NCBI RefSeq assembly: GCF_037153975.1
Contig: NZ_JBBAYJ010000007.1
Coordinates: 62,001 to 126,000 of the forward strand
Direction: 5' to 3'
DNA: 64,000 bases
DNA from: Aquipuribacter sp. SD81
GTDB taxonomy: Bacteria > Actinomycetota > Actinomycetes > Actinomycetales > JBBAYJ01
Below the pieces are notes generated by a model. That model was not told the DNA's origin. It was given only the letters and a program-made list of their open reading frames with translations, and did not search any database. This document shows, one piece after another, positions 1 through 64,000 of the stretch; position 1 is the stretch's first letter, and each line of letters opens with the position of its first letter. The translations under genes and the position numbers were made by a program.

Positions 1-76
1 ACCGGCCCCGACGCTCGTCCGGGGCGGGCGACCGCCCGACCGTCGCTGTCGGACCGCGCCCCTACGGTCACCGGCC

Positions 77-652
77 GTGGGACGCATCCTCTTCGACACC
101 GCCACGAGCATCGACGGCTTCATCGCCGACCCGGACGGCTCCCTCGCCTGGCTCTTCGCCGTCGAGGGGGGCGAGGACCCCGACGAGGCGCTCTTCCCCA
201 GCGGCGCGAGCGTGCTCGTCGAGGGCTCGACGACGTACGAGTGGATCCTCCGCGAGGAGGACGTGCTCGCCCACCCCGAGAAGTGGCAGGGCTTCCACGG
301 CGACCGCCCGACGTTCGTCTTCACCCACCGGGACCTGCCGGTGCCCACCGGTGCCGACGTGCGGTTCGTGCGCGGGCCGGTCGCCGACGTCCTGCCGCGG
401 CTGCGCGAGGCCGCCGGCGACGGCGACATCTGGGTCGTGGGAGGGGGCGACCTCGCCGGTCAGTTCCTCGACGCGGGCGCCCTCGACGAGGTCGCCCTGT
501 CCGTGGCGCCGGTCGCCCTCGGCGGCGGCGCGCCGCTGCTGCCGCGGCGCGTCACCTCCGAGCGGCTCCGGCTGCGCTCCGCCGCCGCCCACGGGCAGTT
601 CGCTCGGCTCGTCTACGAGGTCCGGCCGGCGCACGACGCGCTCAGCCCGTGA
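77..652 (+). CDS. RibD C-terminal / dihydrofolate reductase-like protein
   Basis: A 191-residue protein starting at GTG 77. The opening GRILFDTATSIDGFIADPDG and the later IWVVGGGDLAGQFLDAGALDE segment are typical of the RibD C-terminal (DHFR-like) reductase family, which binds NADPH in a Rossmann-like fold. The true substrate cannot be read from sequence; many stand-alone members are uncharacterised oxidoreductases. A TACGGT hexamer at 63-68 lies 8 nt before the start, so the mRNA may be leaderless. The end overlaps a converging DUF427-like fragment by 11 bp. Confidence 0.85.
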   Translation: MGRILFDTATSIDGFIADPDGSLAWLFAVEGGEDPDEALFPSGASVLVEGSTTYEWILREEDVLAHPEKWQGFHGDRPTFVFTHRDLPVPTGADVRFVRGPVADVLPRLREAAGDGDIWVVGGGDLAGQFLDAGALDEVALSVAPVALGGGAPLLPRRVTSERLRLRSAAAHGQFARLVYEVRPAHDALSP

Positions 653-872
653 CGCGCCCGTCGACCTCGGTCCGTACGCCCCCACCCATGAAGCACACGT
701 GCCCGGGCAGCGGCAGCGCCTCGGGCAGCGGCTCCTCGTAGCCCCACGCGACGTCGGCGGGGCCGCCGACGAGCGAGCGGTACGTCGCGTCGCCCTCGTA
801 CGGGCAGGCGTGGCCGTGGTGCTGTCGCGCGGCCCCTCCGGCGTCGCGAGCGCACGGACGTACGTCGGGCAC
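642..872 (-). pseudogene. DUF427-domain fragment, N-terminally truncated
   Basis: Seventy-six residues from GTG 872. CPYEGDATYRS, VAWGYEEPLPEALPL and GHVCFMGGGV match the C-terminal two thirds of DUF427 proteins. The usual N-terminal strand region is missing. Upstream in frame only a short HLLLLVPDVR-like stretch precedes a stop at 906-908, and the DNA then runs into tandem repeats, so this looks like a decaying remnant. It could still be a short expressed protein. The function of DUF427 is unknown. Confidence 0.45.
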
Positions 873-920
873 GAGCAGCAGCAGGTGGTCGGTGCCGCGG
901 TCGCCTTAACGCTCGGACGT

Positions 921-1074
921 GTCGTGCACGACCACCTGGAGGGGGCGGGTGTCGCCGCTGCCTCACGCACGACCGTGTCGTGCCCGACCGTCTCGTGCGC
1001 GACCCTGTCGGGCGCGACACGGTCGTGCGTGACGCGAGTGGTGCAGCACCTCGCCCCAGGTGGTCGTGCACGAC
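921..1074. repeat. 19-bp perfect inverted repeat flanking the 15-bp array
   Basis: Left arm 921-939 begins GTCGTGCACGACCACC. Right arm 1056-1074 is its exact reverse complement. Each arm also contains the 12-bp self-palindrome GTCGTGCACGAC. The arms bracket the four 15-bp repeats, so the segment could extrude as a cruciform or be a small mobile remnant. Confidence 0.7.
970..1029. repeat. 15-bp tandem repeat, four units
   Basis: Four consecutive 15-bp units (970-984, 985-999, 1000-1014, 1015-1029) vary around CGACCGTGTCGTGCG. They lie between the DUF427 remnant and the mannosyltransferase gene and are not coding on either strand as far as I can see. Confidence 0.75.
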
Positions 1075-1148
1075 CGATCCCTACGACCGATCCCTACGAC
1101 CGGTCCGTACGACCGGTGCCTGCGACCGGCCCGCACGAGCCCGGCCCG
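1071..1148. repeat. 13-bp tandem repeat, about six units
   Basis: Units start at 1071, 1084, 1097, 1110 and 1123, with a degenerate sixth at 1136. The first two are identical (CGACCGATCCCTA). The unit resembles, but is out of register with, the 15-bp repeat just upstream. Together the two arrays fill most of the roughly 300-bp gene-free stretch 873-1175. Confidence 0.8.
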
Positions 1149-1175
1149 ACCGGCCCGGCCGCCGTCACGACCAGG

Positions 1176-2849
1176 TCAGACCCAGCTCGGCCACCACATG
1201 CGCAGGCGCCACTCCGAGGTCGTGATGACCTGCGCCGTCCACACGGGGTAGAAGAACAGCAGGCACGCGACCGCGCCGACGACGACCGCCCCGACGCCGA
1301 CCGCCCCCCACAGGCGCCGGTCCGGCGAGGCGGTCACCGGCCCGAGCAGCAGCCCGAGGGCGTACGTGAGGGCGAGCACGAGGTACGGCACGAAGGCGAC
1401 GGCGTAGAAGTAGAAGATCGTGCGGTCCTGGAAGGCGAACCACGGCAGGTAGCAGGCCGCGAGCGGCACGAGCACCGCCCCGGCCCGCCAGTCGCGACGC
1501 AGCAGCCACGCGAGCAGGCAGACGACGACGGCGATGGTGCCGCCCCACCACACGACCGGGTTGCCGAGCGACGTCACCGCCGAGCTGCAGGCGTCGGCGC
1601 CGCAGCCCTCCAGCCCCTCGTTCTGGCCGCGGTAGTAGAACGACGTCGGCCGGCCCATGACGAGCCACGACCAGGGGTTCGCCATGTACGGGTGCTCGTT
1701 GTCGACCGTGTTGATCGAGCGGTGGAAGTCGTACGCGGAGACGTGGTAGTGCCACAGGCTCGCGAGCGCGTCGGGCAGCCACGGGGTCGCCTCGTCCGGG
1801 TTCTCCGCCGCCCACTGCCGGCTGTACGCGTCCGGCGAGCGGAACCAGCCCGTCCACGACGCCAGGTAGGTGACGAACGCGACCGGGACCAGGGCGAGGA
1901 ACGCGAACCACGAGTCGCGCACGAGCATCCCCGTGAACCAGCGGTCGACCCCGACCGCGCGGCGCGCACCCATGTCCCACAGCACGGTGAGCACGCCGAA
2001 CGCCGCGAGCACGTACAGGCCCGACCACTTGGTCGCGCACGCCGCGCCCAGCGCGACCCCCGCCAGCAGGCGGTAGGGCCGCCAGCCCAGCCACGGCCCG
2101 TACGGGTCGAGCCGTCGGCCGGCCGCGACGGTCTCCGCGACGCGTCGCGCCAGCCGTTCCCGCGCCGCGAAGCGGTCGGCGAGCAGCAGCGCGAAGGCCA
2201 CGAGCACCCAGAAGGCGAGGAAGATGTCGAGCAGGCTCGTGCGCGAGTGCACGATGTGGTGCCCGTCGACCGCGAGCAGCAGCCCCGCGACCCCGCCGAG
2301 CAGCGCCGAGCCGAACAGCGCCCGGGCGACGAGCACGACCAGCACGACCATGAGCACACCGACGACCGCGGCGGACAGCCGCCAGAAGAACGTGTCGTCG
2401 GGGTCCAGGCGCATGCCCGCCGCGATCATCCACTTGCCGAGCGGCGGGTGGACGACGAAGTCCGGGTTGCCGCGGTCGAACACGTCGAGCGTGCCGGAGT
2501 TGAAGAGGTCGTTGGCGTAGGTGTCCGACCAGTCCTCGGGCTTCGGGTCCGGCGGGTCCGGGTCCTCCAGCGCCCGGACCTCGTGCCCGAACAGCAGCAT
2601 CGAGTACGCCTGCTTGACGTAGTACGTCTCGTCGAACACGAGCTCGGCGGGGCGGCCGAGGCCGGGCAGGCGGAGCAGCGCGGCGATGCCGCCCATGACC
2701 GCGGCGACGGCCCACGCCCACCACGCCGGCTCGGGGTGCACGAGGCCGAGGCGCTCGCGCAGCCGCTGCCGCGTCGCCGCGACCGCGCCCGCGTCGTCCC
2801 GCCCGGCCCCCGGACGGCGGTCGAGCACCGTCCCCGTGCTGCTGCTCAC
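1176..2849 (-). CDS. Dolichyl-phosphate-mannose--protein mannosyltransferase family (GT39, Pmt)
   Basis: A 557-residue polytopic membrane protein from GTG 2849. It is predicted to transfer mannose from polyprenyl-phosphate-mannose to secreted proteins at the membrane. The first extracytoplasmic loop carries the family DE pair at D73-E74 (VFDETYYVKQAY), followed by the HPPLGKW motif. Many hydrophobic helices follow, and the length suits actinobacterial Pmt. A TAGCCT -10 on the minus strand (2856-2861) sits 6 nt before the start, suggesting leaderless expression. It is divergent from rsmI with only 60 bp between starts, a pairing common in actinobacteria. Confidence 0.93.
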   Translation of the reverse strand: MSSSTGTVLDRRPGAGRDDAGAVAATRQRLRERLGLVHPEPAWWAWAVAAVMGGIAALLRLPGLGRPAELVFDETYYVKQAYSMLLFGHEVRALEDPDPPDPKPEDWSDTYANDLFNSGTLDVFDRGNPDFVVHPPLGKWMIAAGMRLDPDDTFFWRLSAAVVGVLMVVLVVLVARALFGSALLGGVAGLLLAVDGHHIVHSRTSLLDIFLAFWVLVAFALLLADRFAARERLARRVAETVAAGRRLDPYGPWLGWRPYRLLAGVALGAACATKWSGLYVLAAFGVLTVLWDMGARRAVGVDRWFTGMLVRDSWFAFLALVPVAFVTYLASWTGWFRSPDAYSRQWAAENPDEATPWLPDALASLWHYHVSAYDFHRSINTVDNEHPYMANPWSWLVMGRPTSFYYRGQNEGLEGCGADACSSAVTSLGNPVVWWGGTIAVVVCLLAWLLRRDWRAGAVLVPLAACYLPWFAFQDRTIFYFYAVAFVPYLVLALTYALGLLLGPVTASPDRRLWGAVGVGAVVVGAVACLLFFYPVWTAQVITTSEWRLRMWWPSWV

Positions 2850-2855
2850 GGGCCC

Positions 2856-2903
2856 AGGCTACGGGCGGCTCCCGGTGGCACCGGCGGCTGCGCCGGATAC
2901 CGT
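2856..2903. promoter_or_regulatory. Divergent leaderless promoters, Pmt gene and rsmI
   Basis: On the minus strand, TAGCCT (2856-2861) ends 6 nt before GTG 2849. On the plus strand, TACCGT (2898-2903) ends 6 nt before GTG 2910. Both fit the TANNNT leaderless -10 pattern of actinobacteria. Confidence 0.6.
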
Positions 2904-2909
2904 CGTCGC

Positions 2910-3779
2910 GTGCCCGTCCCGGACGGCCCGTCGACCGGGCGCCTGCTGCTGGCCGCCACCCCCATCGGGGACCCCGACGACGCGAGCGCGCGGCTGCGTC
3001 GCTGGCTCGCGGAGGCCGACGTCGTCGCCGCCGAGGACACCCGCCGCCTGCGCCGGCTCACCGGGGCGCTAGGGGTCGACGTCCGCGGCCGCGTCGTCGC
3101 GCACCACGAGCACAACGAGACCGGCGGCTCCGGCGGCTCGTCCTCGGCGCTGCTGGCGGAGGTGCAGGCCGGCCGCACCGTGCTCGTCGTCACGGACGCC
3201 GGCATGCCGACCGTGTCCGACCCCGGCTACCGAGCCGTCGTCGCCGCGGTCGAGGCGGGCCTGCCCGTCACGGTGCTGCCGGGCCCGAGCGCGGTGCTCG
3301 CGGCGCTCGCGGTGTCCGGTCTGCCGACCGACCGCTTCGCCTTCGACGGGTTCCTGCCCCGCAGGCGCGGCGAGCGTGAGCGCGCCCTCGCCGGTCTCGT
3401 CGCCGAGCAGCGCACCGTCGTCCTCTTCGAGGCGCCCCACCGGCTCGCGGAGATGCTCGACCACGCCGCGGAGGTGCTCGGCGCCACGCGGCGGGCCGCG
3501 GTGTGCCGGGAGCTGACGAAGACCTACGAGGAGGTCCGCCGCGGCACGCTCGCCGAGCTCGCGGCCTGGGCCGGCGCGGCCACCGTGCTCGGCGAGGTCA
3601 CCGTGGTGCTCGCGGGCGCCGTCGTGGAGGCCGCGGAGCCGGCGGACCTCGTCGCGGAGGTGACGGCCCGCGAGGCCGCCGGCCTGCGCCTCAAGGACGC
3701 CGTCGCGGAGGTGGCGTCGCTGCGCGGCGTGCGCAAGAACGCGCTCTACGACGCCGTCCTCGCCGCCCGCCGGGGCTGA
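2910..3779 (+). CDS. rsmI: 16S rRNA (cytidine-1402-2'-O)-methyltransferase RsmI
   Basis: A 289-residue protein. GRLLLAATPIGDPDDAS, AAEDTRRLRRL and VLVVTDAGMPTVSDPG are the classic SAM-dependent tetrapyrrole-methylase-type motifs of RsmI, which methylates C1402 of 16S rRNA. FEAPHRLAEML and ELTKTYEEVRRG are conserved family blocks. I chose GTG 2910 because a TACCGT -10 precedes it by 6 nt and the residues upstream are not conserved in type. GGGGC-TGA-GCCCC (3772-3784) spans the stop codon and may act as a weak terminator. Confidence 0.95.
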   Translation: MPVPDGPSTGRLLLAATPIGDPDDASARLRRWLAEADVVAAEDTRRLRRLTGALGVDVRGRVVAHHEHNETGGSGGSSSALLAEVQAGRTVLVVTDAGMPTVSDPGYRAVVAAVEAGLPVTVLPGPSAVLAALAVSGLPTDRFAFDGFLPRRRGERERALAGLVAEQRTVVLFEAPHRLAEMLDHAAEVLGATRRAAVCRELTKTYEEVRRGTLAELAAWAGAATVLGEVTVVLAGAVVEAAEPADLVAEVTAREAAGLRLKDAVAEVASLRGVRKNALYDAVLAARRG

Positions 3780-3864
3780 GCCCCGCTCGCCCCAGGTTGT
3801 GCGCACGCGCGACGGCGGGGACGGTCGAGGGACTACCCGACCGCGACCCTCGGGGGCTCCCACC

Positions 3865-4701
3865 ATGAACATCGAGAACGAGTACGTGTACGACTTCGTC
3901 TCGTACACGATCGTGTCCCACGTCTTCACCCTCGGCTACGCCGCCATGGCGGCCGGCCTCGTCTTCTTCCTCGTCACCTCCTCCAACAGCCACCCGCGCT
4001 ACCGGCTGTCGTCCGCGCTGTCCGCGGTGGTGATGGTGTCGGCCCTGCTCGAGCTGTACGTCATCTCCCAGCGCTGGACGCAGGCCTTCCGCTGGGACGG
4101 GGAGGCGTTCGTGCAGGCCGAGACCGCCTTCTCCAACGGCTACCGCTACATGAACTGGTCGATCGACGTGCCCGTGCTGCTCACGCAGCTCCTCATCGTC
4201 ATGGGGGTGACGGGTGCGGCGTTCCGGCGCGCGTGGGCGCTGTTCGCGGGCGCGGGCCTGCTCATGGTCTACACCGGCTACGTCGGGCAGTACTACGAGG
4301 TCGAGCGCACCGCCCCGTTCTGGGTGTGGGGCGCCGTCAGCACCGTCTTCTTCCTCGTCATCCTCGTGCTCGTGTACCGCGTGGTCCACGGCAACCTGCC
4401 GCGCCTGCCGGAGAACGCCCGCGGTCTCGCGAAGTCGGTCTGGTGGCTGCTGTTCGTCTCGTGGATGCTCTACCCGGGCGCGTACCTCATGCCGGTCCTC
4501 ATCGACGGGACCGACGGCGTGGTCGCGCGGCAGATCACGTACACGGTCGCCGACATCACGTCCAAGGTCATCTACGGAGTCCTCCTCGCCGTCATCGCGC
4601 GCAAGGTGAGCATCGCCGAGGGCTTCACCGACGCCGTCCCCTCCGACGTCGCGCGGGTGCGCGGCGGCATCACCGAGGTGCAGGCCCCCGGTCGCGTGTG
4701 A
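3865..4701 (+). CDS. Light-driven sodium-pump-type rhodopsin (NDQ motif)
   Basis: A 278-residue seven-helix microbial rhodopsin starting at ATG 3865. Helix C reads RYMNWSIDVPVLLTQ, giving N97, D101 and Q108, the NDQ triad that defines Na+-pumping rhodopsins such as Krokinobacter KR2 (N112, D116, Q123). Helix G has YTVADITSKVIYG with retinal Schiff-base Lys K234 and D230 (KR2 K255, D251); R94 matches KR2 R109. Similarity to KR2 is strong across the protein, including SAVVMVSA and LYPGAYLMP. One difference is E63 in helix B where KR2 has L74. Another is A242 at the KR2 G263 position. No carotenoid cleavage (blh/brp) or carotenoid genes are nearby, so retinal must come from elsewhere or from outside the cell. 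Flanking genes are rsmI and an aminotransferase; no obvious operon. Confidence 0.95.
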   Translation: MNIENEYVYDFVSYTIVSHVFTLGYAAMAAGLVFFLVTSSNSHPRYRLSSALSAVVMVSALLELYVISQRWTQAFRWDGEAFVQAETAFSNGYRYMNWSIDVPVLLTQLLIVMGVTGAAFRRAWALFAGAGLLMVYTGYVGQYYEVERTAPFWVWGAVSTVFFLVILVLVYRVVHGNLPRLPENARGLAKSVWWLLFVSWMLYPGAYLMPVLIDGTDGVVARQITYTVADITSKVIYGVLLAVIARKVSIAEGFTDAVPSDVARVRGGITEVQAPGRV

Positions 4702-4769
4702 GCGGCCACCTGCCGACAGGTGGCCGGCTCGGCCCCGGACGGTTCCCTCGCGGACCCGTCCGGGGCTCC

Positions 4770-4775
4770 TAGGCT
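4770..4775 (+). promoter_or_regulatory. -10 hexamer TAGGCT of the alaC-like gene
   Basis: TAGGCT ends 6 nt before ATG 4782, the spacing of leaderless actinobacterial promoters. Confidence 0.6.
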
Positions 4776-4781
4776 CGGGCG

Positions 4782-5999
4782 ATGGAGTTCCGGCGCATCG
4801 GCGGCCTGCCCCCGTACGTCTTCACGATCATCGACGGGCTCAAGCAGCAGGCCCGCCGGGAGGGACGCGACGTCGTCGACCTCGGCTTCGGCAACCCCGA
4901 CGTGCCGAGCCCGGACCTCGCCGTCGACAAGCTCGCCGAGGCCGCCCGCAACCCGCGCAACCACCGGTACTCCTCCTCGCGCGGGATCCCGCGGCTGCGT
5001 CAGGCCGTCGCCCGCCGCTACCACGACGTCTTCGGGGTCGACCTCGACCCCGAGACGCAGGTGATGAGCGTCATCGGCGCGAAGGAGGGCTTCAGCCACC
5101 TCATGTGGGTGCTGCTGCAGCCCGGCGACTCCGCCCTGGTGCCGCAGCCCAGCTACCCCATCCACATCTGGGGCCCGTACCTCGCCGGCGCGGACGTGCG
5201 GCAGGTGCCGATGGGCACCCCCGACCGCTACGAGGACCAGGCCAACCCCTTCCGGCACGGCCGCGCCTACGTCGACAACGTCATGACGCAGTGGGAGCAC
5301 GGCTGGCCGCGCCCTCGGGTCGTCGTGCTGTCGTTCCCCCACAACCCCACCGGCGCCGTCGTCGAGCAGGCCGACCTGCAGCGCCTGGTGGACTGGGCGA
5401 GGGACAGGGACGTCGTGCTCGTCCACGACTTCGCGTACGCCGACGTCGCCTTCGACGGCTGGCGGCCCCCGTCGGTGCTGGCGTGCGAGGGCGGGACCGA
5501 CGTGGCCGTCGAGCTGTACTCGATGACGAAGTCCTTCTCGATGGCCGGGTGGCGCGTCGCGTTCCTCGTCGGGCGCGCCGACGTCGTCGCCGCGCTCGCC
5601 AAGCTCAAGAGCTACCTCGACTACGGCACGTTCCAGCCCATCCAGATCGCGGCGACCGTCACGCTCACCGACGCCGCCGAGTACCCGCAGCACGTGAGCG
5701 AGGTGTACCGCTCGCGCCGCGACGCGCTGTGCGACGGGCTCGCCCGGATCGGCTGGCGCGTGCCCCGCCCGCGCGGGTCGATGTTCGTGTGGGCGCCCGT
5801 CCCGCCCGCCTACCGCGAGGAGGGCAGCGTCGCCTTCGCCACCCGCCTCGTCACCGACTGCGACGTGGCGGTGGCGCCGGGGGTCGGCTTCGGCCCGGAC
5901 GGCGACGGGCACGTGCGCTTCGCCCTCATCGAGAACGAGCAGCGCATCGCCCAGGCGGTCCGGCAGCTGCGGCGGGGCCTTCCCGCCCTGTCGGGTTGA
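4782..5999 (+). CDS. alaC: Class I/II aminotransferase, AlaC-like (glutamate-pyruvate)
   Basis: A 405-residue fold-type I PLP enzyme. The PLP lysine is K250 in YSMTKSFSMAGWR. FPHNPTGAVV (185-194) and the final HVRFALIENEQRIAQAVRQL are family blocks. The start IGGLPPYVFTIIDGLKQQAR and SYPIHIWG closely follow E. coli AlaC, which makes alanine from pyruvate and glutamate. Related LL-diaminopimelate or methionine aminotransferases are possible alternatives. It is a single gene with its own leaderless-type promoter. Confidence 0.85.
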   Translation: MEFRRIGGLPPYVFTIIDGLKQQARREGRDVVDLGFGNPDVPSPDLAVDKLAEAARNPRNHRYSSSRGIPRLRQAVARRYHDVFGVDLDPETQVMSVIGAKEGFSHLMWVLLQPGDSALVPQPSYPIHIWGPYLAGADVRQVPMGTPDRYEDQANPFRHGRAYVDNVMTQWEHGWPRPRVVVLSFPHNPTGAVVEQADLQRLVDWARDRDVVLVHDFAYADVAFDGWRPPSVLACEGGTDVAVELYSMTKSFSMAGWRVAFLVGRADVVAALAKLKSYLDYGTFQPIQIAATVTLTDAAEYPQHVSEVYRSRRDALCDGLARIGWRVPRPRGSMFVWAPVPPAYREEGSVAFATRLVTDCDVAVAPGVGFGPDGDGHVRFALIENEQRIAQAVRQLRRGLPALSG

Positions 6000-6078
6000 G
6001 TGGCGTCGTGCACGGCGTCCGGGTGCGGAACGTGAGGAACTACTGACAGCGCGTACCCGTGGGTGACATGGTGATCAC

Positions 6079-7092
6079 GTGCGAGGCGACCCCGTCCTCC
6101 GGACCGTCCGCGTCCTGGTCCTCGTGCTGTGGCCGACGGTCGCCGTCTGGCTGCTGCCCGGACAGCACCGTGACGGGCCCGGTCTCGTCCTGGCCGCCGT
6201 CACCCTCGCGGTCTTCAGCCTCGCCGCCCTCCTGCTCCTGCTCTCCGGCTCCCACGTGCACCGGGTCGTCCCGGCGTGCCTCACGCTGTTCTCCGCCGCG
6301 GCGGTGGTCGGGGCCCTCGCGGGGACCGAGCCCGAGATGGCCCTCCTCGTCCCGCTCTTCCTCGGTGTGCTCAGCACCGTCGCCGCGGCGAGGCTCGGCC
6401 GGCGAGGTACGTGGTGGCAGATCGCGGTGTCGGCGGTCGGCTCGCTCGTCTGCGTCGCGTACGTCGCGGACGACCCCGTGAAGACCCTCGGGGCGTCGGT
6501 CGCGGTGGTCGCCGGCGTCGCCGCACCCGCCGTCGCGATCCTGCGGGTGAGGACGCAGCTGGACGCGGCGCACGCGCGCGAGCGGCGCCTCGCGCTCACC
6601 GACTCCCTCACCGGCGCGCTCAACCGGCGCGGGCTGTTCGAGGGACTCGACGAGGTGTGCGACGCGGCCGCCGACGCGGTCGTCGTCGTGGCCCTCGACC
6701 TCGACGGCTTCAAGCACCTCAACGACACCTTCGGCCACGCGGTCGGCGACGACGTGCTCGTCGGCCTCGTGCGGGAGCTGCACGCGCTGGGACGGCAGCC
6801 GGTGAGCGGGCGGCCGCTGCTCGTCGCCCGGCTGGGGGGCGAGGAGTTCCTCGTCGTCGCACCCTCGACCGGCGTCCCGACCGCCCTGCTCGCGGAGTGC
6901 GTGCGGTCGGCCACGGTCGCGGTGCGGCTGCCCGACGGCTCGCGCCCGACCGTCAGCGTGGGGGCGGTGGAGGCGCTGCCCCCCGCGGCGGTGGAGGACC
7001 GCCGCGCGTGGCTGCTGCGGCGCATGGACGAGGCCGACCGGCTCATGTACGAGGCCAAGCGCTCCGGCGGGGACCGCTCCCTCGTCGGCTGA
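6079..7092 (+). CDS. Membrane GGDEF protein, putative diguanylate cyclase
   Basis: A 337-residue protein with about five hydrophobic N-terminal helices (roughly 10-155) and a C-terminal GGDEF domain. The active-site motif is GGEEF at 253-257, and LTGALNRRG and [14 protein letters not shown] are intact, so c-di-GMP synthesis is plausible. The product-inhibition I-site RxxD is absent (RPLL is found instead), suggesting no classical feedback control. There is no PAS or GAF sensor, so any signal would be sensed by the membrane part. Start GTG 6079 is tentative; no clear ribosome site is visible. Confidence 0.88.
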
Positions 7093-7114
7093 CAGGACCG
7101 GCGGCGCCGCCACC

Positions 7115-7120
7115 TAGGCT
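7115..7120 (+). promoter_or_regulatory. -10 hexamer TAGGCT of metG
   Basis: TAGGCT ends 7 nt before ATG 7128; leaderless-type spacing. Confidence 0.6.
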
Positions 7121-7127
7121 GGCGAGC

Positions 7128-8927
7128 ATGACCCACGTGCTCTCGGCGGTGGCGTGGCCGTACGCCAACGGCCCCCGCCACATCGGCCACGTCGCCGGTT
7201 TCGGCGTCCCCTCCGACGTGTTCAGCCGGTACATGCGCATGGCGGGCCACGACGTGCTCATGGTGTCCGGCACCGACGAGCACGGGACGCCGATCCTCGT
7301 GCAGGCCGAGAAGGAGGGCGTCAGCCCCCAGGAGCTCGCCGACCGCTACAACCGCGTCATCGTCGAGGACCTGGCCGCGCTCGGGCTGTCGTACGACCTC
7401 TTCACCCGCACGAGCACCCGCAACCACCACCAGGTCGTGCAGACGCTGTTCCGCGCCGTCGCTGACAACGGCTACATCGTCGCCCGGACGCAGCTCGGCG
7501 CGGTGAGCCCGCGGACCGGTCGCACGCTGCCGGACCGCTACATCGAGGGCACGTGCCCCATCTGCGGCTACCCCTCCGCCCGCGGCGACCAGTGCGACAA
7601 CTGCGGCAACCAGCTCGACCCGCAGGACCTGCTCGAGCCGCGCAGCCGCATCGACGGCGAGGTGCCGGAGTTCGTCGAGACCGAGCACCTGTTCCTCGAC
7701 CTGCCGGCGCTCGCCGACGCCCTCGGGCAGTGGCTGCACGAGGTCGAGCGGGACGGCACGTGGCGGCCCAACGTCATCCGCTTCAGCCTCAACCTGCTGG
7801 AGGACGTGCGGCCCCGCGCCATCACCCGCGACCTCGACTGGGGCATCCGGGTGCCGCTGGAGGGCTGGGAGGACAACCCGAACAAGCGGATCTACGTGTG
7901 GTTCGACGCGGTCGTCGGCTACCTGTCCGCGTCGGTGGAGTGGGCGCGCCGGCTCGGCGACCCCGAGCGCTGGCGCGAGTGGTGGAACGACCCCGAGGCC
8001 CTGTCGTACTACTTCATGGGCAAGGACAACATCACCTTCCACTCCCAGATCTGGCCCGCCGAGCTCCTCGCGCACGACGGGCGGGGCGCCCGCGGTGGGC
8101 AGCAGGGCCCGTTCGGCGACCTGCAGCTGCCGACGGAGGTCGTCTCGAGCGAGTTCCTCACCATGGAGGGCCGGCAGTTCAGCTCCTCCCGCGGTGTCGT
8201 CATCTACGTGCGCGACGTGCTCGAGCGCTACCAGCCCGACGCGCTGCGCTACTTCATCTGCGCGGCCGGCCCGGAGACCGCCGACGCGGACTTCACGTGG
8301 GCGGAGTTCGTCCGGCGCACCAACACCGAGCTCGTGGCCGGCTGGGGCAACCTCGTCAACCGGACGGCGAGCCTCATCGCGAAGAACGTCGGCTCGGTCC
8401 CCGAGGCGGGCGCGCTCGAGCCCGTCGACACCGCGCTCCTCGACACCGTCGAGGCCGCCTTCGGCACCGTCGGCGGGCTGCTGCGCACCCACCGGCAGAA
8501 GGCGGCGCTCGCCGAGGCGATGCGCGCGGTCGGCGAGGTGAACGCGTACATCTCCGAGACCGCGCCCTTCAAGCTGACCACGAGCGACCCGGAGCGGATG
8601 CGGACGATCCTCCACGTCGCGGCGCAGTGCGTGAGCGACTGCAACACGCTGCTCGCGCCGTTCCTGCCCCACTCGGCGCAGAAGGTCCACGAGACGTTCG
8701 GGCGCACCGGCGTCTTCGCGCCCGTGCCGGAGGTGCGCGAGGTCGACGACCTCGACGGCGGGGCGCCGTACCCCGTGCTCACGGGCGACTACACGTCGAT
8801 GCGCGGCACCTGGCACCGCGTGCCGGTCGTTCCGGGTACGCCCGTCGCCAAGCCGACGCCGGTGTTCACCAAGCTCGACGACTCGGTCGTGGAGACGGAG
8901 CTCGCGCGCCTGCGCGGCGAGGCCTGA
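7128..8927 (+). CDS. metG: Methionyl-tRNA synthetase
   Basis: A 599-residue class I synthetase that charges tRNA-Met. HIGH is at 18-21 and the KMSKS-equivalent FSSSRG near residue 350. A zinc knuckle with Cys 143, 146, 156 and 159 lies in the connective domain. There is no C-terminal EMAP/tRNA-binding extension. The FSSSRG variant and this length fit the actinobacterial form. It stands upstream of a 141-bp palindrome and tatD, a common metG-tatD order. Confidence 0.97.
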
Positions 8928-8984
8928 CCGGCCCGCCGGGCGCCGGGGCGCCGCGCGCCGCGGGCGGTACAGGGGGTCCGCACA

Positions 8985-9125
8985 CTCACGACGAGGGCTG
9001 GCCCACGGGGCGCGACACGCCGGTGGCCGCGTCCGGGACCCAGCACTCGTGCCGAGGCGACGAGTGCTGGGTCCTGCGGCCCTGTCGCGGCGTGTCGGAG
9101 CGCTGGGCCCAGCCCTCGTCGTGAG
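8985..9125. repeat. 141-bp symmetric imperfect palindrome
   Basis: Three pairs of perfect arms share one centre (coordinate sums all 18110): 8985-9000 with 9110-9125 (16 bp), 9013-9022 with 9088-9097 (10 bp), and 9036-9050 with 9060-9074 (15 bp, GGACCCAGCACTCGT). The central loop is 9 nt. It fills much of the gene-free stretch 8928-9235. It could be a MITE-like element, a bidirectional terminator or a cruciform. A 12-bp direct repeat follows at 9154-9165 and 9166-9177. Confidence 0.8.
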
Positions 9126-9222
9126 CGCCCGGGACCCCCTTGCTGCGTCAGGCGGGGGTCGGAACGGGGGTCGGAACGGCGCCGACCGCTCCGCCCCGGC
9201 GCGGCCCGGACCGGGTGCTGGC

Positions 9223-9228
9223 TAGCCT
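9223..9228 (+). promoter_or_regulatory. -10 hexamer TAGCCT of tatD
   Basis: TAGCCT ends 7 nt before GTG 9236; this spacing decided the start. Confidence 0.6.
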
Positions 9229-9235
9229 CGGTCGC

Positions 9236-10162
9236 GTGCCGCTGCGACCCATCCGCTCCCGCGACGCGACGAGCGAGGCCGACGGACGCGAGCGCGACCG
9301 GACCGCCCCGCCGCCGCCGGAGCCGCTGCCGCTCGACGTGCCGGACAACCACACGCACCTCGACGTCGCCGACGGGCAGGAGCGCAGCGTCGAGGACCTC
9401 CTCGGTCTCGCCCGTGCCGCCGGGGTGGGCCGAGCGGTGCAGATCGGCTGCGACCTCGAGGCGGCGCGCTGGACGCGGGAGCTGCTCGACGCCCAGCACC
9501 CGGGACCCGACGGGGTGCTGCCGCTGCTGGGCGGAGTCGCGATCCACCCGAACGAGGCGGCGGCGCTCGACGACGCCGGCCTCGACGCCGCGCTGGCGGA
9601 AGTCGAGGCGCTGCTCGACCACCCCCGCATGCGGGTGGTGGGGGAGACCGGGCTCGACCACTTCCGGACCCCGCCGGAGGGCCGCGCCCAGCAGGAGGAG
9701 TCGTTCCGGCGCCACATCGACCTCGCGAGGCGCACGGGCCTCGCGCTGCAGGTGCACGACCGCGACGCGCACGACGACGTCGTCCGGGTCCTGCTCGACG
9801 AGGGGGCCCCGGAGCGCACGGTGTTCCACTGCTTCTCCGGCGACGTCGCGCTGGCCCGCACCGCCGCCGAGCACGGCTGGTACTGCTCCTTCGCCGGCGT
9901 CCTCACCTTCCGCAACGCGGCGGCCCTGCGCGAGGCGTGCGCGGTGCTGCCGAGCGAGCTGCTGCTCGTGGAGACCGACGCGCCGTTCCTCACCCCGCAC
10001 CCGTACCGCGGCCGGCCGAACGCCTCCTACCTCATGCCGCACACGGTGCGCGCGATGGCGGAGGCCCGGGGCGCCGACCTCGTCGACCTGTGCGCGACCC
10101 TCGTCGCGAACAGCGAGCGCGTGTACGGCTCGTGGGGGGACCCGGCGACGAACCCCCTCTGA
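9236..10162 (+). CDS. tatD: TatD family metal-dependent hydrolase
   Basis: A 308-residue TIM-barrel hydrolase. The metal ligands are visible: HTHLD near the start, GETGLDHFR, QVHDRDAH, FHCFSG and the final ETDAPFLTP aspartate. Family members act as deoxyribonucleases or D-aminoacyl-tRNA deacylase-like enzymes. I chose GTG 9236 because the TAGCCT hexamer lies 7 nt upstream. This leaves a 50-residue polar extension before the catalytic HTH segment. An earlier start near 9140 is possible but would cover the promoter. Confidence 0.92.
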   Translation: MPLRPIRSRDATSEADGRERDRTAPPPPEPLPLDVPDNHTHLDVADGQERSVEDLLGLARAAGVGRAVQIGCDLEAARWTRELLDAQHPGPDGVLPLLGGVAIHPNEAAALDDAGLDAALAEVEALLDHPRMRVVGETGLDHFRTPPEGRAQQEESFRRHIDLARRTGLALQVHDRDAHDDVVRVLLDEGAPERTVFHCFSGDVALARTAAEHGWYCSFAGVLTFRNAAALREACAVLPSELLLVETDAPFLTPHPYRGRPNASYLMPHTVRAMAEARGADLVDLCATLVANSERVYGSWGDPATNPL

Positions 10163-10252
10163 CCTGCGGGGACGTCGGAGCGGAGGGCACCGGAGGGCTG
10201 CGCGGCGACCTGTGGGACATGTCACAGAGACGCCGGCGGGTTTCGGGTTTAG

Positions 10253-10268
10253 GTCACGATCCGGTTAC
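10253..10268. promoter_or_regulatory. Putative MtrA box upstream of rpf
   Basis: GTCAC-GATCCG-GTTAC is a direct repeat of GTNAC with 6-nt spacing, the form bound by the actinobacterial response regulator MtrA, which controls cell-wall hydrolase and rpf genes. Another GTCACAG lies at 10221. It sits about 125 bp upstream of the rpf start. No other gene start lies between them. Confidence 0.45.
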
Positions 10269-10393
10269 GGTCGGCGCGGTAGCCGGAACCGACCCCTGCG
10301 GACCTCTCCGTCCGCCCGCAGCAGAGCGGGCCGGGGCATCGCCCCGCCCGCGAGCGTCGTCGGCATCCGGACAGCACTCACAGGTGGACTGCC

Positions 10394-11689
10394 TTGACCC
10401 TCAGCACTGCTGCCTCGCGCCTCGCGAGCCGCGTCTCCTCCGCCCTCCGTCCCTCCTCGCCGCGGCGCCGCGTCCTGCCGGTCGTCCTCGCCGCCGGGCT
10501 CGTGCTCGCCGGCGGCGCCGGCGCAGCCGGCTACGCCGTCCTCGACCGGACCGTCACCCTCGAGGTCGACGGCCAGGCGCAGGACGTCCGCATCCTCGGC
10601 AGCGAGGTGAGCGACGTGCTCGCCGCCGCCGGTGTCGAGGTCGACGAGCGCGACCTCGTCTCGCCCGCGATCGGCGAGACCGTCGCCGACGGCGACCAGG
10701 TCGTCGTGCGGTACGCCCGCCAGCTGACCGTCGCCGACCCCGCCGGGGACGAGCGCACGTACTGGACGACCGAGCTGACCGTCGACGACGCGCTCGCGGC
10801 CATCGGCCTGCGCCACGCCGACGCGTGGCTGTCGACGTCCCGCTCCGCCTCGATCGGGCGCTCGGGTCTGTCGTTGACGATGAGCGTGCCCAAGAACCTC
10901 ACCGTGATCGCCGACGGCGAGACCCGGGCCGTCACGTCCGCCGCCCCCACCGTCGGCGACCTGCTCGAGGAGCTCGGCCTCACCGTCGGCGAGCTGGACC
11001 GCCTCAACCCGGCGCCGGAGGACGTCCTCGTGGAGGGCCGGAAGGTCACAATCGAGCGCGTCGTGGTGGAGGACGTCGTCGAGAGCGTCGAGCTCGAGCA
11101 CGGCTCGCGCACCGTGGAGTCCGACGACGTCTACGAGGGCGAGACCGAGGTCGTCGAGGAGGGCAGCCCCGGCGAGGAGCGCGTGACGTACCGCGTCGTC
11201 CTGGTGGACGGCGACGAGGAGACCCGCGAGGAGGTCGCGCGCGAGGTCGTCACCGAGCCCGTGGACCGCGTCGTCGCCGAGGGCACGAAGCAGCGCCCGG
11301 CGCCGGAGCCCGTCCGCGCGGCGGCCAGCAGCTCCTCGAGCCGCTCCTCCGGCTCCTCGTCGGGCTCCTCCTCCGGCGGTTCCTCCGGGTCCTCCGGCTC
11401 CTCTGGCTCCTCCGGCGGCTCGGCCCCCGCGCCGGTGGGCAGCGACGTCGACTCCCTCAACTGGGCGGCGCTCGCGCAGTGCGAGTCCGGTGGCAGCCCG
11501 ACCATCGTGTCGGGCAACGGCCTGTACCACGGCCTGTACCAGTTCAGCGTGGCCACGTGGCAGTCCGTCGGCGGATCGGGCCTGCCGAGCCAGGCGTCGG
11601 CCTCCGAGCAGACCGCGCGCGCCAAGGCCCTGTACGAGCGTGCCGGGGTCGGCCAGTGGCCGCACTGCGGCCCGCGTCTGTACAGCTGA
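10394..11689 (+). CDS. Resuscitation-promoting factor (RpfB-type: DUF348, G5, Rpf)
   Basis: A 431-residue secreted or membrane-anchored muralytic enzyme. A hydrophobic anchor at about 27-48 is followed by DUF348 repeats (roughly 50-210) and a G5 domain (about 215-300). A Ser/Gly linker (315-348) leads to a C-terminal Rpf transglycosylase domain. The catalytic Glu is E364 in AQCESGG, and C363 and C425 can form the conserved disulfide. Rpf enzymes cleave peptidoglycan and help dormant cells resume growth. The TTG start has an AGGTGG-like ribosome site. It heads the rpf-rsmA-ispE-ABC-F gene row and is probably MtrA-controlled (site at 10253). Confidence 0.94.
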   Translation: MTLSTAASRLASRVSSALRPSSPRRRVLPVVLAAGLVLAGGAGAAGYAVLDRTVTLEVDGQAQDVRILGSEVSDVLAAAGVEVDERDLVSPAIGETVADGDQVVVRYARQLTVADPAGDERTYWTTELTVDDALAAIGLRHADAWLSTSRSASIGRSGLSLTMSVPKNLTVIADGETRAVTSAAPTVGDLLEELGLTVGELDRLNPAPEDVLVEGRKVTIERVVVEDVVESVELEHGSRTVESDDVYEGETEVVEEGSPGEERVTYRVVLVDGDEETREEVAREVVTEPVDRVVAEGTKQRPAPEPVRAAASSSSSRSSGSSSGSSSGGSSGSSGSSGSSGGSAPAPVGSDVDSLNWAALAQCESGGSPTIVSGNGLYHGLYQFSVATWQSVGGSGLPSQASASEQTARAKALYERAGVGQWPHCGPRLYS

Positions 11690-11735
11690 GCGGCACGTCC
11701 TGACCGCGTCCGGCGACGACGGCCCCGGCCCCCTC

Positions 11736-12620
11736 GTGGGGCTCGGGGCCGTCGACGTGCGCGCCCTCGCGACGCGGCACGGCGTCGCGCCGACGAAGAG
11801 CAAGGGGCAGAACTTCGTCGTCGACCCGGGCACGGTCACGCGCATCGTCCGGCTGGCGGGCGTCGGCCCCGGGGACACGGTCCTCGAGGTCGGCCCGGGC
11901 CTCGGGTCGCTCACGGTGCCGCTGCTGTCCAGCGGGGCGCGCGTGGTCGCCGTCGAGCTCGACGAGCGGCTGGCCGCGGCCCTGCCCGGCACGGTCGCCG
12001 AGCACCTGCCGGGTGCGGTCGACCGGCTCCACGTCGTGCGGGGCGACGCGACCGCCGTCGCCGCGGCCGACCTGCCGCTCCCACCGGACGCCCTGGTGGC
12101 GAACCTGCCGTACAACGTCGCCGTCCCCATCCTGCTCGGGGTGCTCCGGGCGGTGCCGAGCGTGCGCTCCGGGGTCGTCATGGTGCAGTCGGAGGTCGCC
12201 GACCGGCTGTGCGCCACCCCCGGCGGCCGGGTCTACGGCGTGCCCTCGGTGAAGCTCGCGTGGTACGCCGCGGCGCGCCGGGTCGGCTCGGTGGCACCGA
12301 CGGTCTTCTGGCCGGTGCCGCGCGTCGACTCCGGCCTGGTCGGCTTCGAGCGCCGCGAGCCGCCCGCGGCCGAGGCGCCCCGCGAGGACGTCTTCGCCGT
12401 CGTCGACACCGCCTTCGCGCAGCGGCGCAAGACGCTGCGGCAGTCGCTCGCCCCGCTCGCGGGGTCGGCGGCCGCCGCGGAGGCCGCGCTCCTCGCGGCG
12501 GGCGTCGACCCGCGCGAGCGGGCCGAACGGCTCGACGTCACGGCCTTCGCGGCCGTCGCCGACGCGCTGCGCCGTGGGCGGGCCGCGTTCCGGGGCGCGC
12601 TGCAGGAGGACAGCCCCTAG
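11736..12620 (+). CDS. rsmA: 16S rRNA (adenine-1518/1519-N6)-dimethyltransferase
   Basis: About 294 residues. It dimethylates two adjacent adenines near the 3' end of 16S rRNA. GQNFVVDP, VLEVGPGLGSLT (SAM binding) and the catalytic NLPYNVA motif are intact. The C-terminal segment AFAQRRKTLRQSL is the family helix. GTG 11736 puts the protein start at the usual LGAVDVRALATRHGVAPTK position. In-frame starts further upstream would overlap rpf and are less likely. The gene is followed 10 bp later by ispE. Confidence 0.93.
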   Translation: MGLGAVDVRALATRHGVAPTKSKGQNFVVDPGTVTRIVRLAGVGPGDTVLEVGPGLGSLTVPLLSSGARVVAVELDERLAAALPGTVAEHLPGAVDRLHVVRGDATAVAAADLPLPPDALVANLPYNVAVPILLGVLRAVPSVRSGVVMVQSEVADRLCATPGGRVYGVPSVKLAWYAAARRVGSVAPTVFWPVPRVDSGLVGFERREPPAAEAPREDVFAVVDTAFAQRRKTLRQSLAPLAGSAAAAEAALLAAGVDPRERAERLDVTAFAAVADALRRGRAAFRGALQEDSP

Positions 12621-12623
12621 CCT
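12618..12623 (+). promoter_or_regulatory. -10 hexamer TAGCCT of ispE
   Basis: TAGCCT overlaps the rsmA stop codon (TAG) and ends 7 nt before ATG 12631. This allows leaderless ispE transcription in addition to read-through. Confidence 0.5.
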
Positions 12624-12630
12624 CGGTCCG

Positions 12631-13578
12631 ATGGCCGGACGCGCTGCTGTGACCGTTCGAGCCCCCGCGAAGGTCAACCTCCACCTGTCCGTCGGGGTGC
12701 CCGACGACGAGGGGTACCACCCGCTCGCGACCGTCTTCCAGGCCGTCGGGCTCTACGACGAGGTGACGGCGACCCGCGCGCCGGGCGGCACCTTCACGGT
12801 CGAGGTGAGCGGGGTGGACGCCGCGCGCGTGCCGTGCGACGGCACGAACCTCGCCGTCCGCGCCGCCCGCGCGGTCGCGCGCACGGCCGGCGCCGACGAC
12901 GAGCCCGACCTCGGCGTCCACCTGCACGTCCGCAAGCAGATCCCCGTCGCGGGCGGCATGGCGGGCGGGTCCGCCGACGCCGCCGCGGCCCTGCTCGCGT
13001 GCGACGCGCTGTGGGGCCTCGACCTGCCGCGGGCCCAGCTCGCCGACCTCGGCGCGGGCCTCGGCTCCGACGTGCCGTTCATGCTGCTCGGCGGGACGGC
13101 CGTCGGCCTCGGCCGCGGCGACCGCCTCACCCCCGCCCTCACCCGCGGCGGCTGGAGCTGGGTGCTGCTCGTGTCGACGTCGGAGCTGTCGACCCCCGCG
13201 GTGTACGCCGAGCTCGACCGGCTCCGCGCCGGGCGCGCCGTCATCGAGCCGCGCGTGTCGGACCCGCTCATGCAGGCGCTGCGCTCCGGCGACCCCGCCG
13301 CGCTCGGCGCGTCGCTGCACAACGACCTGCAGGTCGCAGCCGTGTCGCTGCTGCCCGAGCTCGACCAGCTGCTCGAGACCGTCCTGGACGCCGCGCCCAT
13401 GGGGGCGCTGGTGAGCGGCTCCGGGCCGACCGTCGCCGTCCTCGCCGAGGACGACCAGCACGCCGCCGAGCTCGCCGTCGCCCTGGGCGAGGCCCCGGGG
13501 GTGGCCCGCGTGCTGCGCGCCACCGGTCCCGTGCCAGGCTGTCGTCTCGTGGACGGCGGGGTGCGCGGGGCGGTCTGA
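12631..13578 (+). CDS. ispE: 4-(cytidine 5'-diphospho)-2-C-methyl-D-erythritol kinase
   Basis: A 315-residue GHMP kinase of the MEP isoprenoid pathway. APAKVNLHLSV is the N-terminal motif, and IPVAGGMAGGSADAAAALL is the ATP-binding loop. GALVSGSGPTVAVL is the third GHMP motif. The length is normal. It ends at the TGA directly abutting the ABC-F start codon, so the two are probably co-translated. The rsmA-ispE order is conserved in actinobacteria. Confidence 0.96.
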   Translation: MAGRAAVTVRAPAKVNLHLSVGVPDDEGYHPLATVFQAVGLYDEVTATRAPGGTFTVEVSGVDAARVPCDGTNLAVRAARAVARTAGADDEPDLGVHLHVRKQIPVAGGMAGGSADAAAALLACDALWGLDLPRAQLADLGAGLGSDVPFMLLGGTAVGLGRGDRLTPALTRGGWSWVLLVSTSELSTPAVYAELDRLRAGRAVIEPRVSDPLMQALRSGDPAALGASLHNDLQVAAVSLLPELDQLLETVLDAAPMGALVSGSGPTVAVLAEDDQHAAELAVALGEAPGVARVLRATGPVPGCRLVDGGVRGAV

Positions 13579-15408
13579 GTGGCCAACCTCGTCAACTGCA
13601 CGGGCGTCCACGTCGCCGTGCCCGACCGCGTGCTGCTGCGCGAGGTCTCCCTCGGCGTCGACGACGGCGACCGGGTCGGCGTCGTCGGGCGCAACGGCGG
13701 CGGCAAGTCGACGCTGCTGCGCGTGCTGGCCGGGCGCCTCGACCCCGACGACGGGCGGGTGTCGGTCCGGTCCGGCTCGCGCGTCGGCATGCTCGACCAG
13801 CGCGACCAGCCCACGGGACGGACCGTCGCCGAGACCGTCCTCGGGGACCGGGCGGCGCACGAGTGGGCGGGCGACGCCCGGGTCCGCGACGTCGTCGGCG
13901 GCCTGCTCGGTGACCTGGACGCCGCCGGCGTCGGCGGCATGGACGCCGCGACGGACGCGCTGTCCGGCGGGCAGCTGCGCCGGGTCGCGCTCGCGCGCGT
14001 GCTCGTCGACGACCCCGACGTGCTCCTGCTCGACGAGCCGACCAACCACCTCGACGTCGACGGCGTCGCGTGGCTCGCCGAGCACCTGCGGGCCCGCGCG
14101 GCGAGCGGGCGCGGCGCCCTCGTCGTCGTCACGCACGACCGCTGGTTCCTCGACGCCGTCGTGACGACGACGTGGGAGGTGCACGACGGCGAGGTCGACG
14201 CCTACGAGGGCGGGTACGCCGCGTGGGTGCTCGCCCGCGCGGAGCGGCAGCGGGTCGCAGCCGTCACCGAGGAGCGGCGGCAGAACCTCGTGCGAAAGGA
14301 GCTCGCGTGGCTGCGCCGCGGCGCGCCCGCCCGCACGAGCAAGCCCAGGTTCCGCCTGGACGCCGCCGCGGACCTCATCGCCGACGAGCCGCCCCCGCGC
14401 GACGGCGTCGCGCTGCAGCGCCTCGCGGCCGCCCGGCTCGGCAAGGACGTGCTCGACCTCGAGGACGTGCGCGTCGACCACCCGCGAGGCGGGGAGCCGC
14501 TGCTGGCCGGCACGACGTGGCGGCTCGCCCCCGGCGAGCGCTACGGCGTGGTCGGCGCGAACGGCGCCGGCAAGACGACGATGCTGCGCCTGCTCACCGG
14601 GCAGCGGGAGCCCGACGGCGGCCGGGTCCGCCGCGGGAAGACGGTCGAGGTGGCGTGCCTCACCCAGGACCTCGCCGAGCTCGCGCCGGTCGCGCACCGC
14701 CGGGCGGTCGAGGCCGTCGCCGACGTCGCCCAGACCGCGGTGGTCGGCGGCAGGGAGATGACGGCGAGCCAGCTCGTCGAGCAGCTCGGGTTCCCGCGGG
14801 AGCGGCAGTGGACGCGGGTCTCGGAGCTGTCCGGCGGCGAGCGGCGCCGCCTGCAGCTGCTGCGCCTGCTCCTGCAGCGGCCGAACGTGCTGCTGCTCGA
14901 CGAGCCGACCAACGACCTCGACACCGACTCCCTCGCCGCGATGGAGGACGTCCTCGACTCCTTCGCGGGGACGCTCGTGGTGGTGAGCCACGACCGCTAC
15001 CTGCTCGAGCGGCTGTGCGACCGCTACGTCGGCATGCTCGGCGACGGCGCGCTGCGGGACCTGCCGCGCGGGGTGGAGGAGTACCTCGAGCGGCGCTCGG
15101 CGGGAGGGACGGCCGGCGGCTCGGCTCCCTCGTCGGCGGGCCCCGCGCCGACGGCCGCGGGCGATCGCCCCGGCCCCGGCCTGGCCGCGGCGGACCTGCG
15201 GGCGGCCCGCAAGGACCTCGCCCGCCTCGAGCGGCGCCTCGAGCGGCTCGGCGCGGAGGAGACCCGGCTGCACGAGGACCTCGCGGCCCGCGCGACCGAC
15301 GCGGCGGCGGTCCTGGAGCTCGACGCGCGACTGCGGGACGTGACGGCCGAGCGCGATCAGGTCGAGGCGGAGTGGCTCGCGCTCGCGGAGGTCGTCGAGG
15401 GCTCCTGA
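13579..15408 (+). CDS. ABC-F family ATP-binding protein (Uup/EttA-like)
   Basis: A 609-residue soluble protein with two ABC domains and no membrane segments. Walker A motifs are GRNGGGKST (37-45) and GANGAGKTT; signatures are LSGGQLRR and LSGGERRR; Walker B motifs are LLLDEPTNHLD and LLLDEPTNDLD. A charged coiled-coil tail after about residue 510 resembles Uup. ABC-F proteins act on ribosomes or recombination intermediates; some give antibiotic resistance, but nothing here shows that. Start GTG 13579 follows the ispE stop with no gap. Its 3' end overlaps the converging gene by 52 bp. Confidence 0.93.
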   Translation: MANLVNCTGVHVAVPDRVLLREVSLGVDDGDRVGVVGRNGGGKSTLLRVLAGRLDPDDGRVSVRSGSRVGMLDQRDQPTGRTVAETVLGDRAAHEWAGDARVRDVVGGLLGDLDAAGVGGMDAATDALSGGQLRRVALARVLVDDPDVLLLDEPTNHLDVDGVAWLAEHLRARAASGRGALVVVTHDRWFLDAVVTTTWEVHDGEVDAYEGGYAAWVLARAERQRVAAVTEERRQNLVRKELAWLRRGAPARTSKPRFRLDAAADLIADEPPPRDGVALQRLAAARLGKDVLDLEDVRVDHPRGGEPLLAGTTWRLAPGERYGVVGANGAGKTTMLRLLTGQREPDGGRVRRGKTVEVACLTQDLAELAPVAHRRAVEAVADVAQTAVVGGREMTASQLVEQLGFPRERQWTRVSELSGGERRRLQLLRLLLQRPNVLLLDEPTNDLDTDSLAAMEDVLDSFAGTLVVVSHDRYLLERLCDRYVGMLGDGALRDLPRGVEEYLERRSAGGTAGGSAPSSAGPAPTAAGDRPGPGLAAADLRAARKDLARLERRLERLGAEETRLHEDLAARATDAAAVLELDARLRDVTAERDQVEAEWLALAEVVEGS

Positions 15409-18400
15409 GGGCGCGACGGCGGGCGCGGTCCGGCGCCGCGGGGCCGCTGCGGTCGGGGCCGGGGCCGGGCACCCACCGCGCGGAGCAGGACGAGCGCGAG
15501 CAGCCACAGCGTCGACCCGGCGACGAGCGCGAGCACGGGCAGGTCGGTGGGCACGCCGAGGTGCACCGTCAGGCCGAGGATGCGCGACAGGCCCGCCGGC
15601 ACCACCTGCAGCTCGTCGTTGAGTACCGTCAGCAGCCGCTCCGTCCCGACGACCGCGCCGACGAGGCCGGGCCACACCAGCAGCGCCCCGCCGGTCGCCG
15701 CGGCCACCGCGCCCGCCCCGGCGCGGCACGCCGTCGCCGCGAGCGCGGGGGCCACGAGCAGCCACACGACGGCGACGACCGCCGCCGTCACGTAGGCCGC
15801 GCGCGCCGTCGGGTCGAGCCAGAACCCGCTCCACGCGCCGACCGGGCCGCGCCACGCGAGCGCGACGAGCAGCGGCACGACCGCGAGGAGCTGGGGCCCG
15901 AGCACCGACACGACGACGGGCCCGCCGCCGGGCCCGTACGGGCAGCGCCGCCGCCGCAGCGACGCCGCCACACCGGCCGCCGCGAGGGTGCCGGCGGCCG
16001 CGGTGCCGACGGCGAGAGCGGTCCACACCGGGGACACCCACGAGCCGAAGGCCGCGTGCGCGCCCACGACGACGACCCCGGGGACCACCACGGCCGGCAG
16101 CCGCCCGCGCGGGCCGGCCGCCTGCCACGTCGCGGCGTCGAGGCGCCACGGCGCCAGCGCCGCCCGGCGCAGCGGCCGGACCAGGGCGAGGCCAGCGGCG
16201 GCGAGCAGCAGGAGGACCCGGGCGGACCACACCGTCGCGACGTGCGCCTGCTGCCGCTGCAGGCCGCGGTCGGCCGCGGCCAGCTCGTAGGGGGGGAGGT
16301 CGAGGTCGCCGCGCCAGCGGGCCTCGTGCTCGGCGGCGAGGTCGCGGTAGCGCGCCGAGGCGTCCGCCGCCTGCCGCCGCGCCTGCCCGGAGCCGGTCGC
16401 GAGCCACTCCTGGTGCCGCAGCATCGCCTCCCGGTACGCGCCCAGGGTGGTGAACAGGTCCCGCTCGTAGTCCAGGGACCGCGTGAGCAGGGCGTGCTGG
16501 GCCGGGTCGCGGAACGTCGCCGGGTCGGTGGCCGCGAGCTCGGCGCGCATGGCGTCGACCGTCGCGACGGCGCGGTCGGAGCCGGCGACGGCCCCGTCGA
16601 CACGGCCGCGCGAGGCCTCGTAGATCGCCGACCACGTCGCGGTGTCGCCGGAGACGAGGTCCCACTTGAACACCCACAGCATGGGCGGCGGCTCGAGGCC
16701 GAAGGCGCGCACCTCCTGCTCGGCGTACGGGCGCACGTAGAGCCCGTCGAGCACGGCGGCGCGCGACAGCCGCAGCACGCGCGACAGGGCGGCGACGGTC
16801 CCGGGCTCGGTGCTCCACGTGCGCCGCAGCCACGCCCGCTCGGCGGCCGCCACGTCGGTGCCGGTGTCCCAGGCGAGCTGCGCGGCGGTCCACACGTGCA
16901 GGTCGTAGGTCTGCCAGAAGCCCGTGGTGAGGTACAGCGACATCGGCCCCGCGCGTGGCGGGCCCCCGCCCTGCGTCCACACCCACACCCCGTCGAGGGC
17001 GGGGTTGGCCGCCGCGACCTGCTGCAGCGCCGCGGCGTGGTCGCCGGTGACGTCGTTGGGGAAGGCCGAGAAGGCCTCGAACTCGCGGCGCGCCTGCACC
17101 TCCACCACCCGGGGCTGGTCCCCGACGAGCAGGGTGGGGTTGAGCGGCAGCCAGCTGTCGAAGTCGCCCGCGACGAACTTCGTCGACACGACGAGGTCGT
17201 CGAGGCCCTCGACGGCGCCGGCGCCCGTCCCGAGCACCCGCTCGTAGGTCCGCGGCGAGGTGTGGAGGTCACCGACCTCGCCGACCCCGACCGTCCACGT
17301 GCGCAGCACGACCTCGGCGCCGTGCGGGGCGGCCGCGCCGGTCAGGGTGCGGAGCATGGTGCGGACCTGGGTGTCGGTCGTCACCTCGAGCGCGGAGTAG
17401 TAGTCCCAGCCGTCGAGGTTGTAGACGGCGCCCGCCTCCCCGACGCGGACCATGAGCCCGTCGACGAACGGCAGCTCGGTGAGCAGCTCGTCGACGCCGG
17501 CGGCGTACACGTCCCACAGCGCGGCGGAGTCCGCGTCGAGCCCGCCCGGCTGCGCCTCCAGGTAGGCCTCGAGCGGCCCGGTGAGCGCGAGCATGTCGGT
17601 GACCAGGACGACGTCCATGCCCATCCGGTCCGCGTACGCCCACATCGCGCCGACCTGCTCGCGCATGGCGACGGCGCGCTCGGCGTACGGGCTGCCCGCC
17701 GGGTACACGTCCTCGCCCGTGCCGACGCCGGCGAAGGTGACGTACTCGAGGAAGCCCGGCACGACGACCCCGTCGTAGCCGTACGACACCATCCGGTCGA
17801 CGTAGGCCTCCCAGTCCCGCTCGACGTCGCGCAGGGCGACGGGGTCCAGCCACGGCGCCTCGTCGAGCACGACCGACGACAGCGCGCCGGAGGCGTGGCC
17901 GTAGTCGTCCTGCGCCGCGTAGGCGGCGGGGTCCGGCACGACGCCGACGGCCCCCGTGTCGACCCAGCGACGGTCGAGCTCCGGCTCCACGGGGCCGGCC
18001 GGCACCTCGGCGAGGTCGGTCCCGGCGTCCAGGGCGTGCCCGAGGCGGAAGGCCGCCTGGGCGAGGCCGCGGCGGTCCGGCGCCGCGAGCGAGACGACCG
18101 TCCCGCCGGGGCCCGCGCTCACCTCGACGGTGTGGCGGGCCGGGTCCGCCCCGGCCGGCACGGTGCCGGCGAGCCCGAGCACCACGCGGTCCACGCCGTC
18201 CGGCCCGGTGCCGTCCGCGGCGTCGACGACCGTCCCGCCGCGGCGCCCGACCGCCGCGACGAGCTCGGCGCGCGCGAGGCGGAGCAGCGGGTCGGCCTCG
18301 TGGCCCGCCGGCAGGTCCGTCACCGCGACGGTCCCGAGCGGCGCGGCGGCCACGGGCGGCTGCGGCTCGCGGGGGGCGGCGACGAGCGGCTCCTTGTCCC

Positions 18401-18509
18401 CGAAGGACACCGCGAGGAAGTCGTCGACCGCGCCCGCGCCCAGGACGCCGACGGCCAGCGACGCCGCCACCGTCAGCGCCGCCACGAGCGGCGCGCCCCC
18501 CGCACGCAC
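15357..18509 (-). CDS. Large membrane-anchored glycoside-hydrolase-like protein
   Basis: About 1050 residues. An N-terminal hydrophobic segment (signal anchor) is followed by a GH20-like N-terminal alpha/beta region and a TIM-barrel-like part. The barrel region includes YGYDGVVVPGFLEYV, DVVLVTDM and GLMVRVGEAGAVYN, which recall GH67/GH115-type alpha-glucuronidases. The C-terminal third has about six hydrophobic helices, unusual for a glycosidase, so the catalytic part would sit outside the cell held by a membrane domain. The family assignment is tentative and I cannot name catalytic residues. Start GTG 18509 is provisional; GTG 18545 is an alternative. It converges with the ABC-F gene. Confidence 0.7.
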   Translation of the reverse strand: MRAGGAPLVAALTVAASLAVGVLGAGAVDDFLAVSFGDKEPLVAAPREPQPPVAAAPLGTVAVTDLPAGHEADPLLRLARAELVAAVGRRGGTVVDAADGTGPDGVDRVVLGLAGTVPAGADPARHTVEVSAGPGGTVVSLAAPDRRGLAQAAFRLGHALDAGTDLAEVPAGPVEPELDRRWVDTGAVGVVPDPAAYAAQDDYGHASGALSSVVLDEAPWLDPVALRDVERDWEAYVDRMVSYGYDGVVVPGFLEYVTFAGVGTGEDVYPAGSPYAERAVAMREQVGAMWAYADRMGMDVVLVTDMLALTGPLEAYLEAQPGGLDADSAALWDVYAAGVDELLTELPFVDGLMVRVGEAGAVYNLDGWDYYSALEVTTDTQVRTMLRTLTGAAAPHGAEVVLRTWTVGVGEVGDLHTSPRTYERVLGTGAGAVEGLDDLVVSTKFVAGDFDSWLPLNPTLLVGDQPRVVEVQARREFEAFSAFPNDVTGDHAAALQQVAAANPALDGVWVWTQGGGPPRAGPMSLYLTTGFWQTYDLHVWTAAQLAWDTGTDVAAAERAWLRRTWSTEPGTVAALSRVLRLSRAAVLDGLYVRPYAEQEVRAFGLEPPPMLWVFKWDLVSGDTATWSAIYEASRGRVDGAVAGSDRAVATVDAMRAELAATDPATFRDPAQHALLTRSLDYERDLFTTLGAYREAMLRHQEWLATGSGQARRQAADASARYRDLAAEHEARWRGDLDLPPYELAAADRGLQRQQAHVATVWSARVLLLLAAAGLALVRPLRRAALAPWRLDAATWQAAGPRGRLPAVVVPGVVVVGAHAAFGSWVSPVWTALAVGTAAAGTLAAAGVAASLRRRRCPYGPGGGPVVVSVLGPQLLAVVPLLVALAWRGPVGAWSGFWLDPTARAAYVTAAVVAVVWLLVAPALAATACRAGAGAVAAATGGALLVWPGLVGAVVGTERLLTVLNDELQVVPAGLSRILGLTVHLGVPTDLPVLALVAGSTLWLLALVLLRAVGARPRPRPQRPRGAGPRPPSRPQEPSTTSASASHSAST

Positions 18510-18652
18510 GTCGTCATCGTGCTCCCGTCGGGCGTCCGCGTCCACACCCGCGCGCCCGCTCCCGCGCGCGCCGCCGCGCGTGACCGGGCCGCGCCCCTGG
18601 TCCGCGGCCGGGCCGGAGGCGTACCGTCGACCCCACACGAGGAGGTGGTCGC

Positions 18653-18982
18653 ATGGGGGACACCGCCTGGTACGCCGTGCGCACGGTGTGCCGACTGCAC
18701 GACGGCGTCGTCGAGGAGCGCGTCACGCTGTGGGCCGCGGTCGACCGCGACGAGGCACTCCGGATGGGGGAGCGCGAGGCCGTCCGCTACGCCGGTGAGG
18801 TGGGCGGGACCGACCTCGGTGCCCTCGACGTGGTCCACCTCTTCGAGGAGCCGGGCCACGGCAGCGAGGTGTTCTCCTCCCGCCACGCCGGCGACGGGCT
18901 CCCGGTCGTGCTCGACCTCGCCGACGTCACCGGCGCCGCGGACGTGGGTGGCGCGGCCGGGCGGTCCGTCGCCCGCGCCTGA
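18653..18982 (+). CDS. Small DUF4288-like protein
   Basis: A 109-residue protein from ATG 18653 with a strong GAGGAGG ribosome site. The start DTAWYAVRTVCRLHDGVVEERVTLW and following DEALRMGEREA resemble DUF4288 proteins, whose function is unknown. There is no signal peptide or membrane segment. It is divergent from the glycosidase-like gene, and its 3' half overlaps the C-terminal end of a converging membrane protein by 196 bp. Confidence 0.65.
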   Translation: MGDTAWYAVRTVCRLHDGVVEERVTLWAAVDRDEALRMGEREAVRYAGEVGGTDLGALDVVHLFEEPGHGSEVFSSRHAGDGLPVVLDLADVTGAADVGGAAGRSVARA

Positions 18983-19719
18983 GGTCCGGCGGCGCGGACC
19001 TCCTCGAGCCAGTGGAGGGTCGCGAGGAAGGCGACGACCGCGAGCAGCTCGAGGACCTCCTCCAGCGTCGAGGCGGCGAAGTACGTGAGGCTCTGCGCGC
19101 CGCCCGCGTCGAACACGGCCCCGCCCACCATCTCCATCCCCACGGCCCCGCCGACGTAGGCGACCGCGGCGAGCAGGACGCACGCGCCGGCCGGGCTCGG
19201 CAGGGACCGCAGCCACGGCAGGTAGACGGCCGCGAGGACGACGAGCAGCGGCAGCGCGACGAGCACCCACGCGAAGGTGAGCAGCCCGCCGACGGGCACC
19301 AGGGCCGCCACCGGGTCGACGAGCTGCTCGTGGACACCCATCGACTCGTCGAAGCTGAGGTAGAGGAACACCCCCGCCAGCACCGCCTCCCGGCGGTCCC
19401 GGCGCCCGTCCGGGCGTCGGCTGAGCCGCCACAGCCGCTGCGCGACGACGAGGAGCAGCACGCCGCTGAACCAGCCCGCGAGCCCGTACTCGCCGCTGAG
19501 CCGGACGAGGCGGAACAGCGAGTCGCGGCCCGGGAAGTCCACACCGAGGCCGAAGCGCACGACGACGAGCACGCTGTGGGCGACGAGCAGCGCGGCGACC
19601 ACGAGGAGCAGGGCGCCGCTCGTGCGCGGCTCCGACAGCAGGGGCGACCGCGCGCCGGGGCGGTGGGCGGTGTCGTCGGGTCCGGACCTCACGGAGCTCA
19701 CCGCCCGAGTCAAACGCAC
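18787..19719 (-). CDS. Polytopic membrane protein of unknown function
   Basis: About 310 residues with six to seven hydrophobic helices. Conserved-looking polar motifs occur inside or next to helices: FLYLSFDESMGVHEQL, GMEMVGGAVFD and STLEEVLELL. They resemble a widespread unnamed bacterial membrane family with buried Asp, Glu and His, but I cannot assign a function. The last 70 residues are polar and low-complexity and lie antisense to the DUF4288-like gene. Start GTG 19719 abuts a PHO-box-like repeat. A downstream GTG near 19701 is equally plausible. Confidence 0.7.
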   Translation of the reverse strand: MRLTRAVSSVRSGPDDTAHRPGARSPLLSEPRTSGALLLVVAALLVAHSVLVVVRFGLGVDFPGRDSLFRLVRLSGEYGLAGWFSGVLLLVVAQRLWRLSRRPDGRRDRREAVLAGVFLYLSFDESMGVHEQLVDPVAALVPVGGLLTFAWVLVALPLLVVLAAVYLPWLRSLPSPAGACVLLAAVAYVGGAVGMEMVGGAVFDAGGAQSLTYFAASTLEEVLELLAVVAFLATLHWLEEVRAAGPQARATDRPAAPPTSAAPVTSARSSTTGSPSPAWREENTSLPWPGSSKRWTTSRAPRSVPPTSPA

Positions 19720-19737
19720 GGTGAACGCCAGGTGAAC
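19720..19737 (-). promoter_or_regulatory. Putative PhoP (PHO) box
   Basis: On the minus strand, GTTCACC occurs twice exactly 11 nt apart (19731-19737 and 19720-19726), the direct-repeat-unit layout of Streptomyces PhoP boxes. It lies directly upstream of the membrane protein gene and 50 bp past the MarR gene stop. Confidence 0.5.
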
Positions 19738-19787
19738 GCTTTACGGCGAACCTCGTCCGAGCGGAGGAGGTCCGACCGGGCGGGCGC

Positions 19788-20339
19788 TCAGCGCTCGAAC
19801 GGCCGCACGAGCACGCGCAGGAGGTCGGCGAGGCGCTCGCGGTCGCGCCGCGGCATGCCCGCGAGGAACGACGCCTCGCGCTCCAGCAGCGACGCCATCG
19901 CGGCGTCGACGAGCTCGCGGCCGTCCTCGGTGAGCTCGACGACCACGAGGCGGCGGTCGCGCGGGGACGACCCGCGCGACACCAGGCCGCGCGCGGCGAG
20001 CCGGTCGATGCGCGTCGTCATGGTGCCGCTCGTGACGAGGGTCTGCGGCAGCAGCTGCGACGGCGTGAGCCGGTGCGGCGGCCCGCTGCGGCGCAGGGCG
20101 GCGAGCACGTCGAACTCCCAGCGCTCCAGGCCGTGCGCGTCGAAGGTCGAGGCCCGGGCCCGGTCGAGGTGGTGCGCGAGCCGGGACACGCGGGAGAGCA
20201 CCTCCAGCGGGGCGACGTCGAGGTCGGGCCGCACGCGCGCCCAGGCCGCGACGACCCGGTCGACCTCGTCGGGCGCGTCCACCTCACCCGGCCCGCCGCG
20301 GTCGCGGGCCGCGCCCGGTCCCGGCCGGTCCCCCGTCAT
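19788..20339 (-). CDS. MarR family transcriptional regulator
   Basis: A 183-residue winged-helix regulator. WEFDVLAALRRSGPPHRLTPSQL and SGTMTTRIDRLAARGLVSRG form the recognition helix region, and SSPRDRRLVVVELTEDG is the wing with its typical DRR motif. MarR proteins usually repress efflux or stress genes and respond to small ligands. A TAGGGT -10 (20346-20351) ends 6 nt before ATG 20339. The likely targets are its own gene or the membrane protein downstream. Confidence 0.9.
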   Translation of the reverse strand: MTGDRPGPGAARDRGGPGEVDAPDEVDRVVAAWARVRPDLDVAPLEVLSRVSRLAHHLDRARASTFDAHGLERWEFDVLAALRRSGPPHRLTPSQLLPQTLVTSGTMTTRIDRLAARGLVSRGSSPRDRRLVVVELTEDGRELVDAAMASLLEREASFLAGMPRRDRERLADLLRVLVRPFER

Positions 20340-20345
20340 GGCGCG

Positions 20346-20351
20346 ACCCTA
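20346..20351 (-). promoter_or_regulatory. -10 hexamer TAGGGT of the MarR gene
   Basis: Minus-strand TAGGGT, 6 nt before the ATG; leaderless type. Confidence 0.55.
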
Positions 20352-20361
20352 GGCGACGCGC

Positions 20362-21069
20362 TCAGCGTCGGCGGGTGAGGCGCGGCTTGCGCTCGAGTCC
20401 GGCGAGCCCGTTCCACGCGAGGTTGACGAGGTGCGCGGCGACCTCCGCCTTCTTCGGGCGCCGCGAGTCCAGCCACCACTGCCCGGTCATCGCGACCATG
20501 CCGACGAGCATCTGCGCGTACATCGGGGCGGTCCTCCGGTCGAGGCCGCGGGCCGCGAAGGCGTCGACGAGCACGTGCTCCACCTGCGTCGCGGTGTCCC
20601 CGAGCAGGGAGGAGAACGTCCCGGTGGACTGGGCGACGGGGGAGTCGCGCACGAGGATGCGGAAGCCGTCGGGGTGGTCCTCGATGTACGTGAGCAGCGC
20701 GAGCGCGGCCCCTTCGAGCATGGCGCGGGGGTGCGTCTCGGCCACGAGCTCGCTGGAGATGAGGCCGAGCAGGTGCTGGACCTCGCGGTCCACGACCACC
20801 GCGTACAGGCCCTCCTTGCCGCCGAAGTGCTCGTACACGACCGGCTTGGACACCTTGGCCGCGGCGGCGATCTCCTCGACCGTCGTGCCCTCGACGCCGC
20901 GCTCGGCGAACAGGCGGCGCCCGATGTCGACGAGCTGCTCGCGGCGCTGGGAGCCCGTCATGCGCGAGCGTCGCGAGACGCGGGCACGACCGGTCTCCCC
21001 GGACAGCACGAGGCGGGCCGGGTCGACGGTGTCGTCCGGGCGCTCCGGTTCCTCGCGGGCGTCGCTCAC
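20362..21069 (-). CDS. TetR family transcriptional regulator
   Basis: About 235 residues from GTG 21069. The N-terminal helix-turn-helix is clear: RREQLVDIGRRLFAERGVEG, TTVEEIAAAAKVSKPVVYEHFGGKEGLY. The ligand-binding C-terminal domain includes GMVAMTGQWWLDSRRP. A 45-residue polar extension precedes the DNA-binding domain, so ATG 20961 is an alternative start. It is divergent from tRNA-Gln and glmU. Targets are not evident from context. Confidence 0.9.
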   Translation of the reverse strand: MSDAREEPERPDDTVDPARLVLSGETGRARVSRRSRMTGSQRREQLVDIGRRLFAERGVEGTTVEEIAAAAKVSKPVVYEHFGGKEGLYAVVVDREVQHLLGLISSELVAETHPRAMLEGAALALLTYIEDHPDGFRILVRDSPVAQSTGTFSSLLGDTATQVEHVLVDAFAARGLDRRTAPMYAQMLVGMVAMTGQWWLDSRRPKKAEVAAHLVNLAWNGLAGLERKPRLTRRR

Positions 21070-21197
21070 GCGTCCAGTGTGACGGGTGGGATGGACGGGC
21101 TCGGACGGGCGGCGGGACGGGCGGGGTCCGGCGGGCGCGCGCCGCCGGGCACGGCAGACTGGCGCCTCCCGGTCCCGCGACGACACCGCGGGTCCGG

Positions 21198-21269
21198 TCC
21201 GCCCTGGTGTAACGGCAGCACGCAGGCCTTTGGAGCCTCGCGGTCCCGGTTCGAATCCGGGGGGCGGAG
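21198..21269 (+). tRNA. tRNA-Gln (anticodon TTG)
   Basis: Acceptor arm TCCGCCC (21198-21204) pairs with GGGCGGA (21262-21268). The T arm is CCCGG-TTCGAAT-CCGGG. The anticodon loop CTTTGGA carries TTG, reading CAA glutamine codons. The discriminator is G at 21269 and CCA is not encoded. About 72 nt, just upstream of glmU. Confidence 0.95.
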
Positions 21270-21354
21270 CGGGCCGGTCGGGCGCACGGGCGCCGTGCCG
21301 CGGGTGGGTAGAGTCCGGACAGTCCGCCCGCACCCCACCCGGGAGGCCCACGCC

Positions 21355-22917
21355 GTGCCCGACCAGACCGCCACCCCGTCCGCCGACGGCACCGACGCCA
21401 CCAGGAGGACGAGGGCCGCAGCGGTCGTCGTGCTCGCGGCGGGCCAGGGGACCCGCATGCGCTCGCGGACCCCCAAGGTCATGCACCGCGTCGGCGGCCG
21501 GAGCCTGCTCGGGCACGCCGTCGCCGCCGCCGCGCCGCTGGCCGACGAGGTCGTCGTGGTCGTGCGGCACGAGCGCGAGGCCGTCGCGGCGCACGCGGCG
21601 GAGGTGGGGGAGCGCCTCGGGCGGCGGGTCGTCGTCGCCGACCAGGACGAGGTGCCCGGGACGGGCCGGGCGCTGTGGTGCGGGCTGCAGGCGCTCGACG
21701 CGGCGCGCGAGGCCGACGGGCTGCCGCGGCTGACGGGTCCCGTGCTCGTCACCTCCGGCGACGTGCCGCTGGTGACCACGGACTCGCTGCAGGCGCTGCT
21801 GGGCGCCGCCGCCGACGCCCCCGTCGCCCTCATGACGGCCGTGCTCGACGACGCCACCGGCTACGGCCGGGTCGTCCGCGACGAGGCCGGGCAGGTGCGG
21901 GCGGTCGTGGAGCACAAGGACGCCGACGAGGCCGTGCGCGCGGTGCGCGAGGTCAACGGCGGCCTGTGGGCGCTCGACCTCGACCTGTGCCGGGACGTGC
22001 TCCCGGGGCTCGGCGCGGCCAACGCGCAGGGCGAGCAGTACCTCACCGACGTCGTCGCCGAGGCACGCGCCCGCGGGCTGCAGGTGGCGGGGGTGCCCGT
22101 CGCCGACGCGCACGAGGTCGACGGCGTCAACGACCGGGTGCAGCTCGCGGAGGTCGGGGCGCTGCTCAACCGGCGCACCCTGCACGCGCACATGCGCGCG
22201 GGGGTCACCGTCGTCGACCCGGTCACGACGTGGGTCGACGTCGACGTCGTCCTCGAGCCCGACGTCACCCTGCTGCCCGGCACCCAGCTGCACGACGGGA
22301 CGGTCGTCCGCGCGGGCGCGAGCGTCGGCCCCGACACCACCCTGAGCGCGTGCGAGGTGGGCGAGGGCGCGAGCGTCGTCCGCAGCCACGGCAGCGGCGC
22401 CGTGCTCGCGGCCGGGGCGACCGTCGGGCCGTTCGCCTACCTCCGCCCCGGCACCGACCTCGGCGAGGGCGGCAAGCTCGGCGCCTTCGTCGAGACGAAG
22501 AACGCGCGCATCGGCGCGGGCTCGAAGGTGCCGCACCTGTCCTACGTCGGCGACGCGACCATCGGGACGGGCTCGAACATCGGCTGCGCGACCGTCTTCG
22601 TCAACTACGACGGCGTGCACAAGCACCGCACGACGGTCGGCGACCACGTGCGCATCGGCTCCGACACCATGCTCGTCGCGCCCGTGACGGTCGGCGACGG
22701 CGCCTACACCGCCGCGAGCACGGTCGTGCGGAAGGACGTGCCCCCCGGGGCGCTCGCGATGACGGTCGCGCCGCAGCGCAACGTCGACGGCTGGGTCGAG
22801 GAGCGCCGGCCCGGCAGCGCGGCCGCCGAGGCGTCGGCGCGGGCCCGGGCCGCAGCGGCCCGGGAGCAGAGCACCACCGAGCCCGGCGAGACCGGCGAGC
22901 AGGGAGACCCGCGTTGA
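21355..22917 (+). CDS. glmU: Bifunctional UDP-N-acetylglucosamine diphosphorylase / GlcN-1-P N-acetyltransferase
   Basis: A 520-residue enzyme that makes UDP-GlcNAc for peptidoglycan and other glycans. The N-terminal uridylyltransferase has VVLAAGQGTRMRSRTPKVMH. The C-terminal left-handed beta-helix acetyltransferase has GPFAYLRPGT, KLGAFVETKNARIG, SYVGDATIG and NYDGVHKHRT. GTG 21355 follows a GGGAGG ribosome site, and a TAGAGT hexamer (21309-21314) lies further upstream. The stop overlaps the prs start (TTGA). Confidence 0.97.
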   Translation: MPDQTATPSADGTDATRRTRAAAVVVLAAGQGTRMRSRTPKVMHRVGGRSLLGHAVAAAAPLADEVVVVVRHEREAVAAHAAEVGERLGRRVVVADQDEVPGTGRALWCGLQALDAAREADGLPRLTGPVLVTSGDVPLVTTDSLQALLGAAADAPVALMTAVLDDATGYGRVVRDEAGQVRAVVEHKDADEAVRAVREVNGGLWALDLDLCRDVLPGLGAANAQGEQYLTDVVAEARARGLQVAGVPVADAHEVDGVNDRVQLAEVGALLNRRTLHAHMRAGVTVVDPVTTWVDVDVVLEPDVTLLPGTQLHDGTVVRAGASVGPDTTLSACEVGEGASVVRSHGSGAVLAAGATVGPFAYLRPGTDLGEGGKLGAFVETKNARIGAGSKVPHLSYVGDATIGTGSNIGCATVFVNYDGVHKHRTTVGDHVRIGSDTMLVAPVTVGDGAYTAASTVVRKDVPPGALAMTVAPQRNVDGWVEERRPGSAAAEASARARAAAAREQSTTEPGETGEQGDPR

Positions 22918-23894
22918 AGCCCATCATCAGCACGCCGGAGAAGCGCCTGGTCCTCGTGAGCGGGCGGGCGCACCCCTCGCTCACGCGGGAGGTCGCCGAG
23001 CACCTCGGCGTCGACGTCGTGCAGACGACGGCGTACGACTTCGCCAACGGCGAGATCTACGTGCGCTTCGCCGAGAGCGTCCGCGGCTGCGACGTCTTCG
23101 TGCTGCAGAGCCACACCGCGCCGATCAACCAGTGGCTCATGGAGCACCTGCTCATGGTCGACGCGCTCAAGCGGGCCTCGGCCAAGCGCGTGACGGTCGT
23201 CGCGCCGTTCTACGGCTACTCCCGGCAGGACAAGAAGCACCGCGGCCGCGAGCCGATCAGCGCGCGCCTGGTCGCGGACATGTTCTCCACCGCGGGGGCG
23301 GACCGGCTCATCAGCGTCGACCTGCACGCCGCGCAGATCCAGGGCTTCTTCAACGGCCCGGTCGACCACCTGTGGGCCCTGCCGGTGCTCGCCGACTACG
23401 TGACGACCCGGGTCGACCGGTCCTCGCTCACCATCGTGAGCCCCGACATGGGGCGGGTGCGGACCGCCGACGTCTGGTCGGACCGGCTGGGCGCGCCGCT
23501 GGCGATCATCCACAAGCGGCGCGACCCCACCGTGCCGAACAAGGTGCAGGTGCACGAGATCGTCGGCTCGGAGCACGTGGAGGGCCGGCACTGCCTGCTC
23601 ATCGACGACATGATCGACACCGCGGGGACCATCGTGCAGGCCGCCGAGGCGCTGCACGCGCAGGGCGCGGCGTCGATCATCGTCGCCGCGACCCACGCGA
23701 TCCTGTCCGGTCCTGCCATCCAGCGGCTGTCGAACTCGCCCATCGACGAGGTCGTCGTCACCGACACCCTGCCGATCACCCCGGACAAGCGCTTCCCGGG
23801 GCTCACGGTGCTGTCGATCGCGCCGCTGCTCGCCCGCGCGATCCGCGAGATCTTCGACGACGGGTCGGTCACGAGCCTGTTCGAGCCGCACTGA
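22914..23894 (+). CDS. prs: Ribose-phosphate pyrophosphokinase (PRPP synthetase)
   Basis: A 326-residue enzyme making PRPP from ribose 5-phosphate and ATP. Motifs include ANGEIYVRFAESVRG, YGYSRQDKKHRGREPIS, SVDLHAAQIQGFF and the PRPP loop CLLIDDMIDTAGT. Start TTG 22914 overlaps the glmU stop by 4 nt, indicating translational coupling; glmU-prs is a conserved pair. The last 26 bp overlap the converging TauE/SafE gene. Confidence 0.97.
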   Translation: MKPIISTPEKRLVLVSGRAHPSLTREVAEHLGVDVVQTTAYDFANGEIYVRFAESVRGCDVFVLQSHTAPINQWLMEHLLMVDALKRASAKRVTVVAPFYGYSRQDKKHRGREPISARLVADMFSTAGADRLISVDLHAAQIQGFFNGPVDHLWALPVLADYVTTRVDRSSLTIVSPDMGRVRTADVWSDRLGAPLAIIHKRRDPTVPNKVQVHEIVGSEHVEGRHCLLIDDMIDTAGTIVQAAEALHAQGAASIIVAATHAILSGPAIQRLSNSPIDEVVVTDTLPITPDKRFPGLTVLSIAPLLARAIREIFDDGSVTSLFEPH

Positions 23895-24822
23895 CGTCGG
23901 GCGCGGCGCCGGTGCCGTCGGTGCCGCCGGTGCCGCCCGTGCCGGCGAGGGCCTCGCGCGACAGCGCGAGGTGCCGGCGCGTGGAGTGCGCGACCGCGAG
24001 CACCCACACGGCGACGACGACGGCGTAGACGACCCAGGTCGCCGCCGGGCCGACCTCGACGAGGTCCGAGCGCAGCAGGGTGCGGACGTTGGTCAGCACG
24101 ATGAGACCGCCCACGGTCGAGCCCAGGATGCGGGGCGGCAGGACACGCACGACCCACGCCGCGATCGGGGCGGCGACGAGGCCGCCGGCGAGCAGGGCCA
24201 GCGCCATGCCGAGGTCGATCCCGGCCGTCCCGAGCCCGACGAGGAAGCCGGCCGAGGCGCCGAGGGCCACGAGGAACTCGCTCGTGTCGATCGAGCCGAC
24301 GACCTTCCGCGGCTCCATGCGCCCGGTCGCGAGCAGCGCCGGGGTGCCGACCGGACCCCAGCCGCCGCCGCCCGTCGCGTCGACGAAGCCGGCGACGAGG
24401 CCGAGCGGGCCGAGGAAGCGCCGCCGCAGCGGGCGGGGGTCGCGCGTGCGCGGCAGGTCGACGAGCGTGAAGCGGACGAGCACGTAGCCGCCGAGGGCGA
24501 GCAGGAGGAGCGCCATGAGCGGTGCGGCCACCTCGGTGGACACCGCGGACAGCACCGTGGCGCCGAGGAACGCGCCGACGGCGCCCGGGAGCGCGACCCG
24601 GCGGACGACGCGCCAGTCGACGTTGCCGAAGCGCCAGTGCGAGACCCCGGAGGCGAGGCTGGTCCCGATCTCGGCGAGGTGCACCGTCGCGGAGGCCATG
24701 GCCGGGTTGGTGCCGATGGCGAGGAGCAGCGTCGTCGACGTGACGCCGTACGCCATGCCGAGGCTGCCGTCGACGAGCTGGGCGGCGAAGCCGACCAGGG
24801 CGAGCAGGAGGAGTGCCTTCAC
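23869..24822 (-). CDS. TauE/SafE (TSUP) family permease
   Basis: A 317-residue polytopic membrane protein. The N-terminal LLLALVGFAAQLVDGSLGMAYGVTSTTLLLAIGTNPAMASATVHLAEIGT run and the repeated FVDATGGGGWGPVGTPALL in the second half are the two inverted TSUP repeats. Family members move sulfite, sulfonates or related anions. A promoter-overlapping inverted repeat (24868-24883) and an Rrf2 regulator gene directly upstream suggest Rrf2 control, possibly linked to sulfur or cysteine status. Start GTG 24822. Confidence 0.9.
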   Translation of the reverse strand: MKALLLLALVGFAAQLVDGSLGMAYGVTSTTLLLAIGTNPAMASATVHLAEIGTSLASGVSHWRFGNVDWRVVRRVALPGAVGAFLGATVLSAVSTEVAAPLMALLLLALGGYVLVRFTLVDLPRTRDPRPLRRRFLGPLGLVAGFVDATGGGGWGPVGTPALLATGRMEPRKVVGSIDTSEFLVALGASAGFLVGLGTAGIDLGMALALLAGGLVAAPIAAWVVRVLPPRILGSTVGGLIVLTNVRTLLRSDLVEVGPAATWVVYAVVVAVWVLAVAHSTRRHLALSREALAGTGGTGGTDGTGAAPDVSAARTGS

Positions 24823-24867
24823 GAGTGTCCCCAGGTGTGTGCGGCAACAGGTGGCGACACCATAGGA

Positions 24868-24883
24868 CCCTAAACAGGTAGGG
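24868..24883. promoter_or_regulatory. Putative Rrf2 operator
   Basis: CCCTA-AACAGG-TAGGG is an inverted repeat between the Rrf2 gene and the TauE/SafE gene. On the minus strand it falls between a TTGTAT -35-like element (24885-24890) and a TATGGT -10-like element, where a repressor would block transcription. Confidence 0.45.
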
Positions 24884-24956
24884 ATACAAGGCTTTCACGC
24901 GATCGACCCGTCGTCTCACGCTCCGTGTGCATCCGTGTGCGCCCGTCGCGACCGCG

Positions 24957-25415
24957 CTACGGGTTCTCCCACGCCTGCGGGTCGTGCGTGAGGGCCGTGA
25001 CGTCGTCCGGCAGCTCGCCGTCGAGCAGGTGAGCGACCGTGACGGTCTCGAGCACGCGGCGCACGCACGCCCGCAGGGCGACCCACAGCGGCAGCAGGGA
25101 CGTCGTGGGGCCCGCGTACTCCAGGTCGGGCGGGCGCTCGCCGCGCACCGAGACCAGCGGCCCGTCGACGGCCCGGACGATGTCGGCGACCGACACCTCG
25201 CCCGCCGGACGGGTCAGCCGGTAGCCGCCGGCCGCGCCGCGGACCCCGGTCAGCACGCCGGCGCGCCGCAGGTCCGCGAGGATCGCCTCGAGGAACTTGC
25301 CGGGCACGGCCTGGCGCCGCGCGAGCGCCTCCGCGGGGACGACGGCGCCCTCGCCGGCCGCCGCGACCTCCACGACCGCGCGCACGGCGTAGTCCGCCTT
25401 CGCCGAGATCCGCAC
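24957..25415 (-). CDS. Rrf2 family transcriptional regulator
   Basis: A 152-residue winged-helix regulator: ISAKADYAVRAVVEVAAA at the start, then FLEAILADLRRAGVLTGVRGAAGGYRL. The three-cysteine Fe-S cluster site of IscR/NsrR is missing (only one Cys, in LRACVRRV), so it is closer to cysteine-sensing CymR-type proteins. It lies just upstream of a sulfur-type permease on the same strand. Start GTG 25415; it is divergent from rplY. Confidence 0.9.
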   Translation of the reverse strand: MRISAKADYAVRAVVEVAAAGEGAVVPAEALARRQAVPGKFLEAILADLRRAGVLTGVRGAAGGYRLTRPAGEVSVADIVRAVDGPLVSVRGERPPDLEYAGPTTSLLPLWVALRACVRRVLETVTVAHLLDGELPDDVTALTHDPQAWENP

Positions 25416-25453
25416 CCGCGCAGTCTCCCGCAGTCCGTCGCGCCGGCCGCGAG

Positions 25454-25483
25454 TTGGGTCGCGTGGACCGCTGCGGGTAGGCT
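25454..25483 (+). promoter_or_regulatory. Promoter of rplY
   Basis: TTGGGT (25454-25459) and TAGGCT (25478-25483) are 18 nt apart. AGGCTGACGC occurs at 25479-25488 and again at 25511-25520. The 5' leader would be about 120 nt. Confidence 0.5.
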
Positions 25484-25612
25484 GACGCGGTTGTCACGGC
25501 GAGGGACCGCAGGCTGACGCCCGGCCCGTCATCGACGAGGCGCGGCACGGCTGCGTCGCCCCGCCTGGACCGTGAACAGACCGCCACCCGCGACCAGCCG
25601 AGGAGTTCCGCC

Positions 25613-26296
25613 GTGTCGTCCGAGATCCACCTCCCCGCCGAGACCCGCACCGAGTTCGGCAAGGGCGCGGCACGCCGTCTCCGCCGGGCCGACAAGGTCC
25701 CCGCCGTCGTCTACGGCCACGGCGAGGCGCCGCTGCACCTGTCGCTGCCGGGGCACCAGACCATGCTCGCGCTCAAGCACCGCAACGCCGTCGTCACGCT
25801 CGACGTGTCCGGCGACGCGCACCTCGCGCTCGCGAAGTTCGTGCAGCGCGACCCCATCAAGGGCTTCATCGAGCACGTCGACTTCGTCACGGTCCGCCGC
25901 GGCGAGAAGGTGCAGGTCGACATCTCCGTCGTGACGACCGGCGACCCGCTCGGCGGGACCGTCGTCGTGGTCGACCACCAGACCATCACCGTGCTGGCCG
26001 ACGCGCTCAACCTGCCGGAGAACGTCCATGTCGACGTCGAGGGCAAGGCGGCCGGCTACCACGTCCTCGCCAAGGACCTCGACCTCCCCGCGGGCGTCGA
26101 GCTCGTCACCGACGGCGAGGAGAACGTCGTCAGCGTGAACGAGACCCACCTCGAGGAGGAGCTCGCCGAGGCCGAGGCCGAGGTGGGCGCCGGTGCGGCC
26201 GGCACCGAGGACGAGGCCGCCGAGGCCGAGACGCCCGCCGGTGGCGAGGCGGCCGACGCGGCCGACGCCGACGGCCAGGAGGCCGAGCAGGCCTGA
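25613..26296 (+). CDS. rplY: 50S ribosomal protein L25 / general stress protein Ctc
   Basis: A 227-residue two-domain L25/Ctc protein that binds 5S rRNA. SSEIHLPAETRTEFGKGAARRLRRADKVPAVVYGHG is the L25 N-domain, with the TL5-like beta domain after about residue 100. The tail from 180 on is Ala/Glu-rich and acidic, common in actinobacterial Ctc. GTG 25613 has a GAGGAG ribosome site. It is followed by pth, a conserved pair. Confidence 0.95.
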   Translation: MSSEIHLPAETRTEFGKGAARRLRRADKVPAVVYGHGEAPLHLSLPGHQTMLALKHRNAVVTLDVSGDAHLALAKFVQRDPIKGFIEHVDFVTVRRGEKVQVDISVVTTGDPLGGTVVVVDHQTITVLADALNLPENVHVDVEGKAAGYHVLAKDLDLPAGVELVTDGEENVVSVNETHLEEELAEAEAEVGAGAAGTEDEAAEAETPAGGEAADAADADGQEAEQA

Positions 26297-26356
26297 CCTG
26301 CCCGTCCGACCCAGCACCACCAGCACCACCAGCAGCCCGGGGAGGTCCAGGCCGCC

Positions 26357-26953
26357 ATGAGCGACGGCACGTGGCTCGTGGTCGGCCTGGGCAACCCCGG
26401 GCCCCGCTACGCCGGCACGCGGCACAACATCGGCGAGGTCGTCGTCGAGGCGCTCGCCCGCGGCGAGAAGCTCAAGGCGCACGGGCGCGCGCAGGCCCGC
26501 GTCGTCGAGACCCGCCTCGGCACGCTGCCCGGGGGAGCACCCGGCCCGCGGGCCGTGCTCGCGGTGCCGCTCACGTACATGAACACCTCGGGCGGCCCCG
26601 TCGCCGGGCTCGCGAGGTACTTCTCGGTCGAGCCGGACCACGTCGTCGTCGTGCACGACGACCTCGACCTCGACCTCGGGCGGCTCAAGCTCAAGCTCGG
26701 CGGGGGAGAGGGCGGCCACAACGGGCTGCGCTCGATCAGCGCATCCCTCGGCACCAAGGACTACGTGCGGGTGCGGTGCGGCATCGGGCGCCCACCGGGC
26801 CGGCAGGACCCCGCGGACTACGTCCTCGAGCCGTTCGCGAAGCGCGAGCGCACCGAGGTCGAGCTGCTCGTCGGCGACGCGGAGGACGCCGTCGGGCTCG
26901 TCGTCACCGAGGGGCTGGAGGCGGCGCAGGCCCGCTTCCACCCCCGCGGCTGA
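26357..26953 (+). CDS. pth: Peptidyl-tRNA hydrolase
   Basis: A 198-residue enzyme that recycles peptidyl-tRNA. [19 protein letters not shown] contains the catalytic His in [44 protein letters not shown] and [19 protein letters not shown] complete the family pattern. ATG 26357 follows a GGGGAGG site. In many actinobacteria mfd follows pth; here the EPS island begins instead. Confidence 0.97.
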
Positions 26954-27100
26954 CGACGCCGGCCACGTCGACGCCCGCGCGCCGTCCGCGCGCCGCCGGT
27001 GGGCCACCGAGCGCTGCGAGAGGTCGCACGCGGTGACCGGAGCCACTAGGAAGACAGACGACACTCGGGGCGGATCGGGACAGACGGGAACGGTACGTGG

Positions 27101-27112
27101 GGCAGATCTGCC
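27101..27112. promoter_or_regulatory. 12-bp palindrome upstream of the EPS transferase
   Basis: GGCAGATCTGCC is a perfect palindrome about 95 bp upstream of the ATG at 27207 and about 30 bp upstream of a TAGCGT hexamer (27143-27148). It may be an operator. Nothing else is recognisable in 26954-27200. Confidence 0.3.
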
Positions 27113-27206
27113 TATTCACCTTCAGCGCGTCTTCAGGCTCGCTAGCGTGTGGGGCTGCACGCCGGCGGCAGGGGAACCGCCCGTGCACGGCGGTAGGAGG
27201 ATGCGC

Positions 27207-27383
27207 ATGAAGACGTCCGATAGCGGGAGCGGCGGTTCCGGCTCGGCCACGCTGCGGGACGTCACGGCGCCGAGGCAGGAGCGGCGGCGCTCCGCCCCGA
27301 GGACCAGGCTGTCGTGGGCGCACCCGGGGGTGCCCTTCGAGCTGCGGGACGGCGTCACGGCCGACGAGGTCGCCAGGCGCGCC
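27207..27383 (+). pseudogene. N-terminal part of the sugar transferase, displaced frame
   Basis: ATG 27207 has a strong GGAGG ribosome site 6 nt upstream. It opens a frame (MKTSDSGSGGSGSATL ... ADEVARRAG) that looks like the natural cytoplasmic N-terminus of a polyprenyl glycosylphosphotransferase. Around 27378-27390 the match switches to the -1 frame (RRAAWYLPYIRRI). One extra base in the GGG run at 27384 would join the two. This is either a sequencing indel or a real frameshift. Confidence 0.5.
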
Positions 27384-28762
27384 GGGCCGCCTGGTACCTG
27401 CCCTACATCCGCCGCATCGTCTCGACCGACGCGCTGTCGGCGGTGCTGGTCATGGCCGTCTGCATGTGGACGCTGCCCAACACGCGTCCGTACACGCTCC
27501 TCGTCGCCCTGCTCGCCGGGCTCGGCTGGACGGTCCTGCTCGCCTTCATGGGCGCCTACGACCGGCGCCGTCTCGGGGACGGCCCGGAGGAGTTCGGCCA
27601 GGTGGGCAAGGCCGCCGTGGTCGTCGTCGCCCTGCTGGGCGTCGTCAGCTACACGTGGCAGCTCATGCTGCCGCGCCGCGACGTCCTCGTGGCCGTCCCG
27701 CTCATCGCGCTGGCCACCCTGCTCGGCCGCTACGCGTGGCGGCGCACGCTGCACCGCAGCCGGGCGACGGGCACGGCGACGGCCCGCACGCTCATCGTCG
27801 GCGAGCCCGGTGCCGTCGTCGACGTCGTCGCCCAGCTGCGACGCCACGCGCACCACGGCTTCGACGTCGTCGGCATCTGCACCCCGACCGGGTTCGGCCC
27901 GCCCGACGTCGCGGGCGTCCCCGTCCTCGGGGTGCTGTCGGAGGTGCCGCAGGTCGTCGCCGACAACGAGGTGGACGACGTGGTCGTCGTCGGCCGCGAG
28001 GTGAGCGGTGAGCCGCTGCGCCGCCTGTCGTGGGCGCTGGAGCACACGGGCGCGGACCTCATGGTCGCGCCCGGGCTCGTCGAGGTGACCGGCGCCTACG
28101 TCTCGCTGCACCCGGTCGCCGGGCTGTCGCTGCTGCGCGTGGAGCGTCCCGCGCAGCGGACCGGGCGGCTGCTGGCCAAGAGCGTCCAGGACCGGATCCT
28201 CGGCGCGCTCATGCTCGCGGTCGCCGCTCCCGTCATCGGCATCGCGGCGCTCGCCGTCGTGCTCGACAGCCGCGGCCCCGCGTTCTTCGGCCAGCCCCGC
28301 GTCGGCAAGGACGGCGAGCCGTTCACGATGTGGAAGCTGCGCTCGATGGTCGTCGACGCGGAGGCGCGGCTCGCGGCCATCACCGCGCAGAGCGACCGCG
28401 ACGGCCTCATGTTCAAGATGCGCGAGGACCCGCGGATCACGACGGTCGGCCGCTTCATCCGGCGGTTCTCCATCGACGAGCTGCCGCAGCTGTGGAACGT
28501 CGTGCGCGGCGACATGTCGCTCGTCGGCCCGCGCCCGCCGCTGCCCAGGGAGTACGCGGAGTACCACGACGCCGTGCACCGGCGGCTGCGTGTCAAGCCC
28601 GGCCTCACCGGGCTGTGGCAGGTGAGCGGCCGGGCCGACCTGCCGTGGGAGGAGTCGGTCCGCCTCGACCTGCGCTACGTCGACAACTGGTCGCCGGCCA
28701 TGGACGCCCAGATCCTCTGGAAGACGTTCAACGCCGTGGTGCACGGCTCCGGCGCGTACTGA
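27314..28762 (+). CDS. Undecaprenyl-phosphate sugar-1-phosphate transferase (polyprenyl glycosylphosphotransferase)
   Basis: The intact frame is 482 residues. It has four hydrophobic helices and a Rossmann-like CoA-binding middle region (about 160-270). The C-terminal bacterial sugar transferase domain includes GKDGEPFTMWKLRSMVVDA, RRFSIDELPQLWNVVRGDMSLVGPRPPLP and KPGLTGLWQVSGR. This type starts EPS repeat units by moving a hexose-1-phosphate onto undecaprenyl phosphate. The GTG 27314 N-terminus is low-complexity and probably not native; see the displaced-frame entry at 27207. It is the first gene of the EPS island. Confidence 0.88.
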   Translation: MGAPGGALRAAGRRHGRRGRQARRAAWYLPYIRRIVSTDALSAVLVMAVCMWTLPNTRPYTLLVALLAGLGWTVLLAFMGAYDRRRLGDGPEEFGQVGKAAVVVVALLGVVSYTWQLMLPRRDVLVAVPLIALATLLGRYAWRRTLHRSRATGTATARTLIVGEPGAVVDVVAQLRRHAHHGFDVVGICTPTGFGPPDVAGVPVLGVLSEVPQVVADNEVDDVVVVGREVSGEPLRRLSWALEHTGADLMVAPGLVEVTGAYVSLHPVAGLSLLRVERPAQRTGRLLAKSVQDRILGALMLAVAAPVIGIAALAVVLDSRGPAFFGQPRVGKDGEPFTMWKLRSMVVDAEARLAAITAQSDRDGLMFKMREDPRITTVGRFIRRFSIDELPQLWNVVRGDMSLVGPRPPLPREYAEYHDAVHRRLRVKPGLTGLWQVSGRADLPWEESVRLDLRYVDNWSPAMDAQILWKTFNAVVHGSGAY

Positions 28763-29867
28763 GGTCCGTCGACGCCGCCACGGCGTCGACGAAGCGTCGC
28801 AGCGCGGCCGGTCCGTCCGGCAGGAGCGTCACGTCGGCCCGACGGGCCTCCGCCGACGCGCGCCTGCGCCGGCGCCCGGCGCGACCGGCGCGGGCCGCCG
28901 CCGCCGTCACGGGACCGGTCCAGCGCCGCTCCGACGCGCGGGCGACGGCCGCCGTGGGCGAGCCGTGCGCCCGTGAGCCCGGGACGGGGTCGACCCTGCC
29001 GGCGAGCGCGTCGAGGGTGCGCAGCCGGTCGCTCGCCAGCTCGGCCACGACGGGTGCGGGCACCGCGACCGGCAGGTGCGCAGCGGTCCGGGCGAGCATG
29101 AGCCCGACCGTCGGAGCGAGGTGCCAGCGCCTCGCGGTCGCCACGACGGCCGGCCAGTCCTCCGCTGCGGTGGCGGCGACGACGTGGCCGACGTCGCACA
29201 GCCACCGCAGCCGGTTGCCGCCGCCCGCCGCGGCGTGGGCGGCCACGTGGACCAGCTGCGCGTCGGCCGGCAGCGCCGGGACGGGTCGGGCCCCGACGGT
29301 CACGTCGCGGCGGCGGGCGAGGAGGTCGGCGACGTCCACCCGGCCGCGGCTCACGTGGTCGGGGCGGTAGAAGGGGTGCCAGTGCAGGTCCACCGACGTG
29401 CCCGTCGGGCCCTGCACGTGCAGCTCGCCGACCGGCGGGCGGCGGGCGAGGTCCGCGGGGGACTCCACGACCCGCCACCCCGCCTCCAGCAGCGCGGCGA
29501 CGGCGGCGCCCAGCGCGTGCGGGGCGACGAGCAGGTCGAGGTCGGTGTAGCCGCGCAGGTCCGGCTGCGGGTAGAGGGCGGACAGCACCGGCCCCTTGAG
29601 CACCAGCCACGACACCCCCGCGCCGTCGAGCAGCGCGCCCAGGCCCTGCAGGTCGTGCAGGGTGCGCAGGTGCTGCTCGAGGGCCCAGGCCCGCCGGCCC
29701 CGACCCTCGGCCTCCAGCCAGGCGGGCGGCTCGAGCCCGGCCGCCGTCGTACGGCGGTGCACGTGCCCCCACACGCCGTGGAAGGTGAGCCGCTCCGCCG
29801 CCTCGGCCGGGACGTCGACCTCGGCGAGCAGACGCCGGAGCTCGTCTGCCGGTGGGTCGGGCTGCAC
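28728..29867 (-). CDS. Nucleotidyltransferase family protein (NTP_transf_5-like)
   Basis: About 379 residues from GTG 29867. WLVLKGPVLSALYP and RGYTDLDLLVAPHAL form a minimal nucleotidyltransferase active site with the D-x-D pair, and SVDLHWHPFY provides the third acidic position. Homologues occur next to HprK-like kinases and PqqD-like proteins in polysaccharide loci; the substrate is unknown. A minus-strand TAGGGT (29960-29965) lies upstream. The 3' end overlaps the sugar transferase gene by 35 bp (convergent). Confidence 0.75.
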   Translation of the reverse strand: MQPDPPADELRRLLAEVDVPAEAAERLTFHGVWGHVHRRTTAAGLEPPAWLEAEGRGRRAWALEQHLRTLHDLQGLGALLDGAGVSWLVLKGPVLSALYPQPDLRGYTDLDLLVAPHALGAAVAALLEAGWRVVESPADLARRPPVGELHVQGPTGTSVDLHWHPFYRPDHVSRGRVDVADLLARRRDVTVGARPVPALPADAQLVHVAAHAAAGGGNRLRWLCDVGHVVAATAAEDWPAVVATARRWHLAPTVGLMLARTAAHLPVAVPAPVVAELASDRLRTLDALAGRVDPVPGSRAHGSPTAAVARASERRWTGPVTAAAARAGRAGRRRRRASAEARRADVTLLPDGPAALRRFVDAVAASTDLSTRRSRAPRR

Positions 29868-29992
29868 GGCGGCGAGGGCGAGGCCGGCGCCGGCGCGGCG
29901 GCTGCGTCGTGGGTGGATGACCTGCTCCTCACGCGCCTGCCCGACGTCCCGGTCGCCGAACCCTAGCGCGGACCCGCCGGCGCGGCCCCGGC

Positions 29993-30838
29993 TCAGCCGG
30001 AGGGCAGCCGGTCGGTCAGGAGGTCCGCGGCGGCCAGCGGGTCGCCGAGCGACAGCTCCCAGCACGACGCGGCGCGCAACAGGTCGGCGTAGAGCACGAG
30101 AGCGCGCGCGGGGTCCCGGTGGTGGGTGAAGGCGCGGCGGAGGAGCTCCTGCAGGGCGACCGCGCGGTGCAGCGGGCGTAGGTCGGGCGCCCCCGCGCGG
30201 CGACGCAGCAGCACGACGTCCCGGACGGTCACGTCGGTGCTCAGCCCGGCCCGCGGCAGGTGGTAGGTCTCGCCGTCGCCCGGCACCCCGCCCGTCGTGC
30301 CCGTCGCGGCGGCCGACCACGCCGACAGGGCGAAGGGGCGCGGGTAGGCGACGACCGCACCGTCGTCCCACGTGAGCCCGACGGCCTCGTCGCTGCCGTA
30401 CCGCCAGCCCCGCGCGACGAGCGCGGCGGTCAGGGTCGACTTGCCGCTGCCGGAGGCCGCGGGCACGACGAGCCCGGCGCCGTCGCGGGCGAGCAGGGCG
30501 CTGTGGCAGGCGAGGTGCGGGGTCAGGGACGTCGCCCGCAGGTTGAGCGCGGCGAGGCAGTGCCCGACGGCCGCGGGCGCGTCGGCGGCCGCCGCCGTGG
30601 CGACCCCGTCCCCGCGCACCTCGTAGGGCCCCCGCCCGACGACCTCGACGTCGTCGTCGACCGGGCGGGAGCCGTCCGGCACGAGCAGGCCCGCGAGCAG
30701 GCCCCGCAGGTCGCGGCCGACCGACGGGTCGTGCACCCGGAGCCGGGTGGCCACGTCGAGACCGACGACCGTGAGCCCGCCGTCGGTCCCACCCGTCCCG
30801 CCGTCCGGCCCCGTCGGTCCGGGGACGGGCGACGTCAC
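29993..30838 (-). CDS. HprK-related kinase-like protein
   Basis: About 281 residues. The P-loop is PAASGSGKST (126-135), followed by WRYGSDEAVGL, as in HPr kinase/phosphorylase and PEP-carboxykinase-like folds. The N-terminal HPr kinase recognition domain is not obvious. HprK-related kinases of this type are known beside PqqD-like and nucleotidyltransferase genes. The target is unknown: a Ser or sugar hydroxyl on a peptide or glycan carrier is possible. Start GTG 30838 overlaps the pqqD-like stop (GTGA), implying coupled translation. Confidence 0.75.
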   Translation of the reverse strand: MTSPVPGPTGPDGGTGGTDGGLTVVGLDVATRLRVHDPSVGRDLRGLLAGLLVPDGSRPVDDDVEVVGRGPYEVRGDGVATAAAADAPAAVGHCLAALNLRATSLTPHLACHSALLARDGAGLVVPAASGSGKSTLTAALVARGWRYGSDEAVGLTWDDGAVVAYPRPFALSAWSAAATGTTGGVPGDGETYHLPRAGLSTDVTVRDVVLLRRRAGAPDLRPLHRAVALQELLRRAFTHHRDPARALVLYADLLRAASCWELSLGDPLAAADLLTDRLPSG

Positions 30839-31101
30839 CTCACGACGCCCTTGTCGCGCCACGCGGCGAGCACGGCGGCCACGTCGGGCGCCACGACCTC
30901 GGCCGCGACGCCGTAGTCCTCGGCGAGCCGGGCGACCACCGCGGGCTCGTCCCGCCGACCGTCGAGCAGCCGCCAGACCGCGCTGGCCGTCTCGCTCAGC
31001 ACGAGCACCTCCTCGGTGCGGGAGGCGTACACGGCCACGACACCGTCGAGCTCGACCTCGACGGCCACCCGCTTCGGTGCGGTCGGGGACGGCTCGCTCA
31101 C
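30835..31101 (-). CDS. PqqD family protein (RiPP recognition element-like)
   Basis: An 88-residue winged-helix protein: LDGVVAVYASRTEEVLVLSETASAVWRLLDGRRDEPAVVARLAEDY is the typical PqqD/RRE beta-strand and helix pattern. Such proteins bind precursor peptides for modification enzymes. It is first in the PqqD - HprK-like - nucleotidyltransferase row. A TAGCCT -10 (31108-31113) ends 6 nt before GTG 31101. Confidence 0.8.
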   Translation of the reverse strand: MSEPSPTAPKRVAVEVELDGVVAVYASRTEEVLVLSETASAVWRLLDGRRDEPAVVARLAEDYGVAAEVVAPDVAAVLAAWRDKGVVR

Positions 31102-31107
31102 CCCAGG

Positions 31108-31113
31108 AGGCTA
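31108..31113 (-). promoter_or_regulatory. -10 hexamer TAGCCT of the pqqD-like operon
   Basis: Minus-strand TAGCCT, 6 nt before GTG 31101; leaderless type. Confidence 0.55.
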
Positions 31114-31278
31114 GGGGAGCGCCCCGGCCGCACGCTCACGGCGCGTCACCGGCCGTCGGTGCGCGGCCCGGACGTCACCCGTTCGGAGGACCGTCCGCGT
31201 GGACGTGACCGCGGGGCCCCTGGCGTGGATACTCTCGGTGCCGTCCCCATGATCGGGGACCCGACAGCAGGAGGCTCC

Positions 31279-31743
31279 ATGTCCGACGACGCCGCCCGGC
31301 CCCTCGGCGAGCACACCCGGCGCTCGGCGCTGCGCGCGGGCGCCGCCGTCGCCTGGACCGTCCCCGTCATGACGGTCCTCGGCGCGAGCGCCGCCCACGC
31401 GGACACCGCGAGCGGACCCGGTGGGGGCGTGGTCGAGACCCCGCCGCCGGGGACGACGCCGACCACGCCGCCGACCGACAGCGGGACGACGCCGACCGAC
31501 AGCGGGACGACGCCGCCCGTGGCGCCGTCGGAGACGCCCACGAGCGGCGGGTCCGTGGCCCCCGGCGGCACGACCCCCACGTCGGCCCCGGCCACGACCG
31601 CCCCGAGCGCGGTCGCGGCGCCGGAGCTCGCCCGCACCGGCTCCGAGGTCGCCCCGTGGGCGGTCGCGGGCGCCGGTCTCGTCGTGGGCGGCGCGGCCCT
31701 GTACGCCGCCACCTCGCGTCCCGACGCCGACCCGGCGGACTGA
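31279..31743 (+). CDS. Tat-exported, sortase (LAxTG)-anchored small surface protein
   Basis: A 154-residue protein from ATG 31279 with a CAGGAGG ribosome site. A twin-arginine signal (RR at 14-15, hydrophobic 20-38, AHA cleavage site near 41) is followed by a Pro/Thr/Ser/Gly-rich stalk (45-115). It ends in a cell-wall sorting signal: LARTG at 117-121, a hydrophobic helix (126-143) and a short tail with one Arg. LAxTG is the motif of class E actinobacterial sortases. There is no folded domain. It is divergent from the PqqD-like trio, so it might be that system's substrate, but this is a guess. Confidence 0.75.
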   Translation: MSDDAARPLGEHTRRSALRAGAAVAWTVPVMTVLGASAAHADTASGPGGGVVETPPPGTTPTTPPTDSGTTPTDSGTTPPVAPSETPTSGGSVAPGGTTPTSAPATTAPSAVAAPELARTGSEVAPWAVAGAGLVVGGAALYAATSRPDADPAD

Positions 31744-31758
31744 CACCGCACGCGCCGG

Positions 31759-31794
31759 CGCGGTGGTGCTCCCGGGGCGGGGAGCACCACCGCG
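31759..31794. terminator. Bidirectional hairpin terminator
   Basis: A perfect 15-bp stem (31759-31773 with 31780-31794, beginning CGCGGTGGTGCTCCC) with a 6-nt loop sits between the convergent Tat-protein and rfbC genes. There is no T tract, as is usual in very high-GC genomes. Confidence 0.8.
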
Positions 31795-31800
31795 GGCCGG

Positions 31801-32349
31801 TCACGTCGTGGCGGCCCCGGGCGCGTCCAGCGCCTCCCACGACAGGTCCTTGTCCGACACGTGCCGGACGGGTCCGGGCCACACGATGCCCAGCGCGGGG
31901 TCGTCGTAGCGCAGCCCCCGCTCCGCGCCGGGGGTGTAGGGCGCGCTGACCTGGTACGTCACCTCGGTGTCCGGCTCAAGGGTGAGGTAGCCGTGCGCGC
32001 ACAGCGGCGGGACGTAGACGGCGAGCCGGTTGGCGGCCGTCAGCTCCACGACCACGTGCTGCAGGTACGTCGGCGAGCCCGGGCGCACGTCGACGACGAC
32101 GTCGGCGACCGCGCCGCGCGTGCACCGGACGAGCTTGGCCTCCGGGGCCGGCTCGGTCTGCCAGTGCAGCCCGCGCAGCGTGCCCGCCGCGGTGTTGCAG
32201 GACACGTTCACCTGCTCGACCGCGGGCTCGAGCCCGGCGGCGGTGAACTCCGCGCGGCAGAACGACCGGGCGAAGAAGCCCCGGTCGTCGTGCCGCGGCT
32301 CCAGGGCGACCAGTGCCGCGCCGTCGAGGGCCAGGGGCGTGATCTGCAT
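31801..32349 (-). CDS. rfbC: dTDP-4-dehydrorhamnose 3,5-epimerase family protein
   Basis: A 182-residue cupin epimerase. DDRGFFARSF, the catalytic His in TLRGLHWQ (H62), VVDVRPGSPTY and VTYQVSAPYTPGAERGLRYDDP are present. Next to an rfbF-like gene it more likely acts on a CDP- or other nucleotide-4-keto sugar than strictly on dTDP-rhamnose. ATG 32349 has a GGAG site. It is divergent from the rfbF operon. Confidence 0.88.
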   Translation of the reverse strand: MQITPLALDGAALVALEPRHDDRGFFARSFCRAEFTAAGLEPAVEQVNVSCNTAAGTLRGLHWQTEPAPEAKLVRCTRGAVADVVVDVRPGSPTYLQHVVVELTAANRLAVYVPPLCAHGYLTLEPDTEVTYQVSAPYTPGAERGLRYDDPALGIVWPGPVRHVSDKDLSWEALDAPGAATT

Positions 32350-32391
32350 GCGTCTCCTGTCGTTGTGGCGCCGCGGTGGGCGTGCCGTCGG

Positions 32392-32397
32392 TAGTGT
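32392..32397 (+). promoter_or_regulatory. Possible -10 (TAGTGT) of the rfbF operon
   Basis: TAGTGT lies about 73 bp before TTG 32470 in the rfbC/rfbF divergent spacer. It would give a leader of about 65 nt. Confidence 0.3.
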
Positions 32398-32469
32398 CCC
32401 CTGCGGCGGTGGGGCGGTCGTGGCGACCGGGTCCTCCCGCGCGTCGTCGGCCGAGTCCTGGGAGGTCCG

Positions 32470-33243
32470 TTGAAGGCCGTCATCCTCGCCGGGGGCCTCG
32501 GCACCCGGCTGAGCGAGGAGACCACCGTCCGGCCGAAGCCGATGGTGGAGGTGGGCGGGTACCCCGTCCTGTGGCACATCCTCAAGACCTACGCCCACCA
32601 CGGCATCAGCGACTTCGTCGTCTGCCTCGGGTACAAGGGCGCCGTGGTCAAGGAGTGGTTCGCGAGCTACTCCCTGCGCATGTCCGACGTCACCTTCGAC
32701 CTCCGGACGGGTGCGGTCGAGGTCCACCAGGCCAACGCCGAGGACTGGCGGGTGACGCTGGTCGACACGGGCGACTCGACCATGACGGGCGGCCGTCTCG
32801 CCCGCGTGCGCCACCACCTGGGCGACGAGACCTTCTGCTTCACCTACGGCGACGGCGTCGCCGACGTCGACGTGAGCGCGCTCGTCGCCTTCCACCGCGA
32901 GCAGGGGCGCACCGCGACCATGACGGTCGTGCAGCCGCCCGGCCGCTTCGGCGCCGTGCAGCTCGCGGAGGAGGAGACGTCCGTCAACGCGTTCAGCGAG
33001 AAGACGGACGGCGTCGGCGCGTGGATCAACGGCGGCTACTTCGTGCTGGAGCCCGAGGCGATCGACCGCGTGCACGGCGACGACACGGTCTGGGAGCAGG
33101 AGCCGCTGCGGGAGCTGGCGCACGCCGGTCAGCTGTCCGCGTACCGTCACGACGGCTTCTGGCAGCCGATGGACACCCTGCGGGACCGCACGGTCCTGGA
33201 GGACCTGTGGAGCAGCGGCACCGCGCCGTGGAAGGTCTGGTGA
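32470..33243 (+). CDS. rfbF: Glucose-1-phosphate cytidylyltransferase
   Basis: A 257-residue nucleotidyltransferase. VILAGGLGTRL (5-15) is the NTP loop, and RPKPMVEVGGYPVLWHI and TYGDGVADVDV carry the sugar-phosphate and metal sites. WINGGYFVLEPEAID and FWQPMDTLRDR are typical of RfbF, which makes CDP-glucose for 3,6-dideoxy or branched sugars. TTG 32470 follows GGAGG. It heads a co-directional row with the next three genes, 4 bp or less apart. Confidence 0.93.
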   Translation: MKAVILAGGLGTRLSEETTVRPKPMVEVGGYPVLWHILKTYAHHGISDFVVCLGYKGAVVKEWFASYSLRMSDVTFDLRTGAVEVHQANAEDWRVTLVDTGDSTMTGGRLARVRHHLGDETFCFTYGDGVADVDVSALVAFHREQGRTATMTVVQPPGRFGAVQLAEEETSVNAFSEKTDGVGAWINGGYFVLEPEAIDRVHGDDTVWEQEPLRELAHAGQLSAYRHDGFWQPMDTLRDRTVLEDLWSSGTAPWKVW

Positions 33244-33247
33244 GCCG

Positions 33248-34552
33248 GTGATCCTCGTCGACACCGCCCTGCGCCAGCGGGCCGCCGAGGGGCGCCCCGT
33301 CCGGTTCGCGCTGTTCGGCGCCGGCTTCATGGGCCGGGGGATCGCCAACCAGGTGTGCCGGTACACCCCCGGCATGGAGCTCGTCGTCATCTGCAACCGG
33401 ACCGTGGACGCGGCCGTGCAGGCCTTCTCGCTCGCGGGCGTCGACGACGTCACGCTCGTCACGACGGCCGCCGAGCTGGAGGACGTCGTGCGCCGTGGCG
33501 GCCACGCCGTGACCGACGACCCGGCCGTGGTGTGCGGCAGCGAGTCGGTCGAGGTCGTCGTCGAGGCGACGGGACACGTGGAGTACGGGGCGCGCGTGAC
33601 GACCGCGGCGATCGAGGCCGGCAAGCACGTCGTGCTCATGAACGCCGAGCTCGACGCCACCGTCGGTCCCCTGCTCAAGGAGCGCGCCGACGTGGCGGGC
33701 GTCGTGGTGACCGGCTGCGACGGCGACCAGCCCGGCGTGCAGCTCAACCTCCTCCGCTTCGTCGAGCAGCTCGGCCTGACCCCGCGGGTCGCGGGCAACA
33801 TCAAGGGCCTGCAGGACCGCTACCGCAACCCCACGACGCAGGCCGGCTTCGCCAAGCAGTGGGGCCAGACCCCGCACATGGTGACGTCCTTCGCCGACGG
33901 CACGAAGATCTCCTTCGAGCAGGCCATCGTCGCCAACGCCACGGGGATGACCGTCGCGCAGCGCGGCATGATCGGGCTCGAGCACCGGGGGCCGGTCGAC
34001 GACATGGTGGGGATGTACGACCTCGACCGGCTGCGCGAGCTCGGTGGCGTCGTCGAGTACGTCGTCGGCGGCCTGCCCAGCCCGGGCGTGTACGTCTTCG
34101 CGGAGGCGACGGACCGCACCCAGGCGCACTACCTCGACTACGGCAAGCTCGGCAAGGGCCCGCTGTACAGCTTCTACGTCCCCTACCACCTCACGGTGTT
34201 CGAGGTCCCGCTGTCGGTGGCCCGGGTGGCGCTGTTCGGCGACACCGTCATCGCCCCCGCCGCCGGTCCCGTCGTCGACGTCGTCGCCGCGGCCAAGGTC
34301 GACAGCCGGGCCGGGCAGGTGCTCGACGGCCTCGGCTGGTACATGACGTACGGGCTGTGCGAGACCTACGACGTCGTCCGCCGCGACAACCTGCTCCCGA
34401 TGGGGCTGGCCGAGGGCTGCACCCTGCGCCGCGACGTGGTCAAGGACCAGGTCCTCACCTACGACGACGTCGTCCTGCCGACCGACACCCTCGTCCACCG
34501 CCTGCGCGCCGAGCAGGACGCCCGCTTCGCCCCCGGAGGCACCGACCGATGA
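33248..34552 (+). CDS. NAD(P)-dependent oxidoreductase with C-terminal SAF-like domain
   Basis: A 434-residue protein. FALFGAGFMGRGIANQV is a Rossmann NAD(P) loop resembling homoserine dehydrogenase. EATGHVEYG, GNIKGLQDRYRNPTTQAGFAKQWG and the closing SAF-like region (roughly 360-425, GLAEGCTLRRDVVKDQVLTYDD) match a family found in CDP-sugar polysaccharide clusters. The exact step is unknown to me. It overlaps the next gene by 4 bp (ATGA). Confidence 0.8.
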   Translation: MILVDTALRQRAAEGRPVRFALFGAGFMGRGIANQVCRYTPGMELVVICNRTVDAAVQAFSLAGVDDVTLVTTAAELEDVVRRGGHAVTDDPAVVCGSESVEVVVEATGHVEYGARVTTAAIEAGKHVVLMNAELDATVGPLLKERADVAGVVVTGCDGDQPGVQLNLLRFVEQLGLTPRVAGNIKGLQDRYRNPTTQAGFAKQWGQTPHMVTSFADGTKISFEQAIVANATGMTVAQRGMIGLEHRGPVDDMVGMYDLDRLRELGGVVEYVVGGLPSPGVYVFAEATDRTQAHYLDYGKLGKGPLYSFYVPYHLTVFEVPLSVARVALFGDTVIAPAAGPVVDVVAAAKVDSRAGQVLDGLGWYMTYGLCETYDVVRRDNLLPMGLAEGCTLRRDVVKDQVLTYDDVVLPTDTLVHRLRAEQDARFAPGGTDR

Positions 34553-35676
34553 GCCCCACCACGACCGGCACGACGGCTGCGGAGGTCGTCGCGGCCGACC
34601 TCGACCACATCTGCGACGGCCTGGCGGAGGAGCTCGCCGAGCTGGCCGGGCACCGCCTGCTCATCGTCGGCGGCGCGGGCTTCCTCGGGCACTACCTCGT
34701 GCAGGCGGCCGTGCACCACAACGCGCGCGGCACGACCGCGCCGATCGACGTCACGGTCCTCGACAACTACTCCCGCGGCGTGCCGGACTGGCTGCGGGCG
34801 CTGGAGGGCCGGCCGAACCTGACGCTCAGCAGGTTCGACATCACGGCACCGCTGCCGGACGACCTGGGCCACTACGACTACGTGGTCCACGCGGCGTCGA
34901 TCGCGTCGCCGACGTACTACCGGCTGCACCCCATCGAGACGATGGACGCCAACGTCAACGGGCTGCGCAGCCTGCTCGACTACGCCGTGGCGCAGGAGCG
35001 GGCCGGGTCGCCGCTGAAGGGGTTCCTCTTCTACTCCACGAGCGAGATCTACGGCGACCCGACGCCCGACATGATCCCGACGCCGGAGACCTACCGGGGC
35101 AACGTCAGCTGCACCGGACCGCGCGCCTGCTACGACGAGTCCAAGCGCTACGGCGAGACGCTGTGCGTGAACTTCGCCCAGCAGCACGGGGTCCCGGTCA
35201 CCGTTGCCCGCCCGTTCAACAACTACGGCCCCGGTCTCAAGATCACCGACGGCCGGGTCCTCAGCGACTTCTGCGGCGACGTCCTCGCCGGCCGGGACAT
35301 CGTCATGCTGAGCGACGGCAGCCCCACACGGACGTTCTGCTACGTCGCCGACGCCGTGATCGGGTACTACAAGATCCTCGTGAGGGGTCGCCCCGGCGAG
35401 GCGTACAACATCGGCACCGAGACCCCGGAGATCAGCATGGCCGAGCTGGCCGAGCGGGTGGTCGCCGTGGCCCGGGACGAGATCGGCTACACCGGCTCGG
35501 TGGTCCGGCGCACCAGCGCGGACGCCGACTACCTCGTCGACAACCCCAACCGTCGCTGCCCCGTCATCGCCAAGGCCCGCGAGGAGCTCGGGTACGAGCC
35601 CACCGTGACGATCGACGAGGGCCTGCGACGGGCCCTCGTCTGGTACCGGGACAACCGGACCGCAGAGGAGTCCTGA
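34549..35676 (+). CDS. NAD-dependent epimerase/dehydratase, UDP-glucuronate decarboxylase-like
   Basis: A 375-residue extended SDR. The Rossmann loop is GGAGFLG (41-47). The catalytic YDESK gives Y195 and K199, preceded by FYSTSEIYGDP. RPFNNYGPGLK, DGSPTRTFCYVADA and NIGTETPEISM resemble UDP-xylose synthase (UXS). With the UDP-glucose dehydrogenase directly downstream, a UDP-glucose to UDP-glucuronate to UDP-xylose route is plausible. A dehydratase acting on CDP-glucose is the alternative. Confidence 0.85.
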   Translation: MSPTTTGTTAAEVVAADLDHICDGLAEELAELAGHRLLIVGGAGFLGHYLVQAAVHHNARGTTAPIDVTVLDNYSRGVPDWLRALEGRPNLTLSRFDITAPLPDDLGHYDYVVHAASIASPTYYRLHPIETMDANVNGLRSLLDYAVAQERAGSPLKGFLFYSTSEIYGDPTPDMIPTPETYRGNVSCTGPRACYDESKRYGETLCVNFAQQHGVPVTVARPFNNYGPGLKITDGRVLSDFCGDVLAGRDIVMLSDGSPTRTFCYVADAVIGYYKILVRGRPGEAYNIGTETPEISMAELAERVVAVARDEIGYTGSVVRRTSADADYLVDNPNRRCPVIAKAREELGYEPTVTIDEGLRRALVWYRDNRTAEES

Positions 35677-35677
35677 C

Positions 35678-37021
35678 GTGCGCGTCTCCGTCGTCGGCAC
35701 CGGTTACGTCGGCCTCGTCTCCGGGGCCGGCCTCGCCGACGCCGGCCACCACGTGGTCTGCGTCGACGTGGACGCCGAGAAGGTGGAGCTGATCAACTCC
35801 GGCGTGCCGCCCATCTTCGAGGACGGCCTCGAGGACCAGCTCCAGCGGGTCGTGGGGGACCGCCTCAGCGCCACGACCGACCTGCGGGCGGCCGTGCTCG
35901 GCAGCGACCTCACGCTGATCGCGGTCGGCACCCCGTTCGACGGCCAGCACATCGACCTCGGCTACGTCCGCGAGGCGTCGCGGCAGATCGGCGAGGCGCT
36001 GCGCGACAAGGACGGCTACCACGTGGTCGTCGTCAAGAGCACCGTCGTGCCCGGCACCACCGTCGACGTGGTCCTGCCGGTGCTGGAGGAGGCGTCGGGC
36101 AAGCGCGCGGGGGAGGACTTCGGGGTCGGCATGAACCCGGAGTTCCTCGCCGAGGGGGCCGCGGTCGTCGACTTCACCCGCCCGGACCGGATCGTGCTCG
36201 GCGGGATCGACGAGCGGTCCCAGGACGCGCTGGCCGAGCTGTTCGCGCCGTTCGCGGACGCCACCACCGTGCGGACGGACCCGACCACGGCCGAGATGAT
36301 CAAGTACACGGCCAACTCGCTGCTCGCCACGATGATCTCGTTCTCCAACGAGATCGGGAACCTCTGCGCCGAGGTCGGGGTCGACGTCGTGGACGCCATG
36401 GCGGGCGTCCACCTGGACAAGCGGCTCTCCCCGGTGCAGCCGGACGGCAGCCGGGTCCGACCCGGGTTCCTGTCCTTCCTGGCCGCCGGCTGCGGCTTCG
36501 GCGGCAGCTGCTTCCCCAAGGACGTCAAGGCGCTGGTCGCCTACGGGCAGGACCACGGCCACCCGATGCCGCTGCTGGACGCCGTCATCACGACGAACGC
36601 CGCCCAGCCCGGGCGGGTGCTCGACCTGCTGCGCGAGCACGTGCCGAGCCTGGCCGGGACCCGGGTGACCGTGCTCGGGATGGCCTTCAAGCCCGGGACC
36701 GACGACGTGCGGGAGTCGCCGTCGCTGCCGGTGACGGCGGCGCTGCTGCGGGCCGGCGCCGTCGTGACGGCCTACGACCCGGTGGCGCAGGACACGGCGG
36801 CCCGGGTCGTCGGTGACGACGTCGTGTTCGCGACGACGCTCGCCGAGGCCCTCGACGGGGCGGACGCGGTGCTCCTCATGACCCGGTGGGCGGAGTTCGA
36901 GCGCGTGCCCGCGGTGCTGCGCGACCTGGGGCAGCAGCCGGTCGTCGTCGACGGTCGCCGGCTCCTGCCCAAGGACTCGGTCGCGCGCTACACGGGCATC
37001 GGCCTGCGGTCGTCCCGGTAG
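35678..37021 (+). CDS. ugd: UDP-glucose 6-dehydrogenase
   Basis: A 447-residue nucleotide-sugar dehydrogenase. VVGTGYVGLVSGAGLADAGH binds NAD, and the catalytic Cys is C278 in GFGGSCFPKD. VKSTVVPGTT, NPEFLAEGAAV, YTANSLLATMISF and VLGMAFKPGTDDVRESP are all present. It oxidises UDP-glucose to UDP-glucuronate, consistent with an acidic polysaccharide. Start GTG is 1 nt after the previous stop. Its stop codon doubles as part of the merR -10. Confidence 0.93.
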   Translation: MRVSVVGTGYVGLVSGAGLADAGHHVVCVDVDAEKVELINSGVPPIFEDGLEDQLQRVVGDRLSATTDLRAAVLGSDLTLIAVGTPFDGQHIDLGYVREASRQIGEALRDKDGYHVVVVKSTVVPGTTVDVVLPVLEEASGKRAGEDFGVGMNPEFLAEGAAVVDFTRPDRIVLGGIDERSQDALAELFAPFADATTVRTDPTTAEMIKYTANSLLATMISFSNEIGNLCAEVGVDVVDAMAGVHLDKRLSPVQPDGSRVRPGFLSFLAAGCGFGGSCFPKDVKALVAYGQDHGHPMPLLDAVITTNAAQPGRVLDLLREHVPSLAGTRVTVLGMAFKPGTDDVRESPSLPVTAALLRAGAVVTAYDPVAQDTAARVVGDDVVFATTLAEALDGADAVLLMTRWAEFERVPAVLRDLGQQPVVVDGRRLLPKDSVARYTGIGLRSSR

Positions 37022-37024
37022 GGT
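37019..37024 (+). promoter_or_regulatory. -10 hexamer TAGGGT of the merR gene
   Basis: TAGGGT overlaps the ugd stop codon and ends 7 nt before GTG 37032. Confidence 0.55.
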
Positions 37025-37031
37025 CCGGCTC

Positions 37032-37421
37032 GTGGGCGAGATGCAGATCGGCGAGCTCGCCGCCCGGTCCGGCATGTCGCTCAACACGCTGCGGCACTAC
37101 GACGAGGTGGGCCTCGTCAGCCCGTCGCGTCGCAGCCCGGGCGGGTTCCGGCTGTACTCCGAGGAGGACCTGACGCGGCTGCTCCTCATCCGCCGCATGA
37201 AGCCGCTCGGGTACGGCCTGGAGGAGATGCGCGCCCTGCTCGAGGTCGTGGACCGCCTGGCCGCCAGCAGCGGCCCGGACGCGGCGGCGCTGCGCGGCGA
37301 GCTGGACGACGTGCTCGCGGGCGCCCGGGAGCGGCGGGCGCGGCTGGCCCGGACGCTGGAGATGGCGGACGAGTTCGTGTCCCTGCTCGAGGACCACGCG
37401 CGGGCTCCTGCGAGCGGCTGA
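37032..37421 (+). CDS. MerR family transcriptional regulator
   Basis: A 129-residue protein: MQIGELAARSGMSLNTLRHYDEVGLVSPSRRSPGGFRLY is the MerR winged HTH, followed by the usual dimerisation coiled coil (about 75-120). There is no metal- or drug-binding C-domain; an effector pocket is not evident. Its stop codon lies inside the left arm of a 9-bp inverted repeat that covers the promoter of the next gene, which is its likely target. Confidence 0.9.
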   Translation: MGEMQIGELAARSGMSLNTLRHYDEVGLVSPSRRSPGGFRLYSEEDLTRLLLIRRMKPLGYGLEEMRALLEVVDRLAASSGPDAAALRGELDDVLAGARERRARLARTLEMADEFVSLLEDHARAPASG

Positions 37422-37448
37422 ACCTACTCTCGGGTGAGGGTAGGTTCA
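37419..37448. promoter_or_regulatory. Putative MerR operator and acyltransferase promoter
   Basis: TGAACCTAC (37419-37427) and GTAGGTTCA (37440-37448) are perfect 9-bp arms with a 12-bp spacer. The right arm holds TAGGTT (37441-37446), which ends 6 nt before GTG 37453 and so is a likely leaderless -10. Confidence 0.65.
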
Positions 37449-37452
37449 CCGG

Positions 37453-38487
37453 GTGGGCACCGGCAGGTCCTCCTCGGGAGCGCGCGAGCGGTCCGGGACA
37501 GGCGGTGCCCACGGCGCCGCCGTCGCCCCGGCCCCCGCGCCGCGCGAGCACTGGATGGACGTGGTCCGCGGGGTGGCGGTCTCGCTCGTCGTCCTCCTGC
37601 ACGCCGCGGTCATCGTCGAGGGCCGCGGCGAGCTCCCCGTGCCGGCGTGGGTCGACACCGCGAACGACGTCGTCGCCCCGTTCCGCATCCCCCTCCTCGT
37701 CATGCTGTCGGGGATGCTCCTGGGGCCGTCGCTGGCGAAGGGCTCGCGGCGCTTCCTCGTCGGGAAGCTGCGGGCGATCGGCTGGCCGTACCTCGTGTGG
37801 ACCGGGGTGTTCGTCGTGGTGACGACGCGCGTCGAGGACACCGCGGCCTTCCTCGCCGGGTCGACGTACCTGTGGTACCTGCTCTTCCTCCTCGCCTACT
37901 ACGTGGCCGCCTGGGCGCTGCGTCCGGTGCCCGCCTGGCTCGTGGCGGCGGCGGCGTACACCGGCGCGGTGCTGGCTCCCGAGGACACGAAGTACCTCGA
38001 GCGCCTGCTCTACCTCTTCGCCCTCTTCCTTCTGGGGCACGTCGTCGCCGGTGTCCTGCGCGCGGGCGGGCGGTTCCGGACCTCGCCGTGGACCCTCGTG
38101 GCCGGCGTCGCCCTCCTCGGGCTGCAGGTCGTGCTGCCCGCGCCGCTCGCCGGGTACGGGCCGGGGACGCTGCCCGCCACCCTCGGGGGCTTCCTCCTGC
38201 TGTCGCGCCTCGCGCAGCTGACGGCCGGGTCGCGGCCGGCGGCGCCGCTGCGCTACGTGGGGGAGAGCTCCCTCGTGTACTACGTGTCGCACTTCCCGGT
38301 GATGCTCGTCGCCTCGGCGGTCGTCACCCGGACCGGCCTGGACGACGGGACCGCGGTGGCGCTCGCGTGCGCGGTCGTCGCCTTCGGCGTCGGCACCGTC
38401 CTCGCCGCGCAGCGCGGCCGGCCGGCCGTCCGCTGGCTGTTCCTCGCCCCCTGGGGCGACCCGTCCCGCGCGGGGCCACGCGTGTGA
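37453..38487 (+). CDS. Membrane acyltransferase (acyltransferase 3 / OafA-like)
   Basis: A 344-residue polytopic membrane protein with about ten helices. REHWMDVVRGVAVSLVVLLHAAVIVEG is the acyltransferase-3 N-terminal signature with the RG motif and helix His, and PLLVMLSGMLLGPSL follows. GESSLVYYVSHFPVML is the conserved late motif. Such proteins O-acetylate or otherwise acylate surface polysaccharides, matching the EPS context. Likely controlled by the MerR protein encoded just upstream. Confidence 0.87.
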   Translation: MGTGRSSSGARERSGTGGAHGAAVAPAPAPREHWMDVVRGVAVSLVVLLHAAVIVEGRGELPVPAWVDTANDVVAPFRIPLLVMLSGMLLGPSLAKGSRRFLVGKLRAIGWPYLVWTGVFVVVTTRVEDTAAFLAGSTYLWYLLFLLAYYVAAWALRPVPAWLVAAAAYTGAVLAPEDTKYLERLLYLFALFLLGHVVAGVLRAGGRFRTSPWTLVAGVALLGLQVVLPAPLAGYGPGTLPATLGGFLLLSRLAQLTAGSRPAAPLRYVGESSLVYYVSHFPVMLVASAVVTRTGLDDGTAVALACAVVAFGVGTVLAAQRGRPAVRWLFLAPWGDPSRAGPRV

Positions 38488-38528
38488 CGAGGTGTCGCAG
38501 AAGGGCGTCCCGAGCGGCGCCCAGCCGC

Positions 38529-38534
38529 TAGCCT
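38529..38534 (+). promoter_or_regulatory. -10 hexamer TAGCCT of the cysQ-cysD-cysN operon
   Basis: TAGCCT would start transcription near 38541, just before a 9-bp stem (38543-38551 with 38557-38565) and the leader peptide GTG at 38547. Confidence 0.5.
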
Positions 38535-38546
38535 CACGGGGTCCGG

Positions 38547-38594
38547 GTGGGTGCGGCCCACCCGGCGTGCTCTTGCAGGACGGACTGCACGTGA
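38547..38594 (+). CDS. Putative Cys-rich leader peptide (attenuator)
   Basis: A 15-codon frame from GTG 38547 reads MGAAHPACSCRTDCT and stops at 38592-38594, with three TGC Cys codons in the last eight. It lies between the -10 and cysQ of a sulfate-assimilation operon. Its start codon is inside a 9-bp stem. A second 6-bp hairpin (38616-38621 with 38626-38631) abuts the cysQ ribosome site GAGGAG. Ribosome stalling at Cys codons when cysteine is short could open that site, as described for mycobacterial Cys leaders. Short frames occur by chance, so this is a hypothesis. Confidence 0.4.
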   Translation: MGAAHPACSCRTDCT

Positions 38595-38644
38595 CGGCGC
38601 CGGACCTGCCTGCGCCCGTCGGGTGCGACGGAGGAGATCGAACG

Positions 38645-39397
38645 GTGCGAGACGACGAGCTGGCGGTGTCCCTCGCCGCCGCGGCGGGCGGACGCCTGCT
38701 CGAGGTGCGCTCCAGCGACCTCGAGGGGACGGCGCTCAAGGCGGAGGGCGACCGGGCGGCCCAGGAGGTGCTCGCCCGGCTGCTCGCCGAGCACCGGCCG
38801 GGCGACGCCGTCCTGAGCGAGGAGGCCGCCGACGACCCCTCCCGGCTCGGCGCCGACCGGGTGTGGATCATCGACCCGCTCGACGGCACGAGGGAGTTCT
38901 CCGAGCGCCCGCGCGAGGACTGGGCGGTGCACGTCGCGCTGTGGGCCGACGGCGAGCTCGTCGCCGGCGCCGTCACGCAGCCCGCGGCCGACGTCGTCCA
39001 CAGCACGCGGGACGAGACGGACCTGGTGCCGCCGGGGGACCGGCTGCGGCTGGCCGTGAGCCGGTCCCGCCCGCCCGCCTTCGTCCAGCGGCTCGCCGAC
39101 GCCCTCGACGCGGAGCTCGTGGCCATGGGCTCCGCCGGGGTCAAGGCGATGTCCGTGCTGCGCGGGGAGACCGACGCCTACGTGCACGCCGGCGGGCAGT
39201 ACGAGTGGGACTCGGCGGCGCCCGTGGCGGTCGCCCGGGCGGCCGGCCTGCACACGAGCCGGGTCGACGGCTCCCCGCTGCGCTACAACCAGCCCGACCC
39301 GTACCTGCCGGACCTCGTCGTCTGCCACCCGCAGGTCGCCGACCGGGTCCTCGACGCCATCCGACTCCAGCTCGACGAGGTGAGCACCGCGCCATGA
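38645..39397 (+). CDS. cysQ: 3'(2'),5'-bisphosphate nucleotidase CysQ-like
   Basis: About 250 residues of the inositol-monophosphatase fold. DRVWIIDPLDGTREFSE holds the metal-binding DPLDGT, SEEAADDP the upstream acidic pair, and QYEWDSAAPVAVARAAG the C-terminal metal Asp. It hydrolyses PAP, the by-product of sulfotransferases and PAPS reductase, to AMP. GTG 38645 has a GAGGAG ribosome site. It overlaps cysD (ATGA). Confidence 0.9.
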   Translation: MRDDELAVSLAAAAGGRLLEVRSSDLEGTALKAEGDRAAQEVLARLLAEHRPGDAVLSEEAADDPSRLGADRVWIIDPLDGTREFSERPREDWAVHVALWADGELVAGAVTQPAADVVHSTRDETDLVPPGDRLRLAVSRSRPPAFVQRLADALDAELVAMGSAGVKAMSVLRGETDAYVHAGGQYEWDSAAPVAVARAAGLHTSRVDGSPLRYNQPDPYLPDLVVCHPQVADRVLDAIRLQLDEVSTAP

Positions 39398-40305
39398 CCG
39401 CCCCGCGCCAGTACCGGCTGTCCCAGCTGCAGGCCCTCGAGGCCGAGGCGATCTTCATCATGCGCGAGGTCTGCGCGGAGCTGGAGCGGCCCGTCCTGCT
39501 CTTCTCCGGCGGCAAGGACTCCATCGTCATGCTGAGGCTCGCCGAGAAGGCGTTCCACCCGGGCAGGATCCCCTTCCCGGTCATGCACGTCGACACGGGC
39601 CACAACTTCGCCGAGGTGCTCGACTTCCGGGACCGCCGCGCCGCGGAGCTCGGGGTCAACCTGCTCGTCGCGAGCGTGCAGGAGGCCATCGACAACGGCA
39701 CGGTCACCGAGCCGCCGGACGGCACCCGCAACCGCATCCAGACGCCGGTCCTGCTCGACGCCCTGGAGAAGTACCGCTTCACCGCGATCTTCGGCGGCGC
39801 CCGGCGCGACGAGGACAAGGCGCGGGCCAAGGAGCGGATCTTCTCCTTCCGCGACGAGTTCGGGCAGTGGGACCCCAAGAACCAGCGGCCCGAGCTGTGG
39901 AACCTCTACAACGGGCGGATCCACACCGGCGAGAGCATCCGCGTGTTCCCGCTGTCCAACTGGACCGAGCTGGACATCTGGCAGTTCATCGCCCGCGAGG
40001 GCATCGAGCTGCCGTCCATCTACTACGCGCACGAGCGCGAGGTGTTCGAGCGCAACGGGATGCTGTTCGGCGTCCACGAGGTGTGCCGGCCCCGACCGGG
40101 GGAGGAGGTGCGGACCGAGCGCGTCCGCTACCGCACCGTCGGCGACGCCAGCCTCACCGCCGCCGTCCGCAGCGACGCGGACACGGTCGAGAAGGTCGTC
40201 GAGGAGGTGGCGGTCACGCGGATCACGGAGCGCGGCGCCACCCGGGGCGACGACAAGTTCAGCGAGGCCGCCATGGAGGACCGCAAGCGCGAGGGGTACT
40301 TCTGA
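39394..40305 (+). CDS. cysD: Sulfate adenylyltransferase subunit 2
   Basis: A 303-residue PP-loop ATP pyrophosphatase-type protein. SGGKDS is at 38-43, and HVDTGHNFAEVLDFRD, GGARRDEDKARAKERIFSFRD and FPLSNWTELDIWQ are typical CysD blocks. With CysN it activates sulfate to APS in the cytoplasm. Overlaps cysQ by 4 bp and is 1 nt from cysN. Confidence 0.96.
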   Translation: MTAPRQYRLSQLQALEAEAIFIMREVCAELERPVLLFSGGKDSIVMLRLAEKAFHPGRIPFPVMHVDTGHNFAEVLDFRDRRAAELGVNLLVASVQEAIDNGTVTEPPDGTRNRIQTPVLLDALEKYRFTAIFGGARRDEDKARAKERIFSFRDEFGQWDPKNQRPELWNLYNGRIHTGESIRVFPLSNWTELDIWQFIAREGIELPSIYYAHEREVFERNGMLFGVHEVCRPRPGEEVRTERVRYRTVGDASLTAAVRSDADTVEKVVEEVAVTRITERGATRGDDKFSEAAMEDRKREGYF

Positions 40306-40306
40306 C

Positions 40307-41620
40307 ATGAGCACGACGAGCACGACGAGCACGACGAGCACGACGGCTGCGGCGGCGCACGTCGCCGGCATGGACATGGACCTGCTGCGCTTCGCCACCG
40401 CGGGCTCCGTCGACGACGGCAAGAGCACGCTCATCGGGCGCCTGCTCTACGACACCAAGACGGTCTTCGAGGACCAGATCGAGTCGGTGGAGCGCGCCAG
40501 CCGCGACCGGGGCGACGAGTACGTCAACCTCGCGCTGCTGACCGACGGCCTGCGCGCCGAGCGCGAGCAGGGCATCACCATCGACGTGGCCTACCGCTAC
40601 TTCGCCTCGCCCAGGCGCAAGTTCATCATCGCCGACACGCCCGGCCACATCCAGTACACCCGCAACATGGTGACGGGCGCCTCGACGGCCGACCTCGCGC
40701 TCATCCTCGTCGACGCCCGCAAGGGCCTCGTCGAGCAGAGCCGCCGGCACGCCTTCCTCGCCACGCTGCTGCAGGTGCCGCACCTCGTGCTGTGCGTCAA
40801 CAAGATGGACCTCGTCGGGTACGACCAGGGGGTCTTCGACGCCATCCAGCAGGAGTTCACCGACTTCGCGGCGAAGCTGCAGGTGCCGGACCTCGCGGTC
40901 ATCCCCATGTCGGCGCTGCAGGGCGACAACGTCGTGCACCGCTCGGACAACATGCCGTGGTACCAGGGCTCGTCGCTGCTGCACCACCTGGAGAACGTCC
41001 ACGTGGCCAGCGACCGCAACCTCATCGACGCGCGCTTCGCCGTGCAGACGGTCATCCGCCCGCAGTCCGGGACGCACCTGGACTACCGCGGGTACGCGGG
41101 GCAGGTGAGCGGCGGCGTCTTCAAGCCGGGTGACGAGGTGATGGTCCTGCCGTCGGGGTTCACGACGACGATCGCGGCCATCGACACCGCGGACGGGCCG
41201 GTCGAGGAGGCCTTCCCCCCGATGTCGGTGACGATCCGCCTGTCCGACGAGCTCGACGTGTCGCGCGGCGACATGCTGTGCCGGCCGAGGAACGCCCCGA
41301 CGCCGCGGCAGGACGTCGAGGCGATGGTCTGCTGGATGGACGAGCAGGCCACCCTGCAGCCGGGCCGCAAGTACGCCCTCAAGCACACGACGCGGACGGT
41401 CCGTGCGCTGGTCAAGGAGCTGCAGTACCAGCTCGACGTCAACACGCTGCACCGCAACGAGGGCGCCACGCAGCTGGGGCTCAATGAGATCGGCCGCGTG
41501 CGGCTGCGGACCACGCTGCCGCTGCTCGCCGACGAGTACCGGCGCAACCGGAGCACCGGCGGCTTCGTGCTCATCGACGAGGCGACGAACCGGACGGTGG
41601 CCGCCGGGATGGTGGTGTAG
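40307..41620 (+). CDS. cysN: Sulfate adenylyltransferase subunit 1 (GTPase)
   Basis: A 437-residue EF-Tu-like GTPase. G1 is GSVDDGKST (33-41), followed by EREQGITIDVAYRYF, DTPGHIQYTRNM and NKMDL. GTP hydrolysis drives APS formation with CysD. There is no fused C-terminal APS kinase (CysC), and no cysC lies in the window. The extreme N-terminus is a repeat of Ser-Thr-Thr encoded by a 9-bp tandem repeat (40310-40345). Confidence 0.96.
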   Translation: MSTTSTTSTTSTTAAAAHVAGMDMDLLRFATAGSVDDGKSTLIGRLLYDTKTVFEDQIESVERASRDRGDEYVNLALLTDGLRAEREQGITIDVAYRYFASPRRKFIIADTPGHIQYTRNMVTGASTADLALILVDARKGLVEQSRRHAFLATLLQVPHLVLCVNKMDLVGYDQGVFDAIQQEFTDFAAKLQVPDLAVIPMSALQGDNVVHRSDNMPWYQGSSLLHHLENVHVASDRNLIDARFAVQTVIRPQSGTHLDYRGYAGQVSGGVFKPGDEVMVLPSGFTTTIAAIDTADGPVEEAFPPMSVTIRLSDELDVSRGDMLCRPRNAPTPRQDVEAMVCWMDEQATLQPGRKYALKHTTRTVRALVKELQYQLDVNTLHRNEGATQLGLNEIGRVRLRTTLPLLADEYRRNRSTGGFVLIDEATNRTVAAGMVV

Positions 41621-41639
41621 CCGGCCGGAGGCGGCCGGC
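41620..41639. terminator. Bidirectional hairpin between cysN and the beta-helix gene
   Basis: GCCGGCC (41620-41626) and GGCCGGC (41633-41639) form a 7-bp stem with a 6-nt loop directly after the cysN stop, 11 bp from the converging stop at 41650. Confidence 0.65.
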
Positions 41640-41649
41640 CCGCCGCCGC

Positions 41650-43227
41650 TCAGGTGGGCGTGACGTCCTCGCGGGCGACGTCCTGGAACTCCAGGTCGAC
41701 GTCGTTCCCGCTCTCCGTGGGGAGGCGCAGGACGCCGATGCCGCAGCCGACGACCGTGCCCCGCAGGGTCGACCCGGTCCCGGCCAGCACGATCGCCCGG
41801 GCGCCCAGCTCGCCGCCGCCGTCGACCGTCGTGTCGGCCATGTCGACCGCCACGCCCTCGATGATCTCGATGCCGTAGGACTCGCCGAAGTCGGTGAGGC
41901 GCACGCCCCGGATCGTCGTGTCGGACTTGCAGTGGATCCCGCGGCCCCCGACGCCCCGGATCTCGACGTCCTCCAGGACGGTCCCGCTGGCGCTCTCCTG
42001 CACGAGGATCCCCCACTCGTTGGAGTCCAGCACCGCCCCGCCGCGCACGACCACGTCGTTGGCGCGGATGTTGACCCCGCCCCACTTCATCGTCCCGCAG
42101 CCCGTCACGTCCGGGACGATCGTGATGCCGTGCCCCGGCTCGTGGGTGTCGATGCCCGTGGAGGTGGTGTCGCGCACGACCGGTGCCACGTAGATGTCCT
42201 CGGGCTCTCCCGTCTGCTGCATGGTGGGAAGGGGGGCGCCGTAGCCGTGGTCGGTGGTGAAGGCGTGGCGGACGCGCTCGATGGTGCCCGTGACCCGCAG
42301 GTCCCGGCTGGCCGACGTGCAGCTCACGCCGTAGCCGTAGTGGTCGTTCTCCTGGTCGTCGACGCAGTCGTGGATGTAGCAGTCGACCTCGCCGCCGACC
42401 GTGCCGAAGGTCCGCAGCGCGGCGGCGCCGCAGTCCCGCAGCTCGATCCCCCGCACGACGGGGTCGAGGACGAAGTCGAGCCGGACGAGGTTGGAGTAGG
42501 TCGCCACGGGGTCGGCGTTCTCCACCGCGCCGGCGCCGTCGAGGGTGAGCGCGGGCGCGAGGCCCACGCGGTGCGCCCGCGGCGCGTCGACGAGGGTCCG
42601 CACGAGCGGCTTGTCGACGACGACGGTGCCGTCGCCGACCTCCTCGACCCGGCGGAGCATGCCCATCTTGCTCTTGCCGACCTTCACCCAGTCGTCCGAG
42701 CACAGGTAGACCCAGTCGCCGACCGCGAGACCCTCGGTGTCGAGCTCGACGGTGTCGTCCCCGCGGTCGGCGCGCCCGACGGCCCGCACGCGCTCCTCGA
42801 CCTCGCCGGAGCGACGCAGCGCGATCTCGTCGCCGACCATGTGCAGCACCGCGCCGGCCGGCAGGGTCAGCCGGGACACCGTCCACGGCACCACGAGCGT
42901 GCCGGAGATGACGTGGGTGCCGGCCGGGACGACGACCTCGGCGTCGCCGGAGTCCAGGAGGGCCTGCAGCTCGGCGGTCGCGTCGGGCCCGGACGGGTCG
43001 GAGACGTTGCTCGGCAGCGCCTGCGCGGGCCCGGAGGGCGTCGGCGCGGCGGCCGGGCCCTCGGCGCCGGGACGCGCGAGGAGCGCGACGGCACCGCCAC
43101 CGACGACGAGGGCCGCTGCGCCGGCGGCGAGCACGTGCCGGCGGTCGAGGTGCCGACCACCCTCCTCGGGCTCCTCCGTCGGCTCGACGTCGGGGAGCCG
43201 GAGGCGGTCCTCCCCACCGGGCGTCAC
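41650..43227 (-). CDS. Secreted right-handed beta-helix protein, pectate-lyase-like
   Basis: A 525-residue protein. A Tat-type signal (RR at 29-30, hydrophobic 33-50) precedes a parallel beta-helix with regular V-x-I-x-G coils. It shares [18 protein letters not shown] and HYGYGV with the protein encoded at 55895, so the two are paralogues. Such proteins are often polysaccharide lyases, epimerases or depolymerases; catalytic residues cannot be assigned. Start GTG 43227 lacks its own ribosome site and overlaps the stop of a 17-codon upstream frame. Confidence 0.75.
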   Translation of the reverse strand: MTPGGEDRLRLPDVEPTEEPEEGGRHLDRRHVLAAGAAALVVGGGAVALLARPGAEGPAAAPTPSGPAQALPSNVSDPSGPDATAELQALLDSGDAEVVVPAGTHVISGTLVVPWTVSRLTLPAGAVLHMVGDEIALRRSGEVEERVRAVGRADRGDDTVELDTEGLAVGDWVYLCSDDWVKVGKSKMGMLRRVEEVGDGTVVVDKPLVRTLVDAPRAHRVGLAPALTLDGAGAVENADPVATYSNLVRLDFVLDPVVRGIELRDCGAAALRTFGTVGGEVDCYIHDCVDDQENDHYGYGVSCTSASRDLRVTGTIERVRHAFTTDHGYGAPLPTMQQTGEPEDIYVAPVVRDTTSTGIDTHEPGHGITIVPDVTGCGTMKWGGVNIRANDVVVRGGAVLDSNEWGILVQESASGTVLEDVEIRGVGGRGIHCKSDTTIRGVRLTDFGESYGIEIIEGVAVDMADTTVDGGGELGARAIVLAGTGSTLRGTVVGCGIGVLRLPTESGNDVDLEFQDVAREDVTPT

Positions 43228-43277
43228 GGGGTGTCCCCGTCCCGGTCGTCACGGCGCGCGCGGCCGGCGGTGGTCAT
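43224..43277 (-). CDS. 17-codon upstream ORF coupled to the beta-helix gene
   Basis: ATG 43277 has an ideal AGGAGG site 6 nt upstream and encodes MTTAGRARRDDRDGDTP. Its TGA overlaps the beta-helix GTG start (GTGA). It may be a translational-coupling leader. Alternatively, a 1-nt indel separates the real start of the beta-helix gene from its body. Confidence 0.4.
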   Translation of the reverse strand: MTTAGRARRDDRDGDTP

Positions 43278-43482
43278 GGCTGTCCTCCTGCACGCGCGAC
43301 GATCGTCCCGCCCCGCACAAGGTTACGGTCGCGCCGGGACCGACTTCGCCGGAATGCGGGGACCGGGCGCCGGAGCCTGTGCTGTACTTGGATCGACCGC
43401 CGGGCGTCGACGCCGAGTCCGCTCGAGCCCGTCTCACGGACCGCGTCGGCGGTCGGCACCGCTCTCGGATGGGGACCAGTAC

Positions 43483-45186
43483 ATGGCCGTCGCGCACCCT
43501 CGACTGGACGACGACCCTCGCGCCGTCGAGCCCTCGCTCGGGCACCTCGCCCGCGGGGTCTGGCACCGGGCCGTCGTGGTGCTCGGCGTGGTCGTCGTGA
43601 CCGTCGCCGTCGCCCTCGTCGTCACCGCGCAGTCCAGCCGGACCTACGAGGCCAGCGCCGAGGTGCGGGTGTCGTCCGGCAACCTGCCCTCCGCCGACGG
43701 CATGAGCTCGGCCGAGGCCAACACGCTCCTCGCCACGCAGGTGCAGTACCTGCAGTCCTCGCAGCTCGCCAACGACGTCGCGCAGCGCCTGGCCGGGGAG
43801 TTCGACGTCATCCAGGTGCTCGTCGAGGGGGTGCCGGAGAGCCAGGTGGCCACCATCACCGTGGTGTCGAGCAGCGCCGAGGGCGCCGCACGGGCGGCCA
43901 ACACCTACGCCGTCGCCTACGACGAGCGCAGGGACGCCGCCGTCGTGGAGGAGGCGACGGCCCGCGCCCAGCAGACCGAGGGACAGGTCGAGCGGCTGCA
44001 GGCCCGGCTGGAGGAGCTGCAGGCGCAGATCGACGAGGAGACGGAGCGGGTCAACGGGGAGATCGCCCGCATCACGATCGCCCGCGACGCCGCCGCTCGC
44101 GTCGGCACGGTGCTGGAGCCCTCGGACGTCATCCAGCCGAACACGTCGTTCCTCAACGCCCTGCAGGGGCAGTACTCGGACACCGCCTCGCAGCTCGGCC
44201 TGGCCACCACCCGCCTGGAGGAGTACCGCCAGGTCGCGCAGGCCGCCAACGGCGGGGTCGCCATCGTGTCCGCCGCCGAGCCGCCGGCGGCTCCCTCCTC
44301 GCCCGGCGCGGCGCAGGTCGTCGCGCTCGCCGGCATCCTCGGCCTCGCGCTCGGGGTCGGCCTCGCGCTGCTCCTCACCGCGCTCGACCGCCGGCTGCGC
44401 AGCGCCCGGGACGTCGCGGCCGTCGCCGGCCCGCTCGACACCGTCGGCCCCGCGGTCGGCCGTCCCGACCCCGCGGCCCTCACCGTCGACGGGATGTCGC
44501 TGCCCCCGCTCACCGGCCGGACGGTCGACTCGTTCCTCGCCCCGGCGCTGTGGCTCGCGCAGGCCGTCGAGGGCTCCGGGCGCAACCGGGTCCTCGTCAC
44601 CTCGCCGCGGGAGCCGCAGAGCGCGGCGCCCGCGCTCGCGGTGGCCCTGGCGCGCTGCGGCCGCTCGGTCGTGCTCGTGGACGCCGACCTCCGCAACCAC
44701 GGCCCGGCCGTGCTCGACCCCACCCGTCGTCGCGGCCTGTCCGACGTGCTCCTCGGCGAGGTCCTGCTCGTCGACGTCCTCGTCGACGTCGAGGTGCCGG
44801 GCTCGGGCTCGCTGCGCATCGTCTCCGCCGGCCGGGAGGAGGCGGACCTCGCCGCCCTCGGCAGCTCGGAGATGGGCCGCCTGCTGGAGGTCCTCGGTCG
44901 CGACGCCGACGTGGTCGTCGTGTCGGGTGCTCCCTGCCGCGTGGGCCGCGAGCTCGACATCGCCCCCGTGGGCGTCGACGCCTCGCTCCTGCTCGTGACG
45001 CTCGGGGCCACCGTCCGCGACGACCTCGACCTCGCGGTCGCGCACGTCCAGCGCGCCGGCGCGCCCGCCCTCGGCGTGCTCGTGGTCGACCCCGACCTCC
45101 GCGGCACGGGGCACGGGGCCGTGCCGGGCCGTCGCCGGGCGGCCTCCGACAGCTCGTCGGTGCCCAGCGGGTCCTCTGCGGGCTGA
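43483..45186 (+). CDS. Wzz / BY-kinase-like polysaccharide co-polymerase with degenerate P-loop
   Basis: A 567-residue membrane protein. TM1 is at about 30-49, then a long periplasmic-type coiled coil (about 150-200, EEATARAQQTEGQVERLQARL) and TM2 near 283-305. A cytoplasmic BY-kinase-like domain follows. The Walker A position reads SPREPQSAAPALA, without GK[ST]. Walker A' VVLVDADLRNH is kept. The Walker B position reads VVVVSGAPC, without the Asp. There is no Tyr-rich tail. It probably controls chain length without kinase activity. Confidence 0.85.
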   Translation: MAVAHPRLDDDPRAVEPSLGHLARGVWHRAVVVLGVVVVTVAVALVVTAQSSRTYEASAEVRVSSGNLPSADGMSSAEANTLLATQVQYLQSSQLANDVAQRLAGEFDVIQVLVEGVPESQVATITVVSSSAEGAARAANTYAVAYDERRDAAVVEEATARAQQTEGQVERLQARLEELQAQIDEETERVNGEIARITIARDAAARVGTVLEPSDVIQPNTSFLNALQGQYSDTASQLGLATTRLEEYRQVAQAANGGVAIVSAAEPPAAPSSPGAAQVVALAGILGLALGVGLALLLTALDRRLRSARDVAAVAGPLDTVGPAVGRPDPAALTVDGMSLPPLTGRTVDSFLAPALWLAQAVEGSGRNRVLVTSPREPQSAAPALAVALARCGRSVVLVDADLRNHGPAVLDPTRRRGLSDVLLGEVLLVDVLVDVEVPGSGSLRIVSAGREEADLAALGSSEMGRLLEVLGRDADVVVVSGAPCRVGRELDIAPVGVDASLLLVTLGATVRDDLDLAVAHVQRAGAPALGVLVVDPDLRGTGHGAVPGRRRAASDSSSVPSGSSAG

Positions 45187-45189
45187 GGG

Positions 45190-46332
45190 TCAGCCGCGGC
45201 GCATGCTGCGCCGCAGGCTCGCCACGACCTCGTCGTCGTAGCGGTCGCGGCCGAAGCGGCGGCGGACGCTCGCGCCCGAGGCGGCGGTCACGTCCGGTCG
45301 GGTCCGGGCGAGGTCCGCCGCGGCCGCGACGGCGTCGGCGAGCGCCTCGGGGTCCTCCGGCGGCACGACCGAGGCCGCGGCCTCCCCGGCGGCGATCTCC
45401 GGCAGGCCGCCCACGTCGCTGACGACGACCGGCCGCGCCGCCGCGAGGGCCTCGACCGCGACGCTGCCGAAGGGCTCGAGGCGGGACGGGACGACCACCA
45501 CGTCGGCCTCGGCCAGCACCGGCCAGACGTCGTCGACGTAGCCCAGGAACCGCACGTGCTCGGCGACGCCGAGCTCCGCGGCCAGGTCCCTCAGCTCCTG
45601 CTCGTACCACTCGTAGCCCGGGAACACCGAGCCCGCGAGGTCGAGCTCGGCAGTACGGCCACGACGGGCCAGGGCGGCGACGGCGCGGACGGCGACGTCC
45701 TGGCCCTTGCGCGGGCTCAGCCGTCCGACCAGCGCGACGCGGGGGCGGGGACCGTTCGGGCCCGGTCCGGGGCCGGGCGGGAAGTCGAAGCCGTTGTGCA
45801 CCACGTCCGTGCGCGGCGCGAGCCGCGGGTGGTGGCGACGCAGGAAGGCCGCGGTCGCCCGTGAGTTCGCCACCACCCTGCTCGCGAGCCGCAGGGGCGC
45901 CACGAGGCACCAGGCCACCAGCGGCGCGACCTCGGACTCGAGCTCGCGCACGTGGCAGACGACGGGCACGCCGGCCAGGCGGCCCGCCGCGAGCCAGTGG
46001 GGCAGGGTCAGGGTGTTGACGTAGACGACGTCCGGGCGCAGCGCGCGCACCGCCCTGACGAGGCGGACGAGGTCGACCGGCGCCGTCAGCACGGTGCGCG
46101 CGAGCCCGAGCGGGGACAGCAGCGACTTGCGGAGCACGGGTGCCGGCAGGAGCCGGACCGGGCTGCCGGTCCGCCGCAGCCGCGGCAGCAGCGGGCCGTC
46201 CTCCGGGACGGTCACGAGCGTGTCCCAGCCCCGTCGGCGCAGGGCGGCCACCGTGCGCACGAGCATGAGGTCGGCGCCGTACACGTCGGGCGACGGGTGG
46301 CACACGAGCACCCGGGGTCGCCGCTCAGGCAC
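45190..46332 (-). CDS. Glycosyltransferase family 4
   Basis: About 380 residues, GT-B fold. VLVCHPSPDVYGADLMLVRTV opens the acceptor domain. ALVGRLSPRKGQDVAVRAV and PSRLEPFGSVAVEALAAARPVVVSDVGGLPEI (the E-x7-E nucleotide-sugar site) identify GT4. Sugar specificity is unknown. Last gene of the nine-gene minus-strand EPS operon; GTG 46332 overlaps the previous stop by 8 bp. Confidence 0.88.
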   Translation of the reverse strand: MPERRPRVLVCHPSPDVYGADLMLVRTVAALRRRGWDTLVTVPEDGPLLPRLRRTGSPVRLLPAPVLRKSLLSPLGLARTVLTAPVDLVRLVRAVRALRPDVVYVNTLTLPHWLAAGRLAGVPVVCHVRELESEVAPLVAWCLVAPLRLASRVVANSRATAAFLRRHHPRLAPRTDVVHNGFDFPPGPGPGPNGPRPRVALVGRLSPRKGQDVAVRAVAALARRGRTAELDLAGSVFPGYEWYEQELRDLAAELGVAEHVRFLGYVDDVWPVLAEADVVVVPSRLEPFGSVAVEALAAARPVVVSDVGGLPEIAAGEAAASVVPPEDPEALADAVAAAADLARTRPDVTAASGASVRRRFGRDRYDDEVVASLRRSMRRG

Positions 46333-47518
46333 CGGGGAGCCCCAGCAGCGCGGCGAGCTCCGCGACCCTCGCGTCCCAGCCGTGCCGGGCGGCGACCGCC
46401 CGCCTGCCGGCCACGGCGTCGTGGTCGACCGGGGCGTCCATCGCGCGGACGGCCTCGGCCACGAACGAGCCGGCGTCGGAGGCGAGCACGGTGTGGTCGG
46501 TGCCGAGCCAGCGCACCGACGGCAGGTCCCGCGCGACGACGGGCAGGCCGGCCGCGAGGTAGTCGAGCACCTTGAGGGGGAAGCTCGCCCGGTTGAAGGC
46601 GTCGTCGGCGTAGGGCACGAGGCCCACGTCCATGTGCGCGAGGTACGACGGGACCTCCGTGTGGGGCCGCCGGCCCACCCACTGCACGTTCGGCATCGCG
46701 AGCACGCGGTCGAGCGCCTGCTGGGGCGCGGTGTGCGAGCGCGGCCCCACGAGCAGCAGCGACCGTCCGGTGCGTGCGACGGCCTCGAGCCACGCGACGT
46801 CCGTGCGCTCCGAGAGGGTGCCCATGAACCCCGCGACGGGCTGGGGGAGGGCGACGTCCGCGGCGGGCCGGACGGTCCTCGCGCGCGCCATGAGGTCGAC
46901 GTCGCAGCCGTTGGTCCACAGCACGGGGTCGGTGCCGAGGCGGCGCCACTTGTCCTGCAGGACCGGCGAGACGGCCACGACGAGGTCGGCGTCCCGTGCC
47001 ACCCTCCGCTCCTGCCGGCGCACCCACGCCTCGGAGACGCCCTGGATGCCCGCCCCGGCGGCGAAGTCGTCGGAGGCGAGGTGGACGCGCAGGGCCTCGC
47101 CCACGTGGAAGGCCGGGTAGTGCGGCGGGATGACGACCGTCGCCCGCACCGAGCCCCCGAGGGCCCGCACCGCACCCCTGACCCGGTGCCGCAGCACGCG
47201 CTCGGCGACCTCGCGCCCGCCCGGCCGTGACTTCAGGGGCGGCACCATGACCGTGAGCCGGGCGAGCCGGTCCGCGACCAGGCGCAGCCGGGGCTCGCGG
47301 CCGGACTCCGCGATCCACGGCTTGCGGCGCACCGACATGGGCGTGCGCGGGGGGTCCACGTAGAGCACGGGGGCCCAGCGGGTGAGCCGCTCGGCGATGT
47401 GCTGGGCGCCCAGCCGGTTGCCCTCCCAGGTGACCCCGGCGACGACGACGACGAGGCCGTCCCACGACCGCCCGGGGCCGAGCGCCTGCAGCGCGCCCGA
47501 GGTGGCTCGCTCACGCAT
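46325..47518 (-). CDS. Glycosyltransferase
   Basis: 397 residues, GT-B type: VVVAGVTWEGNRLGAQHIAERL at the start, NGCDVDLM and VAGFMGTLSERTDVAWLEAVA in the middle. The region FPLKVLDYLAAGLPVVARDLPSVRWL is the donor site. The form with HYPAFHVGEAL and DADLVVAVSPVLQDKW resembles glycosyltransferases of capsule and EPS loci. Overlaps both neighbours by 8 bp. Specificity unknown. Confidence 0.82.
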   Translation of the reverse strand: MRERATSGALQALGPGRSWDGLVVVVAGVTWEGNRLGAQHIAERLTRWAPVLYVDPPRTPMSVRRKPWIAESGREPRLRLVADRLARLTVMVPPLKSRPGGREVAERVLRHRVRGAVRALGGSVRATVVIPPHYPAFHVGEALRVHLASDDFAAGAGIQGVSEAWVRRQERRVARDADLVVAVSPVLQDKWRRLGTDPVLWTNGCDVDLMARARTVRPAADVALPQPVAGFMGTLSERTDVAWLEAVARTGRSLLLVGPRSHTAPQQALDRVLAMPNVQWVGRRPHTEVPSYLAHMDVGLVPYADDAFNRASFPLKVLDYLAAGLPVVARDLPSVRWLGTDHTVLASDAGSFVAEAVRAMDAPVDHDAVAGRRAVAARHGWDARVAELAALLGLPGA

Positions 47519-48233
47519 CCGCGGCCCCGCCGCCCCGGGTGCGCAGCAGCCGCGCGGGGACGCCCGCGACGACCGAGCCCGGGGGGAACGAGCGCGTGAC
47601 GACCGACCCGGCCGACACGACGCAGCCGCGCCCGAGGGTGACGCCGTCGAGGATCACCGAGCCCGACCCCAGCCAGCAGTCGTCCTCGATCCGCACCCCC
47701 GCCTGGGTCACGCCCTGGGCCTGGATCGGCCGGTCGAGGTCGTCGAAGGCGTGGTTCTGGCTGTGGATCGAGACGCGCTGGCCCATGAGCACGCGGTCCC
47801 CGATCCACACGCCGCCGCTCGCCCCGACGAAGCAGTAGTCGCCCACGGAGGAGCCGTCACCGATCCGGAGGCCGACGCCCCGGTTCCACAGGACGCCGCC
47901 GGCCTCGAGGATCGCGAACTTGCCGATCGTCACCCGGCGGCCGATGCGGAAGCCGCGCTCGCTCAGGCAGTGCAGCCGCGTGTAGGCCTCCACCACGGAG
48001 CCGGACCCGATGCTGAGGTGCCGACGGTGCCGGACCTGCACGCCGTTCTCGCAGAAGCGGAGGCGGCCGCCGCGCACGCCGCGCAGCGACCAGACCGCGC
48101 GGACGGCGCTGACGCCGCGCCGCGTCACCTCCGCGGCGACGTCGCGCCCGTCGAGGTCGGGGTGGATGGTGTAGCCGGGGTCCTGGCGGACCCGGCGCAC
48201 CAGCCAGTTCGCCGCGCGCCTCGCGGTGCTCAT
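47511..48233 (-). CDS. Left-handed beta-helix (hexapeptide) acyltransferase
   Basis: 240 residues with a run of hexapeptide repeats (about 90-225: IGRRVTIGKFAIL, IGDGSSVGDYCFVG). The SIHSQNHAFDD loop contains the catalytic His, followed by WLGSGSVILDGVTLGRG. It resembles sugar O-acetyltransferases of the WcaF/maltose acetyltransferase type, so it probably acetylates a repeat-unit sugar. Overlaps neighbours by 4 and 8 bp. Confidence 0.87.
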   Translation of the reverse strand: MSTARRAANWLVRRVRQDPGYTIHPDLDGRDVAAEVTRRGVSAVRAVWSLRGVRGGRLRFCENGVQVRHRRHLSIGSGSVVEAYTRLHCLSERGFRIGRRVTIGKFAILEAGGVLWNRGVGLRIGDGSSVGDYCFVGASGGVWIGDRVLMGQRVSIHSQNHAFDDLDRPIQAQGVTQAGVRIEDDCWLGSGSVILDGVTLGRGCVVSAGSVVTRSFPPGSVVAGVPARLLRTRGGGAADA

Positions 48234-49351
48234 CGCAGGATCCTTTCGCGCAGGTCCGCCACCGTGGCGGTGAAGCCGGTCGTGGTGAAGGGTGCGAGCG
48301 TCTCCGGCGCCGCGTCGGCGAGCGGCGCCGCCAGCCCGGCCGGGGCCGGGAAGGCCGGCGCCTGCGCGTCGACGACGTGCGCGAGCCGGCGGACCTTCGG
48401 GGGGAAGCCCTCCACGCCGAGCGCGGTGGACACCACCGGACGGCCCCGCAGCATCGACTCCACGACCTTCACCTTCATCCCGCCGCCCAGCCGGATCGGG
48501 GCGAGGGTGACGTCGACCCGGTCGTAGAAGTCCGCGACGTCGGCCAGCGGGCCGAGGACCTCGACCCCCGGGCGGACCTGCATGCGGTCGCTCTCCAGCC
48601 CGGCGACGACCACGCGCCAGCCGTCGGCGAGCAGCCGCGGCGCCCAGACGTCGTCGAGGAGCCGCAGGGCGTCGACGTTGGGCCAGAAGCCGAAGTTGGC
48701 GAGGAACCCGGCGGTCGGCCGGTCACCGGCGACAGGTCGCGCGGCGGTGACCCCCTCGCCCACGGGGGTGGGCAGCCAGCCGACGTCCCGGCCCGTGCGG
48801 GCGCCGAGCGTCGTCGCGTCCACCCAGCCGGCGGCGGTCGTCACGACCGCGTCCCGGCTGCGTCGGGTCTCGGTGACCTCGAGCCCGCGCTGCTGGCGGC
48901 GCGCGGTGAGCCGGGCCACCCCGCGGCGGGCCGCCACCTCGCGGCCGATGAAGTCGCTCCACAGGTCGGAGTGGTCCAGCCACAGCGGGACCCCCGCCTG
49001 CTCGGCGTACCAGGCGTACGGCAGCTGGGAGACGACCACGACGTCGGGGCGCTCCGCCGTGACCGCGTCCAGGAGCGTGCGCGAGCGGGCACCCGCCTCC
49101 GTGGGCATGGGGAGCAGCGCGCGCTTGAGCGCGCGCACGGGCCCGGGCCAGCGCCGCCCGCCCGTGGTCGCGGTCGCGACACCCACGAGCCGGACGCCCG
49201 CCTCCGTCCGCGAGGACGCCTCGCCCGCGGGGAACAGGCACACGACGTCGTCGCCGGCCTCGAGGAGCCCGCGGGCCAGGGCGCGGGTGCGCAGCGTCCC
49301 GCCGTGCGCGCTCTCCCAGGGGTCGGAGATCGCGACGACCGTGACCCTCAC
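48230..49351 (-). CDS. Glycosyltransferase family 4-like
   Basis: 373 residues: VTVVAISDPWESAHGGTLRTRALARGLLEAGDDV has the acceptor-domain GG loop. FLANFGFWPNVDALRLLDDVW and LGGGMKVKVVESMLRGRPVVSTALGVEG form the donor side. Specificity unknown. Overlaps the sulfotransferase upstream and the acetyltransferase downstream by 4 bp each. Confidence 0.85.
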   Translation of the reverse strand: MRVTVVAISDPWESAHGGTLRTRALARGLLEAGDDVVCLFPAGEASSRTEAGVRLVGVATATTGGRRWPGPVRALKRALLPMPTEAGARSRTLLDAVTAERPDVVVVSQLPYAWYAEQAGVPLWLDHSDLWSDFIGREVAARRGVARLTARRQQRGLEVTETRRSRDAVVTTAAGWVDATTLGARTGRDVGWLPTPVGEGVTAARPVAGDRPTAGFLANFGFWPNVDALRLLDDVWAPRLLADGWRVVVAGLESDRMQVRPGVEVLGPLADVADFYDRVDVTLAPIRLGGGMKVKVVESMLRGRPVVSTALGVEGFPPKVRRLAHVVDAQAPAFPAPAGLAAPLADAAPETLAPFTTTGFTATVADLRERILR

Positions 49352-50223
49352 AGGCGCTCGCCGTCCGCCCGCGCGGACGGTCGGGGGGCGAGCCGCCAGC
49401 GGTCGATGTCGTCGCCGATCCGGTCGCGCAGCCGCTCGAGGTCAGGCGCGAGCGCGTCGAGCAGGCGCGCGCGCGTCGTGTCGTCGAGCACGCCGTCGGC
49501 CTCGGGCAGCGTGCGGGTGGTGGCGGTGCGCAGGGCGCGGACCAGTGGCTGCGGCGCCAGGCGCAGCGCGTGCCGGTAGCCGGGCAGCGAGCGCACGAGG
49601 CGGGTGGCCGGGGTGTCCTTGCGCCGCGTGGCCGTGTCGTTGTGGCGCTGCGGCGACAGGTCGAAGCCCGAGGGGTCGACACCGAGGAAGCGACCGGTGC
49701 GCGCGAGCACGCCCGCGGCGTCGGCCCGCAGGTGCTCCGACAGGACCGTGAGGACCCGCTCCGGCGGCAGGACCGCGTCCCACCGGGACAGCTGCATGGC
49801 GTAGCGGCTCGCGTCGAGGTACATCGGGTCCGACAGGACCGCCTGCGGCAGCGGCCGGTGCTCCCGGCCGACGATGACGTTGTGCAGGTACATGGAGCGG
49901 ATGCGCTCCACCGGGTCGCGCAGCAGGTAGACGACCCGGACGTCCGGCAGCAGCGAGACGGCGCGCTCCGGCACGCCCGCGAACTCCGTGCACTTCGTGT
50001 AGCTCGTCGACGCCTCGCCGACGGCGTGCTCGTCGCGCGCGTCGCGGAACTGCTCCCGGTACCACTGCTCCCCCCGCGACCAGGTCTTCTCCAGGACGAA
50101 GTAGTCCGGCTCCTTGTTGGGCGACATGAAGACGTCCGGGTGCGAGGACAGGTAGCCGTGCAGGCTCGTGGTGCCCGCCTTCATCGCGCCCACGAGGAGG
50201 AACGTCGGCAGGCGCTCAGCCAT
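49348..50223 (-). CDS. PAPS-dependent sulfotransferase
   Basis: 291 residues. The 5'-phosphosulfate loop is VGAMKAGTTSLHGYL (11-25), and the 3'-phosphate site is LLRDPVERIRSMYLH near residue 110. PNKEPDYFV is the typical acceptor-side segment. It resembles heparan-type and bacterial carbohydrate sulfotransferases. In an EPS operon it most likely sulfates the repeat unit, using PAPS and releasing PAP, which the CysQ encoded at 38645 can remove. Confidence 0.88.
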   Translation of the reverse strand: MAERLPTFLLVGAMKAGTTSLHGYLSSHPDVFMSPNKEPDYFVLEKTWSRGEQWYREQFRDARDEHAVGEASTSYTKCTEFAGVPERAVSLLPDVRVVYLLRDPVERIRSMYLHNVIVGREHRPLPQAVLSDPMYLDASRYAMQLSRWDAVLPPERVLTVLSEHLRADAAGVLARTGRFLGVDPSGFDLSPQRHNDTATRRKDTPATRLVRSLPGYRHALRLAPQPLVRALRTATTRTLPEADGVLDDTTRARLLDALAPDLERLRDRIGDDIDRWRLAPRPSARADGERL

Positions 50224-51388
50224 CGTCGTGCGCCGACGCGTAGCTCAGCGGCGCGGCGGGTGCCGCGCACGAGCCCGTCGGCCGGTGGCCCGTACCGGCC
50301 CGGGTCGCCTCGAGGAGCTGCTCGTAGTCCTCGGTGACGGCGTCCCAGCAGTAGCGCCGCAGCACGAGCTCGCGCGCGCGCCGACCGCGCCCGGCCGTCG
50401 CGGACGGGTCGTCCTCGGCCTCGTGGAGCGCCTCGGCCACGTGGTCGGCGGTGGAGAAGTAGCGGCCCTCCTCCGCCACGACCTCGCGGTTGAAGGCGAC
50501 GTCGAAGGCCGTCACGGGGGCCGCCGCGCCGGCGGCCCGCAGCAGCGAGGGGTTCGTCCCACCCACGGAGTGCCCGTGCAGGTAGGTGCGGGAGTGCGCG
50601 TACAGCTGGTCGAGCGCGTCCTGGTCCCAGACCGGACCGAGGAAGCGGACGCGGGGGTCCCCGCCCGCCGCGGCACGGACGTCCGCCCCGTAGCCGTTGT
50701 CGTACGGCGCGCCGCCGACCACGACCAGCGGGAGCTCCGCGCGGCTGCGCACGTAGCCCTGGACGCTCAGGTGCACGTGGTTCTCCGGCTCCATGCGGGC
50801 CACCACGAGGTGGTAGCCGTCCGGTCGCAGGTCGTAGCCGGCCAGCTTGTCGCTGCCGACCGCCGCGGTGTCCGGGGCGCCGTAGGGGATGAACCAGCTC
50901 GGCGCGCCGTGGTGCTGCCGGTAGTAGTCCTGGATGCCGCGGGCGTCGGCGATGAGGGCGTCCGCCAACCGGACGGCGAGGCGCTCGGAACGCCGGTACC
51001 AGGCCCGGCCCGCGCGGCCCCACTTGCCGCGCTGCCACTCCAGGCCGTCGACGTGCACGGCGGTCGGGATGCGCCGGGCGCGGAGCACCGGCAGCAGCGG
51101 CGCGTTGGCAGCGTTGAACACGATGGCGACGTCGGCCGGGCGGAGCGCCTGGTGCAGCACGGACAGCGTCGTGTGGCTCAGGGTCTCGGCCGTCCGGTGG
51201 CGGACGGCCGGCAGGTGCACGAGGTCCATCCCGAGGTGGCGGGCGGGGGCGTCGGCGCCGCCGCCCCGGCAGTACACCGTCACCTGGTGCCCGCGGTCGA
51301 CGAGGCGGCGTCCCACCTCCTCCACCGCGGTCTCGAAGCCGCCGTACCGCGCCGGCACGCCGCGGGTTCCGATGAGGGCGATCTTCAT
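50216..51388 (-). CDS. Glycosyltransferase (DUF1972 / rhamnosyltransferase-like)
   Basis: 390 residues. IALIGTRGVPARYGGFETAVEEVGRRL is the DUF1972 signature of a glycosyltransferase group that often transfers rhamnose. HVDGLEWQRGKWGRAGRAWYR and HGHSVGGTNPSLLRA are further family blocks. The donor sugar is a guess. ATG 51388 overlaps the wzy-like stop (ATGA). Confidence 0.87.
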   Translation of the reverse strand: MKIALIGTRGVPARYGGFETAVEEVGRRLVDRGHQVTVYCRGGGADAPARHLGMDLVHLPAVRHRTAETLSHTTLSVLHQALRPADVAIVFNAANAPLLPVLRARRIPTAVHVDGLEWQRGKWGRAGRAWYRRSERLAVRLADALIADARGIQDYYRQHHGAPSWFIPYGAPDTAAVGSDKLAGYDLRPDGYHLVVARMEPENHVHLSVQGYVRSRAELPLVVVGGAPYDNGYGADVRAAAGGDPRVRFLGPVWDQDALDQLYAHSRTYLHGHSVGGTNPSLLRAAGAAAPVTAFDVAFNREVVAEEGRYFSTADHVAEALHEAEDDPSATAGRGRRARELVLRRYCWDAVTEDYEQLLEATRAGTGHRPTGSCAAPAAPLSYASAHDDG

Positions 51389-52977
51389 GTCGTGGCTCCA
51401 GCGTTCGCGGACGGTCGTCGTGAGGCGGTCGTGACGAGGGACAGGTAGCCGAGGGCGGCGCCGAACAGCGGTGCGGTCCCGACCCGGTGGATGTCGGGCT
51501 CGAAGAGGTGGATGACCATGAGGCCGACCAGTCCCACCGCGAGCGCGATCGCCACCACGCCGGTGCCCGCGGGAGGCACGCGGCCGCCGACCGCCCGCAG
51601 CACGGGGACGAAGAACAGCAGCAGGGCGGCGACGAGGCCGACGGCGCCGGTCTTGACGAGGTACCACAGCCAGCCGTTGTGGATGAAGCGCGAGCCGAAG
51701 TCCGGGTTCGCCTTGAAGGCCTGCAGCGTCGGGTCCTGCACGAAGCGGGGGTGGTAGTCCGCCCCGATCCCGAGGCCGAAGAGCGCGTTGTCCGCCGCGG
51801 CCTGCAGGGCGTAGCGGTTCTCGAGCAGCCGGTACTGGTTGCCGGGGCTGTTGGCGCCCTCCTCGTCGAGCCCGTCGAGCACCCGGGCCTCGAAGCCGGC
51901 CACCTGGCGGGCCAGCGCGTTGCCGTCGGGGTCGTTGACGAGCGACCCGTTGCCCGACAGGACGAGGAGCGCGGCCGGGGCGGCCAGGGCGAGCAGCGCG
52001 GCGCCGAGCCGGGTCCAGTCGAGCCCGAGGCGACGGGCGAGGAGGCCGAGCAGGAGCAGGCACAGGGCGAGGGCCAGCATGGTCGCGCGCGCGTAGCCGA
52101 GGAAGGTGACGACCGCGCCGGGGACGAGGCAGGCCGCGGCGAGCAGCCGCTGGTGCCGCGTGGACACGCGGGACGCCAGGACGGCGACGCCCACGACCAC
52201 CGCGAGGAAGGCGAGGCCCTTGCTGTTGACGATGAAGCGCGTCGCGTCGATCTCGAGCGTCTGCACGGTGTCGAAGGCGCGCACGTTCTCGGTGCGCCCG
52301 GCGAGCAGCTCGGTGCCCGTCGCGATCGTGACGAGCATGAGGCTCGCGGTGTACCAGAGCACGAGCAGCGCGACCCGCACGGCCGCCCGCGCCCCGCGCG
52401 TGGTCGCCAGGCGGCTCACGACCAGGAAGCCCATGACGACGTAGAGCGGCCCGCGCAGGTCCTGGGTGAAGGCCTCGAACGGCTGGCGCTGCACGACCCC
52501 GACCGCCGCCTGGGCGAGCATGACGGCGGCGTAGAACCACGCGAGCAGCTCCAGGCGGGGCACGCGGGCCCGTCGACGCAGCGCGACGAGCACGGCCAGG
52601 GGCAGGAGCACGTCGCTGAGGAACAGGGACTTGCCGCCCACGACGACGAGGAACGGGAGGCTGACGAGCGGCGGCGTGACCGCGGAGGCGAGCGCGAGCA
52701 GCGGGAGGGCGCTGGGGAAACGCGGGGCGAGCGCCGCGGCCACCAGACCGAGGGCGAGCACGACGGCGGCGAGCACCGCGGTCCCCCCGACCCCGACGAG
52801 CACCCCCGTCGCGGCCGCCGCGACGAGGGCGGCGACGGCGGCGCCGGCGGGGTGGTGCAGCGCCCGCAGGGGCGCGGGCTCGGTCGACGGCGCGAGGACG
52901 GCGGCGGCGGGGACGGCGGCGCCGACGACGTCGTCGTCGGCCCCGGCGCGTGGGCGGACCTGGCCGGCTGCGGTCAC
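51385..52977 (-). CDS. O-antigen ligase/polymerase-like membrane protein (Wzy type)
   Basis: About 530 residues with 11-12 helices. The large loop ENRYALQAAADNALFGLGIGADYHPRF, followed by FIHNGWLWYLVKTGAVGL, is the Wzy_C region typical of O-antigen ligase/polymerase proteins. It probably links flipped repeat units outside the membrane. GTG 52977 overlaps the sulfotransferase stop (GTGA), which decides the start. Confidence 0.85.
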   Translation of the reverse strand: MTAAGQVRPRAGADDDVVGAAVPAAAVLAPSTEPAPLRALHHPAGAAVAALVAAAATGVLVGVGGTAVLAAVVLALGLVAAALAPRFPSALPLLALASAVTPPLVSLPFLVVVGGKSLFLSDVLLPLAVLVALRRRARVPRLELLAWFYAAVMLAQAAVGVVQRQPFEAFTQDLRGPLYVVMGFLVVSRLATTRGARAAVRVALLVLWYTASLMLVTIATGTELLAGRTENVRAFDTVQTLEIDATRFIVNSKGLAFLAVVVGVAVLASRVSTRHQRLLAAACLVPGAVVTFLGYARATMLALALCLLLLGLLARRLGLDWTRLGAALLALAAPAALLVLSGNGSLVNDPDGNALARQVAGFEARVLDGLDEEGANSPGNQYRLLENRYALQAAADNALFGLGIGADYHPRFVQDPTLQAFKANPDFGSRFIHNGWLWYLVKTGAVGLVAALLLFFVPVLRAVGGRVPPAGTGVVAIALAVGLVGLMVIHLFEPDIHRVGTAPLFGAALGYLSLVTTASRRPSANAGATT

Positions 52978-54047
52978 GGCACGAGCCTCCGTCGTACGGA
53001 GGAGACGAGGCTCCTGGTCCGGGACCGGTTGAGGGCCACCGCCAGCAGCGTCCGGGGCGCCCACGTGAGGGCGTACCACAGCAGACCCGGCAGGGGCAGG
53101 CCGACGTCGACCGGCGCGTAGCCGAGCTCGCGTGCCTCGGCCGCGGTCACGCGCTGGTTGATCCACACCTCGGCGCGGTCGAGCCCGTCCCGCCAGCGGC
53201 CCACGACCGTCGGGTCGACCCCCGTGCCGCCGCGGTCGCCGGCGTTGGAGGAGCTGATGCGGGGCGCGTCGAGCATGGCGGGCTCGGCGCTCAGGCCCAC
53301 CCGGTCCAGCACCCTGGCGAGCTCGGCGGCGGGCTCGGTGACGAGGTCCTCGAAGCGCAGGGAGACGACCCGCGGGTGGGTGCCCGCGCGCAGGCCGGCC
53401 CGGGCGCCGCCGCGCCAGATCAGGCTGGTCGTCAGCGGGTGGTAGTCGGCCCACTGGCGCAGCGTCGTCACCAGCGGCACGCCTGTGGTGCCGCGGAAGC
53501 GACGGCGCCACCAGTTCTTCTGCGACAGCATGACGTCGCGCGGGTCGCGCACCAGGACGACCCCCACCGCACCGGGCACCTCCTCGAGCAGGGACCGGAG
53601 GAAGAAGACGTTGCGCGGGGTCTGCTCGACGGCGACGCGTCGGCCGGCCGCCTGCGCCTCGTGGGCGAGCACGCCGGTGAGGACGGCGGCCGCCGGCACG
53701 CGGCCGTCGGGCCGGTCCACGAGGCACCGCGCCACGACCGCCTCGGCGTCCGGGGCGAAGCGACCCGGGCGGAACGGCGTGTGGTACCACTCGCGGGCGT
53801 TGTGGAGCAGCCGCTCGGCGAGCCGGACGGCGGCCTCGCGCGGGAGGGCCTCCTCGCCGGGTGTCCAGTGCTCCTCGACGAAGTGGAGCTCCTGCAGGGC
53901 GGTGACGGCGCTGTGCCGTCCGAGCATGCGGGCGAGCATCGTGGTGCCGGAGCGGCTGTTGCCCGCCACCAGCACGCAGTCCGCGCCGGGCGCACCGTCC
54001 GCGGCCACCGGCTCGGCCCTCGCGGAGAGCCCGTGCTCGTTAGCCAT
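52974..54047 (-). CDS. Sulfotransferase family protein
   Basis: 357 residues. VLVAGNSRSGTTMLARML is the 5'-PSB loop (about 25-42), and VLVRDPRDVMLSQKNWW is the 3'-PB site. QTPRNVFFL and RFEDLVTEP are common in this family. It is distinct in sequence from the other sulfotransferase at 49348, so the two may modify different positions. Start ATG abuts the wzx stop (TAGATG). Confidence 0.87.
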   Translation of the reverse strand: MANEHGLSARAEPVAADGAPGADCVLVAGNSRSGTTMLARMLGRHSAVTALQELHFVEEHWTPGEEALPREAAVRLAERLLHNAREWYHTPFRPGRFAPDAEAVVARCLVDRPDGRVPAAAVLTGVLAHEAQAAGRRVAVEQTPRNVFFLRSLLEEVPGAVGVVLVRDPRDVMLSQKNWWRRRFRGTTGVPLVTTLRQWADYHPLTTSLIWRGGARAGLRAGTHPRVVSLRFEDLVTEPAAELARVLDRVGLSAEPAMLDAPRISSSNAGDRGGTGVDPTVVGRWRDGLDRAEVWINQRVTAAEARELGYAPVDVGLPLPGLLWYALTWAPRTLLAVALNRSRTRSLVSSVRRRLVP

Positions 54048-55685
54048 CTACCGTCCGTCCTCGCGCGCCGACGGGCGCCCCGAGCCCTGCTCGTGCTGCG
54101 CGCCGCCGTCCGGATCCCCGTCCCGGCGGCCAAGGTTAGCGAGCGCGGACGCCTCCTCGGGCCGTTCCGGCGCATCCCGCGCAGGCTCCGTCTCCTCCGT
54201 GGCGGCCGCCCGCACCGCACCCCGCGTCAGCACGGTCCGCGCGTAGCCCACCAGGGCGCGGAACTGCGCGGGGGAGAGCAGCCGCAGCGCACCGGCGTAC
54301 ACCAGCGCCGCGAGGGGCACGAGGACGAGCAGCCGGGTGGGGGCACCCGCGTCCGCCATGGCGAAGCGGCGGAGTACCTCGACGACGCCGGCCATGAGGA
54401 CGGCGCTGCCGAGCGCCGGCGCGAGGTGGCCCAGCCAGCTGCGCCAGCGGAAGCCGAGGATGCGGCGGCTCAGCCACGCCGACACCGGCAGCATGACGAA
54501 GGCGCGGACGGTGTGCGCGAGCGCCACCGCGACGATCCCCCAGCTGACGGCGACGAGGAAGCCGACGACGTTGAGCACGGTCGTCGCCGTCGTGAGGTGC
54601 AGCGCCGTGCGCGAGCGGCCCTGGGACAGCAGCAGGGTGGTCGTGGTCGCGCCGAGCGCGTGGGCGATGCCGGCGAGGGAGAGCGCCTGCATGACGGGCA
54701 CGGCCGCGAGCCACTGGTCGCCGAGGAACACGTGCACCACGTCGGGCGCCAGGACCAGCACGAGCAGGAACGACGGCGCGGACAGCGCGGCCGAGGTCCG
54801 GATCGCCTCGCCGTAGGCCCGGTTGAGGCGGGCGAGGTCGTGCTGCAGCCGCGAGAACGCCGACAGCGCGACGAGCTCCACGGCCCGGGTGAGCACCTCG
54901 TTCATGAGGTTGAGCAGGCGGTAGGCGACCGAGTACAGCCCGAGCGCGGTGGGCCCGAGGACCGCCCCGATGAGCAGGTCGTCCGAGCGCTTGCTCAGGA
55001 AGTTGAGCATGGTCATGCCGAGCACGGAGTTGCTGAACCCGAACAGGTCACGGAACGCCGACCTCGACACCGTGAGGCCCGGCCGGTACGACGTGACGGC
55101 CCACAGCATGACCGTGCCGACGACGGTCTGGACGACGGCCTGCACGACGAGGGCCCACACGCCCGCGCCGAGCAGGGCGGCCGCGACGCCGGCCACGCCG
55201 CCGATGACGGCCCCGGCCAGCTTGCGCGCGGCCAGGCGGTGGAACTGGAAGTCCCGGCGCAGCACCGCCGTGGCCGTGCTCGTCAGCGAGCCGATGAACA
55301 CCACGCTCGCGAGCACCTGCAGCACCGGGGCGAGGCCCGGGCTGTCGAGCAGCGCCGCGAGGGGGTGGGACAGCGCGATCAGCAGCGCGCCGAGCAGCAG
55401 CCCGAGCACGATGGACGTCCAGAACGCCGTGTCGAGGTGGGCCTTCGTCAGCTGCTGGCGCTGCACGATCGCCGAGCCGAAGCCCTGGTCGACGAGCAGG
55501 CGGGTGAGCGCGACGAAGACGAGCGCGAGCGCGACCAGGCCGAAGGCCTCGGGGTCGAGCAGGCGGGCGAGGAGCAGGAAGACGACGGTGGTGATGATCC
55601 GCGAGCCGAGCGCCTCCGCCACGCTCCACATCCCGCCGCGCAGGACGCGCTGGCGGAGGCCGCCGGCCGGCTCGTGTCGTGGCAT
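54048..55685 (-). CDS. Polysaccharide flippase (Wzx / MOP superfamily)
   Basis: 545 residues with 12-14 helices: MWSVAEALGSRIITTVVFLLLARLLDPEAFGLVALA is the typical MOP start, and FGFSNSVLGMTMLNFLSKRSDDLLIG marks the WzxC-like group. It would flip the lipid-linked repeat unit. The C-terminal 60 residues are polar and acidic. First gene of the nine-gene overlapping operon on the minus strand. Confidence 0.9.
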   Translation of the reverse strand: MPRHEPAGGLRQRVLRGGMWSVAEALGSRIITTVVFLLLARLLDPEAFGLVALALVFVALTRLLVDQGFGSAIVQRQQLTKAHLDTAFWTSIVLGLLLGALLIALSHPLAALLDSPGLAPVLQVLASVVFIGSLTSTATAVLRRDFQFHRLAARKLAGAVIGGVAGVAAALLGAGVWALVVQAVVQTVVGTVMLWAVTSYRPGLTVSRSAFRDLFGFSNSVLGMTMLNFLSKRSDDLLIGAVLGPTALGLYSVAYRLLNLMNEVLTRAVELVALSAFSRLQHDLARLNRAYGEAIRTSAALSAPSFLLVLVLAPDVVHVFLGDQWLAAVPVMQALSLAGIAHALGATTTTLLLSQGRSRTALHLTTATTVLNVVGFLVAVSWGIVAVALAHTVRAFVMLPVSAWLSRRILGFRWRSWLGHLAPALGSAVLMAGVVEVLRRFAMADAGAPTRLLVLVPLAALVYAGALRLLSPAQFRALVGYARTVLTRGAVRAAATEETEPARDAPERPEEASALANLGRRDGDPDGGAQHEQGSGRPSAREDGR

Positions 55686-55843
55686 GGTGAGGGAGGGCTC
55701 CCGCCGTCGGAGTCGCTGACGGGTGGTCCCGTCGACCCGGGTCGGGTCGTGGTCAGGTTAGGGGAGCCGGGCGGGCCGTGGTGCCGGTCGGGAAGAACCA
55801 GCCGGACGCCACGCGCGGGCGCGGCCGGGCGGACGGACGACGA

Positions 55844-55881
55844 CGGGACCGGCCCGACGGTCGCCCGTCGTGCCGGTCCCG
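55844..55881. terminator. 38-nt hairpin terminator
   Basis: CGGGACCGGC (55844-55853) pairs with GCCGGTCCCG (55872-55881). The inner CGACGG pairs with CCGTCG around a 4-nt loop, with one C/T mismatch. It lies 13 nt past the stop of the minus-strand beta-helix gene. Confidence 0.75.
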
Positions 55882-55894
55882 CGGACCGCCGTGC

Positions 55895-58141
55895 TCAGTA
55901 CGTCGGGGTCTTGACCCCGATGTACGTCATGCCCGAGAGCGTGGCGTACGTCGCGCCGTGCACGCCGTAGGCGCCGACGGTCGGCGTCCCGGAGAAGTCG
56001 ACGGTCACCCCGGAGATGCGCGAGCCGGCCGCGCCGGCCTTGAGGCGGATGCCCATCGGCTGCGTCGTGGACCGGACGAGCGTGCCCGGGCCGACGTGGG
56101 CCGGCTGGTTGAGCTCGATCCCGCTCGCGCCGCGGCCGTCGAGGACGGAGACGGAGCGGATGACGGGCCACTCGTCCGGCGCCCAGGCAGGGGCGTAGGG
56201 GGCGGGCGGGCTCACCGTGATGTTGCTGTCGAGCGCGCCACGGATGGTGACGTCCTCCACGGTCGTGAGGCGCGAGCGGATGAAGATGCCGCCGCCGCCC
56301 TCCTTGCCGTTCGTGGAGCCCGCTGCCCTGTAGCGACCGGGGTTGGTCACGGTGGAGCCGGCGAAGGAGATGTCGTAGCCGGGCTCGTGCGTGTCGAGGC
56401 CGGTCGACGTCGTGTCGCGGACGTCCATGTCGACCCGGATGCTCTCCGGCTCACCCTGGCCGCGCACGGAGTCGGCGACCACCTGGTAGGCCGCGTTGGT
56501 GGTGAAGCAGTGCCGCACGGCCCAGCAGGAGCCGGTGACGAGGAGGTCGCGGACCGGTCCGGCCGTCTCGACGCCGTAGCCGTAGTGGCGGCCGGAGCCG
56601 AAGCGCTTCCCGGCCTCGTCGTCGACGAGGTCGTGCACGACGAGGTCGAAGCGGCCGCCGACGGTGCCGTTCACCTGGACGCCGGAGGCGCCGTGCTGGC
56701 GGATCTCCGTCGCGACGGTGGGCTGCGCCACGTAGTGCAGGGTGAGGGCGGGCCACGTGTTGGACAGCTTCGCGGCGTGCTCGAGGACGCCGCCGGTGAT
56801 GGTGACGGGTGCCGCCAGGCGCACCTGGACCGCGCGCGGGGCCGTCCTCAGCGGCCGGTGCAGCGGCGTGTCGAGCGTCACGACGTTGCCGCTGATGGCG
56901 ACCACCTTGCGCAGGTGTCCCGGCTCCATGGGCTTGTGCGCGGCGTAGGAGTCGTCGGAGATCGCATGGATCCACGACCCGACGCTCAGCCCGGACGTGC
57001 TGGCGAAGGTGAGGGTGCGGGCGCCGCGCGGCGCGGGGCTGACGGCCCACGACGAGGACGTCACCGTCCCGACCTTGCTCAGCGTGCCCCACTTGGGGTT
57101 GCCGTACTGGCGCAGCACCGTGCCGGGCGCCATCCGCACCTCGCGGACCGCGTCGGGGACCTGCAGCGTGCCGTTCACCCGGTAGACGCCGGACTGGAAC
57201 GTGACGACCCCGCCGGAGTTCGCGGCGGCCGCGAGAGCGGCGCGGATGGCGGCGGTGTCGTCGGTGTCGTCGTCCGGGCGGGCCCCGTGCGTGGCGACGC
57301 TCGTGCCGCCGGTCGGCGTCGGCGAGGTGATCGGCACGGGGTCGGGGGACGGGGTGGGGGTGGGTGACCGGGTGAGCGTGGGGGTCGGGGTCGGCGCCGA
57401 GGACGGTGCCGGCGTCGAGGACGGGGTCGGGGTGGGGGTCGGGGTCGGGGCGGGCGCGGGGGTCGCGGTGGGGGCCGCGCTGGGTGTGGGGGTCGGGGTC
57501 GGCGTGGGGGTCGGGGTGGGCGACGGGCTCGGCGCGGGGGCGGCCGTGGTCGTGCCCGTGGGCACGAGCTCGACGCCGGCGATGTTGAGGGCGCCGCGCG
57601 AGGCGAACAGGTCCAGCCGGCCGTCGGGCAGCGTCGTGCGGAACGGTCCGAGGCGCTTCCAGCTGCCGGCGGGCCCCGAGCTGCCCCCGGTCACGACCTT
57701 CCTGCCCTCGACGCTGAGGTCGAACGTCACGGGCTTGCTGTCCTCGTACACGGACACGAAGACGTCGTAGCCGGCGGGGGCGAGGTTGCCCACCGAGAGG
57801 CTCAGCCCTCGGGTCGCGCCGCTGTAGACGGCGTCCTTGAGCATGCCCGCCTGCGCCGCGGGCGGCGTGGGCGAGAGCTTGAGCGTCGGGGTGCTGAGGA
57901 CCCGGCCGTTGTGCGTCACGCTCGCGGTCGACGACCACGAGCCGGCGGTCGAGCCGAGGGCAGGCCCGCCCACGTTGACCTTGACCGGAGCGGGGGTCGA
58001 GGCGGTGGCCGGAGGCGCGACGACGGTCCCGAGGCAGACGGCGGCGAGGACGCCCAGCGTCACGAAGGACCCCCCGGCGGAGTGGAGGAGGCGTCGACGA
58101 GGGGCATCGCCCCCTGGCAGGGCTTTACGGGGAGTAGGCAT
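55895..58141 (-). CDS. Secreted multi-domain beta-helix protein (malectin-like, PT linker, pectate-lyase-like)
   Basis: 748 residues. A signal peptide (RRR at 15-17, hydrophobic 25-46) precedes a malectin-like carbohydrate-binding domain (about 52-200, [17 protein letters not shown] ... IAGVELVP). A Pro-Thr-rich linker (about 205-290) leads to a parallel beta-helix (about 300-748). [16 protein letters not shown] and HYGYGV are shared with the protein at 41650. It likely binds and cleaves or remodels the EPS outside the cell; the activity is unproven. Confidence 0.8.
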
Positions 58142-58275
58142 GTCACTACGATCGGTATCGCGTCGGACGGCCTAGAGCCACCCGTGGGGGTGCCGTGCGG
58201 TTTCACGCCGGTGGCCCAGCACGCGGGCGGCGCCCTCACCCGGTCGCAGCACGGCAGGAGCGGGACGGCCACGCA

Positions 58276-58297
58276 CGGTGACGGATCCGCGTCACCG
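58276..58297. promoter_or_regulatory. Inverted repeat in the divergent spacer
   Basis: CGGTGACG (58276-58283) and CGTCACCG (58290-58297) are perfect 8-bp arms around GATCCG, between the beta-helix gene and a glycosyltransferase gene. A possible operator for either. Confidence 0.4.
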
Positions 58298-58355
58298 GTC
58301 CGGGCTGCGGGCGAAAGCCGCCCCCGAGGCGGGTGCCCTGTGCCACTGTTCCGCC

Positions 58356-59510
58356 GTGCCAGAGACGAATGCGGGGGACGTCGCTCGCGTCGGAACCGCC
58401 GGCCGGCCGGACGCCGGGTCCGCACGGGGCGCCGGCGCCGACCGTCCGACGGGTCTGCGTCTCACCCTGCTCACCGCCGCCTTCTCCGACACCCAGCTGC
58501 TGAGGGCGCACTGCCTCGACGCCGTCGCTCAGCACCTCGGCCACCAGGTCACGGTCGTGACGACGGAGCCGGGGGAGGTGCTGCCCTCGCTGGCCGCCAC
58601 CCCCTTCGCCACGCGGCTGCACCGGACGGACGCGCGCGCCCTCGACGAGCTGGTGGGCGACGGCACCGACGTGCTCCTCACGCTCAAGGCCCTGCCCGAG
58701 AGCCTCGGCCAGGGCCTCCGCGTGCTGCGCAGGCACCCGGGCGTCGCGCACCTCGCCGACATCGACGACCCCGACATCGAGGCGCGGACGGTCGCCGCGG
58801 CACCGACCGCCTGGCGCACCACCCGCAAGCTCGTCAAGCGGTGGCGGACGCTGCCCGGCCAGGCCCGGCTCGCCGTGCAGTCGCGGCGCAGCCCCACGAC
58901 GGTGTCCAACCCGGTGCTCCAGCGCCGCTGGGGCGGCGTGGTCGTCCCGCACGCGCGGGTGGACCCCGGTCCCGGCACCGCGCCGAGCCAGGCGCGCTGC
59001 CGGATCGCCTTCGTGGGGACGGCCAAGGCCCACAAGGGCATCCACCTGCTCCGGGACGCGGTCGCGCGCCTCGCCGGCGAGGGCTGGGAGCTGCTGGTCA
59101 CCGACGTCGCGCCGGCCGACGCCCGCCCGTGGGAGACCTGGACCGGGCGGCTCGACGGGTCCGTCGACGCCGCCGCGCTCACCGCCGACGCGGACGTCGT
59201 CGTCATTCCGTCGCTGGACTACGGCTGGGCCCGGGCCCAGCTCCCGCTCAAGCTCGTCGACGCCATGCTCATGGGCCGACCTGTCGTGGTGAGCGACGTG
59301 GGCCCGCTGCCGTGGGCCGTGGGGGAGGCGGGCGCCGTCTTCCCCGCGGGAGACGTCGACGGCCTCGTCGGGGCGCTGCGCCCGCTGCGCGACGCGGCGG
59401 CGCGGACCGCCGCGGGGTCCGCCGCGCGCCGTCTCGCGCTCGAAAGGTACGCGGTGCCCGCCGTCGCCCCGCACCTGACCCGGGCGCTGTCGGGGGTCCT
59501 GCGGGGCTGA
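58356..59510 (+). CDS. Glycosyltransferase (GT4-like)
   Basis: About 384 residues from GTG 58356. FVGTAKAHKGIHLLRDAV and YGWARAQLPLKLVDAMLMGRPVVVSDVGPLPW form the donor domain, and DIDDPDIEARTV lies in the acceptor domain. Specificity unknown. The 21 bp up to and including the start (58340-58360) are almost identical to those at the next gene start (59587-59607). Confidence 0.8.
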   Translation: MPETNAGDVARVGTAGRPDAGSARGAGADRPTGLRLTLLTAAFSDTQLLRAHCLDAVAQHLGHQVTVVTTEPGEVLPSLAATPFATRLHRTDARALDELVGDGTDVLLTLKALPESLGQGLRVLRRHPGVAHLADIDDPDIEARTVAAAPTAWRTTRKLVKRWRTLPGQARLAVQSRRSPTTVSNPVLQRRWGGVVVPHARVDPGPGTAPSQARCRIAFVGTAKAHKGIHLLRDAVARLAGEGWELLVTDVAPADARPWETWTGRLDGSVDAAALTADADVVVIPSLDYGWARAQLPLKLVDAMLMGRPVVVSDVGPLPWAVGEAGAVFPAGDVDGLVGALRPLRDAAARTAAGSAARRLALERYAVPAVAPHLTRALSGVLRG

Positions 59511-59602
59511 GGTCGGTGGGCTCCGGACCACCTCGTCGGCGACGGGGCGACCGGTCCGCGGATCGGGGCCCGCGCGTCTCGACGGCGTGCCACTCTTCCG
59601 TC

Positions 59603-61240
59603 GTGCCCGACCGGCCCGCCGCTCCCGAGCCACCGACCCTGGTGGCCGACGTCTGCGTCGTCGGCGCCGGCCCGGCCGGTCTGACGCTCGCCCGCGAGCT
59701 GTCGACCGCGGGCCTCGACGTGCTCGTCCTCGAGGCGGGTCCGGGCTCCCCGCCGGCCGGAGGGGTCGACGTGACGTCGACCCGCAACGTCGGGCTGCCG
59801 TACGACCCCGCGGCGACCCGGAGCGCCGGCGTCGGTGGCAGCAGCCTGCGCTGGCGGGTGCCGACGCCGCTGGGTGGCGGCTTCGTGAGGCTGCGCGAGC
59901 TGGAGCCGGACGACCTCGACGCGGTCGGCGGCGGGCCGGGGTGGCCGCTGTCGTACGACGTGCTCCGGCCGTTCTACGCGCGCAGCCGGGAGCTGCTGGG
60001 GATGGCGGGCGGGGCGCCCGCGGAGGCGCTCGCGGGCGGCCCGCTGGAGCGGCACGTGTACTCCTTCGTCCACCGGAGCGTCTTCACCGAGCGGCTGCCC
60101 GCCGAGCTCCGACGTGCCGCCCGGGTGCGGCTCCTGCCCGACACGAGCGCCACGGAGGTCCTCGTCGACCCCGGGTCGGGCGAGGTCCTCGGGCTGCGCG
60201 CACGCTCGCTCGCGGGCGGGGACGCGTCCGTCCGCGCGCGCGTGTACGTGCTGGCGGCGGGAGCGATCGAGAACGCGCGGCTGCTGCTCGCGTCGCGGTC
60301 GGTGCTGGCGGCCGGGGTCGGCAACGGCCACGACCACGTCGGCCGCCACTTCATGGAGCACCCGCACTTCCACTCCGGTGTGGCGCTGCCGCGGCCCGGG
60401 GCGCCCGACCTCGAGACCGTCCCCGAGCGGTGGGACGTCGTGGTGGAGGACGGCCACCCGCTGCAGCGCAAGTACGCCGTCCCGGGGGAGGTGCTGCGCA
60501 GGGAGGGCCTGCTGCGCGCCGTGTACAAGGTCAAGGCGCACAGCGGCGAGGGGACGCCCGGCTTCGGGCACGACGGCACCGTCCCGGAGGACGTGGTCGA
60601 GGCCTACGCGGCGCTGCGCCGGGCCCGCCACGAGCCGGGGCACGGCCACGTGACGGCGTCGACGGTGGGTCGGCTGCTCCGGGGGGCGCCGCACCTGCTG
60701 CGGTACGCCGTCGCGCGCCGCTCCCACGCCCGCGGCGCCGCGGCGACGGGGCAGGAACGGTTCCGCGTCCACGTCATGGCCGAGCAGGAGCCGTCGCCGC
60801 TCAGCCGGGTCCGGCTCTCGGCCGGGACGGACCGGCTCGGGGTCCCGCTCGCGGAGCTGGACTGGCGCCTGACGGCGCGCGACCGGACGTCGATCGTGCG
60901 CAACCAGCAGCTCGTGACGGCGGCCCTGGGCGAGACGCTCGGGGCGCGGGTCGTGAGCACCCTCGGGCCCGACGGGCCGAGCACGCCGCAGGGCGGGGCC
61001 CACCACATGGGGACGACGCGGATGAGCGCGCGGGCGCAGGACGGGGTGGTCGACCCCGACTGCCGGGTCCACGGGCACCGGAACCTCTTCGTCGCGGGCT
61101 CGTCGGTCTTCCCCGTCGGCGGCGCGGCGAACCCCACCCTCACGATCGTCGCCCTCGCCCTGCGGCTTGTGGAGCAGCTGGTCACGGAGCTGCGGCCGGT
61201 CGCCGGCCGGTCGACGGCGTCGGGGTGCGTGGGCTCGTAG
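59603..61240 (+). CDS. GMC family oxidoreductase
   Basis: 545 residues. FAD loop VVGAGPAGLTLARELS (19-34), VGGSSLRWR, LAAGAIENARLLLAS and the C-terminal AHHMGTTRM and GGAANPTLTIVALALRL match GMC flavoenzymes. Members oxidise alcohol or sugar hydroxyls. In this island it may modify a sugar or glycan, but no substrate is visible. GTG 59603 lies inside the repeated start element. Confidence 0.9.
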   Translation: MPDRPAAPEPPTLVADVCVVGAGPAGLTLARELSTAGLDVLVLEAGPGSPPAGGVDVTSTRNVGLPYDPAATRSAGVGGSSLRWRVPTPLGGGFVRLRELEPDDLDAVGGGPGWPLSYDVLRPFYARSRELLGMAGGAPAEALAGGPLERHVYSFVHRSVFTERLPAELRRAARVRLLPDTSATEVLVDPGSGEVLGLRARSLAGGDASVRARVYVLAAGAIENARLLLASRSVLAAGVGNGHDHVGRHFMEHPHFHSGVALPRPGAPDLETVPERWDVVVEDGHPLQRKYAVPGEVLRREGLLRAVYKVKAHSGEGTPGFGHDGTVPEDVVEAYAALRRARHEPGHGHVTASTVGRLLRGAPHLLRYAVARRSHARGAAATGQERFRVHVMAEQEPSPLSRVRLSAGTDRLGVPLAELDWRLTARDRTSIVRNQQLVTAALGETLGARVVSTLGPDGPSTPQGGAHHMGTTRMSARAQDGVVDPDCRVHGHRNLFVAGSSVFPVGGAANPTLTIVALALRLVEQLVTELRPVAGRSTASGCVGS

Positions 61241-61253
61241 GGGAGCGTGGCTC

Positions 61254-62210
61254 CTAGGTCCGTTGCCCGTCGTGCTCGCTGCGTCGCAGAGCGGCCCGCT
61301 CGGTGGACGCGAGCGCCGGGAACCCGTGGCGGCGGCGCACGAGCATCCACAGCACGGGGGCCACGAGCGCGACCGCGACGAGGGTGAGGCCGGTCTCGAG
61401 GTCGGGGACCCCGAGGAGCTTGAGCGCGGAGGCGAGCAGGACGAACGCGAGCGCGCGCCTCACCAGCCCGCCGGGGGCCCGCGAGGAGAGCATGGCCCCC
61501 ACCCAGACGCCCGGCACGCTGCCGACCAGCAGCGAGAGGGTGAGTCCGAGCTGGAAGTCGCCGAAGATCAGGTGACCGATCGCGGCGCTCACGACGAGCG
61601 GGACGGCCTGCACGAGGTCCGTCCCCACCAGCGAGCTCGCCTTGAGCGCCGGGTACAGCGCCATGAGCGCGATGATGATGAGCGAGCCGGAGCCGACGGA
61701 CGTGATGCCGACGACGAGGCCGCCGACCGCGCCGACGAGCACGGTGGGCAGGACGCGCACCCGCACCTCGGGCCGGTCCTGGGGCAGCGGGTCCGCGCTG
61801 CCGTCGCGGTTGCGCGCCCGCTCCACCAGCCGCAGGTAGGCCCGGATCGTCAGCCCGGTCGCCGCCACGAGGAGCGCGACCCCCAGCGCCGTCTTGATGA
61901 CAGCCTGGACGTCCTCGCCGTCGCCGAGCGCGCGGGCGAGGAGGACCCCGCAGAAGGCCGTCGGCACCGAGCCGACGCACAGCCACTTGACGAGGTCGAG
62001 GTTGACGGTGCCGCGCCGCAGGTGCACGAGGCTGCCGACCGGCTTCATGACGGCCGAGGCGACGAGGTCGCTCGACACCGCCGCGAGCGGCGGCACGTTG
62101 AAGAAGAGCACGAGGACCGGCGTCATGAGGGCGCCGCCGCCCATGCCGGTGAGGCCGACCACGATGCCGATGCCGAAGGCCGCGGCGACGAGGAAGGGGT
62201 CGAGGTCCAC
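61254..62210 (-). CDS. TauE/SafE (TSUP) family permease
   Basis: About 318 residues, eight helices. FGIGIVVGLTGMGGGALMTPVLVLFF and VGITSVGSGSLIIIALMALYP are the two TSUP repeat motifs. GTG 62210 has an AGGAGG ribosome site, which decides the start. Second TSUP protein of the window. At the end of a sulfate-linked EPS island it could move sulfate, sulfite or an organosulfonate. Confidence 0.9.
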   Translation of the reverse strand: MDLDPFLVAAAFGIGIVVGLTGMGGGALMTPVLVLFFNVPPLAAVSSDLVASAVMKPVGSLVHLRRGTVNLDLVKWLCVGSVPTAFCGVLLARALGDGEDVQAVIKTALGVALLVAATGLTIRAYLRLVERARNRDGSADPLPQDRPEVRVRVLPTVLVGAVGGLVVGITSVGSGSLIIIALMALYPALKASSLVGTDLVQAVPLVVSAAIGHLIFGDFQLGLTLSLLVGSVPGVWVGAMLSSRAPGGLVRRALAFVLLASALKLLGVPDLETGLTLVAVALVAPVLWMLVRRRHGFPALASTERAALRRSEHDGQRT

Positions 62211-62435
62211 GGCAGGGCCTCCTGGTGTCGGCGTGGCACGGAGCGGGTCGCTCGACGCTAGTGCCCGTCGCGCTCCGGTGTGGCGTCTTCCCGGCAGGCG
62301 CGCGCGTACGGACCACCGAGAGCGACGCCGTCCTGCGCGGGGGCCGTCTGACGCCACCGTCCGTGTCGACGCTGCGCCTCCGGACGGGTGCAATCTCACT
62401 GAGAGCGAGACACGGAGGCGGTCACGGGTGCAGAG

Positions 62436-62450
62436 TTAACGCAGCGTTAA
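62436..62450. promoter_or_regulatory. 15-bp palindrome upstream of the Alg14-like gene
   Basis: TTAACGC-A-GCGTTAA is perfect and unusually AT-containing for this window. It lies 48 bp upstream of ATG 62498 and may be an operator. The rest of 62211-62497 shows only a minus-strand TAGCGT (62256-62261) for the permease. Confidence 0.5.
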
Positions 62451-62497
62451 ACCACTGCTTGCCTCGTGACGGGGCGGCCCGGCAGGAAGGCGGCTCC

Positions 62498-63112
62498 ATG
62501 TCGACGGTCTTCTTCCGGCACGACAAGCCCGGGCACCCCGCCCGGCACCGCTCTGCCGCGTCGACCCGGCTGCAGGTGCTCCCCGGCCCGAGGTCAGACG
62601 CCCCGCCCGCCGTCGAGGCTGCGGGGACCGGCGAGGTGGCGGGTACCCGGCAGCACGCGACGCTGCGCGTCCTGCTCGTGTGCTCGACGGGCGGTCACCT
62701 CACGCACCTGGTCCGGCTCAGCGAGTGGTGGTCGCAGCACGAGCGGTCCTGGGTCACCTTCGACAAGCCCGACGCGCGCAGCCTGCTCGCGGGGGAGCGG
62801 ACCTGGTGGGCCTATCACCCCACCACCCGCAACCTCGTCGCCCTCGTGCGCAACTTCCTGCTGGCGGTCTCCGTCCTGCTCCGGGAGCGTCCCGACGTCG
62901 TGGTCAGCTCCGGAGCCGGGGTCGCGCTGCCGTTCTTCGTCGTCGCGAAGGCCCTCGGCGTCCGGACCGTCTACCTCGAGGTCTACGACCGCATCACCAT
63001 GCCGACGCTGACCGGCCGCCTGTGCGCCCCGTTGAGCGACCTCTTCCTCCTGCAGTGGGAGGAGCAGCGTCAGGCGTACCCGAAGGGTCGCGTCGTGGGC
63101 AGGCTCTTCTGA
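62498..63112 (+). CDS. Alg14/PssD-like glycosyltransferase subunit
   Basis: 204 residues from ATG 62498 (AGGAAGG site). RVLLVCSTGGHLTHLVRLSEWW, VVVSSGAGVALPFFVVAKALGVRTVYLEVYDRI match the Alg14/PssD membrane-associated acceptor subunit. With the next gene it forms a split GT28-type transferase such as PssD-PssE. A polar 50-residue extension precedes the domain. Confidence 0.87.
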   Translation: MSTVFFRHDKPGHPARHRSAASTRLQVLPGPRSDAPPAVEAAGTGEVAGTRQHATLRVLLVCSTGGHLTHLVRLSEWWSQHERSWVTFDKPDARSLLAGERTWWAYHPTTRNLVALVRNFLLAVSVLLRERPDVVVSSGAGVALPFFVVAKALGVRTVYLEVYDRITMPTLTGRLCAPLSDLFLLQWEEQRQAYPKGRVVGRLF

Positions 63113-63711
63113 TGGCGACCACCGTCCTCGTCACCCTCGGGACCGACCACCACCGCTTCGACCGGCTGCTGGGGTGGTTCGACACGTGGCTCGCCGGGAC
63201 CGAGGCGGACGTCCACCTGGTGGTCCAGCACGGGAGCACGCCCCTGCCTCTCGGTATGGCCTCCGACCCCCGCGTCACCGCCTTCGACCTCGTGCCGCAC
63301 GACGACCTGGTGGCGGCCATGGTCGCGTCCGACGTGGTCGTCGTGCAGGGCGGTCCCGGCTCCGTCATGGACGCGCTCGAGTGCGGTCGGCTGCCGATCG
63401 CGGTGCCACGTCTCGCGCGCTACCGCGAGGTCGTGGACGACCACCAGGTCGCCTTCGTCGAGCGCATGTCCCAAGAGCTCATGGCGGTGCACGTGTCGAG
63501 CGAGCCGGAGCTGGTCGACGTCCTCGACGCCGCCGTGGAAGACCCGTCCGCCTACGCTGTCCCGCCCCGGCGTCCCGACCTGACCGAGGTGTCCGAGCGC
63601 CTGGGCGACTGGGTCGACCTCATGGTGGCTGAGCGTCCCCGGCGCGGGCTCCTCGCCTGGCTGCGCAGGCGTGTGCCTGCTCCGAGGTCAGGGTCGCGAA
63701 CGGCCGTCTGA
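63112..63711 (+). CDS. Alg13/PssE-like glycosyltransferase catalytic subunit
   Basis: 199 residues. VLVTLGTDHHRFDRLLGWFD and VVVVQGGPGSVMDALECGRLPIAVPR are the GT28 C-terminal donor-binding blocks of Alg13/PssE. It is translationally coupled to the Alg14-like gene (TGATG overlap), as expected for an obligate pair. Probably adds a glucuronosyl, GlcNAc or similar residue; the donor is unknown. Confidence 0.88.
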   Translation: MATTVLVTLGTDHHRFDRLLGWFDTWLAGTEADVHLVVQHGSTPLPLGMASDPRVTAFDLVPHDDLVAAMVASDVVVVQGGPGSVMDALECGRLPIAVPRLARYREVVDDHQVAFVERMSQELMAVHVSSEPELVDVLDAAVEDPSAYAVPPRRPDLTEVSERLGDWVDLMVAERPRRGLLAWLRRRVPAPRSGSRTAV

Positions 63712-63826
63712 CGGGCTCGAGCGACGAGGCTGCCGACCAGCACGCACGCGCCGGACGCGACCCTCGTGTACCCCTCCTCGCGCAGCAGCAGCGAGGGGCG
63801 GTCCAGCACGACGTTGCGTGGTCAAC

Positions 63827-63856
63827 TTGTGACACCCCGTCGCGTCGTCGTACTGT
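63827..63856 (+). promoter_or_regulatory. Promoter with structured leader running off the window
   Basis: TTGTGA (63827-63832) and TACTGT (63851-63856) are 18 nt apart. Downstream there is no gene before 64000, but stems are visible: GCCGGCA (63866-63872) with TGCCGGC (63886-63892), and GCCGAC with GTCGGC near 63937-63955. It probably drives a gene beyond the window through a leader of at least 140 nt. I could not match it to a known riboswitch. Confidence 0.4.
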
Positions 63857-64000
63857 CCGGCTGCGGCCGGCATGCGGCCGCCTCGTGCCGGCGTAGCAAC
63901 CACTGCTGCCTCATGAGCCCGGCCTGCCGACACCGCTAGGTCGGCGGGTCGCCCGACGTGACAGCGCGACCTGCCTGGAGGCCCCCGCCACCGACGAGTT

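Follow-up and report, generated by a model that had tools for sequence, protein, structure and literature searches.

Two questions are raised by the rhodopsin gene at positions 3865-4701 of the window, as we call the whole 64,000-nucleotide stretch of Aquipuribacter sp. SD81 DNA analyzed here: which ion its product would move, and how the gene came to lie where it does. Our comparisons support the reading, in which we place high confidence, that the gene encodes a retinal-binding, light-driven outward Na+ pump of the NDQ type, that this pump belongs to the glutamate-bearing Subgroup 2, and that it was gained laterally. We infer transport itself, the ion, its direction, the pH behavior and the pentameric assembly of the pump by analogy with studied relatives.

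Key residues and predicted fold

Translation of the window yielded an intact open reading frame on the + strand, running from ATG to TGA with no internal stops and encoding 278 amino acids. The protein matched the Bac_rhodopsin Pfam family (E=1.3e-41), and its nearest solved relatives were IaNaR (E=2.5e-67), ErNaR (4.1e-66) and KR2 (6.7e-63), values that exclude a chance match. Residue equivalences were taken from alignment to the solved KR2, IaNaR and ErNaR chains and from a set of 83 NDQ rows. In this alignment, R94, N97, D101, Q108, D230 and K234 correspond to KR2 R109, N112, D116, Q123, D251 and K255, respectively, and the R-N-D-Q-D-K set is complete in the window protein. More specifically, the helix-C motif (4153..4188, + strand) comprises N97 (AAC, 4153-4155), D101 (GAC, 4165-4167) and Q108 (CAG, 4186-4188), with the second counterion D230 (GAC, 4552-4554) and the retinal-binding lysine K234 (AAG, 4564-4566) following at 4552..4566 on the same strand. 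E63, an extra helix-B carboxylate encoded by GAG at 4051..4053 (+ strand), aligns with KR2 L74 and ErNaR E64, and A242 aligns with KR2 G263. An earlier note on this DNA had placed the gene, numbered its product and named these residues from the letters alone; its reading frame proved exact, its key residues agreed with alignment to all three solved pumps, and its ErNaR-like extra glutamate was confirmed against KR2, ErNaR and the 83-row set.

Comparison across the 83 NDQ rows further showed that the protein retains the functional residues (R94, N97, W98, D101, Q108, E145, R222, D230, S233 and K234) and also H19, the counterpart of KR2 H30. At this KR2 His30 position, all 19 actinomycete rows carry His, and Gly, Ser or Ala is found in all 13 Acidimicrobiia rows (among loci L042-L056). 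Phe34 (codon at 3964-3966, + strand) is private to the window protein, the same position (KR2 Tyr45) being Tyr in 82/82 other NDQ rows. Two further identities were considered and rejected: an NTQ chloride pump, since the middle motif position is Asp101 and not Thr, and a DTE proton pump of the xanthorhodopsin/actinorhodopsin type, since the motif reads N-D-Q and the order's 18 DTE rows are 28-35% identical to the window protein.

We also built an AlphaFold2 model from 26 rows (the window protein and its relative loci). Its seven long helices form a microbial rhodopsin fold (mean pLDDT 88.5, pTM 0.83), with residues 258-278 as a low-confidence tail. Foldseek ranked KR2 and ErNaR first (TM 0.86), and VIA-align ranked NTQ chloride pumps first (Z up to 35.5), with ErNaR at 34.9 and KR2 at 34.2. 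As the VIA-align scores are nearly equal for Cl- and Na+ pumps, we read the ion from the residues and the tree rather than from the fold.

Placement among NDQ rhodopsins and the helix-B glutamate

In the sections of Podoliak et al. 2024 that deal with these pumps (PMC11006869), the clade is defined by the R-N-D-Q-D-K residue set and NDQ rhodopsins are divided by the helix-B Glu, the Glu group being Subgroup 2, represented among studied pumps by ErNaR and SrNaR. The same sections describe D102 as absent or replaced in Subgroup 2, give Leu68 at Q78 in ErNaR, and present the subgroup with structures and electrophysiology (PMC11006869).

A species-genome collection was scanned with a four-row alignment, 200 relatives were confirmed and the best 80 retained. 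Of these best 80 of 200, the 18 nearest, with identities of 64-75%, belong to actinomycetes (Modestobacter, Blastococcus, an uncultured Pseudokineococcus, Micromonospora and Verrucosispora), and the remainder are spread over Acidimicrobiia, Bacteroidota, Cyanobacteriota, Chloroflexota, Pseudomonadota and others. We then computed a maximum-likelihood tree of 91 rows, consisting of 83 NDQ rows (window, ErNaR, IaNaR and KR2 included) and 8 DTE rows as outgroup. Rows omitted from it were L001, which is the window, L004, a duplicate of L028 in position and protein, the 31-aa fragment L096 and 10 of the 18 DTE rows; some branches of the tree are long, and Bellilinea (L052) was flagged as possibly misplaced. 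The 83 NDQ rows split from the 8 DTE rows with support of 100/100. The window protein is the first branch of a nine-row set with Pseudokineococcus, Blastococcus and Modestobacter (100/96), which is nested in a broader actinomycete set of 19 rows, Micromonospora and Verrucosispora included (100/99), and 13 Acidimicrobiia rows stand next to this set (90/87). The same 19-row actinomycete set was recovered after the columns holding residues 63 and 67 had been removed.

The earlier note had offered the phylogeny as a test of its sodium-pump assignment, and the protein falls inside the NDQ clade, also without those two columns; together with E63, this placement bears out its description of the gene as a high-GC actinobacterial member of the ErNaR type with an extra helix-B Glu. 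Its remark that DTE pumps are commoner in actinobacteria likewise agrees with the order as sampled, in which 19/396 genomes hold 20 rhodopsin loci, 18 of them DTE and 2 NDQ. On these comparisons, the window gene is a further member of the already described Glu subtype of NDQ pumps.

The position of E63 is Glu in 41, Leu in 32 and Ile in 10 of the 83 NDQ rows, counts that are skewed toward the kin of the window protein by the retention of the best 80 of 200 relatives and are not a census. Glu occupies it in 19/19 actinomycete and 13/13 Acidimicrobiia rows. At the KR2 Q78 position, Gln is present in 42/42 Leu/Ile rows, and Leu, Ile or one Thr in 41/41 Glu rows; the window protein has Ile67 here, the end of the codon stretch begun by Glu63 (4051-4065, + strand), and Thr87 at KR2 D102. 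This full co-variation of Glu74 with non-Gln78 (KR2 numbering) across the 83 rows could be the sign of another exit route for sodium. The KR2 D102 position is not always changed in Glu rows, as Asp is found in 5/13 Acidimicrobiia rows and in 1/9 other Glu rows. With the full alignment, a single branch separates the 41 Glu rows from all others (one change, support 79/81). When the two columns holding residues 63 and 67 were removed, two Glu changes were obtained, and a single clade was 3.3 log-likelihood units lower (p-AU 0.423) and not rejected. The Glu rows are therefore not a firm clade, neither one nor two origins being rejected.

The earlier note had also pointed to A242 in place of KR2 G263 as a change that may alter ion selectivity. 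The substitution itself was correct, but Ala is the usual residue of near relatives (8 Ala and 1 Ser among the 9 rows of its own clade; 12/13 Acidimicrobiia rows), so we rejected Ala242 as a selectivity marker and do not expect unusual selectivity from it. The position is Gly in 10/10 Micromonosporaceae rows and Thr, Gly, Ser or Ala in the Leu/Ile rows.

Probable insertion site and the history of rhodopsins in the genus

Upstream of the rhodopsin gene lies rsmI (2895..3779, + strand, start codon uncertain), encoding a 16S rRNA methyltransferase identified by its TP_methylase and RsmI_C Pfam domains and by congener comparison, and downstream lies a class I/II aminotransferase gene (4782..5999, + strand), identified by domain match and congener comparison and followed by a GGDEF gene and then metG. 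We aligned this region to that of the congener G002. Window positions 1175-3772 and 4769-7109 align to G002 stretches only 12 bases apart, and 3773..4768 is without alignment, a stretch that we read as an acquired cassette; in G002, the rsmI stop and the aminotransferase start are separated by 18 nt. In both congeners (G001 and G002), and likewise in four Pseudokineococcus genus-group genomes, the two flanking genes are direct neighbors with no rhodopsin between them. Thus, the NDQ gene looks like a single-gene insertion of ~1 kb, gained laterally between rsmI and the aminotransferase gene. The rhodopsin gene has a GC content of 0.677 versus 0.717-0.784 in the five neighboring genes tested, and its GC3 (0.982) is like that of its neighbors.

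The distribution of NDQ genes led us to reject vertical descent within the order. The only two NDQ-level matches in the 396 genomes of the order are in this genome (G000) and in G058, the Pseudokineococcus genome of L028 (identical position and protein) and one of the four just named; three genomes of its genus gave no rhodopsin match. In an even draw of the class, the sole NDQ-level match among 394 genomes was G000 itself, and other matches reached at most 36% identity.

Two strong hairpins, both likely terminators by RNA fold, follow the rhodopsin stop on the + strand, one directly after it with a 9-bp stem (4704..4725) and the other, which is GC-rich, at 4731..4767. The 87-nt stretch holding both folds at -61 kcal/mol (z -5.3; 0/200 shuffles as good). 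A T-tract terminator scan listed neither of them, and its single terminator-like match falls inside the rhodopsin gene. Given the two hairpins, the rhodopsin gene is probably a separate transcription unit. A simple sigma-70 scan, a poor test in high-GC actinobacteria, found no promoter before it. Directly before the aminotransferase start is a TAGGCT box, the same in G002 and TACGCT in G001, which we take to be the leaderless promoter of that gene. An Rfam scan of window positions 1-12000 gave no match.

Whole-genome search of G000 revealed one rhodopsin, the NDQ gene of the window. The congeners G001 and G002 have one rhodopsin match each, of the DTE type, and these two genes are 82% identical and occupy the same locus. 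In G000, the flanks of that locus (contig C22; L133 at about 5800-5833) are joined with ~32 bases between them, and the DTE match is absent. A tree of the aminotransferase and RsmI, rooted on the four genomes of the G058 genus, grouped G000 with G002 (99/98) and left G001 outside. As the DTE locus is nevertheless common to G001 and G002, the DTE pump would most simply be ancestral to the genus and have been lost in G000. We consider it somewhat more probable than its alternatives taken together that one pump was exchanged for another within the genus: the DTE pump was lost, an acid-tolerant, Glu-bearing Na+ pump was gained as a single gene, the retinal pathway was retained, and the transported ion changed from H+ to Na+. 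History could also have run in reverse, with the DTE gene gained separately by G001 and G002 and the NDQ gene lost from the congeners, and the comparison covers only three genus genomes. We regard this as unlikely, given that G002 groups with G000 while sharing a single DTE locus with G001, and that rsmI and the aminotransferase gene adjoin not only in both congeners but also in the four Pseudokineococcus genus-group genomes.

Retinal supply and proposed sodium transport

An exchange of pumps on a retained retinal pathway turns on the origin of the retinal-forming enzyme. A Blh gene (PF15461) is present in G000, G001 and G002, and in G000 it also scores above the TIGR03753 cut-off. The G000 blh gene lies on another contig than the rhodopsin gene, in the same neighborhood as in G002. 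Its product is 64% identical to that of G002 and 34-38% identical to its counterparts at five places in Modestobacter, Blastococcus and Micromonospora (four loci), and the G058 stretch L118 yielded no match to it at 1e-5. The shared neighborhood and 64% identity with G002 indicate that blh did not come with the new pump, and Blh would thus be resident rather than co-acquired. In 16/18 actinomycete loci (L021-L038), the NDQ gene has a blh-type gene in its flanking DNA, the exceptions being L022 and L028. At L022 (Modestobacter sp. VKM Ac-2984), positions 6800-6871 hold a 24-residue blh match only, as if the gene had been lost or replaced, and a Blh match is found elsewhere in that genome. At L021 (Modestobacter sp. 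VKM Ac-2985), there are two rhodopsin genes (2480-4434 and 5935-7837), one DTE and one NDQ, each with its own blh-type ORF directly behind it, all within ~5.4 kb. PF15461 had no match in the two Acidimicrobiia genomes searched (G409 and G410).

Upstream carotenoid steps have candidates in G000. A phytoene synthase candidate was found by PF00494, below every NCBIfam cut-off listed. A lycopene cyclase candidate is a full-length PF05834 match, present in 3/3 genus genomes (the remaining PF05834 rows are partial); since this family also matches 10/14 control genomes, the cyclase call is one at family level. The NCBIfam cyclase model scored 81 bits on G000 against a cut-off of 209.5, and PF18916 lycopene cyclase was found in 0/3 genus genomes. 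With both candidates under the NCBIfam cut-offs, carotenoid supply for retinal is probable rather than settled.

These data bear on whether the gene works at all. It might be decaying or silent, a recent lateral arrival that is unexpressed or pigmentless: it is a single-gene insertion absent from the congeners, the sigma-70 scan (for what it is worth at high GC) gave no promoter-like site, blh is not adjacent, and the lycopene cyclase assignment is not firm. Against this stand the open frame, the intact functional sites, a GC3 like that of the neighbors, the strong hairpins after the stop and the presence of a Blh gene, and we consider silence or decay very improbable.

In the mechanism that we propose instead for a working sodium pump, retinal from the resident pathway (Blh with the probable phytoene synthase and lycopene cyclase) would be isomerized by light on K234, and the Schiff-base proton would pass to D101. 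Na+ would enter past the region of N97 and Q108, bind near the Schiff base, and be released outward past R94, E145 and R222. E63 would lie next to D101 and, through a hydrogen bond, hold it in the deprotonated state, as shown for E64 of ErNaR; with D101 deprotonated, the pump would stay sodium-selective at low pH. For ErNaR itself, a very short E64-D105 hydrogen bond is reported, along with a nearly absent sensitivity to pH and proton currents that are negligible (PMC11006869). Alternatively, the NDQ rhodopsin might work mainly as a proton pump in this host, using Na+ only when it is abundant. According to a review, NaR turns to pumping protons when both Na+ and Li+ are lacking (PMC9728251), and the congeners run a DTE pump on the same retinal background. 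However, the Na+-pump residues are kept in the window protein, and proton currents of ErNaR are given as negligible even at pH 5 without Na+ in the corresponding passages (PMC11006869). We hold a mainly proton-pumping role to be improbable and retain sodium as the predicted ion.

Comparison with known pumps shows how far these analogies reach. ErNaR (Erythrobacter sp. HL-111; PDB 8qle, 8qlf, 8qqz, 8qr0) is 46% identical to the window protein and shares with it the NDQ motif, Glu at KR2 L74, a non-Gln residue at Q78, the lack of Asp at the D102 position, and a similar N-terminal sequence (NIENEYVYDF / SIENFLAYDF). In contrast, ErNaR belongs to a proteobacterial branch, its R19 is Ser18 in the window protein, its 8-residue loop insert is missing there, and at the KR2 G263 position it has Ser instead of Ala. 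R19, a positive residue near the interprotomer site, is highlighted in the legend of Fig. 1 of Podoliak et al., where it is not stated as defining (PMC11006869). The Ser18 replacement and the missing insert make ErNaR an imperfect proxy for the window pump. KR2 (Subgroup 1; PDB 4xtl) is likewise 46% identical, with the full RNDQDK set and a fold matching at TM 0.86, but its Leu74, Gln78 and Asp102 are Glu63, Ile67 and Thr87 in the window protein. IaNaR (PDB 8jh0), of Subgroup 1 by its Leu, has the highest identity (51%) of the three solved pumps aligned, yet carries Leu at Glu63, Gln at Ile67 and Asp at Thr87.

The Modestobacter and Blastococcus (Geodermatophilaceae) proteins of L021-L027 are 72-75% identical over the best segment, with the same motif, the Glu, and Ala at G263; unlike in the window genome, a full blh-type gene directly follows the rhodopsin in 6/7 of these loci (not L022). 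Tarlachkov et al., writing on Geodermatophilaceae rhodopsins in 2020, reportedly described NDQ rhodopsins in this family. Loci L021-L024 and L026 bear VKM strain names, and a 2023 announcement reports microbial rhodopsin genes in 11 Geodermatophilaceae strains (PMC10190537). The main text of Podoliak et al. contains no word beginning with "actino" (PMC11006869), and we found no functional study of the actinomycete Glu branch in the open-licence literature.

As a family member, the window protein is ordinary; of more interest is that, within one genus, a proton pump seems to have given way to a sodium pump while the retinal enzyme stayed in place. The actinomycete branch offers a test ground for the link proposed by Podoliak et al. 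between the extra Glu and pH-independent, sodium-selective pumping in proteins without R19 and the D102 site. In addition, close species with a common Blh and different pumps would constitute a natural experiment, in which the circumstances under which a light-driven Na+ gradient pays, as opposed to an H+ gradient, become testable.
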